Origin: Arthrobacter sp. SO3
GTDB taxonomy: Bacteria; Actinomycetota; Actinomycetes; Actinomycetales; Micrococcaceae
Direction of reading: 5' to 3'
Length of the DNA stretch: 46,059 nt
NCBI RefSeq assembly: GCF_020532825.1
Contig: NZ_MQTS01000066.1
Span: 1 to 46,059 of the forward strand
How positions within the stretch are numbered: the first letter of the stretch is position 1; every line of letters begins with the position of its first letter. This document shows, one piece after another, positions 1 to 46,059 of the stretch. The notes below the pieces were generated by a model. It saw only the letters and a program-made list of their open reading frames with translations. It searched no databases and was not told the origin of the DNA. The position numbers were made by a program, and so were the translations under genes.

Positions 1-2
1 CC

Positions 3-872
3 CCGGAACCCACCCCGACTCCGACCCCGACCACGGATCCGCCGCCCGCCGCGCTCAACATCCTGCTGATCGGCAGCGACAGCCGGGGTAACGCCCGGGC
101 CGTCGCCGCCTCCGGCGAAGCGTCCGACCAGCGCGGGGACGCCCTGGTCTTCATCCACCTCCCGGCAGACCGGCAGAGCCTCTACGGCATCTCCATCATG
201 CGCGACCTCTGGGTGGACATCCCCGGCCACGGCGCGGCCAAGGTCAACGCCGGGCTCGAGCTCGGCGGTGTGCCCCTCATGACGCAGACCGTCGAGTCCC
301 TGCTGGGCCAGCACATCGACCACACCGTGATGCTGGACTTCCAGGGCTTCGCCGCCATGACCGATGCCCTCGGCGGGGTGGACGTGGACATCAAGCAGGC
401 CTTTCAGGGGACCGTCGATGACTACGTGTACTTTCCCGCCGGCGTGAACAAACTCAACGGGCTGCAGGCACTGGCCTACGTCCGCGAGCGCCATGCCTTC
501 GCCGACGGCGACTACCAGCGGGTCCGCAACCAGCAGACCTTCCTCAAGGCCGTGATGGCCAAGCTGGCGGCCGAAGGCGGGCTGCAGGACCGCAACACCG
601 TCAAGCAGCTGGTCTCCACCGTCCTCCCCCACGTCACGGTGTCCCCGGGACTGAATGTGGAGACGCTGGAGCACCTCGCCTTCAGCCTGCGCGCCACGGC
701 CCCCGGCAACGCCGTGTTCTTCACTCTTCCCACCGCCGGCGTGGGGACCAGCCGGGACGGCCAGTCCATCGTCCTGCAGGACCCCGCCGCCACCGCCGCA
801 GTCTCCGCCGCGCTGTCCTCCGGGACCCTGGCCGACTACGTCGCCGCCAACAACCTGCAGAACGGCAACTGA
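3..872 (+). CDS. LytR-CpsA-Psr (LCP) family protein, 5' end outside window
   Basis: The reading frame is open to the left edge, so the start codon and any N-terminal membrane anchor are missing. What remains begins with a Pro/Thr-rich linker and then the LCP core: the strand NILLIGSDSR, the RGDALVFIHL segment, and the Arg-rich phosphate-binding stretch RDLWVDIPGHGAAKVNAG, followed by the DALGGVDVDI segment. LCP enzymes transfer undecaprenyl-linked polymers (teichoic acid, arabinogalactan, capsule) onto peptidoglycan outside the membrane. The acceptor polymer here cannot be told from sequence. The C-terminus is short, with no LytR_C extension visible. Family assignment is firm; the substrate is unknown. 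Confidence 0.9.
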   Translation, partial: PEPTPTPTPTTDPPPAALNILLIGSDSRGNARAVAASGEASDQRGDALVFIHLPADRQSLYGISIMRDLWVDIPGHGAAKVNAGLELGGVPLMTQTVESLLGQHIDHTVMLDFQGFAAMTDALGGVDVDIKQAFQGTVDDYVYFPAGVNKLNGLQALAYVRERHAFADGDYQRVRNQQTFLKAVMAKLAAEGGLQDRNTVKQLVSTVLPHVTVSPGLNVETLEHLAFSLRATAPGNAVFFTLPTAGVGTSRDGQSIVLQDPAATAAVSAALSSGTLADYVAANNLQNGN

Positions 873-945
873 CCCGCCGGGACAGCGGCGAGATGGGCTG
901 CCGGGGCGCGGCCAGGCCTGCAATGGACTCCCCCTGCCCCGGCGG

Positions 946-951
946 TAGATT
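946..951 (+). promoter_or_regulatory. Candidate -10 box (TAGATT) for leaderless ptrB transcript
   Basis: TAGATT lies exactly 6 nt before the ATG at 958. This places the expected transcription start on or next to the start codon. No Shine-Dalgarno is present at a usable distance. The arrangement matches the leaderless promoters common in actinobacteria. Confidence 0.45.
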
Positions 952-957
952 GGAACC

Positions 958-3174
958 ATGACCCAGACTCCTGTGCAGCCGTCCCCGCAGCCCCCGGTTG
1001 CCAAGAAAATCCCCGCCGTCCGCACGCACCACGGCGACGCCTTCGAGGACAACTACGAGTGGCTGCGGAACAAGGAATCAGCGGAGGTGGTGGACCTGCT
1101 CAAGGCCGAGAACGCCTACCAGGAGGCCGTGACGGCCCACCAGGAGCCGCTGCGCGAGGCCATCTTCCAGGAGATTAAGGCCCGCACCCAGGAGACAGAT
1201 CTCTCCGTGCCCAACCGCAAGGACGGCTGGTGGTACTACACCCGCTCGGTGGAAGGCAAGGAATACGGCATCCAGTGCCGCGTCCGGCCCCAGGACACCG
1301 GGGACCGCGTCGCCGACTGGACGCCCCCCGCCGTCGAGGTCGGAGTCGAGGTTCCGGGCGAGGAAATCCTGCTGGACTGCAACGTCGAGGCTGAGGGCAA
1401 GCCGTTCTTCGCCGTCGGCGGCGCCGCCGTGACCATCGACGGGAACCTCTACGCCTACGCCGTGGACAACGCCGGCGACGAGCGCTTCAACATGCGGATC
1501 AAGGACCTGCGCACCGGGGAACTCCTGCCCGACGTGATCGAGAACGTCTTCTACGGCATCTCCTTCTCCCCCGACGGCACCCGGATCTTCTATACCGTGG
1601 TGGACGACGCCTGGCGGCCCTACCAGGTCAAGGCCCACGTGCTCGGCACGCCCGTCGAGGCGGACGAGGTCATCTACCAGGAGGACGACGTCGCCATGTG
1701 GCTGGGCTTCGAGCTCTCCGCAGACCGGCGCCACCTGGTGCTGGGCATCGGCTGCTCGGAATTCAGCGAGACCCGGCTGCTGCGCTTCGACGCGCTCGAC
1801 GCCGGACTCAGCACCGTGATCTCCCGGGACGAACGCATCCTCTACGAGGCGGAGCCGTTCCTGCTGGCCGACGCCTCCGGGACGCAGGACGAGGCGATCG
1901 TCCTGACCCACAACAAGGACGCCATCAATTCCATGGTCTCCCTGGTGGACCCGGCCGAGCTCGCCAAGCCGCTCGCCGAGCAGCACTGGACCACCGTCGT
2001 CGAGCACTCCGGCGAGGTGCGGGTCAACGGCGCCGGCGTCACCTCGACGCACCTGGTGGTCTCCATCCGCAAGGACACGATCGAGCGCGTGCAGGTCCTG
2101 CCGCTGGCCGGGCTGGGCACGCCGGAGCAGGGCGCACCGGTGGAGCCCGCCTTCGAGGAGGAGCTCTACACCGCAGGGGTGGCCGGCTCCGACTACGAGG
2201 CCCCCGTGATCCGGATGGGCTACACATCCTACTTCACGCCGTCCCGGGTCTACGACTTTGTGCTGCCCACCGCGGAGCAGCCCGCCGGCGAGCTGCTGCT
2301 GCGCAAGGAAAGCCCGGTGCTCGGCGGCTACTCCGCCACTGACTATGTCGCCACCCGCGAGTGGGCGGTGGCCTCCGACGGGACCCGCATCCCGCTCTCC
2401 GTGCTGCGGCACGCCTCCGTCAAGCAGGATTCGACGGCGGCCGGACTGGTGTACGGCTACGGCTCCTACGAGATGAGCATGGATCCGAGCTTCGGGATCC
2501 CCCGGCTGTCCCTGCTGGACCGGGGCATCGTGTTCGTGATCGCGCACATCCGCGGCGGCGGGGAACTGGGCCGGCACTGGTACGACACCGGCAAGAAGCT
2601 GCAGAAGAAGAACACCTTCACGGACTTCATCGCGGCCACCGACTGGCTGGCGGAGTCCGGCTGGGTGGATCCTTCCCGGATTGCGGCGATGGGCGGCTCG
2701 GCCGGCGGCCTGCTGATGGGCGCCGTGGCGAACCTGGCCCCGGAGAAGTACGCGGCGATCGTGGCGGCCGTGCCGTTCGTGGACGCCCTGACCACCATCC
2801 TGGATCCCAACCTGCCGCTCTCCGCGCTGGAGTGGGAGGAATGGGGCAACCCGATCACCGACCGCGACGTGTACGAGTACATGAAGTCCTACACGCCGTA
2901 CGAGAACGTCCGCGCGGTGGCGTACCCCAAGATCGCCGCTGTCACCTCGTTCAACGACACCCGGGTGCTCTACGTGGAGCCCGCCAAGTGGGTGCAGCGG
3001 CTGCGCGAACTGAACACCGGCAGCGAGCCGATCGTGATGAAGATCGAAATGGAGGGCGGCCACGGCGGCGCCTCGGGCCGCTACGTGCAGTGGAAGGAAC
3101 GGGCCTGGGACTACGCGTTCGTCGCCGACTCCATGGGCGCGACCGAGCTGCTGCCGGGGGCCGGGGTTAAGTAG
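958..3174 (+). CDS. ptrB: Oligopeptidase B / prolyl oligopeptidase family serine protease (S9A)
   Basis: 738 aa, the normal length for oligopeptidase B. The N-terminal two thirds should form the beta-propeller lid; the C-terminal third is the alpha/beta hydrolase domain. The catalytic triad is visible: Ser581 in GGSAGG, Asp667 in SFNDTRV and His702 in GGHGGASGRY. The segment RGGGELGRHWYDTGK is typical of the family. It is a cytosolic enzyme that trims short peptides after basic residues. It starts at the ATG that follows a -10 box by 6 nt, so it is probably translated from a leaderless mRNA. A prolyl endopeptidase specificity is the main alternative, but the family assignment is secure. Confidence 0.93.
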   Translation: MTQTPVQPSPQPPVAKKIPAVRTHHGDAFEDNYEWLRNKESAEVVDLLKAENAYQEAVTAHQEPLREAIFQEIKARTQETDLSVPNRKDGWWYYTRSVEGKEYGIQCRVRPQDTGDRVADWTPPAVEVGVEVPGEEILLDCNVEAEGKPFFAVGGAAVTIDGNLYAYAVDNAGDERFNMRIKDLRTGELLPDVIENVFYGISFSPDGTRIFYTVVDDAWRPYQVKAHVLGTPVEADEVIYQEDDVAMWLGFELSADRRHLVLGIGCSEFSETRLLRFDALDAGLSTVISRDERILYEAEPFLLADASGTQDEAIVLTHNKDAINSMVSLVDPAELAKPLAEQHWTTVVEHSGEVRVNGAGVTSTHLVVSIRKDTIERVQVLPLAGLGTPEQGAPVEPAFEEELYTAGVAGSDYEAPVIRMGYTSYFTPSRVYDFVLPTAEQPAGELLLRKESPVLGGYSATDYVATREWAVASDGTRIPLSVLRHASVKQDSTAAGLVYGYGSYEMSMDPSFGIPRLSLLDRGIVFVIAHIRGGGELGRHWYDTGKKLQKKNTFTDFIAATDWLAESGWVDPSRIAAMGGSAGGLLMGAVANLAPEKYAAIVAAVPFVDALTTILDPNLPLSALEWEEWGNPITDRDVYEYMKSYTPYENVRAVAYPKIAAVTSFNDTRVLYVEPAKWVQRLRELNTGSEPIVMKIEMEGGHGGASGRYVQWKERAWDYAFVADSMGATELLPGAGVK

Positions 3175-3347
3175 GCCGCCCTCCGCCGGGGACCCGCCCA
3201 TTCGCCACAAAAACCAAGCCATTGACGGGGGTTCACCCGAGCACGACACTGGGACCCAGTTGAAGGTCGGCACAAGGTATGCCGCAGCCGAACAACTGGG
3301 CGGGCAATCGCTCGCCCGCCATCGCGCCAACAACGGAAGGCGTTCCG

Positions 3348-4073
3348 GTGACTTCAATGAGGAAGACCGCACTCGTGGCAGGTATCTTCTACCTGATTAC
3401 CTTTGTTTCGATCCCCACGCTCACACTGTACGGTCCGGTGAAGGGCCAGGGCTTTATCATCAGCTCCACTGCCGACACTGGCGCGCTCTGGGGAGGCTTG
3501 CTCGAGGTGATCGTCGGCCTCGCCGGAATCGGCACCGCCGTCACGCTGTTCCCGGTGATCAAGCGGCAAAACGAAGCCATGGCGCTGGGCTTTGTCGCCA
3601 GTCGCACGATTGAAGCCGCCATGATCTTCGCCGGCGTCGCGAGCATCCTCTCCCTCGTTACCTTGCAGCAAGCCGGCGTCTCCGGAGCGGAAGCGACATC
3701 GTTGACCACTGTGGGCGATGGGCTCGTCGTGTTCTATAACGGAACGTTTCTGCTCGGCCAGAGCCTCATGCCAGCCGTGAACGCTGTGTTGCTGGGGACC
3801 TTGCTGTACCGCTCGGGCCTGGTGCCGCGTGCCCTTCCCGTGCTTGGACTCATCGGAGCTCCCCTACAGTTCGCTGCCGTCATCCTGACGATGTTCGGCG
3901 TCATCGACCGAATCTCCACCGTGACCCTGCTCGCCGCGCTCCCGATCGCTCTTTGGGAGTTCTCGCTTGGCCTATGGCTTGTAGTCAAGGGCTTCAGGCC
4001 GTCACCCATTACGGGCGCAATGCTCGCTACCGCCGCCGTCGCCTCGCCCGCCAGCCGAACTGACCCTGACTAG
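3348..4073 (+). CDS. DUF4386 family integral membrane protein
   Basis: 241 aa from a GTG start chosen because GGAAGG lies 7 nt upstream (3335-3340); the ATG at 3357 is an in-frame alternative and the longer extension upstream has no ribosome site. The protein opens with the hydrophobic helix RKTALVAGIFYLITFVSIP and contains about six further membrane segments, with the motif GQSLMPAVNAVLLGTLLYRSG typical of DUF4386. The family's function is unknown. No operon partner is evident: the next gene is on the other strand and 173 nt separate it from ptrB. The 3' end runs into a 210-nt stretch (4074-4283) in which I see no convincing gene. Confidence 0.8.
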   Translation: MTSMRKTALVAGIFYLITFVSIPTLTLYGPVKGQGFIISSTADTGALWGGLLEVIVGLAGIGTAVTLFPVIKRQNEAMALGFVASRTIEAAMIFAGVASILSLVTLQQAGVSGAEATSLTTVGDGLVVFYNGTFLLGQSLMPAVNAVLLGTLLYRSGLVPRALPVLGLIGAPLQFAAVILTMFGVIDRISTVTLLAALPIALWEFSLGLWLVVKGFRPSPITGAMLATAAVASPASRTDPD

Positions 4074-4283
4074 CTCACCGTCCATGGACAGCAGCTGGGT
4101 TGGCGTGGTCAGGATCCCGAGGCTGACGATGAGCGTCGTCGCCCCCCGCCGGCGGGTGTGGCCTGCGAAGCCAGGTCAGGGCCAGCGTGGTGAGCGCCAC
4201 GGAGAGCGCTCCGGCGGCGACTGGAGCCGTTTCAGCAGGGACGGCGTCATGGGCATGGCGTTCGCCCTCCGAAACAAGGCACC

Positions 4284-4745
4284 TTAGCGCGCAACGAGCA
4301 GGGCCTGCGGGGCGGCCTGCTTCATCCGCGTCTGCAGCCAGCGCAACTGGACTGCGGTTTCCCCGCCACACCGGGCCACGACGTCGAGGAGCTCGCGGTC
4401 CCGGAGGGCCGAACCGGCCTGTTTGACCATCGTCCAGGTCACGTCGACAAGGCTGGCCAGCAGGTACAGGTCCTGCAGGTCCCGCAGAAGCCCCACCGGC
4501 CCCTGCCGCGTGGTGGAAAGCCCCTCGGCATGCAGGCGCTCCGGTTCGCTGTCAGAGAGGTCTTCGCCGTAGCGTTGAACGACCGGCAGCAGCAGGCGGC
4601 TGTGCTCCTCACACTGCTGTGCCAGGGTGTGGCACAGGAAGTGCACGTCGGGTTCGGCGCCGTGCCCCGACGCGACCTGGCGGAAGGATTCGGCCAGGGT
4701 CGTTTCGGCCTGGTGAAGCATCCCCAGATAGATGCTCAGGTTCAT
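4284..4745 (-). CDS. Unknown all-helical protein coupled to the molybdopterin oxidoreductase
   Basis: 153 aa, predominantly helical, with no signal peptide or membrane segment. Its ATG overlaps the TGA of the upstream molybdopterin oxidoreductase gene (ATGA at 4742-4745), so the two are probably translated together and may act together. Candidate metal or cofactor ligands cluster in the first half: Glu14, Glu19, His35, His39, and Glu46-Glu47-His48 in CEEHSR. The pattern recalls ferritin-like or hemerythrin-like four-helix bundles, but no family motif is complete. It does not look like the TorD/NarJ or NasD-type partners I know. Function not recognised; a chaperone or electron-transfer subunit would be a guess from context. 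Confidence 0.7.
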   Translation of the reverse strand: MNLSIYLGMLHQAETTLAESFRQVASGHGAEPDVHFLCHTLAQQCEEHSRLLLPVVQRYGEDLSDSEPERLHAEGLSTTRQGPVGLLRDLQDLYLLASLVDVTWTMVKQAGSALRDRELLDVVARCGGETAVQLRWLQTRMKQAAPQALLVAR

Positions 4746-7258
4746 GGCCGGCTCTCCTGTCCGCTGCGGTTGATGGCGACTGAGTTAATCGATTCCGGGA
4801 AGCGGGGCGGCGGGGCCGCGTTGAACAGCTCCGTGGCTTCGGCGCCGCTGCCCCCGGTGGTCGGCGGTACCCGCTTCATTCCGGCTGCGGCGGGACGGGA
4901 CGCCGTCGTGGTCGGCGCCGGTGCGGGCCCGGCGGCGTCGGCGATCTTCTCCACCTTCACGGCCGCGTTCTTGAAGACCGGCTGCTTGGACACCGGGTCC
5001 CACTCTGTGATCGTCAATTCGTTCGCGGCCGTCGGGTGTTCCCCGGGAGCGCCGTCCGCGTCCCAGTAGCCGTAGTGGAACGGTGCGAAGACGGTGCCGT
5101 TGCGGATGTCGCTGACCCGCGCCGGGACTTCGATCCGGCCCCGCCGCGACGTCACCCGGACCAGGTCACCTTCGCGGATCCCCAGCCGCCCGGCGTCGTC
5201 CGGGCCGATTTCCACCCAGGCGCTGGGCGCGGCCTGTGTCAGGGGGCGGGATCTTCCGGTCTTGGTCCGGGTGTGGAAGTGGTAGGCGGTCCGGCCGGTG
5301 GTGTAGCGCAGCGGGTATTCGCCGTCGGGCTCCTCGTGCGGGGGATGGTAGTCCGCGGCCTTCAGGATGGCCCGGCCGCGCGGGACGCTGGCACGGAACG
5401 ACTCGGCGCCGACGGTGGCGCCCGTCAACAGGTCGTGCCCGTAGCTTTCGCAGTAATTCGGGTCCGTGGGGAAGACTCCGTCCGCGTAGAGCCGCTCGCG
5501 GCCGTCCGGGTTCTCATCGTTGCAGGGCCACGGGATGCCGCTGCCGCCGCGGAGCCGGTCGTAGCTCATGCCGCTGTAGTCGCAGGGCCGGCCCCGGGAA
5601 CACTCCTTCCACGCCTGGAAGGCGTCCTCCGGGCCGGTCCAAGGCAGCAACGGGTCACCCTGCAGGGTAGTGAACTCCATCCGGCGCGCGTAGTCGAGAA
5701 AGATCTCCAGGTCGCTCCGTGCCTCCCCTGGGGGTTCTACCGCTTTGTCCGAGAGGTGGACGGTGCGGTTGACGTTCGTGAACGTCCCCGTCTTTTCGCC
5801 CCAGCCCGCCGCCGGCAAGACGACGTCGGCGGCCTGCGCGGTCTCGGTCAGGTAAAGGTCCTGGACCACCAGGAAGAGATCGGGCTTGGCCAGGATGTTC
5901 CGGATCCGCGGCAGGTCAGGCATGGAGACGGCCGGGTTGGTTGCCGAGATCCAGAGGAATTCGATGGAGCCCTGTTCGGCGTAGCGGAAAATCTGCATCG
6001 CGTGCGTCGGCGGGGCCCAATGTGGGATGGTCAGGGGGTCCACGTCCCAGAGGTCGGCGAGTTCCTGGATGTGGTCGGGGTTCTCCCAGTTCCGGAAGCC
6101 CGGGAGGTCACCGTCTGCCCCGCATTCACGGTTGTTCTGGGCGGTGGGCTGGCCGTTCATCTGCAGGATTCCGCAGCCGGGGCGCCCGAGCAGCCCGCGG
6201 AGCAGGTGCAGGTTGTTGACCTGGCAGGAGGCGGCGGTGGCCTGCGCGGACTGGTAGAACCCCTGAAGGACCGTGGACAGGACACGGGAAGAGGTGCCGA
6301 AGATCCGCGCAGCCTCCCGGATGTCCGCGGCGCTCACATCGCAGACTGCCGCCGCGGCCTCGGCTGTCCAGGGCTCGACGGTGGCTTTCAGCTCCTCCAA
6401 CCCCACCGTGTGCTCATTCACGTACTCCGCGTCGAGCCAGCCGTTCGCCAGGACTTCGTGGACGAGGGCGTTCATGAGGGCGAGATTGGTGCCTGGCCGG
6501 ACGGCGAGGTGGACATCCGAATGCCGGGCCACCTCCGTGTCGCGCGGGTCGATGCAGACGATCTTGGGCCGGTCGGGTCCGGCGATGCGGTCCAGCACGC
6601 GGGACCACAGCACGGTCTGCGTTTCGGCCATGTTGTGTCCGTAGAGGAACATCGCGTCGCAGCTGTCGATGTCCGCATAGGTGCCGGGCTGCCCGTCGGC
6701 CCCGAATGTTTCCTTCAGCGCTGCCGCCGCGGTGGCGGTGCACAGGCGGGTGTTGCCGTCCATGTGCGGGGTTCCGATGCCGGCCTTTCCAAGGACAGCC
6801 AGGGCGTAGTACTCCTCGAGGAAGAGCTGGCCGCTGGTGTAGAAGCCGTGGCTGAGCGGCCCGCGCTCCTGGAGCAGCTGCCGGCTCCGCTCGGTGATGC
6901 GGTTCATGGCGGTGTCCCAGTCGCATTCGACGAGCCGGCCGTCTTCCCGGATGAGGGGCCGTTGGAGCCGGTCCCGGTGGGATACCCCCTGCCAGCTCGC
7001 GAACAGGCCCTTGGGCCCGAGACGGCCGTGATTGACCAGGTCCCCGGCGCGGCCGCGGATGCCGACCATCGCTCCGCCCTTCACCGCGATATCGCACGCG
7101 CAGCCGTTACTGCAGAGCACACAGGCGGACTGGACCCAGCGGTCGACGTCGGACTCGGTGACCCCCTCACTCAGCGACTGGTCCACCCGCACCGGCCACA
7201 GCCCGTCTTTCGCGTACGGGGTCCTCGTGCCCCAAATCCCGGCAATCCGGTCAACCAC
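4742..7258 (-). CDS. Molybdopterin oxidoreductase, assimilatory nitrate reductase type
   Basis: 838 aa from the GTG at 7258, chosen because AGGAGG (7265-7270) stands 6 nt upstream. The frame extends further upstream to 7396 but that stretch is non-coding in character. The order is an N-terminal iron-sulfur segment (Cys46-x2-Cys49-x3-Cys53), the molybdopterin body with the likely Mo ligand Cys173 in TRLCTATA, and a C-terminal dinucleotide-binding domain starting near residue 690 (YTTGRTAYHFHT). The size, the single-subunit build and the FGADGQPGTY motif point to NasA/NapA-type nitrate reductases, though formate dehydrogenase-like enzymes share the fold. The position of the usual fourth cluster cysteine is Gly81 (GRLGPKG), confirmed as GGG in the DNA. 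The Ala/Pro/Thr-rich C-terminal 70 residues are an added tail. No nitrite reductase gene is nearby. Confidence 0.85.
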   Translation of the reverse strand: MVDRIAGIWGTRTPYAKDGLWPVRVDQSLSEGVTESDVDRWVQSACVLCSNGCACDIAVKGGAMVGIRGRAGDLVNHGRLGPKGLFASWQGVSHRDRLQRPLIREDGRLVECDWDTAMNRITERSRQLLQERGPLSHGFYTSGQLFLEEYYALAVLGKAGIGTPHMDGNTRLCTATAAAALKETFGADGQPGTYADIDSCDAMFLYGHNMAETQTVLWSRVLDRIAGPDRPKIVCIDPRDTEVARHSDVHLAVRPGTNLALMNALVHEVLANGWLDAEYVNEHTVGLEELKATVEPWTAEAAAAVCDVSAADIREAARIFGTSSRVLSTVLQGFYQSAQATAASCQVNNLHLLRGLLGRPGCGILQMNGQPTAQNNRECGADGDLPGFRNWENPDHIQELADLWDVDPLTIPHWAPPTHAMQIFRYAEQGSIEFLWISATNPAVSMPDLPRIRNILAKPDLFLVVQDLYLTETAQAADVVLPAAGWGEKTGTFTNVNRTVHLSDKAVEPPGEARSDLEIFLDYARRMEFTTLQGDPLLPWTGPEDAFQAWKECSRGRPCDYSGMSYDRLRGGSGIPWPCNDENPDGRERLYADGVFPTDPNYCESYGHDLLTGATVGAESFRASVPRGRAILKAADYHPPHEEPDGEYPLRYTTGRTAYHFHTRTKTGRSRPLTQAAPSAWVEIGPDDAGRLGIREGDLVRVTSRRGRIEVPARVSDIRNGTVFAPFHYGYWDADGAPGEHPTAANELTITEWDPVSKQPVFKNAAVKVEKIADAAGPAPAPTTTASRPAAAGMKRVPPTTGGSGAEATELFNAAPPPRFPESINSVAINRSGQESRP

Positions 7259-7617
7259 GGTTGTCCTCCTCTGTGCTGGCCTGTCGCTTTTCGTTCCCGC
7301 TTCAATGCATCCGGATGGGTTATGTGGGCTGCCGGGTTCAGTTATGTGTATTTTGACTGGATCCCGATGGTTGCCCGAGTCAAGCTTTATCAGCAAGCTT
7401 GGTAGTAGTACAGACCCTTTTGTGACGTGGACCTCGCCCGCAGGGTCCGGGAGTCACGGCGATCCGCCAGCAGGGACAACGGGCGCACTACTTTTTCCGA
7501 TGCTTGCTGTGTACGCTCAGTTTTAGTAGACGGACTGATCCAGTCTGGTGGTCCCCAGAGACCTTTTCCGCTCAGCGACCGGGAGCATTGCTTTGCGCGT
7601 CGTGGAAGGCCGCCCCA
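7259..7617. other. Gene-free divergent region
   Basis: About 360 bases between the molybdopterin oxidoreductase (leftward) and a small rightward gene. It contains the leftward ribosome site AGGAGG at 7265-7270 and the 10-mer TACGCTCAGT at 7512-7521, which recurs at 26790-26799 as part of a promoter-like box. Open frames across this stretch have no family likeness and poor codon structure. No RNA gene is visible. Confidence 0.5.
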
Positions 7618-7959
7618 GTGGAACCGTTCACCGATTCAAACACTCCTCCGCTGTCTATCGCGCAGGTCGATTGGGCTCTCGACGGAGAATACGAGCAGGC
7701 GCCGCCCGGGTCCAACAAGGCTGCCGCTGACCTGCTGGCCTTACACGAGACGCTGCTAGCGGCAGTGATCACCCGCGTCGGCGAGGTCGAGGCGGCTGAA
7801 TGGGCCCTTGACCAGGCAAAAGCCGCGTGCGGCGCTCAGGTTGCTGCTGCCCTGGCCGCCGGGGTGCCGGCCGAAGAGATCGCAGCAGCGGCAGGGGAAC
7901 AGGGGTCGGCGGGGACCGACGTCGTCGATGACAGGGAACCCGAGCCCGCCGACGACTGA
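7618..7959 (+). CDS. Small helical acidic protein, unknown
   Basis: 113 aa from a GTG start with GGAAGG 8 nt upstream (7604-7609); the frame is open further upstream but codon quality falls away there. The body from residue 15 is an amphipathic helix-rich segment (WALDGEYEQAPPG, then ETLLAAVITRVGEVEAAEWA) followed by an Ala-rich part and a disordered acidic tail ending EPADD. No transmembrane segment, cysteine cluster or known motif apart from one Cys. It may be a small coiled-coil protein. Not recognised. Confidence 0.55.
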   Translation: MEPFTDSNTPPLSIAQVDWALDGEYEQAPPGSNKAAADLLALHETLLAAVITRVGEVEAAEWALDQAKAACGAQVAAALAAGVPAEEIAAAAGEQGSAGTDVVDDREPEPADD

Positions 7960-8073
7960 CTGGCCCTTTCGCCCTCTGGGCCCAACTCAGCCCGGGACTC
8001 CTAGAGCAAGACGCGTGCTTCGAGGGTCGGTGCCTGACTCAGGCGATCGGGGTCCCGCCTGCTCCTGATCGTT

Positions 8074-9039
8074 TTAGCCTTGGCTGTGCTTCAGCCGCGG
8101 GAAGAGCGACTCCGCATTGCCGCGGTCGATCGCCGCGCGCAGGGAGGGTTCCATCGGGTAGTTCTCGTATTGCGTGTTCAGGAGCCCGATCGCCATCGAC
8201 GGTGCGAACGGGAAGTCAGTGCCGTATGTGATGCGGCGAGGGTCAGCGACCTCGAGCAAGGTTGGCAGCGTCGTCGGGCTTGCGGACAGGGCGAGGTCGT
8301 AGTAAAACCGCCGCAGGATGGATTGCTTCGCATCGGTCAGCGCGGCCAGCGCGCTGAGGGCCAGGTCCCTGTTATTAAGCATCGTGAGCAGGATCCTGAA
8401 GGCGATGTACGGCGCGAAGCCGCCCGCGTGGGCCAGGAGGAACTTGATTCCCGAGTACTTCTCCACCGCTCCGGACAGGATCAAGCTGATAGCGGCGCGG
8501 GTGGTATCGAGCAGGAAGTCCGCGGCGAAGGTGGGGATCCCCGGCACCGCCGGAGCGGGAAGTTCGCCAGGGTGAATGAACACGACGGCCCGGCGGCGGT
8601 GCAGGAACTCCAGCAGCGGCTCGAAGTCCGGGTCGCCAAGGTAGCGTCCGTCATGGTTGGCCAGCAGCACGATGCCGTCGGCATGCAGGCTGTCCAAGGC
8701 GTACTCGGCCTCGGTTAGGGCCCCTTCCACGTCCGGCAAGGTAAGTGTCGCGAAGAACCCGAATCGATCCGGCCGGCCGGCCACCACCTCTGCGGTGTAC
8801 TCATTGACCTCCCGCGCCCGTCGCCGCCCTTCGAGGGCGTCCCCGAGGTAGACGCCGGGAGTGGACAGGGACAGGATCCCCGTCTGCACGTCGCTCCCGT
8901 CCATGAACTTCAACGCCGAGCGCTCCGACCACGACGGCAGGCCCAAGCCACCGGGGCGGATGCCCTTCTGGTGCATCCAACGCGCATACCCCGGCGGAAC
9001 GATGTGCTGGTGAGTATCTATGCGGTGCGGCCGGCTCAT
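8074..9039 (-). CDS. Amidohydrolase family 2 (ACMSD-like) metal-dependent hydrolase or decarboxylase
   Basis: 321 aa, a single TIM-barrel domain of the amidohydrolase_2 family. Metal ligands can be placed at His10 and His12 (DTHQHI), His156 (VFIHPGE), His204 (LLAHAGG) and Asp275 (YGTDFPFAP). Members of this family decarboxylate aromatic or semialdehyde acids (ACMSD, gamma-resorcylate decarboxylase) or hydrolyse lactones and amides. The HPGE and HAGGFAPY segments fit the decarboxylase-like branch, but the substrate is not determinable. It stands alone, with flanking genes on the opposite strand, so context gives no pathway. Confidence 0.85.
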   Translation of the reverse strand: MSRPHRIDTHQHIVPPGYARWMHQKGIRPGGLGLPSWSERSALKFMDGSDVQTGILSLSTPGVYLGDALEGRRRAREVNEYTAEVVAGRPDRFGFFATLTLPDVEGALTEAEYALDSLHADGIVLLANHDGRYLGDPDFEPLLEFLHRRRAVVFIHPGELPAPAVPGIPTFAADFLLDTTRAAISLILSGAVEKYSGIKFLLAHAGGFAPYIAFRILLTMLNNRDLALSALAALTDAKQSILRRFYYDLALSASPTTLPTLLEVADPRRITYGTDFPFAPSMAIGLLNTQYENYPMEPSLRAAIDRGNAESLFPRLKHSQG

Positions 9040-9189
9040 CCGAATCCCTGCCCAACGTACTCGACTCGCTGATCCGCGGGCCCGTCAATCGACAGCGGAT
9101 GCTTACAATCTACTCGCCGGACGCCATCGAGAACCGCGCAGCCCCGGACGGGTCTTCCCGCGAAAACACTCCAATGGGAGGATGCTCAT

Positions 9190-9447
9190 ATGAGCGAGAA
9201 ACACGACGGGCCGGCGCAGGACCTTGGGCCGCACCAGCATGCCCATGCAGTGCCGACGACGCAGCAGCTACGCACTGTCGGGCAGCGTCGGCGTGAGGCG
9301 GAGGAAAAGCTGGAGCATCACTTGGATGAAGCGCGCCACAAGAACGAACACCCCCATGGCACGCCCCGGACACCCGAAAGAGAAACCGTTGCCGAGGCCA
9401 CAGTTGATGGAGGCGACGGCGCCGCCATCCAGAACGGTGGCGGCTGA
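9190..9447 (+). CDS. Small hydrophilic charged protein, unknown
   Basis: 85 aa, starting at an ATG with GGGAGG 9 nt upstream. The sequence is rich in His, Glu, Arg and Gly, with a central charged helix (RRREAEEKLEHHLDEARHK) and disordered ends; His makes up about a tenth of the residues. No cysteines, no membrane segment. Such short charged proteins are often stress-related or metal-handling, but no motif supports a specific role. It precedes the APC permease by 159 nt and need not be co-transcribed with it. Confidence 0.6.
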   Translation: MSEKHDGPAQDLGPHQHAHAVPTTQQLRTVGQRRREAEEKLEHHLDEARHKNEHPHGTPRTPERETVAEATVDGGDGAAIQNGGG

Positions 9448-9606
9448 CCGCTGCTGCCCTGGCGTTCGACGTGAGCCGCCAGCGTTAGGAAAGCGTAAAG
9501 AATTCAGGGAAGCGGTCATTTCAGGCCTGCCCGCGGATTAGGTTCAATTGCCGAGGTGTCGGCCATTTTGAATACGCTGCGCCCGGCGAGTTATGAGGAG
9601 ACGCAG

Positions 9607-11586
9607 ATGAGCGCTACAGGCCACCAAACCATACCGGCAGAGGTGCGACGGTCCCGGCCGGAGACCGACACCGGAAACCCTCTGGTGCGGTGGTTGCTGA
9701 AGCATCGTGTCCAGCCGGTGATCGGGCCGGAGACCCCGGAAGACCACTCCCATCCGCAGGCATGGTGGAAGGTCATGTGCCTTACCGGCGTCGACTACTT
9801 CTCGACGCTGTCCTACCTGCCGGCGATCGCAGCCCTCGCGGCGGGCGCCTTGTCTCCGCTGGCGACCCTCCTGATTGTTGCTCTGACTCTGCTGGGCATG
9901 CTGCCGATGTACCGGAGGGTGGCCCAGGAGAGCCCGCACGGCCAGGGGTCGGTGGCAATGCTTGAAAACCTGCTGCCCTTCTGGCGGGGAAAGATCTTTG
10001 TGCTGGTGCTGCTCGGATTTGTCGCCACGTCCTGGATCATCACCATCACCCTCTCCTCGGCAGACGCCACGGTGCACATGCTCGAGAATCCCTATCTCCC
10101 AGAATTCCTGCACGGCCAGGCCGTCCCCATCACAGTGGTCCTGTTGCTCATACTGGGCGGCGTTTTCCTCCTGGGATTCAGCGAAGCCGTGGTGGTTGCC
10201 ATCCCGCTGGTGGCAGTATTCCTGGTCCTGAACGCCGTCGTCATCGTCGCCGGCATCATCGAGGTCATCAACAACCCTGGCGCGATGGCCACCTGGACCG
10301 GGGATCTTTCTTCCCGTGGCAGCATCGGGGACCTCCTGGGGCCCGCCCTGATTGCGTTTCCGCTGTTGGTCCTGGGCCTGTCCGGATTCGAGACGGGTGT
10401 CAGCATGATGCCGCTGGTGGCCGCCAAAGGCACGACGCCCGAGGAGCGCCTCGCGTCCCGGGTGCGGAACACCCGCCGGCTGCTCACCACGGCCGCGGCA
10501 ATCATGAGCGTCTATCTTCTGGGCAGCAGCTTCGTCACCACCGTCCTGATACCGGCCGAGAAATTCCAGCCAGGCGGTGAGGCCAGCGGACGGGCACTGG
10601 CCTACCTCGCACACGAGCAACTCGGAAACACCTTCGGAACGGTCTATGACGTCAGCAGCATCTTGATCCTGTGGTTTGCCGGCGCATCGGCCATGGCCGG
10701 CCTGATCAACATTGTCCCGCGCTACCTCCCTTCTTACGGCATGGCCCCGGAATGGGGGCGGGCGGTCCGCCCCGTGGTCCTCGTCTACACCGCGGTGAGC
10801 ATCCTGATCACCATCGGCTTCAACGCTGACGTGAACGCGCAGGCCGGCGCATACGCCACCGGCATCCTGGCCATGATGGTCTCCGGCTCAATCGCCGTCA
10901 CCATATCTGCCCTCCGCCGGGGCCAACGCAGGGCCGGCTATGCCTTCGTGCTGCTCTCACTGATCCTGCTCTACGCACTGGCTGCGAACGTCATCGAGAA
11001 ACCCGACGGAATCACCATCTCGGCGTTCTTCATCCTGGGCATCATCGCGATCTCGCTGGTCTCCCGGGTGGCGCGGACCACGGAACTGCGCGCGGACCTC
11101 ATCAGGTTCGACGACACCGCCCGCCGCTTCATCGCCGACTCACTGGACTACGACGGGGCGCTCAACCTGATTGCCCACCGCCGGCAGACCGGGGACGCCC
11201 AGGAATATGCTGAGAAGGAAACGGACCAGCGGGGCCAGAACGCTGTTCCCGGGACCGCTGACATCATTTTCCTCGAAATCGACATCATCGACCCTTCCAA
11301 CTTCGGCGGGACCCTCGACGTGCACGGCGTCGATGTCGATGGCCACCGTGTGCTTCGGGTGGAAAGCCCGGCGGCCCCGAACGCCATCGCCGCGATTCTG
11401 CTGGCGCTCAGGGACACAACCGGCGTGATTCCGCACTCTTACTTCGAATGGTCCGAAGGCAACCCCCTCGCCCACCTGATGCGTTATCTTCTCCTGGGCC
11501 GCGGCGACACCCCTCCCGTCGTGCGGGAAATCATCCGGCAGAACGAGACGGATCCCGCCCGGCGCCCCCGCATCCACGTGGGGTGA
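9607..11586 (+). CDS. APC-superfamily permease with long cytosolic C-terminal domain
   Basis: 659 aa from the ATG at 9607, which follows GAGGAG. About 12 membrane helices occupy residues 55-510, beginning with [20 protein letters not shown], the unwound first helix of APC transporters. A C-terminal soluble domain of about 150 residues follows ([16 protein letters not shown] to the end). This build of APC core plus soluble domain resembles the KimA-type potassium transporters as much as amino-acid permeases, so the substrate is open. The stop lies 8 nt before the convergent PucR gene and no terminator hairpin fits between them. Confidence 0.8.
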
Positions 11587-11594
11587 CCGAGATT

Positions 11595-13193
11595 TCAGCC
11601 GCGCGGTTCGTGACTGGCCTGGCCCAAAGCCACTATTTCGTCGTGAAAGGCGAGGTAGAGATTGGCAATTATCCGTGGGCTCGAGAGGGACCCGCCTACC
11701 AAGTTTTCAGCCTTCTTCAGGCGGTACCGGACAGTGTTCGGGTGGACGAACAACACACCGGCAACCTTCGCGACATCCAAGTCGTTCACGAGGTAGCAGA
11801 TGACCGTCTGCTTCAGTTCGCTGTCGACGCTAAGGGCTTCAACAAACCTGTTTAGCTTGTCCTTGTCCTGTGGCGACTGCCGACGTGCAAGGAGCCAGGT
11901 CGCGGGGTCCACTTCATCCAGCCGGACGATCCCCTGATACGTTGCGGAGGAGGCGATGCCTGCTGCGGCTTGGACCTGCCGGCGGGCAATTCCTGCTGCT
12001 GCTTCTGCTTCCCGGAAAGCCTCGGGCGTCCTGGCAAGATCCGAATAGGGTTCGGACAGGCCGACGAAAACAGACCTGTCCGTCAAGTCCAGCCAAGCGC
12101 CCAGTGCTGATGAGTCCGACACCACCGCATGAAAGCCCGGCGGGTTTTCGGGCGTTCGCCCGGTCTCTGCCAGCAAGAGCCCCATGCCACTGGTTTCGGC
12201 TCCTCGCAGGAGTCGCTCCGCAAAGGAAGGGTCCAATGGCTGCTGGGCGACATTTACCGCTACCACGGCGCGTATTGGTGCATAGGGTATGAACCGGAAT
12301 GTGCGCATCCGTTCCCAGTGCCTGAACTCGCGGGCAACCGGCACGCCGTCTTGCAGCATGGTGAGCAACTGCGTGTTTTCGTGCCTTTCTCTGGAATCTG
12401 AGAACTGAACGATCCCATACACTGCGGCCAGGAGCCGCTGTGTCGTTTCCAGCAACACATCACCGAGATCCGTCAGAACGCGGTGGTTTCTACTGGCCAC
12501 CGCCAGGGTGAAGCCATCGCCCCGAAGCACCAGTGGCCGCGCCATGACTCCCCACTGGCCAATCACTATGGGGTCAGACTCGTTCTTTCGGTTACGCAAC
12601 TCTTTCCAGATCAAGTGAGTCGGGCCGTCGCCGGAGGCTTCGACGATTCGCCCGGAATCTTCGTAAAGCACCGCTGTACCCCGGCATGCTGCGGCAAGTC
12701 TGACGATGAGGGCTTTGACCGGGTTCTCTGCAGAAATACTCTGCAACAAGTCATTGCTTAGCCAAAGTGCGCGCTTTTGCAGATAGGCGTCGGGAGATGC
12801 CTGCGACTTGTTGATGAAGTTCTCGATGCGGTGGAAGGGAACATCGGCCGCCACGGTATACAACGCGAAACCGGCCTGTTTGCAGGCCGACACCAGCTTT
12901 GCGGGCACATGGTCAAAGTAGACCCCGACGCCGAAGAACAGAGCTGCGACCCGGGCCTTCCGTAGATCTTCTACGAGTCTCACAGCCAGCTGTTCATCCC
13001 GTTCTGCATTTACAAACCTCAACCCGGTGGTCAGCAGAACGGTGTTCGGCTCCAGCCAGGCCGCCGGATTGTGGATGTCACTGGTGTGCGCTCCAGTTAT
13101 GACTGCGGCTGGGTTGCCTGGGACAACCGGTGCCAAGCCTAGGGAAGCTTCTGATACCACGTCATTAAGCGTGACGGGGGGCTTGTCCGGCAT
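11595..13193 (-). CDS. PucR-family transcriptional regulator (divergent from hyuAB)
   Basis: 532 aa. The N-terminal PucR ligand domain runs over about residues 10-125 (TLNDVVSEASLGLAPVVPG, then WLEPNTVLLTTGLRF), a central GGDEF-like region follows, and the C-terminal PucR helix-turn-helix is VAGVLFVHPNTVRYRLKKAE. The start has AGGAGG close upstream. PucR proteins usually respond to purine-degradation or related ring-amide metabolites and control adjacent catabolic genes. Its divergent placement, 155 nt from hyuA, makes it the likely regulator of the hyuA-hyuB-permease operon. It may act through the repeats at 13234-13331. Confidence 0.9.
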   Translation of the reverse strand: MPDKPPVTLNDVVSEASLGLAPVVPGNPAAVITGAHTSDIHNPAAWLEPNTVLLTTGLRFVNAERDEQLAVRLVEDLRKARVAALFFGVGVYFDHVPAKLVSACKQAGFALYTVAADVPFHRIENFINKSQASPDAYLQKRALWLSNDLLQSISAENPVKALIVRLAAACRGTAVLYEDSGRIVEASGDGPTHLIWKELRNRKNESDPIVIGQWGVMARPLVLRGDGFTLAVASRNHRVLTDLGDVLLETTQRLLAAVYGIVQFSDSRERHENTQLLTMLQDGVPVAREFRHWERMRTFRFIPYAPIRAVVAVNVAQQPLDPSFAERLLRGAETSGMGLLLAETGRTPENPPGFHAVVSDSSALGAWLDLTDRSVFVGLSEPYSDLARTPEAFREAEAAAGIARRQVQAAAGIASSATYQGIVRLDEVDPATWLLARRQSPQDKDKLNRFVEALSVDSELKQTVICYLVNDLDVAKVAGVLFVHPNTVRYRLKKAENLVGGSLSSPRIIANLYLAFHDEIVALGQASHEPRG

Positions 13194-13233
13194 CGGGCCT
13201 CCTGGCTTGAAGGGACGGGAGGCCCGAGTGGAA

Positions 13234-13331
13234 GCTGATTGGAAATCTCACAACGGACTCTCCCCTATATTTTAGTTTCGCCAGTGACAGAGACTCACGT
13301 CACAGCGGATGGTTGTTGGTACCCAATCAGC
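13234..13331. promoter_or_regulatory. Divergent regulatory region with flanking 9-bp inverted repeats
   Basis: The 9-mer GCTGATTGG (13234-13242) is repeated in perfect inverted form at 13323-13331, and a smaller dyad TTGGTACCCAA overlaps the second copy (13316-13326). An AT-rich CTATATTTTA box lies between them (13265-13274). The second copy sits just upstream of the hyuA ribosome site GGAGGAA. The layout fits paired operators for the divergent PucR regulator, but this is inferred. Confidence 0.4.
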
Positions 13332-13348
13332 ATCCTGGAGGAACTTAG

Positions 13349-15403
13349 ATGTCCAATCTCAGAGTCGCAGTCGACGTCGGAGGCACATTCACTGACGTCT
13401 GCATTTTCGATGAAGATTCACAAAGCATGCGGGTCACCAAGGTCCCGTCGACACCGGCTGACCCCATGTTGGCGATACTGAGCGGGGTGGAACGTGCCGA
13501 GATCAATCTGGCGGACGTGTCACTGTTCTCACACGGAACCACCGTAGCAACGAACGCCCTGATCACCCGGAACTTTCCCGCCGCAGCCATGGTCACTACA
13601 AAGGGGTTCAGGGATGTCATCGAGATCCGGGACGGTACGAAAGACGACCTTTGGGACGCCTACAACGACGTAACAGGTCCCTACATCCGCCGCCGTGACA
13701 GGTTCGAGGTGACCGAGCGGATCGACTACGCCGGCAACATCGTCGCTCCCCTGGACGAAGACGAGGCCCGCCGTCTGGCCGCGGTACTCCGTAAGCGCGG
13801 CGTCACAACCATCGCCGTCTGCTTCATAAACTCCTACGCCAACGCCGAGCACGAAATCCGGATGCGGAAAATCCTGGAGGAGGAACTTCCGGAAGCCACC
13901 GTCTCCACCTCTGCCGAGATCCTGCCCGAAATCTTCGAGCACGACCGCTTCAACACCGCCGTCGCCAACGCCGTGCTGGGACCCCTGGTATCCGGCTACG
14001 TCAGCCGCCTCGCCGATGAGCTCGAATCCGGCGGTTACGACGGCGACCTGCTGCTCCTGCACTCCGGCGGCGGTTCCATGACCCCGCGAATGGTCAAGCG
14101 CTACCCGGTGCGCCTCGCAGCGTCGGGCATCGCAGCCGGCGCCATCGCGGCGAAGCACATCGCCCAGCAGTGTGGCTTCGAGAACGCCGTGAGCCTGGAC
14201 ATGGGCGGCACGTCTACCGATATTGCCCTGGTCTCCGACGGTGAGCTCCGTATTACCAAAGAATGGCAGGTTGAATACGGCCACCCCATCGTCTTCCCGA
14301 GCATCGAGGTTCTCACCATCGGTGCCGGCGGCGGCTCGATTGCCCACATTGACATTGCCGGTTCGCTTCGAAATGGCCCGCAGTCCGCGGGTGCCGACCC
14401 GGGGCCCGCCTGCTACAACATGGGCGGCGACGACCCGACCAACTGCGACGCCAACGTGGTCCTTAACAGGCTCGGATCCACCTTGGCCGGCGGCGCAAAG
14501 ACGCTGGACCGCGGACTCTCGCAGGCCGTGATCAAGCGTGCCATCGCTGAACCGCTGCACATGAGTGAAGCGGAGGCCGCCCACGCCATCCTCCAAGTCG
14601 CAAACGCCAACATGGCGGACGCCGTCCGCCTGATCTCCATCCGCCGTGGCTATGATCCCCGCGACTTTGCGTTGATCGCCTTCGGTGGCGCTGGCGCCCT
14701 GCACGGCGCGGAGGTGGCCAGGGAACTGAACATTCCCACCGTCGTCGTACCGCCCAACCCCGGCGTCACGTCAGCACTGGGCTGCCTGCTGGTGGACATC
14801 AGGCACGACCTGTCCGCCATGTACTCGGCCGTTGCCGCAGACGCCGACGCGGAAAACCTGGAGAGCAAATACAAGGCCCTGGAAACGGAGGCCACTGCCC
14901 GGCTCCGCCACGAAGGCGTTTCCGAGGAGAATTCGATCCTGCAGCGGATCATCTCCATGCGCTATCAGGGGCAGTGGCGCTCGCTGGCCGTGAATATGGG
15001 AACCGGCGACGGTGCTCTGGAGGAAGCCATCCAGAGCTTCCACCAGCAGCACGAGCGCGAATTCGCGTTCCGCCAGGATGATCAGCCCGTGGAAATCTAC
15101 CAGCTGCAGCTGTCCGCCGTCGGTAAGACGCCCAAACCCTCCTTCGCTCCGTCGACGGAACGGGTCTCCGGGCCTGGCGAGCCCGATTCGGTTCGGCCGG
15201 TGTACTTCGGCAAGGACGGCTGGGTCGAAACGCCCGTCTACGACCGCACCAAGCTCGGCGCCGGCGCGAGGTTCGAGGGTCCCGCGATCATCGACCAGCT
15301 TGACTCCACGACGGTCCTGCCCCCGCGGACCACCGCTGAGATCGACGAGTGGCTAAACATCCGGATCCACCTCACAGAGTTCCAAGACGAGCAGGAAGCC
15401 TAA
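13349..15403 (+). CDS. hyuA: Hydantoinase/oxoprolinase family protein, HyuA subunit
   Basis: 684 aa, typical for the ATP-dependent hydantoinase A subunit. The actin-like ATPase signatures are present: AVDVGGTFTDVCIF at residues 7-20, SHGTTVATNAL near 62, LDMGGTSTDIALV near 285 and AGADPGPACY near 347. The start is preceded by GGAGGAA. With HyuB it would open a cyclic amide (hydantoin, N-methylhydantoin, 5-oxoproline or a lactam) using ATP. Two nucleotides separate it from hyuB, so both subunits are made together. Acetophenone or acetone carboxylase beta-type subunits are relatives, but no third carboxylase subunit is present, which favours a ring-opening amidase. Confidence 0.9.
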   Translation: MSNLRVAVDVGGTFTDVCIFDEDSQSMRVTKVPSTPADPMLAILSGVERAEINLADVSLFSHGTTVATNALITRNFPAAAMVTTKGFRDVIEIRDGTKDDLWDAYNDVTGPYIRRRDRFEVTERIDYAGNIVAPLDEDEARRLAAVLRKRGVTTIAVCFINSYANAEHEIRMRKILEEELPEATVSTSAEILPEIFEHDRFNTAVANAVLGPLVSGYVSRLADELESGGYDGDLLLLHSGGGSMTPRMVKRYPVRLAASGIAAGAIAAKHIAQQCGFENAVSLDMGGTSTDIALVSDGELRITKEWQVEYGHPIVFPSIEVLTIGAGGGSIAHIDIAGSLRNGPQSAGADPGPACYNMGGDDPTNCDANVVLNRLGSTLAGGAKTLDRGLSQAVIKRAIAEPLHMSEAEAAHAILQVANANMADAVRLISIRRGYDPRDFALIAFGGAGALHGAEVARELNIPTVVVPPNPGVTSALGCLLVDIRHDLSAMYSAVAADADAENLESKYKALETEATARLRHEGVSEENSILQRIISMRYQGQWRSLAVNMGTGDGALEEAIQSFHQQHEREFAFRQDDQPVEIYQLQLSAVGKTPKPSFAPSTERVSGPGEPDSVRPVYFGKDGWVETPVYDRTKLGAGARFEGPAIIDQLDSTTVLPPRTTAEIDEWLNIRIHLTEFQDEQEA

Positions 15404-15405
15404 TC

Positions 15406-17412
15406 ATGACCGACGTGATCACCATGCCAGATCTCCATGTCGCCCATACCGACGCACGGCAGGCATCAGGCCTTGACCCCGTAACGTTCGAGGTGCTGAA
15501 GAATGCCTTCGTCACCAGCGTCGACCTGATGAGCGAACAGATTCTCCGGACTTGCTACTCGTTCGTCATCTATTCCCGTGACTTCTCCTCCGCACTCTGT
15601 GACGCCAACGGAAACACGGTCATGCAGGGCAGCGGTGACATTGCCGTCCACGTGGGTACCTTGCACTTCCAGTGCAAGGCGGTCATAGAAGAATTCGGAA
15701 AAGACATTCACCCCGGCGACGTCTTCGCCATCAACGACCCCTACCGGGGCGGCACGCACTTCAACGACGTCAGCTTCATCCGGCCGATCTTCTCCGCCGG
15801 TGAGGTGATTGCCTTCGCCCAGAACAAGGGCCACTGGGCTGACATCGGAGGGAACGTCCCGGGTTCATTCGATGTCAACGCCAAGGAGCATTTCGGCGAA
15901 GGCCTGCGGATCACTCCCGTGCGGATCTGGAGCAAGGGTGTATTCCTTCACGACGTCGCCCAACTCCTGGTCTCCAACACTCGGGCACCTCGCCAGGCGA
16001 TGGGAGACCTCCACGCACAGTCAGAAGCGACCGCCGTGTGCGAGCGTGAAATCCACCGTCTTGTGGCCAAGTATTCAAAAGCAACGGTTGTCTCGGCGAT
16101 GCAGGAAACACAGGACTACGTCGAAAGAATCGTGAGACGCCGGCTTGAGCACCTGCCACAGGGAGAGTGGGAAACGACCGACTACATCGACTTCGATCCC
16201 GGCAAGGGTGAGGGTCTGGTGCCCATCAAGATCAAGCTGACCTTGGATGGCAAGGGAATCCACTACGACCTGACCGGTTCCGCACCCGCCGTGGAAACCT
16301 TCCTTAACTCCGGTTACGGCACCACCCACTCGGCCATCTACGCCGGCACCAAGACGTTCTTCCCGGACGTTCCGCTGAACTCCGGCTTTTACGCCGCCGT
16401 CGAAGCGGAAATCGGGCCGGAAGGCACCGTCGTCAATGCCGGATGGCCCTACGCGGTCACCGGGTTCTGCTCCGGTCCCTACGAAAAGCTGATGAACGGG
16501 ATCTTCGAGCTGTGGTCCCAGATCATGCCCGAGCGGGCCATGGCATGTGCGTTCAACCTCGAGTACCTCCTGGTGGGTGGCCGTGACGGCCGCACCGACA
16601 ATAACCCGTACTTCATGTGGTACGACTGGATGGCTGGTGGCTGGGGTGGCCGGGCCTCCAAGGACGGTGCCAGCGCCACTGCCCCTGTCTTCGGCCCCGG
16701 CCTGGCGGTCCAGCCCATCGAAGGCCAGGAGCGGCTCTCCCCCGTCCTGACCACCGTGCACCAGATCGCCACCGATTCCGGCGGCCCCGGCAGGTTCCGC
16801 GGCGGCCTCGGCATCGAAAAGGGCGGCACCCTGGTCGACGCGACGAAGACCGTGATGAGCTACTGCTGCGACCGAGCACGCTCGATCACGTGGGGCATCG
16901 AAGGCGGCCTGCCGTCCATCCCACACGGTGTCTGGATGAACAAGGGCACCGATCAGGAAAAGTTCCTCGGTTCCAACTTCTCAGCGGTTCCGTTGCAGTC
17001 CGGGGACTCGTTCACACGCCCGTCCGCTGGTGGCGGCGGATACGGCGATCCCCTGGAACGCCCCTTCGACGAAGTCCTCGAAGATGTCATCGACGAGTAC
17101 GTGTCGATCGAACGGGCGGCGAAGGACTACGGCATCATCATCCGCGAAATCGACCGCGAACTGGACCAGTTCGAGATCGACTCCGCCGCCAGCACCGTTC
17201 TGCGCCAGCAGATCCGCGCCGACCGACCCGGGTGGCTGACCGCCGATCCGGTCGTCGTGGCGGCGAAGTACCGCTCCGGAGAAGTGAGCATGCTCGACGT
17301 GATCCGCCGCCACGGCGTGATCCTGGACTGGGGCACCGGGGAACTGTTCCCGGAGACCACCTCAGAGTTCCGCAAGAGCATGGAGAAGCGCTCCTCGTCC
17401 CATTGGCACTAA
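15406..17412 (+). CDS. hyuB: Hydantoinase B subunit (HyuB)
   Basis: 668 aa from the ATG at 15406, 2 nt after the hyuA stop, with AGGAAG inside the end of hyuA serving as ribosome site; the frame extends upstream into hyuA but that is not needed. Family markers are SGDIAVHVGTLHF, GDVFAINDPYRGGTHFNDV near residues 105-123, NSGYGTTHSAIY, and the Gly-rich GGGGYGDPLERP near residue 545. HyuB forms the catalytic pair with HyuA for ATP-driven ring opening. The operon continues with an NCS1 permease after a 14-bp hairpin, suggesting uptake of a ring-amide or nucleobase-like substrate. Confidence 0.9.
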   Translation: MTDVITMPDLHVAHTDARQASGLDPVTFEVLKNAFVTSVDLMSEQILRTCYSFVIYSRDFSSALCDANGNTVMQGSGDIAVHVGTLHFQCKAVIEEFGKDIHPGDVFAINDPYRGGTHFNDVSFIRPIFSAGEVIAFAQNKGHWADIGGNVPGSFDVNAKEHFGEGLRITPVRIWSKGVFLHDVAQLLVSNTRAPRQAMGDLHAQSEATAVCEREIHRLVAKYSKATVVSAMQETQDYVERIVRRRLEHLPQGEWETTDYIDFDPGKGEGLVPIKIKLTLDGKGIHYDLTGSAPAVETFLNSGYGTTHSAIYAGTKTFFPDVPLNSGFYAAVEAEIGPEGTVVNAGWPYAVTGFCSGPYEKLMNGIFELWSQIMPERAMACAFNLEYLLVGGRDGRTDNNPYFMWYDWMAGGWGGRASKDGASATAPVFGPGLAVQPIEGQERLSPVLTTVHQIATDSGGPGRFRGGLGIEKGGTLVDATKTVMSYCCDRARSITWGIEGGLPSIPHGVWMNKGTDQEKFLGSNFSAVPLQSGDSFTRPSAGGGGYGDPLERPFDEVLEDVIDEYVSIERAAKDYGIIIREIDRELDQFEIDSAASTVLRQQIRADRPGWLTADPVVVAAKYRSGEVSMLDVIRRHGVILDWGTGELFPETTSEFRKSMEKRSSSHWH

Positions 17413-17429
17413 GCGCATTCTGACCAACC

Positions 17430-17462
17430 GGTCCCGCCGACGCTGATCGCGTCGGCGGGACC
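17430..17462 (+). terminator. 14-bp perfect hairpin between hyuB and permease gene
   Basis: GGTCCCGCCGACGC (17430-17443) pairs exactly with 17449-17462 around a 5-nt loop. No T-run follows. It could be a partial terminator or an mRNA-stabilising element that lowers permease expression relative to hyuAB. The 228 nt between hyuB and the permease contain nothing else recognised. Confidence 0.5.
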
Positions 17463-17640
17463 AGCACCTCATTGCCCTGCAATCGCGACAGATCCGTGAC
17501 CACGGTGGGGGAAGTACCCAGTTTTCAGGAAGCGAACCCCGGCTCGAACCCCGCATGCCCGAGCCAGGCGTTGCTCCTCGAGCGTCCCGAGGCTAAGCCT
17601 CACCCTCCTAGCTACTTCAACTGCTGTGAAAGGTGCGAAA

Positions 17641-18990
17641 ATGTCGTACTCAAACTACGTCCTACCAGCCAGTATGCGTGCCGGAAGATTGTCCCTCACG
17701 ATGGCCTGGTGGGCGGTATTTTCCGCCATGTTCTGGATCTACGTCGCGGTGGCTTCAGCAGGAGCAGTCGGCGTTGTGAACACCCTGATTGGAATGGCGC
17801 TAACCGTTGTCACTTACGGTGCCATCAACAAAGTTCTGTCGCGCTACGCAGCGCGGACAGGGCTCACGGTGAGCCTCTTCTCCCGCACGCTTTTCGGGTT
17901 GGTCGGGTCCGCCCTGGCTTCCCTCATTTTCGCGGCAACTGCCATCTACTATGCGGTGTTCGAAGGATCCATCATCGCCGTCGCGTTCCACGAGTTCTTC
18001 GGTGGGAGCATCCTCGTTTGGTATGCCGTGGTGGTGATCTACGCTATTCCCCTGGCCCTGGGCGGCGTGCAGAACTGGCTGGACAAACTCAACGGTGTCC
18101 TGCTCCCGCTTTATGTTGCCGGTCTGATTGCCGTGGTCGTCGCGGCCACCCTTATCAGGGGCGTACCCACGGACTGGATTGGCCAGGCCGCCGTCTCGTC
18201 GGCGCTGCCGGGCTGGCTAACTTCCTACCTCATTTACATGGGCGTCTACATCATGATGATGTACACCTTCGACTACGCCCGGATGGGACGCAAACAGGAC
18301 GAAAAGTTCCTTGGAACCGTGACATTCGGCTGGGTCTTCTACGCTTTCACGTTCGGGCTGAACGGCCTGGTTGGCATCTACATCATGAGTGCATGGCGAA
18401 TTGAAGCCTCGGAAACCGGAGTGGTCCAGGCGTTTATCTCCTCGCTGGGGTTTGTCGGCCTGCTTGTCATCCTCATTTCACAGACCCGCATCAACACGGC
18501 AAACTACTACCTCGCATCAGAAAACCTCTCGGCGTTTGCCAGCCGGGTGTTCAGGCTGGACCTGCCCCGCTTTGTCTGGGTTATCGTGACCGGCGCCCTG
18601 GCCTTCCTGCTGATGCTCACGGACGTTTTGAGTTATCTACTCAAAGCCCTGGCCTGGCAGGGTGTCTTTGTCACTGCATGGGTCGCCATCGCACTGGTAT
18701 TCATTGGCCTGAACTGGAAAGCACAGGATCAAGTCCCTGATATCAGGCCGGCCAATCTCAAGGCGATCAGCCCCGGAGCAGTCGCCTGGGTGTTTGCTTC
18801 AGCCGTGGGAATTGCGCTCACCGAACAGACGGCGTGGCCGGTGGTGTCCCAGCTCACCCCCTTGATCACCATGGTGTTGGCAGCGGGCGTGTACTACGGA
18901 GCCTACAAACTCTCACCGCCGCGCCTGATCAGTTCCGAAGCGGCCATTGACCGGGCCGATGAAGAGCTGGATCCTGCCCTCACGCACTAG
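17641..18990 (+). CDS. NCS1-family permease (nucleobase/hydantoin type)
   Basis: 449 aa from the ATG at 17641, which follows GAAAGG. About 12 hydrophobic helices span the whole protein, beginning AWWAVFSAMFWIYVAVASAG. The helix patterning (LGGVQNWLDKLNGVLLPLY, then TFDYARMGRKQDEKFLGT) matches cytosine/purine/hydantoin (NCS1) symporters such as CodB and Mhp1. It is in the same direction as hyuA and hyuB, so it is likely the uptake system for their substrate. The exact substrate cannot be read from the sequence. A strong hairpin follows the stop. Confidence 0.85.
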   Translation: MSYSNYVLPASMRAGRLSLTMAWWAVFSAMFWIYVAVASAGAVGVVNTLIGMALTVVTYGAINKVLSRYAARTGLTVSLFSRTLFGLVGSALASLIFAATAIYYAVFEGSIIAVAFHEFFGGSILVWYAVVVIYAIPLALGGVQNWLDKLNGVLLPLYVAGLIAVVVAATLIRGVPTDWIGQAAVSSALPGWLTSYLIYMGVYIMMMYTFDYARMGRKQDEKFLGTVTFGWVFYAFTFGLNGLVGIYIMSAWRIEASETGVVQAFISSLGFVGLLVILISQTRINTANYYLASENLSAFASRVFRLDLPRFVWVIVTGALAFLLMLTDVLSYLLKALAWQGVFVTAWVAIALVFIGLNWKAQDQVPDIRPANLKAISPGAVAWVFASAVGIALTEQTAWPVVSQLTPLITMVLAAGVYYGAYKLSPPRLISSEAAIDRADEELDPALTH

Positions 18991-19008
18991 ACCTGTAGGG
19001 CCTTAAGA

Positions 19009-19048
19009 CCCTGCGGGTCCGGCAGTTTTCACTGCCGGACCCGCAGGG
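19009..19048. terminator. Bidirectional 17-bp perfect terminator hairpin
   Basis: The 17-nt arm at 19009-19025 pairs perfectly with 19032-19048 around a 6-nt TTTTCA loop, followed by CTCTTT on the plus strand. It lies between the convergent permease and putrescine oxidase genes and can serve both. A second, 10-bp perfect hairpin (CTGGTGTTCA at 19056-19065 with 19076-19085) stands next to it on the oxidase side. Confidence 0.8.
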
Positions 19049-19089
19049 CTCTTTGCTGGTGTTCACGGCCTGCCATGAACACCAGTCCG

Positions 19090-20514
19090 TCAGCTCGCGG
19101 CGTATGCCGGCGCGGACTCCCTGGCGCGGGCCGCGATCTTCGCCGCGGTGCCGCGGCCCATCCGCACGGCCCCGTCCACGTGCTGGTAGCCGGCGGCCGC
19201 CAGGTCGGAGGAAGCCCAGTAGATCGGTCCCACGGGAGTGAGCTGGTCCGCACCGTAACGGTGCAGGCCGCCCAGGTCATAGCTGGAGGCATAGGCGCCG
19301 CGGGTCCACTCCTCCGATCCCCAGTCCGATTCGTAGTACACCACCGGTTCCAGCGCCTTCGGCCCCAGCGACTTTGCGAAGTCTTCCAGGATCACCTGGC
19401 GCCGCTCGTCAGCCCCAAGCGCGAACATGGCGTCTGCTTTCTCGTCCGGCACGAAGGCGACCAGTGTCCCGCGGGGGTCCTCGTGGTTGGTGTTGTCGTA
19501 AATTTCCTGCACCATCAGGTCCGGGCTGAAGCAGGTGCCGGACAGTCCTTCGTCCCGCCAGAACGGTGCGTCATAAACGGCATGGACCTTGATGACCAGG
19601 CCCAGGGACTGGTGTTGGTGCATCTGGTGCTGCCGGCGCGGCAGCGGCGGATCGAAGGTAACCCGGGAATACAGGTTGGGCGGAACGGCCATGATGGCGT
19701 ACTTCGCCCGGACGGTCGCTTTCTTTGACACGGCGGTCACGCCGGTGCCGTCCTCACCCTGCCCCCAGTGCAGGGTGCGGACCGGAGAGCCGAGGACGAC
19801 GCCGTCGCCCAGTTCTGCGGCGATCGTTTCGGAGAGTCGCTGCATGCCGCCGACCACCCGCTTGTCCAGCAGCAGGTCCTCGTCAACCAGATTGGAGAAC
19901 GAGCCGGCGGACGCAGCCATCAGGATGGCCTGCAGGGCGGAGAAGGAGTGGGCCGGCTTGGTCAGCATGCCGCCGGCCAGGAAGTGGCCGATGTTGGCAC
20001 AGGCTTCCTCGTCCGTGGAATGCTGGCGCAGCCAGTGGTGCAGGGAGATGGTGTCCAGTTCCCGGGCTCTGGGGTGGGCCCACGGCTCGGCGGCGCCGAC
20101 GGCGGCCGCGAGCTCGTCCAGGATGTCGATCAGGCGCTGGATCTCCCGCCCGGTCTGCTCCGGAACCGGGAACATGTCCCCGGCGTACTCGGTCCGTTCG
20201 CCTTTCGGAGACACGTACACGGATTTTCCCTCGCGGTACCGGCTGAAGGTTTCTAGTCCGAGCTCGTCCAGGATGGACGTCAGCGCGTCCTGGTCCGGGG
20301 AAATCCACTGGCCGCCGATCTCCAGCACGGCGCCGTCGATGGTGTCCGTCCAGGTCCGGCCGCCTACACGGTCGCGGGCTTCCAGGACGGCGACGGTCAG
20401 GCCGGCGGCCTTTAGGTCACGGGCGGCTGTCAGCCCCGTGACGCCGCCGCCGATGATGACGACGTCGCGGTCAAGAATGTTCACTGTTTCCTCGATTTTC
20501 ATGGTCCTGTTCAT
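19090..20514 (-). CDS. puo: Flavin monoamine oxidase, likely putrescine oxidase
   Basis: 474 aa. The FAD-binding dinucleotide motif is VVIIGGGVTGLTAARDL near residues 18-34, followed by EARDRVGGRTWTD. The C-terminal flavin segment is YWASSDLAAAGYQHVDGAV. The stretch ESDWGSEEWTRGAYASSY and overall length fit actinobacterial putrescine oxidases, which turn putrescine into 4-aminobutanal, ammonia and H2O2. The ATG overlaps the stop of the upstream permease (ATGA, 20511-20514); an in-frame ATG at 20502 is an alternative. It is the last gene of an operon that also holds an aminoaldehyde dehydrogenase and two permeases, which supports the substrate. Other monoamine substrates are possible. Confidence 0.85.
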   Translation of the reverse strand: MNRTMKIEETVNILDRDVVIIGGGVTGLTAARDLKAAGLTVAVLEARDRVGGRTWTDTIDGAVLEIGGQWISPDQDALTSILDELGLETFSRYREGKSVYVSPKGERTEYAGDMFPVPEQTGREIQRLIDILDELAAAVGAAEPWAHPRARELDTISLHHWLRQHSTDEEACANIGHFLAGGMLTKPAHSFSALQAILMAASAGSFSNLVDEDLLLDKRVVGGMQRLSETIAAELGDGVVLGSPVRTLHWGQGEDGTGVTAVSKKATVRAKYAIMAVPPNLYSRVTFDPPLPRRQHQMHQHQSLGLVIKVHAVYDAPFWRDEGLSGTCFSPDLMVQEIYDNTNHEDPRGTLVAFVPDEKADAMFALGADERRQVILEDFAKSLGPKALEPVVYYESDWGSEEWTRGAYASSYDLGGLHRYGADQLTPVGPIYWASSDLAAAGYQHVDGAVRMGRGTAAKIAARARESAPAYAAS

Positions 20515-21974
20515 TCCTTGTTATGGACGTGGGTGGGCGCGGCGCCGGTCAGGACCGGAACTCCGCTGGTGGGGCGATCGCCGTCGTCGACATCCGCGCT
20601 GACCTCAACGTCCCCGCTGACCTCAACGTCCGCCGTCTCCTCTTCAAGCACAAAGTCCGCGACCTTCAGGCGGAAGCCCTTGGTGAGTACCGCGAGGTAC
20701 ACCACGCCGGCCCCGGTCCAGATCAGGCCGAAGGTGAGCGCTTCCGGATGCAGAAAGGCCCACAACACTCCGGTCATGCCCGCTCCGATCAAGGGCAGCA
20801 CCAGATAGCGGAATACGTCCCTGGGGGTGCGGTACCGCTTCTTGCGGACCACGAAGTAGGCAATGACGGAGAGGTTTACGAACGTGAAGGCGATCAGTGC
20901 GCCGAAGTTGATCATGGACGCCACCAACTCCAGCGACGGCGTGATCGCCAGCAGCGAGACCACACCCACCAGTCCCACGGTGAAAACAGGTGTCCGGAAT
21001 GTCGGGTGGACGTAGGCGAAGAGTTTGGCGGGGCGCAGCACGCCGTTGCGTCCCATCACGAAGAGCAGGCGGGACACGCTGGCGTGGGAGGAGAGGCCGG
21101 AAGCGATGGTGGCCGCGAACGCTCCGGCCAGGAACAGCAGCTGGAAGACCTGCCCGCCCACGTAGAGCGCCATTTCCGGCAGGGTGTCATCGGTGACCAG
21201 GAATTGGTCCACCGTGGGGAACACGGACTGGCCAAACCAGGCCGCCAGGAAGAAGATGCCGCCGCCGATCCCCAGGGTGAGCAGGATGGCCCGCGGCATG
21301 GTCTTTGGGTCCTTGGCCTCCTCGCTATACATGGTGATGGCGTCGAAGCCGATGAAGGAGAAGCACACCACGGTCGCTCCGGTGAGGATCGCCGCAGCCT
21401 TGATGCCGTCGTTGAACAGCGGCGCGGTGGAGAAGATGGTGCCCTGTCCCATGCCGTTGGACAGCTGGATGGCGGCCAGGGCAACGAACGCGACAATCAG
21501 TGCGATCTCGAAGACCACCAGCGTGGAGGTGACCTTGGACGTTGAGGTCATGCTGCGCAGGTTGATGCCGGTGATCAGGGCGACGTACAGCACCACCCAG
21601 ATCCAGCCCGGAACATCGGGAAACAGCGCCTCCATGTAGATGCGGATCAGTAGCGCGTTGACTACCGGCAGCAGCAGGTAATCCAGCAACGCAGCCCAGC
21701 CCACCACGAAGCCGAGCCCTGGGTGCATGGTCTCGCGGGTGTAGGTGTACGCCGACCCGGCGGCTGGGAAGACCGCCACCATTTTCCCGTAACTGAGTGC
21801 GGTGAAGAACATCACCACGGTGGCCACCAGGTACGCCATCGGGACCAGCCCGCCGGTTTCCGTGGAGACAATGCCGAACGTGTCAAAGACCACCGTGGGG
21901 GTCATGTAGCCCAGGCCCAGGCCCACAATGGCCCACATTCCCAGGGAACGCTTGAGTGATTTTTTGGGTGCCAT
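20511..21974 (-). CDS. APC permease, probable putrescine/amine importer
   Basis: 487 aa from the ATG at 21974, preferred over the GTG at 21983 because GAGGAA is properly spaced only for the ATG. About 12 membrane helices; the first (GMWAIVGLGLGYMTPTVVFDTFGIV) carries the Gly-rich break of APC transporters. SFIGFDAITMYSEEAKDPK is the consensus helix 6-7 junction. The closest functional type by look is PuuP/PlaP-like amine uptake. The C-terminal tail contains a short acidic repeat (EVSGDVEVSADVDDGD). It ends overlapping putrescine oxidase by 4 nt. Confidence 0.85.
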   Translation of the reverse strand: MAPKKSLKRSLGMWAIVGLGLGYMTPTVVFDTFGIVSTETGGLVPMAYLVATVVMFFTALSYGKMVAVFPAAGSAYTYTRETMHPGLGFVVGWAALLDYLLLPVVNALLIRIYMEALFPDVPGWIWVVLYVALITGINLRSMTSTSKVTSTLVVFEIALIVAFVALAAIQLSNGMGQGTIFSTAPLFNDGIKAAAILTGATVVCFSFIGFDAITMYSEEAKDPKTMPRAILLTLGIGGGIFFLAAWFGQSVFPTVDQFLVTDDTLPEMALYVGGQVFQLLFLAGAFAATIASGLSSHASVSRLLFVMGRNGVLRPAKLFAYVHPTFRTPVFTVGLVGVVSLLAITPSLELVASMINFGALIAFTFVNLSVIAYFVVRKKRYRTPRDVFRYLVLPLIGAGMTGVLWAFLHPEALTFGLIWTGAGVVYLAVLTKGFRLKVADFVLEEETADVEVSGDVEVSADVDDGDRPTSGVPVLTGAAPTHVHNKE

Positions 21975-21979
21975 GGATT

Positions 21980-23530
21980 TCACTTCCTCAACGGGGATTC
22001 GACATCCGCGGGTGCGGTGGTGCCCCGGTGTTCCCGCAACAGCGCGGCAACCTCTACGGCGTCACCGCTGGGGGCGGTTGATTTAGCATCGGGGCGGGCA
22101 AGGAGCAGGTAGAGCAGGCCGGTGCCGCTGACGATGGCCAGACCGATCAGGACGGTCCAGTCGGCCAGGAAATCACCGGTGCTGCCGGGCAGTGCCAGCA
22201 GGAGCATGGCGAAGACGCCGTAGGCCAGGGCGGCCACGTTGATGGCGAAGCCGGCGGCGCCGAGGCTGAACGGCCCGGCCGGGCGCCAGCCCTTCATCCG
22301 CTGCCGCAGGGCTGCCAGGACCACGGACTGGAACGCGACGTAGATGCCCAGTACCGCAAAGGAGGTGACCTGGGTCAGGAGTCCGTCCGGGCCCAGATAG
22401 ATGATGACGCACAGCGCCAGCGGGATACTGCATGCCACGATCAGCGCGTTGGTGGGGACCTTGGCCGTTCCGGAGACCTGGGACAACCACCGGTGTCCGG
22501 GCATCATTCCATCCCGGGCGAAGGAAAAGATGAGCCGGCTGGCCGCCGCCTGGAGGCTCAGGACGCAGGACAGGAACGCGGTGAGCGCAATGACCAGGAA
22601 GAACTTGGCGCCGATCGGCCCCAGCGTCGCTTCCAGGATGGCGGGGATGGGGTCCGCGTCGTCGCCGTTGACGATTTCCTGCAGGTTCGGTGCCGCCATC
22701 ACATATCCGCAGAAGGAGAACAACGCCGAGACGCCCCCCACCAGGATGGTCATCAGCATGGCCCGGGGAATGCGGCGGGCGGCGTCGCTGACTTCCTCGG
22801 CAACGTCACCACACGCCTCGAACCCGTAGAACAGGAACAGGCCCGCCAGGGCGGCACCCATAAAAGCAGCGGCGTAGGGCTGGTCGCCCTGGACTCCCAT
22901 GGAGTCGAAGAAGATGCCGAATCCGTGCTTGCGCTGGAAGATCAGCAGGTACAGGCCGACGGCGATCACGCCCACCAGTTCCGCAGCAAGACCGATCCGG
23001 GCTACCCGGCCAAGGGTCCTGGTTCCGGTGAAGTTCAGGGCCAGCGCTACAAGCAGCAGAATGACGGAGAGCCACAGCGTGGCCTCCCGCGTCAGCTCGA
23101 AGTTGAAGAGGCTTGCCAGGAATCCGCTGCCGAACTGCGCGACGGAGGTGATGGTGACGATCATGGCCCAGATGTAGATCCAGGCGGCCATCCAGGCGTA
23201 CCGCCGGCCCCACAGCCTCCGGGTCCAGGGATAGATGCCGCCGTGGATGGGGTACTGCGAGACGACCTCGCCGAACACCAGGGCCACCAGCAACTGCCCG
23301 GCGCCGACAATGAGGATCCAGAACACCGACGGCGGTCCGCCAGTGGACATAGCGATCGCGAACAACGAGTACACGCCCACCAGCGGTGAAAGGTAGGTGA
23401 ATCCGAGGGCGAAGTTGGCCCACAGGGACATGGACCGTTCGAAGGTGTCCTGATACCCCAGGACAGCGAGGTGTTCGCCGTCGCCGATGTTCCTACCCGG
23501 GGGCACCGCCGGGGTCTGTGCGTTACCCAC
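21980..23530 (-). CDS. APC permease, GABA/amine type
   Basis: 516 aa from a GTG that overlaps the end of the aldehyde dehydrogenase gene by 8 nt. About 12 helices, with FALGFTYLSPLVGVYSLFA as helix 1, VVSQYPIHGGIYPWTRRLWG at helix 3 and YGFEACGDVAEEVSDAARR at the helix 6-7 junction. These are features of the UGA4/GabP-like eukaryotic-type amino acid and GABA permeases. Two different amine permeases in one operon suggest separate uptake of putrescine and of its product GABA, or import plus exchange. The assignment of which permease takes which substrate is inference. Confidence 0.85.
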   Translation of the reverse strand: MGNAQTPAVPPGRNIGDGEHLAVLGYQDTFERSMSLWANFALGFTYLSPLVGVYSLFAIAMSTGGPPSVFWILIVGAGQLLVALVFGEVVSQYPIHGGIYPWTRRLWGRRYAWMAAWIYIWAMIVTITSVAQFGSGFLASLFNFELTREATLWLSVILLLVALALNFTGTRTLGRVARIGLAAELVGVIAVGLYLLIFQRKHGFGIFFDSMGVQGDQPYAAAFMGAALAGLFLFYGFEACGDVAEEVSDAARRIPRAMLMTILVGGVSALFSFCGYVMAAPNLQEIVNGDDADPIPAILEATLGPIGAKFFLVIALTAFLSCVLSLQAAASRLIFSFARDGMMPGHRWLSQVSGTAKVPTNALIVACSIPLALCVIIYLGPDGLLTQVTSFAVLGIYVAFQSVVLAALRQRMKGWRPAGPFSLGAAGFAINVAALAYGVFAMLLLALPGSTGDFLADWTVLIGLAIVSGTGLLYLLLARPDAKSTAPSGDAVEVAALLREHRGTTAPADVESPLRK

Positions 23531-24971
23531 GGCTGTCAGGACCGATGTAGCTCATGACGTGCTTGATCCGGGTGTAGTCCTCCAGGCCGTACATGGAGAG
23601 ATCCTTGCCGTAGCCGGATTGTTTGAAGCCGCCGTGCGGCATCTCGGCGACCAGCGGAATGTGGGTGTTGATCCAGACGCAGCCGAAGTCCAGTTTCTTG
23701 GCGAACTGCATGGCGCGGGTGTGGTTCTGGGTCCAAACGGAGGACGCCAGGCCGTAGTCCACGTCGTTGGCCATCTGCAGCGCCTGGGCGTCGGTGGAGA
23801 ACTTCTGCACGGTCACGATCGGTCCGAAGACTTCTTCCTGCACCAGTTCGTCGTCCTGGTTCAGGCCGGAGACCACCGTGGCTTCGTGGAAGTAGCCCAC
23901 GGTACCGTGCCGTTTGCCGCCGGTTTCGACGACGGCGTGATCGGGCAGGCGCTTGACGAACCCGGCGACCCGCTTGAGGTGTTCGGCGCTGCTGAGCGCT
24001 CCGAAGAGGACGCCTTCCTCGTCCGGGGCGCCGGTCCTGGCATTCTTCTGAACCTCGGCGGTGAAGGCGGCCACGAACTCGTCGTGGATGCTCTCGTGCA
24101 CCAGCAGGCGCGTCGCCGCCGTGCAATCCTGGCCGGCGTTATAGAACGACGCCGGGACAATACCTTCGACGGCCGCCGTGATGTCCGCGTCGCTGAAGAC
24201 GATGACGGGGGCCTTGCCGCCAAGTTCAAGGTGGACCCGCTTGAGATCGGCGGCAGCGGCTCCGGCCACCTCCATGCCGGCCCGGACCGATCCGGTGATG
24301 GACACCATGCCCGGAACCTTGTCCGCCACCAGTGCCCGGCCGGTGTTCCGGTCACCCAGGACCACGTTGAAGGCGCCGGTGGGGAGGAATTCGCTGGCCA
24401 GTTCGGCAAACAGCAGGGTGGAACTGGGGGTGGAATCCGAGGGTTTGAGGACCACGGTGTTGCCGGCGGCCAGCGCCGGGATGACCTTCCAGGTGGCCAT
24501 CATCAGCGGGTAGTTCCATGGCGCCACCTGGCCGATCACGCCGATGGGTTCACGGCGGATGGAGGAACTGTGGTCCGCCAGGTACTCGGCCGTAGCCCGT
24601 CCCTCCAGGTTCCGGGCGGCACCGGCAAAGAAGCGGATCTGGTCCACCAGGACATCGATTTCGTCCGAGACGATCCCCCCGCGGGGCTTGCCGGTGTCGG
24701 CGCATTCCAGGTCGGCGAGGTCCTCGGCGCGGGTCTCCACCGCGGCGGCGATGCTGAGCAGCGCCCGCTGGCGCTCCGCCGGCGTGGTCTCGCCCCAGGT
24801 TTCGAACGCGGCCGAGGCGGCAGCGTATGCCGCGGCTACGTCCGCCGCATTTGAAACGGGGGTTCTGGCGATGACCTCTTCGGTGGCCGGATTGATAATG
24901 TCCAGCCTTTCCGCAGAGGAAGATTCGACATACCGGCCGTCGACGAAGTTGTGTAACTCGCGCACACTCAT
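23523..24971 (-). CDS. Aldehyde dehydrogenase, probable gamma-aminobutyraldehyde dehydrogenase
   Basis: 482 aa from the ATG at 24971 (GGAAGG 7 nt upstream); a TTG 5 codons earlier is less likely. The catalytic Cys283 is in AGQDCTAATR and the general base Glu249 in LELGGK. The cofactor-site motif APWNYPLMMATWKVIPALA is present. Glu-Gln-Asp-Cys context and the W-N-Y-P-L-M motif fit PatD/AldH-type aminoaldehyde dehydrogenases. In this operon it would oxidise the 4-aminobutanal made by putrescine oxidase to GABA. The 116 nt upstream hold the operon promoter region. Confidence 0.88.
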   Translation of the reverse strand: MSVRELHNFVDGRYVESSSAERLDIINPATEEVIARTPVSNAADVAAAYAAASAAFETWGETTPAERQRALLSIAAAVETRAEDLADLECADTGKPRGGIVSDEIDVLVDQIRFFAGAARNLEGRATAEYLADHSSSIRREPIGVIGQVAPWNYPLMMATWKVIPALAAGNTVVLKPSDSTPSSTLLFAELASEFLPTGAFNVVLGDRNTGRALVADKVPGMVSITGSVRAGMEVAGAAAADLKRVHLELGGKAPVIVFSDADITAAVEGIVPASFYNAGQDCTAATRLLVHESIHDEFVAAFTAEVQKNARTGAPDEEGVLFGALSSAEHLKRVAGFVKRLPDHAVVETGGKRHGTVGYFHEATVVSGLNQDDELVQEEVFGPIVTVQKFSTDAQALQMANDVDYGLASSVWTQNHTRAMQFAKKLDFGCVWINTHIPLVAEMPHGGFKQSGYGKDLSMYGLEDYTRIKHVMSYIGPDSRG

Positions 24972-25024
24972 GGGTTTCCCTTCCAAAAGACATCAATCAG
25001 GTCAGCGCACTTGCGGTCCGCTTT

Positions 25025-25038
25025 GTGACGCGGTTCAC
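25025..25038. promoter_or_regulatory. Dyad GTGAC-N4-TTCAC upstream of the putrescine operon core
   Basis: An imperfect 14-bp dyad, similar to GTGAC-N4-GTCAC at 26767-26780. It lies 54 nt before the aldehyde dehydrogenase ATG on the minus strand. It could be an operator for the GntR regulator encoded nearby or part of a promoter; there is no direct evidence. Confidence 0.3.
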
Positions 25039-25087
25039 AGCGCCTAAGTGAGACTACACCTGATTCATCTGGAATGGGATGTTTAAT

Positions 25088-25852
25088 TTAAATGTCTTCT
25101 CCCAGGAGGAGTTTCAGCTCCGTGCCGGGGCACTGGACGGCATCCCATCCGCGGTCCTCGGCGCTGGCATCGGACACGATGGAGCCCACCCGCAGGGTGG
25201 GGGACACCGACAAAATGACCCGGCCGCTGCCGCTGACCAGGGCGATGGCCGTGTCCGTGGCGCGGAGCAGCGGCAGCACTTCCGGCTCCAACCGCCGGAC
25301 CAGGATGTCCGCGCCCACGACTCCCCGCATGGACCCGCCGGCACCTACCGGCGCGGTGAGGGTCAGGATGTAGTCGCAGGTGCACAGGTGGTCCACATAG
25401 GGGCCGGTGATGTGGCCGGCCCTGGTGGCCTGGGGAACCTGATACCACTCGAAGGCCCGGAAGTCCCGCAGGTATTCCGCGTATTCGCGCGATGCCAGGT
25501 CCAGCCGGCTGGGCTTCGTGGTGGTGCCCAGCAGGGGGTTGTCCGTGAGCGGGCCAAGCCACCAGGCGAAGTGCAGCGCCTGGCTGGTGTCATTTTCCGG
25601 GGCTGCGATGAAGCCTGCCCCGATCACCAGCGGATCAGCCGCGGTCAGTTCCGGCTCCACCAGGGAGTACACCAGCGAGTCGATGCGGGCGGTTGTGGTG
25701 CCTGCCCCGGACGCCTCGACCGCTGCGCGCCAGCCGTCCAACATGGCGAAGACTCCGCTGAACAGTTCGCCGATGGCGGCCGCGCACTCCCTGCCGCGTT
25801 CGGCGTCCGGCCCGTTGTCAGTTATGCGCATGGCCATGCTCTCATTGCTCAA
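25088..25852 (-). CDS. Soluble cache-domain-like sensor protein
   Basis: 254 aa. Residues 50-235 resemble a PAS-like cache ligand-binding fold (ARIDSLVYSLVEPEL, then GPYVDHLCTCDYILTLTAPV, GVVGADILVRRLEP and ALVSGSGRVILSVSPTLRVG). Cache domains are normally extracytoplasmic sensor parts of receptors. Here there is no signal peptide, no membrane segment and no output domain. The TTG start is chosen for the AGGA 5 nt upstream and overlaps the GntR stop by 11 nt; an ATG at 25837 is an alternative. Tight coupling to the GntR regulator suggests ligand sensing or small-molecule buffering for it, which is inference. Confidence 0.7.
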   Translation of the reverse strand: MSNESMAMRITDNGPDAERGRECAAAIGELFSGVFAMLDGWRAAVEASGAGTTTARIDSLVYSLVEPELTAADPLVIGAGFIAAPENDTSQALHFAWWLGPLTDNPLLGTTTKPSRLDLASREYAEYLRDFRAFEWYQVPQATRAGHITGPYVDHLCTCDYILTLTAPVGAGGSMRGVVGADILVRRLEPEVLPLLRATDTAIALVSGSGRVILSVSPTLRVGSIVSDASAEDRGWDAVQCPGTELKLLLGEDI

Positions 25853-26636
25853 TTCTTTCCTTTGCTGCCAACAACCAACCCGACAGTTCGCTCAGCTGGG
25901 CCCGCACCAGCGCGCGGGCCCGCTCCGGGTCATGCGCGGAAATTGCTTCCGCGATCTGCACGTTCTGCCCGAAAATGTTCCGGCGCAGAGCCTCGTCGGC
26001 CACTCCGAGCCACAACAGGGAACCAAACTCGGCCTGCAGGCGGATCTGTTCACGGACAAGTCGCGGCGACTGGCTGATGACGGCTATTTCCAGATAGAAA
26101 CCACCCGCGTTCCGGGCCGCGTCGCTCACCGTGGCAAAGTCGGCATTCTCCAGCCACAACCGCAGGCGGGCCGATTCCTCATCCGAGGCCAGCTCCGCGG
26201 CCCGTTCGGTGCAGCCGGCGCTTAGCACCCCGAAGTAGACGGCACTGTCTTCGATATCGACCCGGGCCATGCCACGCAGCCGGGCCCAGAGCAGCGCTTC
26301 CGGGGTCCGGGACACGGGGAGAACGAAGCTGCCCCCCTCGCGGCCGCGCCGGGTTTCCACCAATCCGGCATCCCGCATGGCGCTGAGCGCTTCCCGGGCC
26401 GTCACCAGGGCCACGCCGAACCGCTGTGCCAGTTCCGCTTCGCTGGGCAGGCGGTCCCCCGGCGTCAGGACGCCCAGCAGGATCGCATCAATGAGCCGCT
26501 GGGCCACCTGCTCCGAACGGCCGGCGCCGGACAGCTGGGCAAAAACCGCAGCCCGGGCTCCCCGGGAGGAGGGCTGCGGCGCCAGGTCTGACGTCACAGC
26601 CCGGTCCCGCGGCTTGGTGGCGGGATCTGCACGCAA
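25842..26636 (-). CDS. GntR-family regulator of the FadR (FCD) type
   Basis: 264 aa with a winged helix near residues 38-100 (GDRLPSEAELAQRFGVALV, then TAREALSAMRDAGLVETRRG) and a helical FCD effector domain (ENADFATVSDAARNAGGFYLEIAVIS). It is first in the minus-strand operon leading to the putrescine genes and is their likely regulator. The start is uncertain: TTG at 26636 keeps the full frame but has only a weak ribosome site; GTG at 26594 would shorten it by 14 residues without losing the winged helix. Confidence 0.88.
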   Translation of the reverse strand: MRADPATKPRDRAVTSDLAPQPSSRGARAAVFAQLSGAGRSEQVAQRLIDAILLGVLTPGDRLPSEAELAQRFGVALVTAREALSAMRDAGLVETRRGREGGSFVLPVSRTPEALLWARLRGMARVDIEDSAVYFGVLSAGCTERAAELASDEESARLRLWLENADFATVSDAARNAGGFYLEIAVISQSPRLVREQIRLQAEFGSLLWLGVADEALRRNIFGQNVQIAEAISAHDPERARALVRAQLSELSGWLLAAKERIEQ

Positions 26637-26730
26637 AGGTGTGGCCTGTCATCCATAGCGCCACTGTATCTTTCGGTTCGGGTCTTGGCGCAACATCCTG
26701 CGCCCCACGCACAGGTTGCAAGGCGGACGC

Positions 26731-26795
26731 GTACAAACAAAGACGAAAGTCTTGACGTTCTGCACGGTGACGGGTGTCACAGGGGTGCCTACGCT
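26731..26795 (+). promoter_or_regulatory. Promoter region A, shared layout with 33994-34058
   Basis: GTACAAA at 26731, TTCTGCAC at 26758, GTGACG (candidate -35) at 26767 and TACGCT (candidate -10) at 26790, 17 nt apart. Every element has the same spacing in the region before the alcohol dehydrogenase gene. The -35 box overlaps the perfect dyad GTGAC-N4-GTCAC (26767-26780). It drives the small gene at 26875. Confidence 0.6.
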
Positions 26796-26874
26796 CAGTG
26801 GACGGTCTGTTCCCCACCCATAAACCACTTCGGCTCTCTGCTACCCGGGCCGCAGGACTGAAAGAAGAAGCCCC

Positions 26875-27162
26875 ATGCCACTGAAGTCAAAACGTCCGCA
26901 CCAGCCGGCAGTCACCGCCACCACCGGCCACCATGCACCCGCCAGCGGCTGGTGGCGTCCGGACGGCGACCCGGAGCCGTTCCGCTACCTGCAGCAGGGC
27001 GACATCATGCCCTCGCTTGGAGGCACACAGGCCATTTGGAAACTCGTCCAGGAGCTCGATCCCGCCCTCATGGTCCGCTGCGGAAGCCGGCAGCGCCAAC
27101 TCACAGGCGGCCGGATATTCGACCCGTCAGTCGCACCCACCACAAGGATGGCAAAGCCATGA
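26875..27162 (+). CDS. Small protein of unknown function
   Basis: 95 aa. The start ATG follows a purine-rich GAAAGAAGAAG stretch. The N-terminus is disordered; the part from residue 25 looks folded (SGWWRPDGDPEPFRYLQQGD, then LGGTQAIWKLVQELDP). It has one cysteine, no membrane segment and no known motif. It has its own promoter, which resembles that of the alcohol dehydrogenase operon 7 kb away, so it may belong to the same regulon. Its stop overlaps a possible 43-codon frame (ATGA). Not recognised. Confidence 0.55.
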   Translation: MPLKSKRPHQPAVTATTGHHAPASGWWRPDGDPEPFRYLQQGDIMPSLGGTQAIWKLVQELDPALMVRCGSRQRQLTGGRIFDPSVAPTTRMAKP

Positions 27163-27290
27163 AACGCAGAACCCTGGTTCGAAGCAACAGCGACCGCCAG
27201 CTCGTATCACCCGAACAGCCTCGACCGGCGGCGCAAAAATCCGATACCCACGAGGACAGCAAGAACGACGGCGGCTCCACCCACAATTAG
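27159..27290 (+). CDS. Possible 43-aa peptide coupled to upstream gene
   Basis: An ATG overlapping the stop of the 95-aa gene (ATGA, 27159-27162) opens a 43-codon frame starting MKRRTLVRSNSDRQL and ending in a polar, disordered tail. Its second half lies antisense to the end of the propeller gene, so the codon pattern there is not free to be informative. It may be a real coupled peptide or chance; low confidence. Confidence 0.25.
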   Translation: MKRRTLVRSNSDRQLVSPEQPRPAAQKSDTHEDSKNDGGSTHN

Positions 27291-28349
27291 GAAACTGCTT
27301 CCGGTGCCGTCGGAGTTGGCCTGGGCGGCCGCAGATCCGGCGCCAGGTTCGGCAGACACCACGCCCACAGGGGCTGCTGCCGCGAAGAGTACCGAAACGG
27401 AATTACCTGCACGATTTGCCACGTAGACGGCACCGTCCCCCGTCACTGCAAGACGTCCGGGCTCCTTGCCCACAGGGATGGTCCTTGCGACGGCGGTGTC
27501 TCCCGGCCCGATGACGGAGACGGTGCGGTCCACACTGTTGGTGACGTACACGGAGCCATCCGGGCCCGCTGAGACTTCCTGCGGGGAGCGGCCGACAGGT
27601 ATCCGCCGCGCCACTGCCGCCGTCCCCGGTTCGATGACCACGACTTCATTGGTCAGAACGTTGGACACATACACGGTGCCGTCAGGGCCGGACGCAATTC
27701 CGTGCGGATTCGACGAGCGTCCGACGTCGATCGTCCGGGACGCGCTGCCGGAACCTGCGGGGATGACTGAGACGGTGCCGCCGTATTCGTTGGTGACGTA
27801 CGCCGTGCCGTCCTTCGTTACTGCCACCCCGAGGGGGCCGGAGCCGGCCTGGACAGTGCGGCCAATGGACACGGCATTCGGGAGGATGACCGAGACCGTT
27901 CCCTCATTCGGGTTGGTCACAAACACAGAGCCGTCTGCGCCGGCGGCCAGCCGGTGCTCGCCCCGGGAGACGGGGATGGTCCTGGCCACTTCGTTGCCTG
28001 CTCCGGGAAGGACACCGATCTCCGACTCACCCGAACCGTTGCGCTGCACCACGTACAGGGTTCCGTCAGGGGCTGATGCCACAGAGGACGGAAAGTCGCT
28101 GGTACGGATGGTGCGCGCGGGAGCTGTGGCTCCCGGAGGAAGGACGAATATCCCGCCTCCCCACTCGCAACGGGTCACATAGACGGTGCCGTCCGGGCCG
28201 GCCGCGACACCGACAGGTGGCCCGCCGACGCTGATCACCGTGCCTTCATCAGCGGACGTGGCCGGAACCCCGAACAGCACGAATGTGGTGGCCGCGGCTG
28301 CGGCGGCCAGCTGTAAAAAACCCACAGAAAGAATCCCCCAAGACTTCAA
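27207..28349 (-). CDS. Secreted or membrane-anchored seven-bladed YVTN/NHL beta-propeller
   Basis: 380 aa. A signal peptide covers residues 1-33 (FLQLAAAAAATTFVLFGVPA, then TSADE). Seven tandem repeats of about 42 residues follow, each built around GPDGTVYVTN and VSVI strands, enough for one closed propeller. Residues 330-352 are a Ser/Gly/Ala linker, then a final membrane helix and basic stop (FLRRRSRLFG). It should be displayed outside the cell and held by the C-terminal helix. No LPXTG motif. Such proteins bind partners or glycans; no catalytic residues are evident. It is monocistronic and has its own promoter region. Confidence 0.85.
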   Translation of the reverse strand: MKSWGILSVGFLQLAAAAAATTFVLFGVPATSADEGTVISVGGPPVGVAAGPDGTVYVTRCEWGGGIFVLPPGATAPARTIRTSDFPSSVASAPDGTLYVVQRNGSGESEIGVLPGAGNEVARTIPVSRGEHRLAAGADGSVFVTNPNEGTVSVILPNAVSIGRTVQAGSGPLGVAVTKDGTAYVTNEYGGTVSVIPAGSGSASRTIDVGRSSNPHGIASGPDGTVYVSNVLTNEVVVIEPGTAAVARRIPVGRSPQEVSAGPDGSVYVTNSVDRTVSVIGPGDTAVARTIPVGKEPGRLAVTGDGAVYVANRAGNSVSVLFAAAAPVGVVSAEPGAGSAAAQANSDGTGSSFLIVGGAAVVLAVLVGIGFLRRRSRLFG

Positions 28350-28366
28350 ACCGTCAAGCAGTCAAA

Positions 28367-28379
28367 CGAACGACGTTCG
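28367..28379. promoter_or_regulatory. Dyad CGAACG-A-CGTTCG upstream of propeller gene
   Basis: A 13-bp palindrome with 6-bp arms located 18 nt before the start of the propeller gene on the minus strand. It resembles small operator sites (it is close to SOS-box-like GAAC/GTTC dyads) but is not a full actinobacterial LexA box. Role unproven. Confidence 0.3.
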
Positions 28380-28464
28380 ACAGTTTGCAGTCTACCGGCG
28401 GCCGCGGCAGCCCCGCGGGAACCCCGCCACGGCCCCCCGCCGCGGCACTCAGCGAGGCGCGGCC

Positions 28465-29667
28465 TCAGCGGAAGGCCCCCACGCCCGTCAGCTTCTGGCC
28501 CAGGATGAGGGTGTGGACCTCGTCGGTGCCTTCGTAGGTGCGCACTGACTCCAGGTTGTTGGCGTGGCGCAGCGGTGAGTAATCGAGGGTGATGCCGTTG
28601 CCGCCAAGGATGGTCCGGGCCTCGCGGCAGATTTCGATCGCCTCGCGGCAGTTGTTGAGCTTGCCCACGCTGATCTGGTGGGGCTGCAGTCTCCCGGCGT
28701 CTTTGAGCCGGCCCAGGTGCAGGGCCAGCAGAAATCCCTTGTTGATCTCCAGAGCCATGTTCACAAGCTTCTGCTGGGTGAGCTGGTACCCGGCGAGCGG
28801 GCGGCCGAACTGCAGCCGCTCCTTGGAGTAGGCGAGCGCATCCTCGAAGGCGTCGCGTGCCGCCCCCATCGTTCCCCAGGCAATGCCGTAGCGTGCCTCG
28901 TTCAGACACGAGAACGGGCCCTTGAGCCCGGTAGCGTCGGGCAGGACCGCGTCACCGGGGAGGCGCACGTTCTCCAGCGAGATTTCACACTGGATCGAGG
29001 CGCGCATCGAGAGTTTCTGCTCGATCGGGGTGGCGGTGAAGCCGGGAGTGCCGGTGGGCACAACGAAGCCCCGCACGCCGTGGTCCGTCTGGGCCCAGAT
29101 CACGGCCACCTGGGCGACGTTGGCGAGTCCGATCCACCGCTTGGTGCCGTTCAGGACCCAGTCACGGCCGTCCCGGCGGGCGAAGGTGGTCATGGCTGAC
29201 GGGTCTGACCCGGCGGTGGGCTCGGTAAGGCCAAAGCACCCGATTGCCTCGCCCGCCGCCATCCGCGGGAGCCACTCCTGCTTTTGCTCCTCGGAGCCGT
29301 GCTTGGCGATGGCGGACATGGCGAGGGATCCCTGGACCGAGACGAAGGTGCGGATGCCGGAGTCGCCGGCTTCCAGTTCGGCGGCGGCAAGGCCGTACTC
29401 GACGGCGGTTCCGCCGGCGCAGCCGTAGCCCTTGAGATGCATGCCGAGCAGGCCGAGTTTGGCCATTTCCGGCACGATTTCGATCGGGAACCTGGCCTGG
29501 TCATACCAGTGGGCGATGTTCGGCTTGATTTCCTCCCGGACGAAGGTCCGGACGCGATCGCGCAGGGCGAGCTCCCCGGCGCTGAGGAGGGAGTCGAAGG
29601 AGATCAGGTCCGAGGGGTCCACGGCAGCGGCTGCCTCGAGGTCGGCTGAACTGGGGGCAAGGCTCAT
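28465..29667 (-). CDS. gcdH: Acyl-CoA dehydrogenase, glutaryl-CoA dehydrogenase type
   Basis: 400 aa from the ATG at 29667, with GGAAGG 8 nt upstream; the longer frame to 30039 lies within the CoA transferase gene and is not used. The FAD/substrate motifs are CFGLTEPTAGSDPSAM and GTKRWIGLANVAQVAVIWAQ, and the catalytic Glu region near the C-terminus reads VRTYEGTDEVHTLILGQKLTG. RYGIAWGTMGAA and the short C-terminus are typical of glutaryl-CoA dehydrogenase, which oxidises and decarboxylates glutaryl-CoA to crotonyl-CoA. The neighbouring class III CoA transferase supplies the likely activation step. Confidence 0.9.
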   Translation of the reverse strand: MSLAPSSADLEAAAAVDPSDLISFDSLLSAGELALRDRVRTFVREEIKPNIAHWYDQARFPIEIVPEMAKLGLLGMHLKGYGCAGGTAVEYGLAAAELEAGDSGIRTFVSVQGSLAMSAIAKHGSEEQKQEWLPRMAAGEAIGCFGLTEPTAGSDPSAMTTFARRDGRDWVLNGTKRWIGLANVAQVAVIWAQTDHGVRGFVVPTGTPGFTATPIEQKLSMRASIQCEISLENVRLPGDAVLPDATGLKGPFSCLNEARYGIAWGTMGAARDAFEDALAYSKERLQFGRPLAGYQLTQQKLVNMALEINKGFLLALHLGRLKDAGRLQPHQISVGKLNNCREAIEICREARTILGGNGITLDYSPLRHANNLESVRTYEGTDEVHTLILGQKLTGVGAFR

Positions 29668-29690
29668 GGTGTTGTCCTTCCGGGGCTGAC

Positions 29691-29728
29691 GGCTGGGTGA
29701 AGTAGGAACGGCTGGGTGAAGTAGGAAC
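29691..29728. repeat. Two 19-bp tandem repeats upstream of gcdH
   Basis: GGCTGGGTGAAGTAGGAAC at 29691-29709 is repeated exactly at 29710-29728. It sits in the 104-nt gap between the CoA transferase and gcdH, just outside the gcdH ribosome site. It is likely a recent slippage duplication that changes leader length. Confidence 0.85.
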
Positions 29729-29771
29729 GGCTGAGGAAACGGGACCGTCTGGGGAACGCGGGCTTGGAGGG

Positions 29772-30956
29772 TCAGGGGGAAGACTTGCTTTGCGGGCCCC
29801 GCAGCCACTCCACTACGCCCCCGGTGTGCTCCCCGAGGGCGGGCGGCGCGTGGGTCCGCGGTGGCAGGGGCGGTGTCCAGGTGATGGGGTGGCGGATTTG
29901 GCGTCCGATGACTGAGCCGCCGGCGTCGTGCATTTCGATGGTGGGCGCCAGGCCCAGGGACTCCGCGTAAGCGATGCCCTCCCCGATGCTGGCCACCCGC
30001 CCGGCGGGCACCCCGACGGCCACCAGGGTGTCCTGCCATGCCTCCGCCCCTGCCCCGGCCAGCCCGGATTCCAGCAGCGGGATGAGCTCGCGCCGGTGCC
30101 GGACCCGGTCCGAGTTGGTGGCGAAGCGCGGGTCCGCGGCAAGCTCCGGCGCCCCGATCGCCTCGCAGAGCCGGGCAAATTGCGCGTCGTTGCCCACGGC
30201 GACCGCCAGGGGTGCGTCGGCCGTGGGCAGCAGCTGGTAGGGCACGATGGAGGGGTGGTCGTTGCCCATCCGTTTGGGCACCACACCGGCGCCCAGATAC
30301 GCCTGCCCCTGGTTGGCGAGTGCGCCCTGGAGGCTGGAGAGCAGGTTGACCTCGATCCGGCGGCCCCGCCCCGAGGAGGCACGCTCGGCCAGGGCAGCGA
30401 GGATGCCGATGGTGGCATCTTTCGCGGTCAGGACATCCACCAGTGCGACCCCCGCCTTGTAGGCGTCGCCGTCCGGGGAGCCCGTGATGCTCATGAGCCC
30501 GCCGAGGGCCTGGACGATGAAGTCGTACCCGGGGAGATCCCGGCCGCCGGCGGAGCCGAAGCCTGAGATCGAGGCGTACACGAGTCCCGGGTTCTCCCCG
30601 GCCAGCGACTCATACCCGAGCCCGAGCCCGTCGAGACCGCCCGGCTTGAAGTTCTCCACCAGGACGTCGGCGCGGCGCGCCAGTTCCCGGGCAAGCTCCA
30701 GGTCCGCGGGGTCGGCCAGGTCCAGGGTGATGGATTCCTTGTTCCGGTTGACGCTCTCGAAGTAGGTGGCCCCCGTTTTCGACGACGGCGGGTCCCACCG
30801 GCGGGTGTCGTCCCCGGTCCCCGGCCGTTCGACCTTGATGACGCGGGCGCCGAGATCTGCCAGCGTCATGGTCGCCAGCGGCCCGGCGAGCACGCGGGAA
30901 AAGTCCGCGACGAGGATTCCCGCGAGGGGAGCGCCGGATCCCGGTTCCGAGGTCAT
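29772..30956 (-). CDS. Class III CoA transferase (CaiB/BaiF), probable glutarate CoA-transferase
   Basis: 394 aa, one CaiB/BaiF domain. The N-terminus has the family hallmark VADFSRVLAGPLATMTLADL followed by GARVIKVERPGTGDDTR, with NRNKESITLDL and ENFKPGG further on, and the region around the catalytic aspartate reads LPGYDFIVQALGGLMSITG. It moves CoA between acyl groups. Between gabT and gcdH the natural role is succinyl-CoA:glutarate CoA transfer. Its ATG overlaps the stop of a 19-codon mini-ORF that in turn overlaps the gabT stop. Confidence 0.88.
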   Translation of the reverse strand: MTSEPGSGAPLAGILVADFSRVLAGPLATMTLADLGARVIKVERPGTGDDTRRWDPPSSKTGATYFESVNRNKESITLDLADPADLELARELARRADVLVENFKPGGLDGLGLGYESLAGENPGLVYASISGFGSAGGRDLPGYDFIVQALGGLMSITGSPDGDAYKAGVALVDVLTAKDATIGILAALAERASSGRGRRIEVNLLSSLQGALANQGQAYLGAGVVPKRMGNDHPSIVPYQLLPTADAPLAVAVGNDAQFARLCEAIGAPELAADPRFATNSDRVRHRRELIPLLESGLAGAGAEAWQDTLVAVGVPAGRVASIGEGIAYAESLGLAPTIEMHDAGGSVIGRQIRHPITWTPPLPPRTHAPPALGEHTGGVVEWLRGPQSKSSP

Positions 30957-31012
30957 GGCCGGCCCCGGACGGGCCGCGTTCCGGAACCTCCCATGGGAGC
31001 CGGATCACTCAT
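30953..31012 (-). CDS. 19-codon mini-ORF bridging gabT and the CoA transferase gene
   Basis: ATG at 31012 overlaps the gabT stop (ATGA, 31012-31009). The frame encodes 19 residues (MSDPAPMGGSGTRPVRGRP) and stops at a TGA that overlaps the CoA transferase ATG (ATGA, 30956-30953). It contains a GGGAGG sequence internally. The likely role is to carry ribosomes across the 52-nt gap by termination-reinitiation rather than to make a functional peptide. Confidence 0.4.
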   Translation of the reverse strand: MSDPAPMGGSGTRPVRGRP

Positions 31013-32367
31013 GAGAGGACACAGCGGATGGATGCCTCCAGCACGGCGAGGCCCTCGTCCAGGACGTCGGCCCCGATGACCAGCGGGGGCAGCAGGCGGA
31101 TCACATTGCCGTTGGTACCGCAGGTGAGGGTGAGGACGCCGTGGGCGTTGGCAGCCTTGGCGGCGGCGCTGGCGAGGTCCCCGCGGGGCCCTGAGCTGTC
31201 GCGGAACTCGACGGCCATCATGGCGCCCCGGCCGCGGACGTCGGCGACGCCGTCGAGAGCCACAAGAGGCTCAAAGCGGCGGCGGACGGCGGCCTCGATG
31301 CGGGCGGCATTTTCCAGCAGCGCGCCGTCTTCGAGGAGTTCGAAGACCGCGAGGGCGGCCTCGCAGGCCACCGGGTTTCCGGCGTAGGTTCCGCCGAGGC
31401 CGCCGGTGTGAACGGCGTTCATGAGCTCGGCCCGCCCGGTGGCGGCCGAGAGCGGCAGACCGGCGCCGAGGGCCTTCGCCGTCAACGTGATGTCACCGGC
31501 GATGCCTTCGTGCTCGGATGCGAACAGCTTCCCGGTGCGGCCCATGCCGGACTGGATCTCGTCGATGACCAGGACGATGCCGTGGCGCGTGGCGATCTCG
31601 CGCAGACCGGTGAGGAATCCGGGGGCCTGGACGATGAATCCGCCTTCGCCCTGGATCGGCTCGATGACCATCGCCGCGAAGGTCTCCGGACCGTGCTGTG
31701 CCAGGAGTTCCTCGATCTTTCCGAGTGCTTCGCCGGGTCCGTTCGGGGAGGTGTGCGCGGGCGCCGTCGGGCCGCGGAAAACCGAACCCGGGAAGGGGCC
31801 GAAGTTGAGCCGGTACGGGTTCTCCTTGGCCGTCATGGCCATGGTGAGCTGGGTGCGCCCGTGGTAGGCCTCGTCGAAGACGAGGATGTTCGGGCGCCGG
31901 GTTGCGGCCCGTGCGACCTTGACCGCGTTTTCCACGGCCTCGGCACCGGTGGTGAACAGCGCGGTCCGCTTCTCGAAGTCGCCGGGGGTGTGCTCGTTCA
32001 GCCAGCGGCAGACCTCGACGAAGGACGCGTATTCGGTGACCATAAAGCAGGTGTGCGTGAAACGCTCGAGCTGCGCGGCGGCGCGCTTGGCCACCTTCGG
32101 GTTGGCCGCGCCGACGCTGGTCACCGCGATGCCCGAGGCGAAGTCGATCAGGTGGTTCCCGTCAACGTCCACCAGCAGCGCGTCCTGCGCGTGGTCGATG
32201 AACACCGGCATGGTGATGCCGAAGGCGTCGGTGACGTGCTTCCGGCGTTCGGCTTCCAGTTCGCGGGAGCGCGGGCCGGGGAGCTCGGTGAGCAGGCGGC
32301 GGGCTGTTGCTGTGACGCTGGCCGGGTCAGTGGCGCGGCTGGGGGCGAGTTCTGGTGTGACCGTCAT
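31009..32367 (-). CDS. gabT: 4-aminobutyrate/5-aminovalerate aminotransferase
   Basis: 452 aa from the ATG at 32367 (GAGGAGG 4 nt upstream). A class III PLP aminotransferase: TTGAEAVENAVKVAR binds the phosphate, FAAMVIEPIQGEGGF and VIDEIQSGMGRTGKLFASEH hold the PLP-ring aspartate, and the Schiff-base Lys is in LTAKALGAGLPLS. GTYAGNPVACEAAL is the usual subunit-contact loop. It transfers the amino group of GABA or 5-aminovalerate to 2-oxoglutarate, giving succinate or glutarate semialdehyde. Neighbours for glutarate activation and oxidation suggest that the C5 substrate matters here, while the putrescine operon could supply GABA. Confidence 0.92.
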   Translation of the reverse strand: MTVTPELAPSRATDPASVTATARRLLTELPGPRSRELEAERRKHVTDAFGITMPVFIDHAQDALLVDVDGNHLIDFASGIAVTSVGAANPKVAKRAAAQLERFTHTCFMVTEYASFVEVCRWLNEHTPGDFEKRTALFTTGAEAVENAVKVARAATRRPNILVFDEAYHGRTQLTMAMTAKENPYRLNFGPFPGSVFRGPTAPAHTSPNGPGEALGKIEELLAQHGPETFAAMVIEPIQGEGGFIVQAPGFLTGLREIATRHGIVLVIDEIQSGMGRTGKLFASEHEGIAGDITLTAKALGAGLPLSAATGRAELMNAVHTGGLGGTYAGNPVACEAALAVFELLEDGALLENAARIEAAVRRRFEPLVALDGVADVRGRGAMMAVEFRDSSGPRGDLASAAAKAANAHGVLTLTCGTNGNVIRLLPPLVIGADVLDEGLAVLEASIRCVLS

Positions 32368-32475
32368 GGGTCCTCCTCGTGGGTTGGGCTTCGTGGTTTG
32401 GCTCCCACGATAAGGACGGCGGGGCCTGCTGTCTTTGGATGATTCGTCCTGCTGAAAGCGCGCAGAAGCCGGATT

Positions 32476-32499
32476 GTACAAAGGCTTGTACCTTATGCT
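32476..32499. promoter_or_regulatory. Palindrome GTACAA-N4-TTGTAC plus -10 box of the PucR gene
   Basis: A perfect 16-bp dyad at 32476-32491 lies between the divergent gabT and PucR genes, immediately before TATGCT (32494-32499), which stands 6 nt before the PucR ATG. Its half site GTACAAA recurs at 26731 and 33994 in the two matched promoters. It is the best candidate for the PucR binding site. Confidence 0.55.
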
Positions 32500-32505
32500 T
32501 TAGGC

Positions 32506-33948
32506 ATGATCACCCTCGCTCGGCTGGTCGAGGCTGCAAAGCCCGACCTGGTGCCCTACTGGCCGGTTCCGCTCCCCCGCGTTGAGCTGACGGGCGTCCA
32601 TGTGTCCGAGCTTGAGGACCCCACCGTGTTCCTTTACGGCGGGGAGCTGCTGCTGACCGTGGGGCTGCAGCTCGGCGGCCTCGACGGTGATGGCAGGGCG
32701 GAGGCAGCCCGGAATTACGTGCAGCGGCTGGTCGACGGCGGCGTGGCGGCCCTGGGTCTGGGCCTGGGTTCAGGCCACGCCATGGTGCCGGACGAGTTGC
32801 GGGCGGCTTGTGTGGAACTGGGCCTTCCCCTGCTGACGGTTCCGCGGGAATCCCCTTTCCTGGCCGTATCGCGGGCCTACTGGGAGCTGGTCAGGCAAGG
32901 CGGCGAGGCCGAACTAACTGCCCTCCTGGGTCTGCAGGTGGCACTGACGCGCGCCGCCGCGGAAGCGGATGCGGAGCCCGAGATCGTCCGCGAGCTCTCC
33001 CGCGCCCTCCGCACCTGGGTTGCCTACCTGCCGGAGGGTGACGGGAGTCCGTCGTCGGCTTCGGCCAGCGGCGGCAAACTGCCAACCGGGCTGCTGGCGG
33101 AACTGGCCCGCGAATCCGCCAGGCTGCGGACCGCCCGCCGAGGGGCGACGGGCAATATCCAACTCGCATCCGGCACCGCTTCCCTCTATCCGGTATCCGA
33201 CGGTCCGGCGATGTCCGGCTACCTGGCGCTGGGCCGGAGCGGGCAACTGGGTGCTGCGGAACGCCACCTGTTCCTGACCGCATCCACGCTCCTTGCCGCA
33301 AGGGCGGCAGGACAACGCCGCGCGGCGGCTGAACGGCGCCGCGCCGAGGGGATGCTCGCCGCGCTCGTCCTGGAGGGACACGATGATGCCGCGCGCCTCC
33401 TTGCCACCCAGATGGACTCCGCTCCGCTGCCCGAGACAGCATTCGTCGTGGTGCTTCCGGACCTGGAAGAGCTGGCAACGCAGCCTCACCCGGATGGACT
33501 CGTGCTCGAACGTTCCGGTGTGATGTTCGTGCTCCAGGGAGCATCCAGCCCCTCCCCGAAGCTGCCCAAGGGTGCCCGCGGCGCGTGGGGCGGGCCGATG
33601 CCGCTCCGGCGCCTGCACGAAATCCGGGCCCAGGTCGCCGAGATTGCGGCCTCCGCCCCTCCCGGACAGTTCATCCGCGTCGGTCACGGACTCGATCTCC
33701 CGGCCGACGAATGGGTGGACACGCTGGTGGCGCACCCGGGCCACCTCCTCGAGACCGTCCGCGCATACCTGGCCCACCGCGGGCAATGGGAGGCCGCCGG
33801 GCGCGAAATTGGCGTACACCGGAACTCGGTGCGGTACCGGATTGCCCAGGCCAAGGAACTCTTGGGGGTTGACCTGGACGACCCCGACGTCGCAGCCCAA
33901 CTCTGGCTGGCTCTCAGGGGCCGCACCCAGGCGCCACCCAAAGAATAG
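32506..33948 (+). CDS. PucR-family transcriptional regulator
   Basis: 480 aa. The N-terminal ligand-binding PucR domain spans residues 5-115 (LVPYWPVPLPRVELTGVHVS, then GGELLLTVGLQLGG), and the C-terminal HTH is AAGREIGVHRNSVRYRIAQA. It starts 6 nt after a TATGCT box without a ribosome site, so a leaderless mRNA is likely. It lies between the divergent gabT operon and the alcohol dehydrogenase-BVMO operon, and shared GTACAAA half sites suggest it regulates both and itself. The effector is unknown. Confidence 0.9.
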   Translation: MITLARLVEAAKPDLVPYWPVPLPRVELTGVHVSELEDPTVFLYGGELLLTVGLQLGGLDGDGRAEAARNYVQRLVDGGVAALGLGLGSGHAMVPDELRAACVELGLPLLTVPRESPFLAVSRAYWELVRQGGEAELTALLGLQVALTRAAAEADAEPEIVRELSRALRTWVAYLPEGDGSPSSASASGGKLPTGLLAELARESARLRTARRGATGNIQLASGTASLYPVSDGPAMSGYLALGRSGQLGAAERHLFLTASTLLAARAAGQRRAAAERRRAEGMLAALVLEGHDDAARLLATQMDSAPLPETAFVVVLPDLEELATQPHPDGLVLERSGVMFVLQGASSPSPKLPKGARGAWGGPMPLRRLHEIRAQVAEIAASAPPGQFIRVGHGLDLPADEWVDTLVAHPGHLLETVRAYLAHRGQWEAAGREIGVHRNSVRYRIAQAKELLGVDLDDPDVAAQLWLALRGRTQAPPKE

Positions 33949-33993
33949 AAGCTTTTCCGCGAACTTCCTTGCCGGCACGATTTTTGACGGATC

Positions 33994-34058
33994 GTACAAA
34001 GAAAGGGCCAAGTCACGACATTCTGCACCGTGACGGGCGTTGTCACGTTGCCTACTCT
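33994..34058 (+). promoter_or_regulatory. Promoter region B for the alcohol dehydrogenase-BVMO operon
   Basis: GTACAAA at 33994, TTCTGCAC at 34021, GTGACG (candidate -35) at 34030 and TACTCT (candidate -10) at 34053. Spacings are identical to those at 26731-26795. The start codon at 34096 is about 30 nt from the expected transcription start. Confidence 0.6.
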
Positions 34059-34095
34059 CAATGCACAGCTTCACTGCATCATGGAGAGGACGATC

Positions 34096-35250
34096 GTGAC
34101 GATCGAAGACACAAAGCCAGCCACGAAGACCGCCGGCCGCACCAGGACCATCCGCGGCGCCGTGCTGGAAACCATCGGGGCGGACCGGCCCTACCAGGAC
34201 AGCCTTCCCATCCGGGTGGCCGAACTTGAACTGGAAGCTCCCGGCCAGGGCGAGATCCTTGTCCGCATCGAGGCCGCCGGGGTCTGCCACTCGGACCTGT
34301 CGGTGGTGAACGGAAACCGGCCCCGGCCCGTTCCGATGCTGCTCGGCCACGAGGCCGCCGGAATCGTCGAGGAACTGGGTGCGGGCGTCACTGACATTGC
34401 TCTGGACCAGCGGGTCGTAATGACCTTCCTCCCGCGCTGTGGGGAGTGCACCGGATGCCAGTCGAACGGCAAGACCCCGTGCGCGCAGGGCAGCGCCTCC
34501 AACGCGGAAGGCACGCTGCTCGGTGGCAGCCGGCGACTCTCCCGGGACGGCGAGCCTGTGCACCACCACCTCGGCGTCTCCGCATTCGCCACGCACGCCG
34601 TGGTCTCCCGCCGTTCCGTGGTGCCCGTCGGCGCGGACGTGCCGGCACACATCGCTGCGCTGCTGGGCTGTGCCCTGCTCACCGGCGGCGGCGCTATTCT
34701 CAACGTCGCCAAGCCCGGACCTTCCGCCCGGGTGGCCATTGTCGGGCTCGGCGGCGTCGGCATGGCCGCACTCATCACCGCCAAGGCCGCCGGAGTCGAC
34801 TACGTGGTCGGCATTGACACGATGCCAGCCAAGCTCGACGCCGCCATGAATCTCGGCGCTAGTGCCGCCATGACCTCCGCGGCAGCGCTGGAAAGCGGTG
34901 AGAAGTTCGACGCCGTCATTGAAGCCGCCGGACACCCCCGCGCGCTGGAAGCTGCCATCGCCCTGACCGCGCCCGGCGGCATCACCGTGACGGTCGGGCT
35001 GCCGGCCCCCGGACAGCCCGCCTCCATCGACCCGCTCGCCCTGACGGCCGAGGCCCGGACCATCGTCGGCAGCTACCTCGGCTCAGCCGTTCCGGAACAC
35101 GACATCCCGATCTACGAGGAGCTGTGGCGCTCCGGGCAACTGGCCGTGGAAGGCCTTGTCTCGGACACCATCCCGCTCGAGGAGATCAACCGGGCCATGG
35201 ACACCCTCGACGGCGGCCACGCGCTGCGCCAAATCATCACCTTTTCCTAA
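34096..35250 (+). CDS. Zinc-dependent alcohol dehydrogenase (class III-like MDR)
   Basis: 384 aa from the GTG at 34096, preferred because GGAGAGGA (34083-34090) is well spaced; an ATG at 34081 has no ribosome site. Catalytic zinc ligands lie in AAGVCHSDLSVV and GHEAAG, and the structural zinc loop is CGECTGCQSNGKTPC. The Rossmann motif is VAIVGLGGVGMAAL. It oxidises an alcohol to an aldehyde or ketone with NAD(P)+. As first gene of the operon with a BVMO, an esterase and an aldehyde dehydrogenase, it may act at the entry (alcohol to ketone) or on the hydroxy acid released later. Confidence 0.9.
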   Translation: MTIEDTKPATKTAGRTRTIRGAVLETIGADRPYQDSLPIRVAELELEAPGQGEILVRIEAAGVCHSDLSVVNGNRPRPVPMLLGHEAAGIVEELGAGVTDIALDQRVVMTFLPRCGECTGCQSNGKTPCAQGSASNAEGTLLGGSRRLSRDGEPVHHHLGVSAFATHAVVSRRSVVPVGADVPAHIAALLGCALLTGGGAILNVAKPGPSARVAIVGLGGVGMAALITAKAAGVDYVVGIDTMPAKLDAAMNLGASAAMTSAAALESGEKFDAVIEAAGHPRALEAAIALTAPGGITVTVGLPAPGQPASIDPLALTAEARTIVGSYLGSAVPEHDIPIYEELWRSGQLAVEGLVSDTIPLEEINRAMDTLDGGHALRQIITFS

Positions 35251-35281
35251 ACCACCAGACTTTCCCTGAGGAGAGAACACC

Positions 35282-36763
35282 ATGTCTAACGACCACATTT
35301 ACAGTTCCATCGTCATCGGCGCCGGCTTCGGAGGCCTGGGCCAGGGAGCCCAGTTCGTGCAGGAAGGCGTCGAGGACTTCCTGATCCTTGAGCGCGGCAC
35401 CGACGTCGGAGGTGTCTGGCGCGAGAACACCTACCCGGGCGCCGCCTGCGACACCCAGGCCCTGGTGTACTGCTACAGCTATTTCCTCAACCTGAAGGTT
35501 TCCCGGCTGTTCGCCGGCCAGGAGGAACTCCAGGGTTACCTGCGTTCCCTGGTGGAGGAATTCGGCCTGGCCAAGCACATCCGCTTCGGCCAGAACATCA
35601 CCGCCACCGAATGGGACCAGGACCGCAGCCTCTGGACCGTGCACACCGCAGACGGCTCGCAGTTCCTGACACGTTCCGTCGTGGGAGCCTGGGGCCAGCT
35701 CAATGTGCCCAACATCCCGGACATCCCGGGCCTTGAGTCCTTCGAGGGAGAGGTGTTCCACTCCTCCTCCTGGCGCCACGACCTGGATCTGACCGGCAAG
35801 CGCGTCGCATCCATCGGCTCCGCGGCCACCGCCGTCCAGTACGTGCCCGAGGTCGCCAAGATCGCCGCGAACCTGACGGTGTTCCAGCGCTCGGCCAACT
35901 ACATCCTCCCCCGCGACCAGTACGTCTTCACGGCCGAGGAGACCGCGGCGTTCCTCGCGGACCCCGAGCTTTACCGCACGAAGCGCCAGGAGATCCATGA
36001 GCTCCGCGAAGCCGGATTCGAACGCACCCGCCGCCACAGCGCAGCATCCGAGGAAGGTGTCCAGCAGGCCCGCCAGCACCTCGAGAACCAGGTGGCGGAC
36101 CCGGCCCTGCGGGCCAAGCTCACCCCCGACTACGACTTCGGCTGCAAGCGCATCCTCCGCAGCGATGATTTTTACCCCGCCCTGACCCGCGACAACGTGG
36201 ACCTCGTGACCGAGAAGATCACCGAATACACGCCCCGCGGCATCCGCACGGCAGACGGCGTCGAGCACGAATTCGACGTGATCGTTTACGCCACCGGGTT
36301 CAAGAGCCACGCGTTCCAAGGCTCCATGCGCGTCGCCGGACGCGACGGACTGCTCCTGGATGAGCGGTGGGGCAACGCCCCGGAGGCCTACCTCGGCATC
36401 ACCGTCGACAGCTTCCCCAACCTCTTTATGGTCTACGGGCCGAACACCAACCTGAACCACAACTCCGTGGTGTCAATGCTCGAAGCCCAGCACCGCTACA
36501 TCGCGCAGGCCGTGGAGTACATCGCCGCCGACCCGACGAGGGTGCTGGAAGTTCACCGCGGCGTGCTGGACGATTTCAACGCCCACGTCCAGGAAGAGCT
36601 GGACAAGTCCGCCTTCTCCTCCGAGTGCTCCTCCTGGTACAAGAACGAGGACGGCCGCGTCATCAACAACTGGTCCGGCACCGTCAACGAGTACCGCGCC
36701 CACACCCAGGACCTCCAGCTCGAGGACTACCTCCAGCTGGCCGCGACCGGTTCGGGTAAGTGA
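35282..36763 (+). CDS. Flavin-dependent Baeyer-Villiger monooxygenase
   Basis: 493 aa. The FAD motif is GAGFGG, and both class I BVMO fingerprints are present: GGVWRENTYPGAACD near residues 43-57, and FEGEVFHSSSW (F-x-G-x3-H-x3-W) near 157, here followed by Arg where Pro or Asp is usual. The second nucleotide motif is SIGSAATAVQYVPEVA. Such enzymes insert oxygen next to a ketone using NADPH and O2, giving an ester or lactone. It has a GAGGAGAG ribosome site and ends in a GTGA overlap with the esterase gene. The ketone is unknown; cyclic or linear ketones are both possible. Confidence 0.88.
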   Translation: MSNDHIYSSIVIGAGFGGLGQGAQFVQEGVEDFLILERGTDVGGVWRENTYPGAACDTQALVYCYSYFLNLKVSRLFAGQEELQGYLRSLVEEFGLAKHIRFGQNITATEWDQDRSLWTVHTADGSQFLTRSVVGAWGQLNVPNIPDIPGLESFEGEVFHSSSWRHDLDLTGKRVASIGSAATAVQYVPEVAKIAANLTVFQRSANYILPRDQYVFTAEETAAFLADPELYRTKRQEIHELREAGFERTRRHSAASEEGVQQARQHLENQVADPALRAKLTPDYDFGCKRILRSDDFYPALTRDNVDLVTEKITEYTPRGIRTADGVEHEFDVIVYATGFKSHAFQGSMRVAGRDGLLLDERWGNAPEAYLGITVDSFPNLFMVYGPNTNLNHNSVVSMLEAQHRYIAQAVEYIAADPTRVLEVHRGVLDDFNAHVQEELDKSAFSSECSSWYKNEDGRVINNWSGTVNEYRAHTQDLQLEDYLQLAATGSGK

Positions 36764-37713
36764 CCAGCCAGGATCTGTTCAGCGGAAGGCCCGTAGCCGA
36801 GGACGCGGCAGACGTTCTGGAACGGTTCCGGGCCTCCGGTGGACGCCCGTTCCACACCTACCCCGTGGACGAGGTGCGTGGCATGTACGAGCGCGGCTGT
36901 GCCGCCAACGGTCTCAGCGGCGATCCGCTATTCTCGGTTTCGGATTTCGGGGTGCAGGACTTCGGGGTGCGGGTCTACGAGCCGCGCACCCAGACGGGGC
37001 CGACCGCCGTCGTGCTGTTCCTCCACGGCGGCGGCTGGGTCATGGGAAGCCTCTCCACCCATGACGGGCTGTGCCGGCGCCTGGCTGCCCTCACGGGCCT
37101 GCCGGTCGTGGCGGTGGACTACCGGCTCGCCCCGGAGCACCCCTACCCCGCGGCAATCGAGGACAGCCGTGCGGCGCTGGACTGGCTGTTCAGCGCCGGT
37201 CCGGTCCATGGCCTGGACGTAACCAAGGCCGTCCTGGTCGGTGACAGTGCAGGCGGGCAGCTGGCCGCGGTCCTGGCCATCGAAAACGCGGAAAGCGCCT
37301 ATCCGTGGCCGATCGCGGCGCAGGTCCTCATCTACCCGATGGTCGACCTGACGATGTCTGCCCCGTCCTACAGCCGGGTCACCGAAGGCTTCCCCCTGGT
37401 TGCGGACACCATCGCCTGGTTCGCGGACCACTACCTGCCCGAGGGGATCGACCGGGCGCGGCCGGACATCAGCCCCGCCCTGGCCCAGCTCCCTGCCGGG
37501 CTTGCGCCGGCCTACGTCATCACGGTGGACAACGATCCGCTGGTTGACGAGGGGGCGGACTACGCCGCGGCCCTGGCCCGGGCCGGAACCGAGGTCCAGT
37601 ACCAGCACCTCACCGGATACGCCCACGGACTGCTCACCTCCGCCGGGCGGATCCGGCGCGGCGAACAAACAGTCGCCGACATCGCCGGCTTCATCAGGAA
37701 CCGCACGGCCTGA
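36760..37713 (+). CDS. Alpha/beta hydrolase, HSL-type esterase or lactonase
   Basis: 317 aa from a GTG that overlaps the BVMO stop (GTGA, 36760-36763). Hallmarks of the hormone-sensitive-lipase family: HGGGW (oxyanion hole), YRLAPEHPYPAAIEDSRAAL and the nucleophile motif GDSAGG. The acid is in DNDPLVDEG and the catalytic His in GYAHGLL. It would hydrolyse the ester or lactone made by the BVMO, as the translational coupling suggests. A 17-bp hairpin follows before the semialdehyde dehydrogenase gene. Confidence 0.9.
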   Translation: MTSQDLFSGRPVAEDAADVLERFRASGGRPFHTYPVDEVRGMYERGCAANGLSGDPLFSVSDFGVQDFGVRVYEPRTQTGPTAVVLFLHGGGWVMGSLSTHDGLCRRLAALTGLPVVAVDYRLAPEHPYPAAIEDSRAALDWLFSAGPVHGLDVTKAVLVGDSAGGQLAAVLAIENAESAYPWPIAAQVLIYPMVDLTMSAPSYSRVTEGFPLVADTIAWFADHYLPEGIDRARPDISPALAQLPAGLAPAYVITVDNDPLVDEGADYAAALARAGTEVQYQHLTGYAHGLLTSAGRIRRGEQTVADIAGFIRNRTA

Positions 37714-37749
37714 CCCAGGCTGGGGCCCATCGGGCTGATCAATCGAAGC

Positions 37750-37789
37750 ACGGTGATGGCCCGTCATTTCCCTGACGGGCCATCACCGT
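37750..37789 (+). terminator. 17-bp perfect hairpin between esterase and aldehyde dehydrogenase genes
   Basis: The arm at 37750-37766 pairs perfectly with 37773-37789 around a 6-nt TTTCCC loop. No T-run follows and the next gene starts 26 nt later, so it may attenuate read-through or protect the upstream mRNA rather than end the operon. Confidence 0.6.
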
Positions 37790-37815
37790 CATCCACATTC
37801 TTAGGAAAAGACTCC

Positions 37816-39321
37816 ATGACTACTTCCCTCGCAGGTCCGCCCGCCGTCACGCGCATGCGTGAGGCCGAGCTCCTTGGCTCCGTCCCGAAGGGCCTGCTGA
37901 TCGGCGGGCAGTGGCGCGACGCGTCCGACGGCGGCACCTTTGACGTCCACGACCCGTCCACGGGCGCCGTCCTCGCCACCCTGGCGTCCGCCACGAGCGC
38001 CGACGCCCTCGCCGCGCTCGACGCCGCCGACGCGGTGCAGGCGTCCTGGGCCCGCACCGCGCCGCGGGAACGGGCCGAGATCCTGCGCCGGGCCTTCGAC
38101 CTGGTGACGGCCCGGGCCGGGGACTTCGCCCTGCTGATGACCCTGGAAATGGGCAAACCGCTGGCCGAGGCCCGCGGCGAAGTCACCTACGGCGCCGAAT
38201 TCCTGCGCTGGTTCTCCGAAGAGGCGGTCCGCAACTACGGCCGCTACCTCCCCAGCCCGGAGGGCAAGAACAGGATCCTGGTGCAGAAAAAGCCGGTGGG
38301 CCCGTGCCTGCTGATCACGCCATGGAACTTCCCGCTGGCCATGGCCACCCGCAAGGTGGCCCCGGCCGTCGCCGCCGGCTGCACCATGGTGCTCAAGCCT
38401 GCCCGGCTGACCCCGCTGACCGCTCAGCTCTTCGCGCAGACCATGCTCGACGCCGGCCTGCCCGCCGGGGTGCTCAACGTCGTAGCTTCCGCCAGCGCTT
38501 CCGGCATCTCCGGGCCGCTGCTGGCCGACGCGCGGCTGCGCAAGGTCTCCTTCACCGGCTCCACCCCGGTGGGCAAGCGCCTGATGGCCGACGCCGCCGC
38601 CAACGTGCTGCGCACCTCCATGGAGCTCGGCGGGAACGCGCCCTTCATCGTCTTCGAGGACGCGGACCTGGACAAGGCCGTCGACGGCGCCATGGCCGCC
38701 AAGATGCGGAACATGGGCGAGGCCTGCACCGCGGCGAACCGCTTCCTGGTCCAGGAATCCGTGGCTGCTGAATTCACGCAGAAGTTCGCCGCGGCCATGG
38801 GCGCCCTGACCGTTGGCCGGGGCACCGACCCCGGCAGCCAGGTGGGACCGCTGATCGACGCCGGCGCCCGTGCTGACGTGCACGCCCTGGTGAGCGACGC
38901 CGTCGACGCCGGTGCCACCGCAGTCACCGGCGGCGAACCCGATTCGGGCCCCGGCTACTTCTACCCGCCCACGGTGCTCGCCAACGTGCCCAACGACGCC
39001 GCGATCCTCCGCCAGGAAATCTTCGGCCCCGTCGCCCCGGTCACCACCTTCGCCACCGAGCAGGACGCCATCGCCCTGGCCAACGCCACCGAATACGGCC
39101 TGGCCTCCTACCTGTACAGCCGCGACTTCAACCGGCTGCTGCGGGTGGCCGAACAGATCGAATTCGGCATGGTGGGCTTCAACTCCGGCGTCATCTCCAA
39201 CGCCGCCGCTCCGTTCGGCGGCGTCAAGCACTCCGGACTGGGCCGCGAGGGCGGCGCGGAAGGCATTGCGGAATACACCACCACGCAGTACATCGGCATT
39301 GCCGACCCCTACGCCGGCTGA
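37816..39321 (+). CDS. gabD: Succinate/glutarate semialdehyde dehydrogenase
   Basis: 501 aa, start supported by AGGAAAAG. Catalytic Cys304 in GEACTAANRF and Glu270 in MELGGNAPFIVF; the sequence EDADLDKAVDGAM and the TPWNFPLAMATRKVAPA loop are typical of GabD. It oxidises succinate or glutarate semialdehyde to the diacid. Together with gabT and with the BVMO, esterase and alcohol dehydrogenase it can serve both the amino acid route and an oxovalerate-type intermediate. The following 337 nt hold no gene. Confidence 0.9.
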   Translation: MTTSLAGPPAVTRMREAELLGSVPKGLLIGGQWRDASDGGTFDVHDPSTGAVLATLASATSADALAALDAADAVQASWARTAPRERAEILRRAFDLVTARAGDFALLMTLEMGKPLAEARGEVTYGAEFLRWFSEEAVRNYGRYLPSPEGKNRILVQKKPVGPCLLITPWNFPLAMATRKVAPAVAAGCTMVLKPARLTPLTAQLFAQTMLDAGLPAGVLNVVASASASGISGPLLADARLRKVSFTGSTPVGKRLMADAAANVLRTSMELGGNAPFIVFEDADLDKAVDGAMAAKMRNMGEACTAANRFLVQESVAAEFTQKFAAAMGALTVGRGTDPGSQVGPLIDAGARADVHALVSDAVDAGATAVTGGEPDSGPGYFYPPTVLANVPNDAAILRQEIFGPVAPVTTFATEQDAIALANATEYGLASYLYSRDFNRLLRVAEQIEFGMVGFNSGVISNAAAPFGGVKHSGLGREGGAEGIAEYTTTQYIGIADPYAG

Positions 39322-39658
39322 GCGCTGCGGTTCCGGGCGGGCGACGCGGATCCGGCCCGGAGACGCGGATCCGGCCTGGCGACGCGCAAAATACCGAGCG
39401 CGCCGGAATGACCGCAGCGCGGAGCCGTATTCCGCGTCGCAGGACATTTACCGCAGCGGAATTACTCGCCCAATCGGGCGCGGAATGGATGTGGCGGAGA
39501 TTTGGGGGGCGGCGCGGGCCGGGGCTCCGGGCGGGTAATCCCGGGAGTCGCCTACCGGATAAATGCTAACCATGCTTACTATTGACTCGCATTAGGCACA
39601 TCGGTCTGGAAACTGCTCACTGGGGGCAGCAGAAGCCGTGCCGGAACTGGAGTTTTTC
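39322..39658. other. Gene-free region with 19-nt-period repeats
   Basis: GACGCGGATCCGGCC occurs at 39343 and 39362, and its first six bases again at 39381, all exactly 19 nt apart. From about 39545 the sequence becomes more AT-rich, with a TACTAT box at 39577-39582. This is probably the promoter region of the next gene; no convincing -35 was found. Open frames here look non-coding. Confidence 0.5.
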
Positions 39659-40312
39659 GTGAGCATTGAACAGGAAATGACCCCGCTGAGTGACGCCGAA
39701 CTGATGGCGGAGGCGGGCACCGCGCTGCCGGCCAAGGAAGTGGCCTCCGTCCTGGACCTCAACGCGGACCTGGACCTCGGCCTCAACGCGGCGGCACCGA
39801 TTGACCTCGCCGTCGCGGCCAACGCCAACGTTGCCGCCCCGATCGACGCAGCAGCCTCGGCCAACATCCTGTCCTTCGGTTCGGACGCCCAGGCGCTCTC
39901 CGACCAGGGCGTCATCATCAACCAGGGCATCGACGCCGATGCCAACGCCGACTCCACCCAGGACAGCACGCTCCAGCAGGACTCGGGCAGCACCGACGGC
40001 TCCGACACCGGCACCACCGCCGTCACGGCCGAGGAAAACGCCCTGCCGACCGACGTCCCCGGCGCCCTCAACTCCAACCTGCTGAACGTGAACGTGAACC
40101 TGGACGCCGCCGCCGACATCGCGGCCCCGATCAACGGTGCCGTGGCCGCCAACGCCAACGTCGCCGCCCCGATCGACGCCGCCGTCGCCGCCAACATCGG
40201 CTCAATCGACAGCAACGCCTTCGCCGTCTCGCAGCAGGACGCCATCATCAACCAAAACATTGCGGGCGAAGCCACGGCTACCGCCGACCAGCAGTCCGAC
40301 CTCCGGCAGTAG
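39659..40312 (+). CDS. Acidic Ala/Asn/Asp-rich protein with a 110-residue internal duplication
   Basis: 217 aa from the GTG at 39659 (GGAG 6 nt upstream). Only one Lys, one Arg and two Phe; no Cys, His, Trp or Tyr. The N-terminal 35 residues look like a leader helix (LSDAELMAEAGTALPAKEVA). Residues 33-100 and 143-210 are copies of each other, offset by exactly 110: AANANVAAPIDA at 53 and 163, and IINQ at 86 and 196. A Ser/Thr/Asp linker joins them. No classical signal peptide. It stands 8 nt before a PqqD-M50 membrane protease gene and is likely its substrate or partner. It could also be a structural surface protein. Confidence 0.75.
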   Translation: MSIEQEMTPLSDAELMAEAGTALPAKEVASVLDLNADLDLGLNAAAPIDLAVAANANVAAPIDAAASANILSFGSDAQALSDQGVIINQGIDADANADSTQDSTLQQDSGSTDGSDTGTTAVTAEENALPTDVPGALNSNLLNVNVNLDAAADIAAPINGAVAANANVAAPIDAAVAANIGSIDSNAFAVSQQDAIINQNIAGEATATADQQSDLRQ

Positions 40313-40320
40313 TTCCCCGG

Positions 40321-42786
40321 ATGAGCACACCGCACGGCGGGCCGTCCCTCGCGGACGGCCCGCCGGCCTCCTCTGCGCCGGACTCTTCTGCACCGGTTTC
40401 CTCCCCGCCGACTGTGTCTGCACCTGTTGCCGCCGCCGGCACCCTGCCGGTTCCGGTCCGGGCCGACGGCGTCCAGCTCCTCGGCGAGACCCAGGGCTCC
40501 GGCTACCGCGAGGCGCCCTCGCTGGTCCGCCGCGCCGACGGCCAGACCCTGCAGCTCACCCGGCTGCTGTACATAATCCTCGAGGCGGTCGACGGCACCC
40601 GAGGCGCCGAGGAAATCGCCAGCCACGCCAGCGCCGGATTCGGCAGGCTGGTCAGCGCCGACAATGTCCGGACACTCATCGACTCCCAGCTGCTGCCCCT
40701 GGGACTGCTGCAGCTGGCCGACGGCTCCCAGCCCGAGGTCCGCAAGGCCGACCCGCTGCTCGGGATGAAGTTCCGCTACACCGTCACCGACCCGGAGAGC
40801 ACCCGCCGGATCACCGCCCCCTTCGCCGCGCTCTTCAACCCGCTGGTCGTGATCCTCGTGACCGCGGCCTTCCTCGCCGCCTGCTGGTGGGTGTTCATGG
40901 TGAAGGGCCTGGCGTCCGCCACGCATGAGGCTTTCGCCAACCCCGGCCTGGTGCTGCTGATCCTGGCCGTGACCGTGCTTTCCGCCGGGTTCCACGAGTT
41001 CGGGCACGCTGCCGGCGCACGCCGCGGCGGGGCCACCCCGGGGGCGATGGGCACCGGCCTGTACCTGATCTGGCCCGCGTTCTTCACCGACGTCACCGAT
41101 TCCTACCGGCTGGGCCGGGCCGGCCGCATCCGGACCGACCTCGGCGGCCTCTACTTCAACGCGATCGTCGCCGTCGCCATCATGGGCCTCTGGTGGGCCA
41201 CCGGCTTCGACGCGCTGCTGCTCGTCGTCGTAACCCAGGTGCTGCAGATGGTCCGGCAGCTCATGCCGCTGGTCCGCTTCGACGGCTACCACATCCTCGC
41301 CGACGCGACTGGGGTTCCGGACCTGTTCCAGCGGATCAAACCCACCCTGCTGAGCCTCCTGCCGTGGCGCCGGAAGCAACCGGAGGCGCAGGTCCTCAAG
41401 CCGTGGGCCCGCGCCGTGGTTACGGCCTGGGTCCTCATCACCGTTCCACTGCTGCTCTTCAGCATGGTCATGATGGTCCTGTCGCTGCCGCGGGTGCTCG
41501 GCACCGCGTGGGACAGCGGGCAGAAGCAGTACGCCATGTTCAACCACAGCCTCGCCGGCGGGGACCCCGTCGATGCCGCCGTGCGGATCCTGGCGATCGC
41601 CGCCGTCGCGCTTCCCGTCCTGGGGATCTTCTACATCCTGTTCCGGCTGGGCCGGCAACTGGTCACCGGGCTGTGGCGGAAGACCCGCGGCCGCGCACTC
41701 CAGCGCGGGACCGCTCTTGCCGCGATCGCCGCCGTGGTGGCCGGACTCGCCTGGGCGTGGTGGCCCGGCGCCGAGAGCTACCGGCCCGTCCAGCCCTACG
41801 AGCGCGGCACCCTGGCCGACGCCACCACCGCGATTTTCCCGGCCGGTTCCGCCGCCGGCATGCGGGAGGGCCGCGCCGGCCGGACCGTGGCGCTCTGGCC
41901 CGCGGGCAAGGACAAGCCCACCCGGGAGGACCCGCAGCTGAGCATGGTCCTGGTGCCGCGTGATGCCGGCGCTTCCGGAACGCCGGCGGCGCCGTCGTGG
42001 GTGTTCCCCTTCGACCAGCCGGCCGCGCCCGGGGAGGACGGCAACCAGTCGCTCGCCGTCAACACCACGGACGGATCCGTCGTCTACGACGTCGCCTTCG
42101 CGCTGGTCTGGGCCGACGACGGCGCGGACGTCACCACCCGCAACGAGGCCTACGCGTTCGCCAGCTGCGCGGACTGCGCCGCCGTCGCGGTGGGCTTCCA
42201 GGTGGTGCTGATCGTGGGCCAGACCGACGTGATCGTCCCGGAGAACCTCTCGGCCGCCGCGAACTACAACTGCGTGCGGTGCCTGACCTACGCCCTGGCC
42301 AGCCAGCTGGTCCTCACCCTGGACGGGCCGCTGAGCGCCGACGGCATGACCCGGCTCAACGAGCTCTGGCAGCAGATCGCGGAGTACGGCCGGAACCTGC
42401 AAAACGTGCCGCTCTCGGAGATTCAGGGGCGCCTGGACGCCTTCAAGGTCCAGATCATGGAGGTCATCAAGAGTGACCCCAGCGCCACGCCGGGTGTCGC
42501 GTCCGGCACGGCTCCTGCCACATCGGGGAGTTCGCCGGGGGCCAGCACGAGTGCGAGCCCGGGCGCGAGCCCTTCGGCCACGCCGGGGGCTCCGGGCGCC
42601 ACACCGGGGGCGACTGCGGGCGCTCCCGGGACCGCGCCGGCGCCCGGCGGGACCGCCCCCGCCGCCACTTCCACGGCTACTGCGCCCGCGGGAGCCCAGC
42701 CCACGGAATCCGGAGGAACGGCCACCTCACCGGCTCCCGGACCGACGTCGGCCGCTTCGACGGCCACGGCGCCGCCTGCACCGTAG
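40321..42786 (+). CDS. Polytopic PqqD-like/M50 zinc metalloprotease with cell-wall-type tail
   Basis: 821 aa. Residues 1-45 are disordered. Residues 60-135 resemble a PqqD-type peptide-binding winged helix (REAPSLVRRADGQTLQLTRL). The M50 protease core spans about 165-450 with helices near 172-194 and 208-224. The zinc motif HEFGH is at 225-229, and the third ligand Asp321 is in the LVRFDGYHIL segment. A last membrane helix near 462-482 leads to an outer domain (485-720) with two CxxC pairs (616-619 and 651-654). The final 100 residues are Pro/Ala/Thr/Gly-rich, as in wall-spanning tails. M50 proteases cleave within the membrane. YydH-like relatives mature RiPP peptides, so processing or export of the upstream protein is the working idea. 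Confidence 0.8.
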   Translation: MSTPHGGPSLADGPPASSAPDSSAPVSSPPTVSAPVAAAGTLPVPVRADGVQLLGETQGSGYREAPSLVRRADGQTLQLTRLLYIILEAVDGTRGAEEIASHASAGFGRLVSADNVRTLIDSQLLPLGLLQLADGSQPEVRKADPLLGMKFRYTVTDPESTRRITAPFAALFNPLVVILVTAAFLAACWWVFMVKGLASATHEAFANPGLVLLILAVTVLSAGFHEFGHAAGARRGGATPGAMGTGLYLIWPAFFTDVTDSYRLGRAGRIRTDLGGLYFNAIVAVAIMGLWWATGFDALLLVVVTQVLQMVRQLMPLVRFDGYHILADATGVPDLFQRIKPTLLSLLPWRRKQPEAQVLKPWARAVVTAWVLITVPLLLFSMVMMVLSLPRVLGTAWDSGQKQYAMFNHSLAGGDPVDAAVRILAIAAVALPVLGIFYILFRLGRQLVTGLWRKTRGRALQRGTALAAIAAVVAGLAWAWWPGAESYRPVQPYERGTLADATTAIFPAGSAAGMREGRAGRTVALWPAGKDKPTREDPQLSMVLVPRDAGASGTPAAPSWVFPFDQPAAPGEDGNQSLAVNTTDGSVVYDVAFALVWADDGADVTTRNEAYAFASCADCAAVAVGFQVVLIVGQTDVIVPENLSAAANYNCVRCLTYALASQLVLTLDGPLSADGMTRLNELWQQIAEYGRNLQNVPLSEIQGRLDAFKVQIMEVIKSDPSATPGVASGTAPATSGSSPGASTSASPGASPSATPGAPGATPGATAGAPGTAPAPGGTAPAATSTATAPAGAQPTESGGTATSPAPGPTSAASTATAPPAP

Positions 42787-42884
42787 GAGGCCGGGCAGCG
42801 GAGCCGCGGAGCCGCGGAGGCCGCGGAGGCTGCGGAGGCCAGGCACTTCCAGTGGGGCCCGGATTTCCGGGCATCCGTTCGCCA

Positions 42885-42922
42885 CAGATGGCCGCTATGA
42901 GACCCCTCATGGCGGCCATCTG
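42885..42922 (+). terminator. Long hairpin after the protease gene
   Basis: 17-nt arms at 42885-42901 and 42906-42922 pair with a single G-T mismatch around a 4-nt loop. It lies about 100 nt after the protease stop and before the toxin-antitoxin genes. No clear T-run; probable terminator or end-protecting stem. The preceding 42787-42840 is a slippage-prone GGAGCC/GCGGA repeat. Confidence 0.55.
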
Positions 42923-42975
42923 CTTCATATCGGCGGACCGGCGGCGGCCGGGCATCGTCGCGCTTACTGCGGTTA

Positions 42976-43004
42976 TGTACATTGCGGCGCTGTAGGGTTA
43001 AAAT
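42976..43004 (+). promoter_or_regulatory. Candidate promoter of the toxin-antitoxin genes
   Basis: TGTACA at 42976-42981 and TAAAAT at 42999-43004 are 17 nt apart, and the antitoxin ATG follows the -10 box by 6 nt. This suggests a leaderless transcript. Confidence 0.45.
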
Positions 43005-43010
43005 TTGGTC

Positions 43011-43277
43011 ATGAGCGAGATGTCTGTCACTGACGCGCGAAGCCGGCTCTCCGAGGCAGTCGATACTGCCCGGGTGAACCATGAACCTGTGTATCTCCTG
43101 CGTCGCGGACGTCGAGTCGCAGCATTGATCGACGCCGAGGATCTTGCCAAACTAATCGAGGCGGCCGAAGATCTGGATGATCTCCGGGCGGCCAACGCAG
43201 CGCGGACCGAAATGATCGACACCGGCGAAGGCCCTGTCCCCTGGGATGAAGTCAAGGCGGAACTGGGCCTCGTGTGA
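43011..43277 (+). CDS. Type II antitoxin, Phd/YefM family
   Basis: 88 aa. The N-terminal half is the DNA-binding Phd/YefM fold (SVTDARSRLSEAVDTARVN, then EPVYLLRRGRRVAALIDAED) and the C-terminal half is the toxin-binding helix and tail. It binds and neutralises the RelE toxin encoded next and should repress the shared promoter. It overlaps the toxin start by 4 nt (GTGA). The ATG at 43011 is favoured over a TTG six bases earlier. Confidence 0.9.
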   Translation: MSEMSVTDARSRLSEAVDTARVNHEPVYLLRRGRRVAALIDAEDLAKLIEAAEDLDDLRAANAARTEMIDTGEGPVPWDEVKAELGLV

Positions 43278-43534
43278 GTCATGCCGTACAGGTTGCGCCG
43301 GCCGCCGTCCGACAGCTGCGCAAGCTCCCTCCCGACGGCCGCCGACGCATCCAGGCCGCAATCGAACTCCTCGCCGAAACACCGCGGCCACCCGGCGCCA
43401 AGAAGCTCTCCGGCAGCAGCGGCGACTGGCGCGTCCGCACCGGCGACTACCGGATCATCTACGAGATCCGCGACGCACAGCTCATCGTCCTGGTCGTCGC
43501 CATGGGCCACCGTCGGGAGATCTACCAGCGCTAG
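43274..43534 (+). CDS. relE: RelE/ParE-type toxin
   Basis: 86 aa starting at a GTG inside the antitoxin stop. The RelE fold is clear: VQVAPAAVRQLRKLPPDGRR, then GDWRVRTGDYRIIYEIRDAQ and the ending VVAMGHRREIYQR. In RelE toxins the basic and aromatic residues in these segments cut mRNA on the ribosome. Complete and probably active. Confidence 0.92.
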   Translation: MSHAVQVAPAAVRQLRKLPPDGRRRIQAAIELLAETPRPPGAKKLSGSSGDWRVRTGDYRIIYEIRDAQLIVLVVAMGHRREIYQR

Positions 43535-43639
43535 GCGGGCGATCCGTACCGATGCCTCCGGCACACATACCCCGGAATCCCGGAGCAGGATCCAGGGCTG
43601 CTGCGATGAAGCTGCCCAGTGGGCCGCCGTGGCATTGAT

Positions 43640-44194
43640 CCCGAGCCACTGCGGTGCAGCCTCCCAGCAATAATTCGCTACGGTTCCGGGGCTCAGGGCT
43701 CCGCCGGACAGTACTTCGTCGGAGACTTCGACGGACCGACCCCGCCTGATCCAAAAGGCCACCGGAAACCTCGCTGCACTTCCGGAGGCAAGCCAAGCGT
43801 TCAACCTTACGGACACTGATATCGCCGACGGCACCCAAACCTTAGAAGGTGCCGCGGGCAGCGTCCAGCGCATCGATATCACCCTCGCCCCGGGAACAGC
43901 CACGGAATTCGGGCTGGTCGTACGCGGCGACGGAAGGACCCCTGATCGTGGACCGCCGGGAATCCGGAAACACAGATTTCCACAAATCCCTCCCGTCCAT
44001 CGACAGCGCCCCCGTCCGGGCAACGGAAGGGTCCTACGACCCCACCGTCTACGTGGACCCGCTGCTCCGTGGAAGTCTTCGCCCAGGGCGGCGAGGTCAC
44101 CATGACGGAACTGATTTTTCCGCCCGACACCAGCACCGACGTCGCTGTCTACGCGATCGGCGCTTTCAGGGGGGCGGCCGAAGCGCCGCCATGA
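43640..44194 (+). pseudogene. Decayed GH32 (levanase/fructosidase) gene, C-terminal part
   Basis: Consecutive segments in different frames read as a glycoside hydrolase family 32 protein. The frame around 43679 gives GQYFVGDFDGPT; the frame at 43758-43932 gives FNLTDTDIADGTQTLEGAAG through TATEFGLVVRGDG; the frame at 43933-44070 gives PLIVDRRESGNTDFH; and the frame at 44069-44194 gives VEVFAQGGEVTMTELIFPPD and DVAVYAIGA, then a stop. The last three form the GH32 C-terminal beta-sandwich. At least three frameshifts and an internal deletion between the first and second segments make it non-functional. The N-terminal catalytic part with the WMNDPN motif is absent. Confidence 0.75.
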
Positions 44195-44257
44195 GAATTC
44201 CGCTGCACGCACCGAATTATCTGCCTGACGGCCGGGCAGCGCGCGCCGGGGACTTCC

Positions 44258-44494
44258 TTACTTCCCGGGCCCGCCGGGGATTTCGGTCCGGAAGCCGATC
44301 AACTTGTGGGTGCCGTCGCAGTAGGGCTTGATCGCGGAGGCGCCGCAGCGGCACAGGGCGACCGTTTTGCGCTGCCGTGGCACTGCTTCCCCGGAGGGCG
44401 TGACAATCTGGAAGTCGCCGCGCACCAGGATCGGTCCGTCGGGGCAGACAACGATGGAGTTCTCGTTGGAGGATTCATGCGGGTTCTGGTTCAT
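44258..44494 (-). CDS. CDGSH iron-sulfur domain protein
   Basis: 78 aa. The cluster motif CRCGASAIKPYCDGTHK is complete, giving the three Cys and one His ligands of a 2Fe-2S CDGSH cluster. Likely a small soluble electron-transfer or redox-sensing protein. It is downstream of the diiron oxidase-like gene on the same strand, separated by 81 nt of tandem repeats, and the two may act together. Confidence 0.9.
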   Translation of the reverse strand: MNQNPHESSNENSIVVCPDGPILVRGDFQIVTPSGEAVPRQRKTVALCRCGASAIKPYCDGTHKLIGFRTEIPGGPGK

Positions 44495-44520
44495 TAATGC
44501 TCACTGTGAGGGTTCGTATG

Positions 44521-44585
44521 GCGGGGGTTAGGGTGACCGCGGCGGGGGTTAGGGTGACCGCGGCGAGGGTTGGGGTCAGACCGCA
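44521..44585. repeat. 21-bp tandem repeats between the CDGSH and diiron genes
   Basis: GGCGGGGGTTAGGGTGACCG plus C is present exactly at 44521-44541 and 44542-44562, and a third, diverged copy runs to 44585 and covers the 3' end of the diiron gene. Slippage here would change the spacer between two genes in the same operon. Confidence 0.8.
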
Positions 44586-45652
44586 GCGGCGGACACGGCC
44601 TGGTGCAGCGAGGAGCCGTCGTTGTCCCAGGCCCCCATGATGTGCGATGTGAGGCGGGCGTCGATGGCCATGACCGCCGTCGCGCCGAACAGGACGTCCG
44701 CGAAGAGCTCGGGTTCGGACTCCACGAGACCGCCAGCGAGATCCCTGCCGGCGATCTGTTCGTGGACGGCGTCCGCCTCGACATGCTCGTCGAAGTACCC
44801 GGTCACATCGGCCTCGAATCCGAGGCGTCGAAACCCGTTTCCGTACAGCTGGTTCGGCCGGGAGGACGTCATCTCATAGATCGCCAGGTGCCCTGCAATG
44901 GCTCCGCGGAGTCTGCGGTTCAGGCCGAAGAGGGACATCATGTTGACCGAGGCGAGGGAGACGGGCGGGACGGCGTCGACATAGGCGCCGTAGCGGTCGT
45001 CAAGCCCCAGCCCGCGCATGGTCCGGGCGAAGAGGGCGCTGTGCATGCGGTCCGGGCGGCCGCCGCCGTACTCGTCCGCCTGGATCTCCACCAGCGCAGC
45101 TTTGGCCCGCCCCTTGAGCCTCGGGATCGCCCAGGTGTGCGGGTCGGCTTCCTTGAGCTGGTAGATCGATTTGTGGATCAGGAATTCCCGGAGCTGGTCC
45201 AAGGTTGCCTTCTTCGCCACGTGGCGGGACATGCCCGGTCCACTATCCTGGGCCGCGAGTCCGAACAGAATGTCCGCCACGGCGTCACGGTCCAGGCCGG
45301 CGGCAGAAACGGGCAGGCCCGGACCGGCGGACAGGAGGGCCGCATCGCGCAGCGCCCGCTCGAACGGCTCCTCCAGCAGTTGCCGGAGAGCGATCAGGCC
45401 GGGGTGCCATTCCCAGCGGTCGGTCACCCCGTCCAGGCCTCCGTAATGCAGCTCGTACAGGCAGAACAGCGTCAGCTGCACGTCGCCGTCGTCGATGATG
45501 TCATCGATCAGCGGCAGCTGCGCCCCAACCAGGTCCCGCAGGGCGTCGTGGGCCCCGGCGTCGTCTCCGGGGCTGCCGGCGAGAAGCCGGAACAGCCCGG
45601 CGCTGATGGGTCCGCGCGGGGTAGGGATCAACATGTTCTGTGAAGTTGCCAT
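44576..45652 (-). CDS. Iron-containing redox enzyme, heme-oxygenase-like diiron family
   Basis: 358 aa, helical. Candidate ligands of a diiron site are Glu67 (LYELHY), Glu189 and Glu194 (VEIQADEYGGG), His204 (DRMHSALF), Glu260 (AIYEMTS), Asp288/His290 and His297 (YFDEHVEADAVHEQ). This pattern is typical of heme-oxygenase-like diiron oxidases, which cleave C-N or C-C bonds or oxidise N atoms. The natural substrate is unknown. The ATG has only a weak ribosome site. The downstream CDGSH protein may supply electrons; that is inference. Confidence 0.8.
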   Translation of the reverse strand: MATSQNMLIPTPRGPISAGLFRLLAGSPGDDAGAHDALRDLVGAQLPLIDDIIDDGDVQLTLFCLYELHYGGLDGVTDRWEWHPGLIALRQLLEEPFERALRDAALLSAGPGLPVSAAGLDRDAVADILFGLAAQDSGPGMSRHVAKKATLDQLREFLIHKSIYQLKEADPHTWAIPRLKGRAKAALVEIQADEYGGGRPDRMHSALFARTMRGLGLDDRYGAYVDAVPPVSLASVNMMSLFGLNRRLRGAIAGHLAIYEMTSSRPNQLYGNGFRRLGFEADVTGYFDEHVEADAVHEQIAGRDLAGGLVESEPELFADVLFGATAVMAIDARLTSHIMGAWDNDGSSLHQAVSAAAV

Positions 45653-46059
45653 GGCTGGCTCGTTTCATCGCGGTGCATGGTGTGCCGCCGCGTGGCTGCA
45701 GCAGCTCGGCTTCGACGCCGTGCACGCGGCATAAAAGCAGGATTGCGGCCCGCGTCACCGCGGGTCCGGGGAAAGTGCGCTGCCGGGACGGATATCTGGG
45801 TGCCGAGGAAGGCCGTCCAGGCAGGTTGTCTACACTGTAGACTTTAGGCGCAGACTACATCATAAGCAAGCTGTCTTTTGCTGCCGGTGCCCTTCGCCTC
45901 TGACCCCGCGCTGACGGCGTGCGTACTGTGACGCCCTGGACCGGCGGCTTCTAATCAATGCCTACACATAGTTCACCTGTGGCGAGTAGCGCTTGATGGT
46001 AGCGCGAGTCTGGACAGTTGGTAGCACGATTCCGGGAACACGGTAGCGCCCGCCCTGGT
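45653..46059. other. Gene-free right edge with operator-like palindrome and 22-nt repeats
   Basis: No coding region is convincing in the last 407 bases. A 15-bp palindrome, GTCTACA-C-TGTAGAC, lies at 45828-45842 and fits an operator for a regulator outside the window. From 45998 the block GGTAGC recurs at 46020 and 46042, exactly 22 nt apart, with further matches inside each unit. Confidence 0.5.
45998..46059. repeat. 22-nt direct repeats at right edge, possible transposon end
   Basis: GGTAGC starts each of three units at 45998, 46020 and 46042. Units 1 and 2 match at about 14 of 22 positions and unit 3 is cut by the window edge. Repeated terminal blocks of about 20 nt are known from IS21-type element ends, but no transposase is in view, so iterons or an operator array remain possible. 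Confidence 0.45.

Follow-up and report, generated by a model that had tools for sequence, protein, structure and literature searches.

The two adjacent genes at positions 39,659 to 42,786 of the analysed DNA belong, judging from comparisons of sequence, to a family of cassettes that is found in many actinobacteria and has no name as yet. The window, by which we mean the whole analysed stretch of 46,059 nucleotides from Arthrobacter sp. SO3 (contig NZ_MQTS01000066.1), encodes an acidic protein followed by a large membrane protein that joins an RRE, a site-2 protease core and a CxxC domain (Table 1). The acidic protein appears to be the long type within a family of precursors and to combine a single leader with two cores. 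The cassette shows no evident tailoring step. We suggest that the cassette is probably a leader-guided maturation and release system.

Table 1. Features of the cassette, with positions in the window.
Feature	Position	Strand	Evidence
GGAG, Shine-Dalgarno-like, 6 nt before GTG 39659	39649..39652	+	sequence
Putative acidic precursor with tandem cores, 217 aa, starting at GTG	39659..40312	+	
Putative leader region, residues 1-44, E..ALP-x-KEV.S.LDL motif	39659..39790	+	A4 alignment (35 sequences), short-precursor profile match
Core copy 1, residues 45-107	39791..39979	+	alignment, selection data
Variable linker, residues 108-137	39980..40069	+	pN/pS 0.83
Core copy 2, residues 138-217	40070..40309	+	alignment, selection data
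Fusion protein of RRE, site-2 protease and CxxC domain, 821 aa	40321..42786	+	
RRE/PqqD-like domain, residues 45-134, bbb-aaa	40453..40722	+	AlphaFold model, VIA-align
M50/site-2 protease core, residues 158-345	40792..41355	+	NCBIfam, model, 3b4r Z 7.2
HEFGH motif, residues 225-229	40993..41007	+	alignment of relatives
RFDG, D321 = likely third zinc ligand	41275..41286	+	alignment of relatives
Last membrane helix, residues 459-480, after loop with 7 Lys/Arg	41695..41760	+	
CxxC (616/619)...CxxC (651/654) domain, residues 556-720, probably extracytoplasmic	41986..42480	+	
Pro/Ala/Thr-rich tail without visible sorting motif, residues 723-821	42487..42783	+	pLDDT under 50

A duplicated acidic protein, the putative precursor

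The mechanical open reading frame of the acidic gene starts at 39638. Homology to this frame begins at residue 7-13 in 14 of the 24 matching genomes and at residue 1-5 in the other 10, the genome of the window included. Because of where these matches begin and because of the GGAG 6 nt before it, GTG 39659 is the likelier start, and 39659-40312 (217 aa) the likelier extent of the gene. Recomputation agreed with a preliminary description of the product as a duplicated acidic protein. The internal copy is offset by exactly 110 residues (21-107 versus 131-217) with 45 of 87 positions identical, and its ungapped BLOSUM62 score of 194 compares with 82 for the best of 500 shuffles. The protein contains no Cys, one Lys, one Arg and 31 Asp/Glu, giving a net charge of -29, and its C-terminal end is Arg-Gln.

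A profile built from short precursors of related loci matches both core copy 1 (39821-39928, E 1.1e-4) and core copy 2 (40151-40258, E 9.7e-6), while the linker between them differs widely in length among relatives (A4 alignment). Both core copies are under purifying selection. Within Arthrobacter-like loci pN/pS is 0.23 and 0.26 for the cores and 0.26 for the protease, and identity to Nocardioides/Actinokineospora reaches 70% in the cores versus 59% in the protease. The combination of a conserved N-terminal motif, conserved cores and a free linker may reflect a leader plus core organisation. The structural model of the acidic protein is poor (mean pLDDT 51.7), with low-confidence beta hairpins. 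Family scans including Pfam and NCBIfam gave no convincing match, with nothing in NCBIfam at E <= 1, and no clear membrane segment is apparent. The hydrophobicity of the core segments is mild, with a best 19-residue mean of 1.25 in the window protein and of -0.13 to 0.29 in three precursors of the Streptomyces-like type, and a classic transmembrane substrate is therefore not evident.

A fused membrane protease

The stop of the acidic gene at 40312 and the ATG of the protease at 40321 lie 8 nt apart, the spacing reported earlier. The HEFGH and RFDG segments that had been picked out in the 821-aa protein contain invariant catalytic residues: H225, E226, H229 and D321 are identical in 39 of 39 and in 9 of 9 aligned relatives. 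Similarity to NCBIfam models, the motif and the fold together make membership in the M50/site-2 family likely. The gathering score of Pfam PF02163 was not reached (8.9 bits versus a cut-off of 27.2, E 1.1, residues 1-420). VIA-align superimposed residues 150-322 of the model on the M. jannaschii site-2 protease 3b4r (Z 7.2, 115 residues, rmsd 3.7), which may reflect a common arrangement only, as values of Z under 8 can. Foldseek alone found no match at E <= 0.001, and a sequence search of solved structures returned only unconvincing matches.

The proposal of a PqqD-like domain is well matched by the AlphaFold model, in which residues 52-124 form a bbb-aaa fold (E52-56, E67-70, E76-79, H81-89, H96-107, H113-124) with a pLDDT of about 70-92 across the block. 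RRE and PqqD structures are among the top VIA-align matches to residues 41-133, including an RRE with leader peptide (5v1u, Z 8.6), lasso B1 with leader (6jx3, Z 8.5) and, below Z 8, PqqD (5sxy, Z 7.3). The first row on these residues is a methyltransferase (8hkr, Z 8.7), and PKMT2 and GdmN entries cover them too.

Towards the C-terminus, most strands of the CxxC domain have a pLDDT under 60 in the full protease model. The last membrane helix is missing from the P-loop-fused relatives aligned. The PT-rich tail goes with the CxxC module. Its earlier designation as wall-type holds for the Pro/Ala/Thr composition and reflects composition only, since residues 723-821 show neither an LPXTG motif nor a membrane helix at the C-terminus. 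The sequence of these residues thereby does not fit a sortase-anchored wall protein, which would end in an LPXTG-type motif, a membrane helix and a basic tail.

A precursor family and a third component

The acidic protein and a close protease homolog (E below 1e-200) are found in the identical 24 of 59 genomes. An acidic open reading frame stands just upstream of the protease in 58 of the 59 loci of the collection (56 identified by script, and L058 and L080 by inspection), and the remaining locus, L102, begins at a contig edge. Across the class, the protease family is present in 58 of 394 genomes. A leader-motif frame ([ED]..LP-x-[RK]) precedes the protease in all 95 loci whose upstream sequence spans 700 nt or more and precedes 84 of 524 other genes (16%) used as a control, with a pattern that was written after examples had been seen. 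Four further protease loci at contig edges fall outside the 95.

The idea of an always-adjacent pair stands for a precursor-family frame and fails for the 217-aa protein as such, with short precursors taking its place in 26 of the 37 loci of the class for which upstream sequence exists. Protease homologs thus regularly occur without the 217-aa type, and the pairing is with the precursor family. Outside the window's own clade, precursors are mostly 60-124 aa long and present in 1-3 copies per locus; the longest substrates of the family reach about 500 residues. The acidic protein is homologous to the short precursors (hhalign E 8e-16), and the precursor types are linked by hhalign E values of 8e-16, 4e-7, 2e-16 and 1e-10. 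A direct comparison of the acidic protein with Streptomyces-like precursors was not significant (4.5%).

In a six-frame search, the short-precursor profile matched 31 of 394 genomes, 30 of them among the 58 with the protease; in the remaining one, G139, the matches lie within 900 nt of the contig start. In 28 of the 58 genomes with the protease the profile finds nothing, and their precursors are therefore connected to the family through motif, position and intermediates. When precursor types assigned by hand are placed on the protease tree, they require 8 changes, the minimum possible, against a shuffled mean of 30.2. A plasmid search yielded three matches, two of them in Streptomyces records annotated as hypothetical protein. 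The label Streptomyces-like for the loci of family f37 is a presumed affiliation drawn from these plasmid matches and from rodlin genes. Two rodlin genes lie 2-3 kb upstream in one locus, L157. A link to rodlins was dropped because tblastn (E <= 1e-5) detected no rodlin gene in any of the 39 remaining loci of the same set.

The CxxC module is a third part of the system, absent from the earlier description of the pair. The domain occurs in 38 of the 394 class genomes, and all 38 are among the 58 with the protease (hypergeometric P 1e-38); in the other 20 protease-bearing genomes no CxxC domain was detected. By open-frame length, 21 domains are in the protease frame and 17 are separate. Several of the separate proteins start with a signal-peptide-like stretch. 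In the window the domain is part of the protease, and elsewhere it forms a secreted-looking protein of its own.

Gene neighbourhood and closest known systems

Protein-family scans covered the neighbours in the window, which include a flavin monooxygenase, a lipase-like hydrolase, an aldehyde dehydrogenase, a Phd/ParE pair and a haem-oxygenase-like protein. No radical SAM protein and no tailoring or ABC-transporter gene turned up among the 16 proteins of the window that were scanned, in agreement with what had been read from the sequence before. Crude gene calls across the class revealed no further neighbour family that is widely shared among the 25 largest similarity clusters. Phage defence was discarded as a role, the acidic gene and the protease of the window having no PADLOC match at E <= 0.1. 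The protease of locus L154 has one weak PADLOC match (PD-T4-6, E 0.008).

The protease had been compared with YydH. The nearest named model is instead daptide MpaP (NF041824; 107.8 bits, below the cut-off of 300), with 32.5 bits for YydH (NF058609, cut-off 225). Passages of Ren et al. (2023, PMC10036551) describe MpaP as an RRE fused N-terminally to an intramembrane site-2 protease, the order also found here. The short daptide precursors carry an acidic leader motif, ELExMEAP according to the same passages, similar to E..LP-x-[RK]E in our family. However, the acidic protein lacks a C-terminal Thr, the scanned window neighbours include no aminotransferase, methyltransferase or iron alcohol dehydrogenase, and the cassette has an extra CxxC domain and a tandem-core precursor. 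A daptide protease from a genome of the same genus (L118) has a score of 373.9 bits, and its branch in the protease tree is very long. Protease score, precursor and neighbours do not fit a daptide system, which we keep as the nearest relative.

Like the window protein, YydH, EpeP and LiaK are of the M50 protease type, and they are believed to cut a ribosomal peptide and to export it (PMC10885120). The window protein differs by its RRE and CxxC domain, and the low score and the lack of a radical SAM gene in the window led us to reject a YydH-type epipeptide system. The pearlin proteases TglG and TmoG are described there as membrane-bound M50 proteases that act on ribosomal scaffold peptides and free a C-terminal amino acid, after which the scaffold is used again (PMC10885120), whereas nothing in the cassette suggests such a scaffold-released product. 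A literature search of titles and abstract openings, with most subscription journals outside its scope, gave no treatment of the cassette among the matches listed.

Discussion

Leader-guided maturation would proceed as follows. The RRE on the cytoplasmic side would bind the leader of the acidic precursor through the E..ALP-x-KEV motif and pass the precursor to the site-2 protease core, which, at the membrane, would cut after the leader. What remains, with its two cores, would then be released outward without tailoring. The last membrane helix would hold the CxxC domain outside, where the domain may receive or assemble the released cores.

The job of the product might be structural, although we consider this doubtful. 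The cassettes would then form a widespread and hitherto undescribed route of protein secretion in actinobacteria, in which the RRE-protease recognises untailored precursors by their leader and releases them, and an external CxxC protein nucleates or anchors their beta-rich cores of Asn, Gln and Ala so that a surface layer or a fibre arises. On such a surface-layer reading, the protein of the window could conceivably, at the same low confidence, be the fused tandem-core version, and the other form would consist of separate 60-80-aa subunits and a secreted partner. The core ends, with small residues alternating with Asn and Gln and a final Q-x-x-I-x-Q, and the low-confidence beta hairpins of the model may resemble curli-type repeat proteins. 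Pfam curlin did not match the acidic protein at E <= 1.

A bacteriocin or a signalling peptide system without tailoring, like EpeX/EpeP, with released cores acting on other cells, is an unlikely alternative explanation even though small precursors in 1-3 copies per locus, an RRE and a site-2 protease would suit it, and passages of PMC10885120 report EpeP as sufficient for EpeX production. Conservation of the cores at or above the level of the protease is unlike an arms race. The tandem type is also large and acidic, and the 25 largest clusters contain no other neighbour family that is widely shared. The same lack of a shared family beyond the three parts in the class set speaks against an ordinary RiPP with a scattered cluster, where tailoring enzymes encoded elsewhere modify the precursor before the protease acts. 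We consider this improbable, despite RRE domains being typical of RiPP pathways (in parts of PMC7470986 and PMC12710340). The acidic protein, with neither a convincing family match nor a clear membrane segment, makes a poor target for destruction or trimming within an envelope stress signal. Such regulated intramembrane proteolysis is a frequent task of site-2 proteases and is very improbable here, as these systems, to our knowledge, include neither an RRE domain nor multiple precursor copies.

An RRE domain is commonly taken to mark a peptide-modification pathway. Here, 58 of 394 sampled genomes of the class join an RRE to a protease without a consistently adjacent tailoring enzyme. If leader-guided maturation and release is the true mechanism, leader recognition by RRE domains would serve plain protein maturation and export, and not only peptide chemistry. 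Three unnamed families, the precursors, the protease and the CxxC partner, would thereby gain a shared and testable role.

Conservation of the gene pair

The genes for the acidic protein and the membrane protease lie where the preliminary description placed them, the protease beginning eight nucleotides past the acidic gene. Both recur together. Of 59 genomes searched (37 from the same genus), 24 have the acidic protein, and exactly these 24 also have a close homolog of the protease (E below 1e-200). Across 59 loci of a genome collection (Arthrobacter, Pseudarthrobacter, Nocardioides, Actinokineospora and a MAG whose name gives only Micrococcaceae), an acidic open reading frame lies immediately upstream of the protease in 58 (56 by script; L058 and L080 by eye), and the exception, L102, starts at a contig edge. 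With the protease of L114, a relative with a different C-terminal end, as query, 76 of 394 class genomes matched at E <= 1e-8, of which 58 were below 1e-50. We took 40 strong class places with flanks, and all 37 with upstream sequence have precursor-like frames: tandem-type precursors (210-494 aa) at 11, and at 26 between one and three shorter precursors (60-124 aa in most cases, at most 171) that have in common a leader containing E..LP-x-[RK]. Using a leader-motif pattern drawn up after examples had been seen, such a frame was present in 95 of 95 loci with at least 700 nt upstream (99 loci in total); the control rate, from other genes at these loci, was 84 of 524. A position-blind six-frame search with a short-precursor profile matched 31 of the 394 genomes, 30 belonging to the 58; the remaining genome, G139, has its matches within 900 nt of the contig start. 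The profile misses 28 of the 58 protease genomes; those of their precursors that could be seen belong to other types. In the window protein it gives a separate match to each core.

Features of the window and of related loci
Feature	Sequence	Coordinates	Strand	Remark
Acidic protein gene	window	39659-40312	+	217 aa
Protease gene	window	40321-42786	+	821 aa
Oligopeptidase-B-like gene	window	958-3174		some 36 kb from the protease
Putative inserted block or rearranged region	window	3200-39400		large, mostly catabolic
Gene pair similar to caprolactamase subunits	window	13349-17412		under model cut-offs
Phd/YefM-type antitoxin and ParE/RelE-type toxin pair	window	43005-43534		just downstream of the cassette
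Protease frame ending early	L057	7884-8195		full-length locus match; CP116670.1 has a frameshift, decay or a sequencing error here
Standalone helix and CxxC domain	L115	6909-7616
Standalone helix and CxxC domain	L116	6761-7615
Daptide locus, same genus	L118	4878-9135		NF041824 score of the protease 373.9 bits; precursor exceeds the NF041808 cut-off

The precursor family

A start at GTG 39659 appears more likely than one at 39638, because the match to the longer frame begins at its residue 7-13 in 14 of 24 matching genomes and a GGAG lies 6 nt ahead of this GTG. The composition (Cys absent, a single Lys, a single Arg, net charge -29) agrees with the preliminary description, and the internal copy holds: residues 131-217 repeat residues 21-107, with identity at 45 of 87 positions and a score of 194 against 82 for the best of 500 shuffles. 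Profile comparisons, which took in four precursor types, connect short LPDRE precursors with the acidic protein (98.6%, E 8e-16), with LPxRET pairs (97.0%, 1e-10) and more weakly with the type we name Streptomyces-like (92.8%, 4e-7); LPxRET pairs also match the Streptomyces-like type (98.7%, 2e-16). A direct comparison of the acidic protein with the Streptomyces-like type was not significant (4.5%). When precursor types set by hand are mapped onto a tree of 58 proteases, 8 changes suffice, the minimum possible, versus 30.2 after shuffling; the tandem type forms one clade (100/100) adjoining the short LPDRE type at modest support (85/74). Profile links and tree together suggest that the tandem precursor may stem from duplication of a short one. 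No Pfam or NCBIfam model matched the tested precursors better than E 0.01. Cys-bearing precursors (...ACQ...TC.PA...) occur at L174, L181 and L182. In some Nocardioides (L099, L108, L109, L110), the two cores are separated by a linker made of a long array of repeats like VVDSAGNVIGTLD.

Substitution patterns indicate a product that is conserved rather than diversified. Relative to the window, pN/pS among Arthrobacter-like loci is 0.23 and 0.26 for the cores, 0.83 for the linker and 0.26 for RRE plus protease (48 and 47 pairs); identity to Nocardioides/Actinokineospora is 70% for cores, 59% for RRE plus protease and 24% for the linker (8 pairs).

The protease and its putative recognition domain

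The M50 motifs noted at the outset are present, with HEFGH at 225-229 and D321, and H225, E226, H229 and D321 are invariant in both sets of aligned relatives (39 of 39 and 9 of 9). The best NCBIfam match is the daptide protease NF041824 (residues 64-393, E 6.7e-31, 107.8 bits versus a cut-off of 300), and the YydH/LiaK model NF058609 reaches 32.5 bits (cut-off 225). Pfam gave no match to the full-length protein at E <= 1. In an AlphaFold model built from 39 sequences (mean pLDDT 63.7), residues 52-124 form three strands and three helices (block pLDDT about 70-92), and long helices resembling a site-2 protease follow. With VIA-align, residues 41-133 match leader-bound RREs (5v1u, Z 8.6; 6jx3, Z 8.5) and PqqD (5sxy, Z 7.3), and residues 150-322 match the M. 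jannaschii site-2 protease (Z 7.2); Foldseek alone found no match at E <= 0.001. The RRE stretch is also covered by the methyltransferase 8hkr (Z 8.7) and by PKMT2 and GdmN entries, and the Z values by themselves are insufficient. The PqqD-like (RRE) domain proposed ahead of the membrane protease is supported by three features that agree, namely the order of elements, the place before the protease and the daptide-model match.

The CxxC domain

In relatives, separate proteins encoded directly downstream of the protease are homologous to a segment of the window protease (residues 556-720) that has CxxC at 616/619 and 651/654. Several of these open with a signal-peptide-like stretch, and some end in the same Pro/Thr-rich tail. 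The domain was detected in 38 of 394 genomes, all 38 inside the 58 with the protease (P 1e-38); by open-frame length it is in the protease frame in 21 and separate in 17. It was not detected in 20 of the 58: 18 belong to family f36, seven of which had loci taken and show precursors of the LPER/LPDR type, and the other two (G207, G405) have Cys-bearing precursors. G440, the third genome with such precursors, has a CxxC gene at another locus. The separate domain has no Pfam or NCBIfam model better than E 0.01. A loop with seven Lys/Arg precedes the last membrane helix (459-480), an arrangement that would put the CxxC domain on the outer side of the membrane. L111-L114 are without that helix and instead have a stretch, expected to be cytoplasmic, with weak ParA/MinD-like matches (for L112, the one tested, NCBIfam E 6e-4 and Pfam E 0.014). 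A P-loop-like end replaces the CxxC domain in these loci and L151-L153, a subfamily with short precursors and with regulators of the BTAD type in the vicinity (L112 was the locus tested with Pfam BTAD).

Genomic neighbourhood

We clustered 1,302 neighbouring genes called by a crude script from 7 kb upstream to 9 kb downstream of the protease match. Among the 25 largest clusters, those of the protease, the precursors and the CxxC gene are the ones that recur across the class set. Each other cluster is in at most seven class loci, the remaining frequent ones being Arthrobacter synteny. In line with the earlier claim, radical SAM enzymes, ABC transporters, dehydratases and YcaO proteins are absent from the 16 window proteins put through family scans. 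Flanking genes encode a flavin monooxygenase, a lipase-like hydrolase, an aldehyde dehydrogenase, the Phd/ParE pair and a haem-oxygenase-like protein. An ABC-type gene was seen by eye near single relatives (e.g., L166 and L189) and is not common to the loci. The daptide locus L118 is a weak protease relative within the genus, with a daptide protease proper and a daptide-type precursor adjoining. At L157, two rodlin genes lie 2-3 kb ahead of the precursors (NF041022 gave 181 bits for the one that was scored); none were seen in the other 39 loci of its set. An oligopeptidase-B-like gene lies at most 8 kb ahead of the protease in 34 of 55 loci, and in L089, L053 and L091 it lies about 1 kb before the protease match and is 93-94% identical to the window gene. 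Because the window copy is so distant, a gene block seems to have been inserted between them, or the region rearranged.

Proposed mechanism and product

Most likely, the RRE would bind the leader on the cytoplasmic side, after which the site-2 protease would cut behind it and the core would leave the cell and meet the CxxC domain. Beside the observed fold, invariant active site, gene pairing and co-occurrence, we infer leader binding, cut and export from the daptide protease MpaP (PMC10036551) and the epipeptide protease EpeP (PMC10885120). The cores are just mildly hydrophobic, which speaks against a simple transmembrane substrate, and three Streptomyces-like ones measured are not hydrophobic at all. 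We speculate that the product is a structural surface protein, which would fit better than a bacteriocin given the constraint, the Asn/Gln/Ala pattern and low-confidence beta hairpins in the acidic protein model (77-106, 187-216); the Pfam curlin model gave no match to this protein. The preliminary description stands in its observations and, in outline, in its interpretation, which was incomplete. RRE-fused site-2 proteases have already been described for daptides, and the cassette belongs to that kind, but unlike daptides it has no tailoring enzymes alongside and combines a tandem-core precursor with a fused partner domain.
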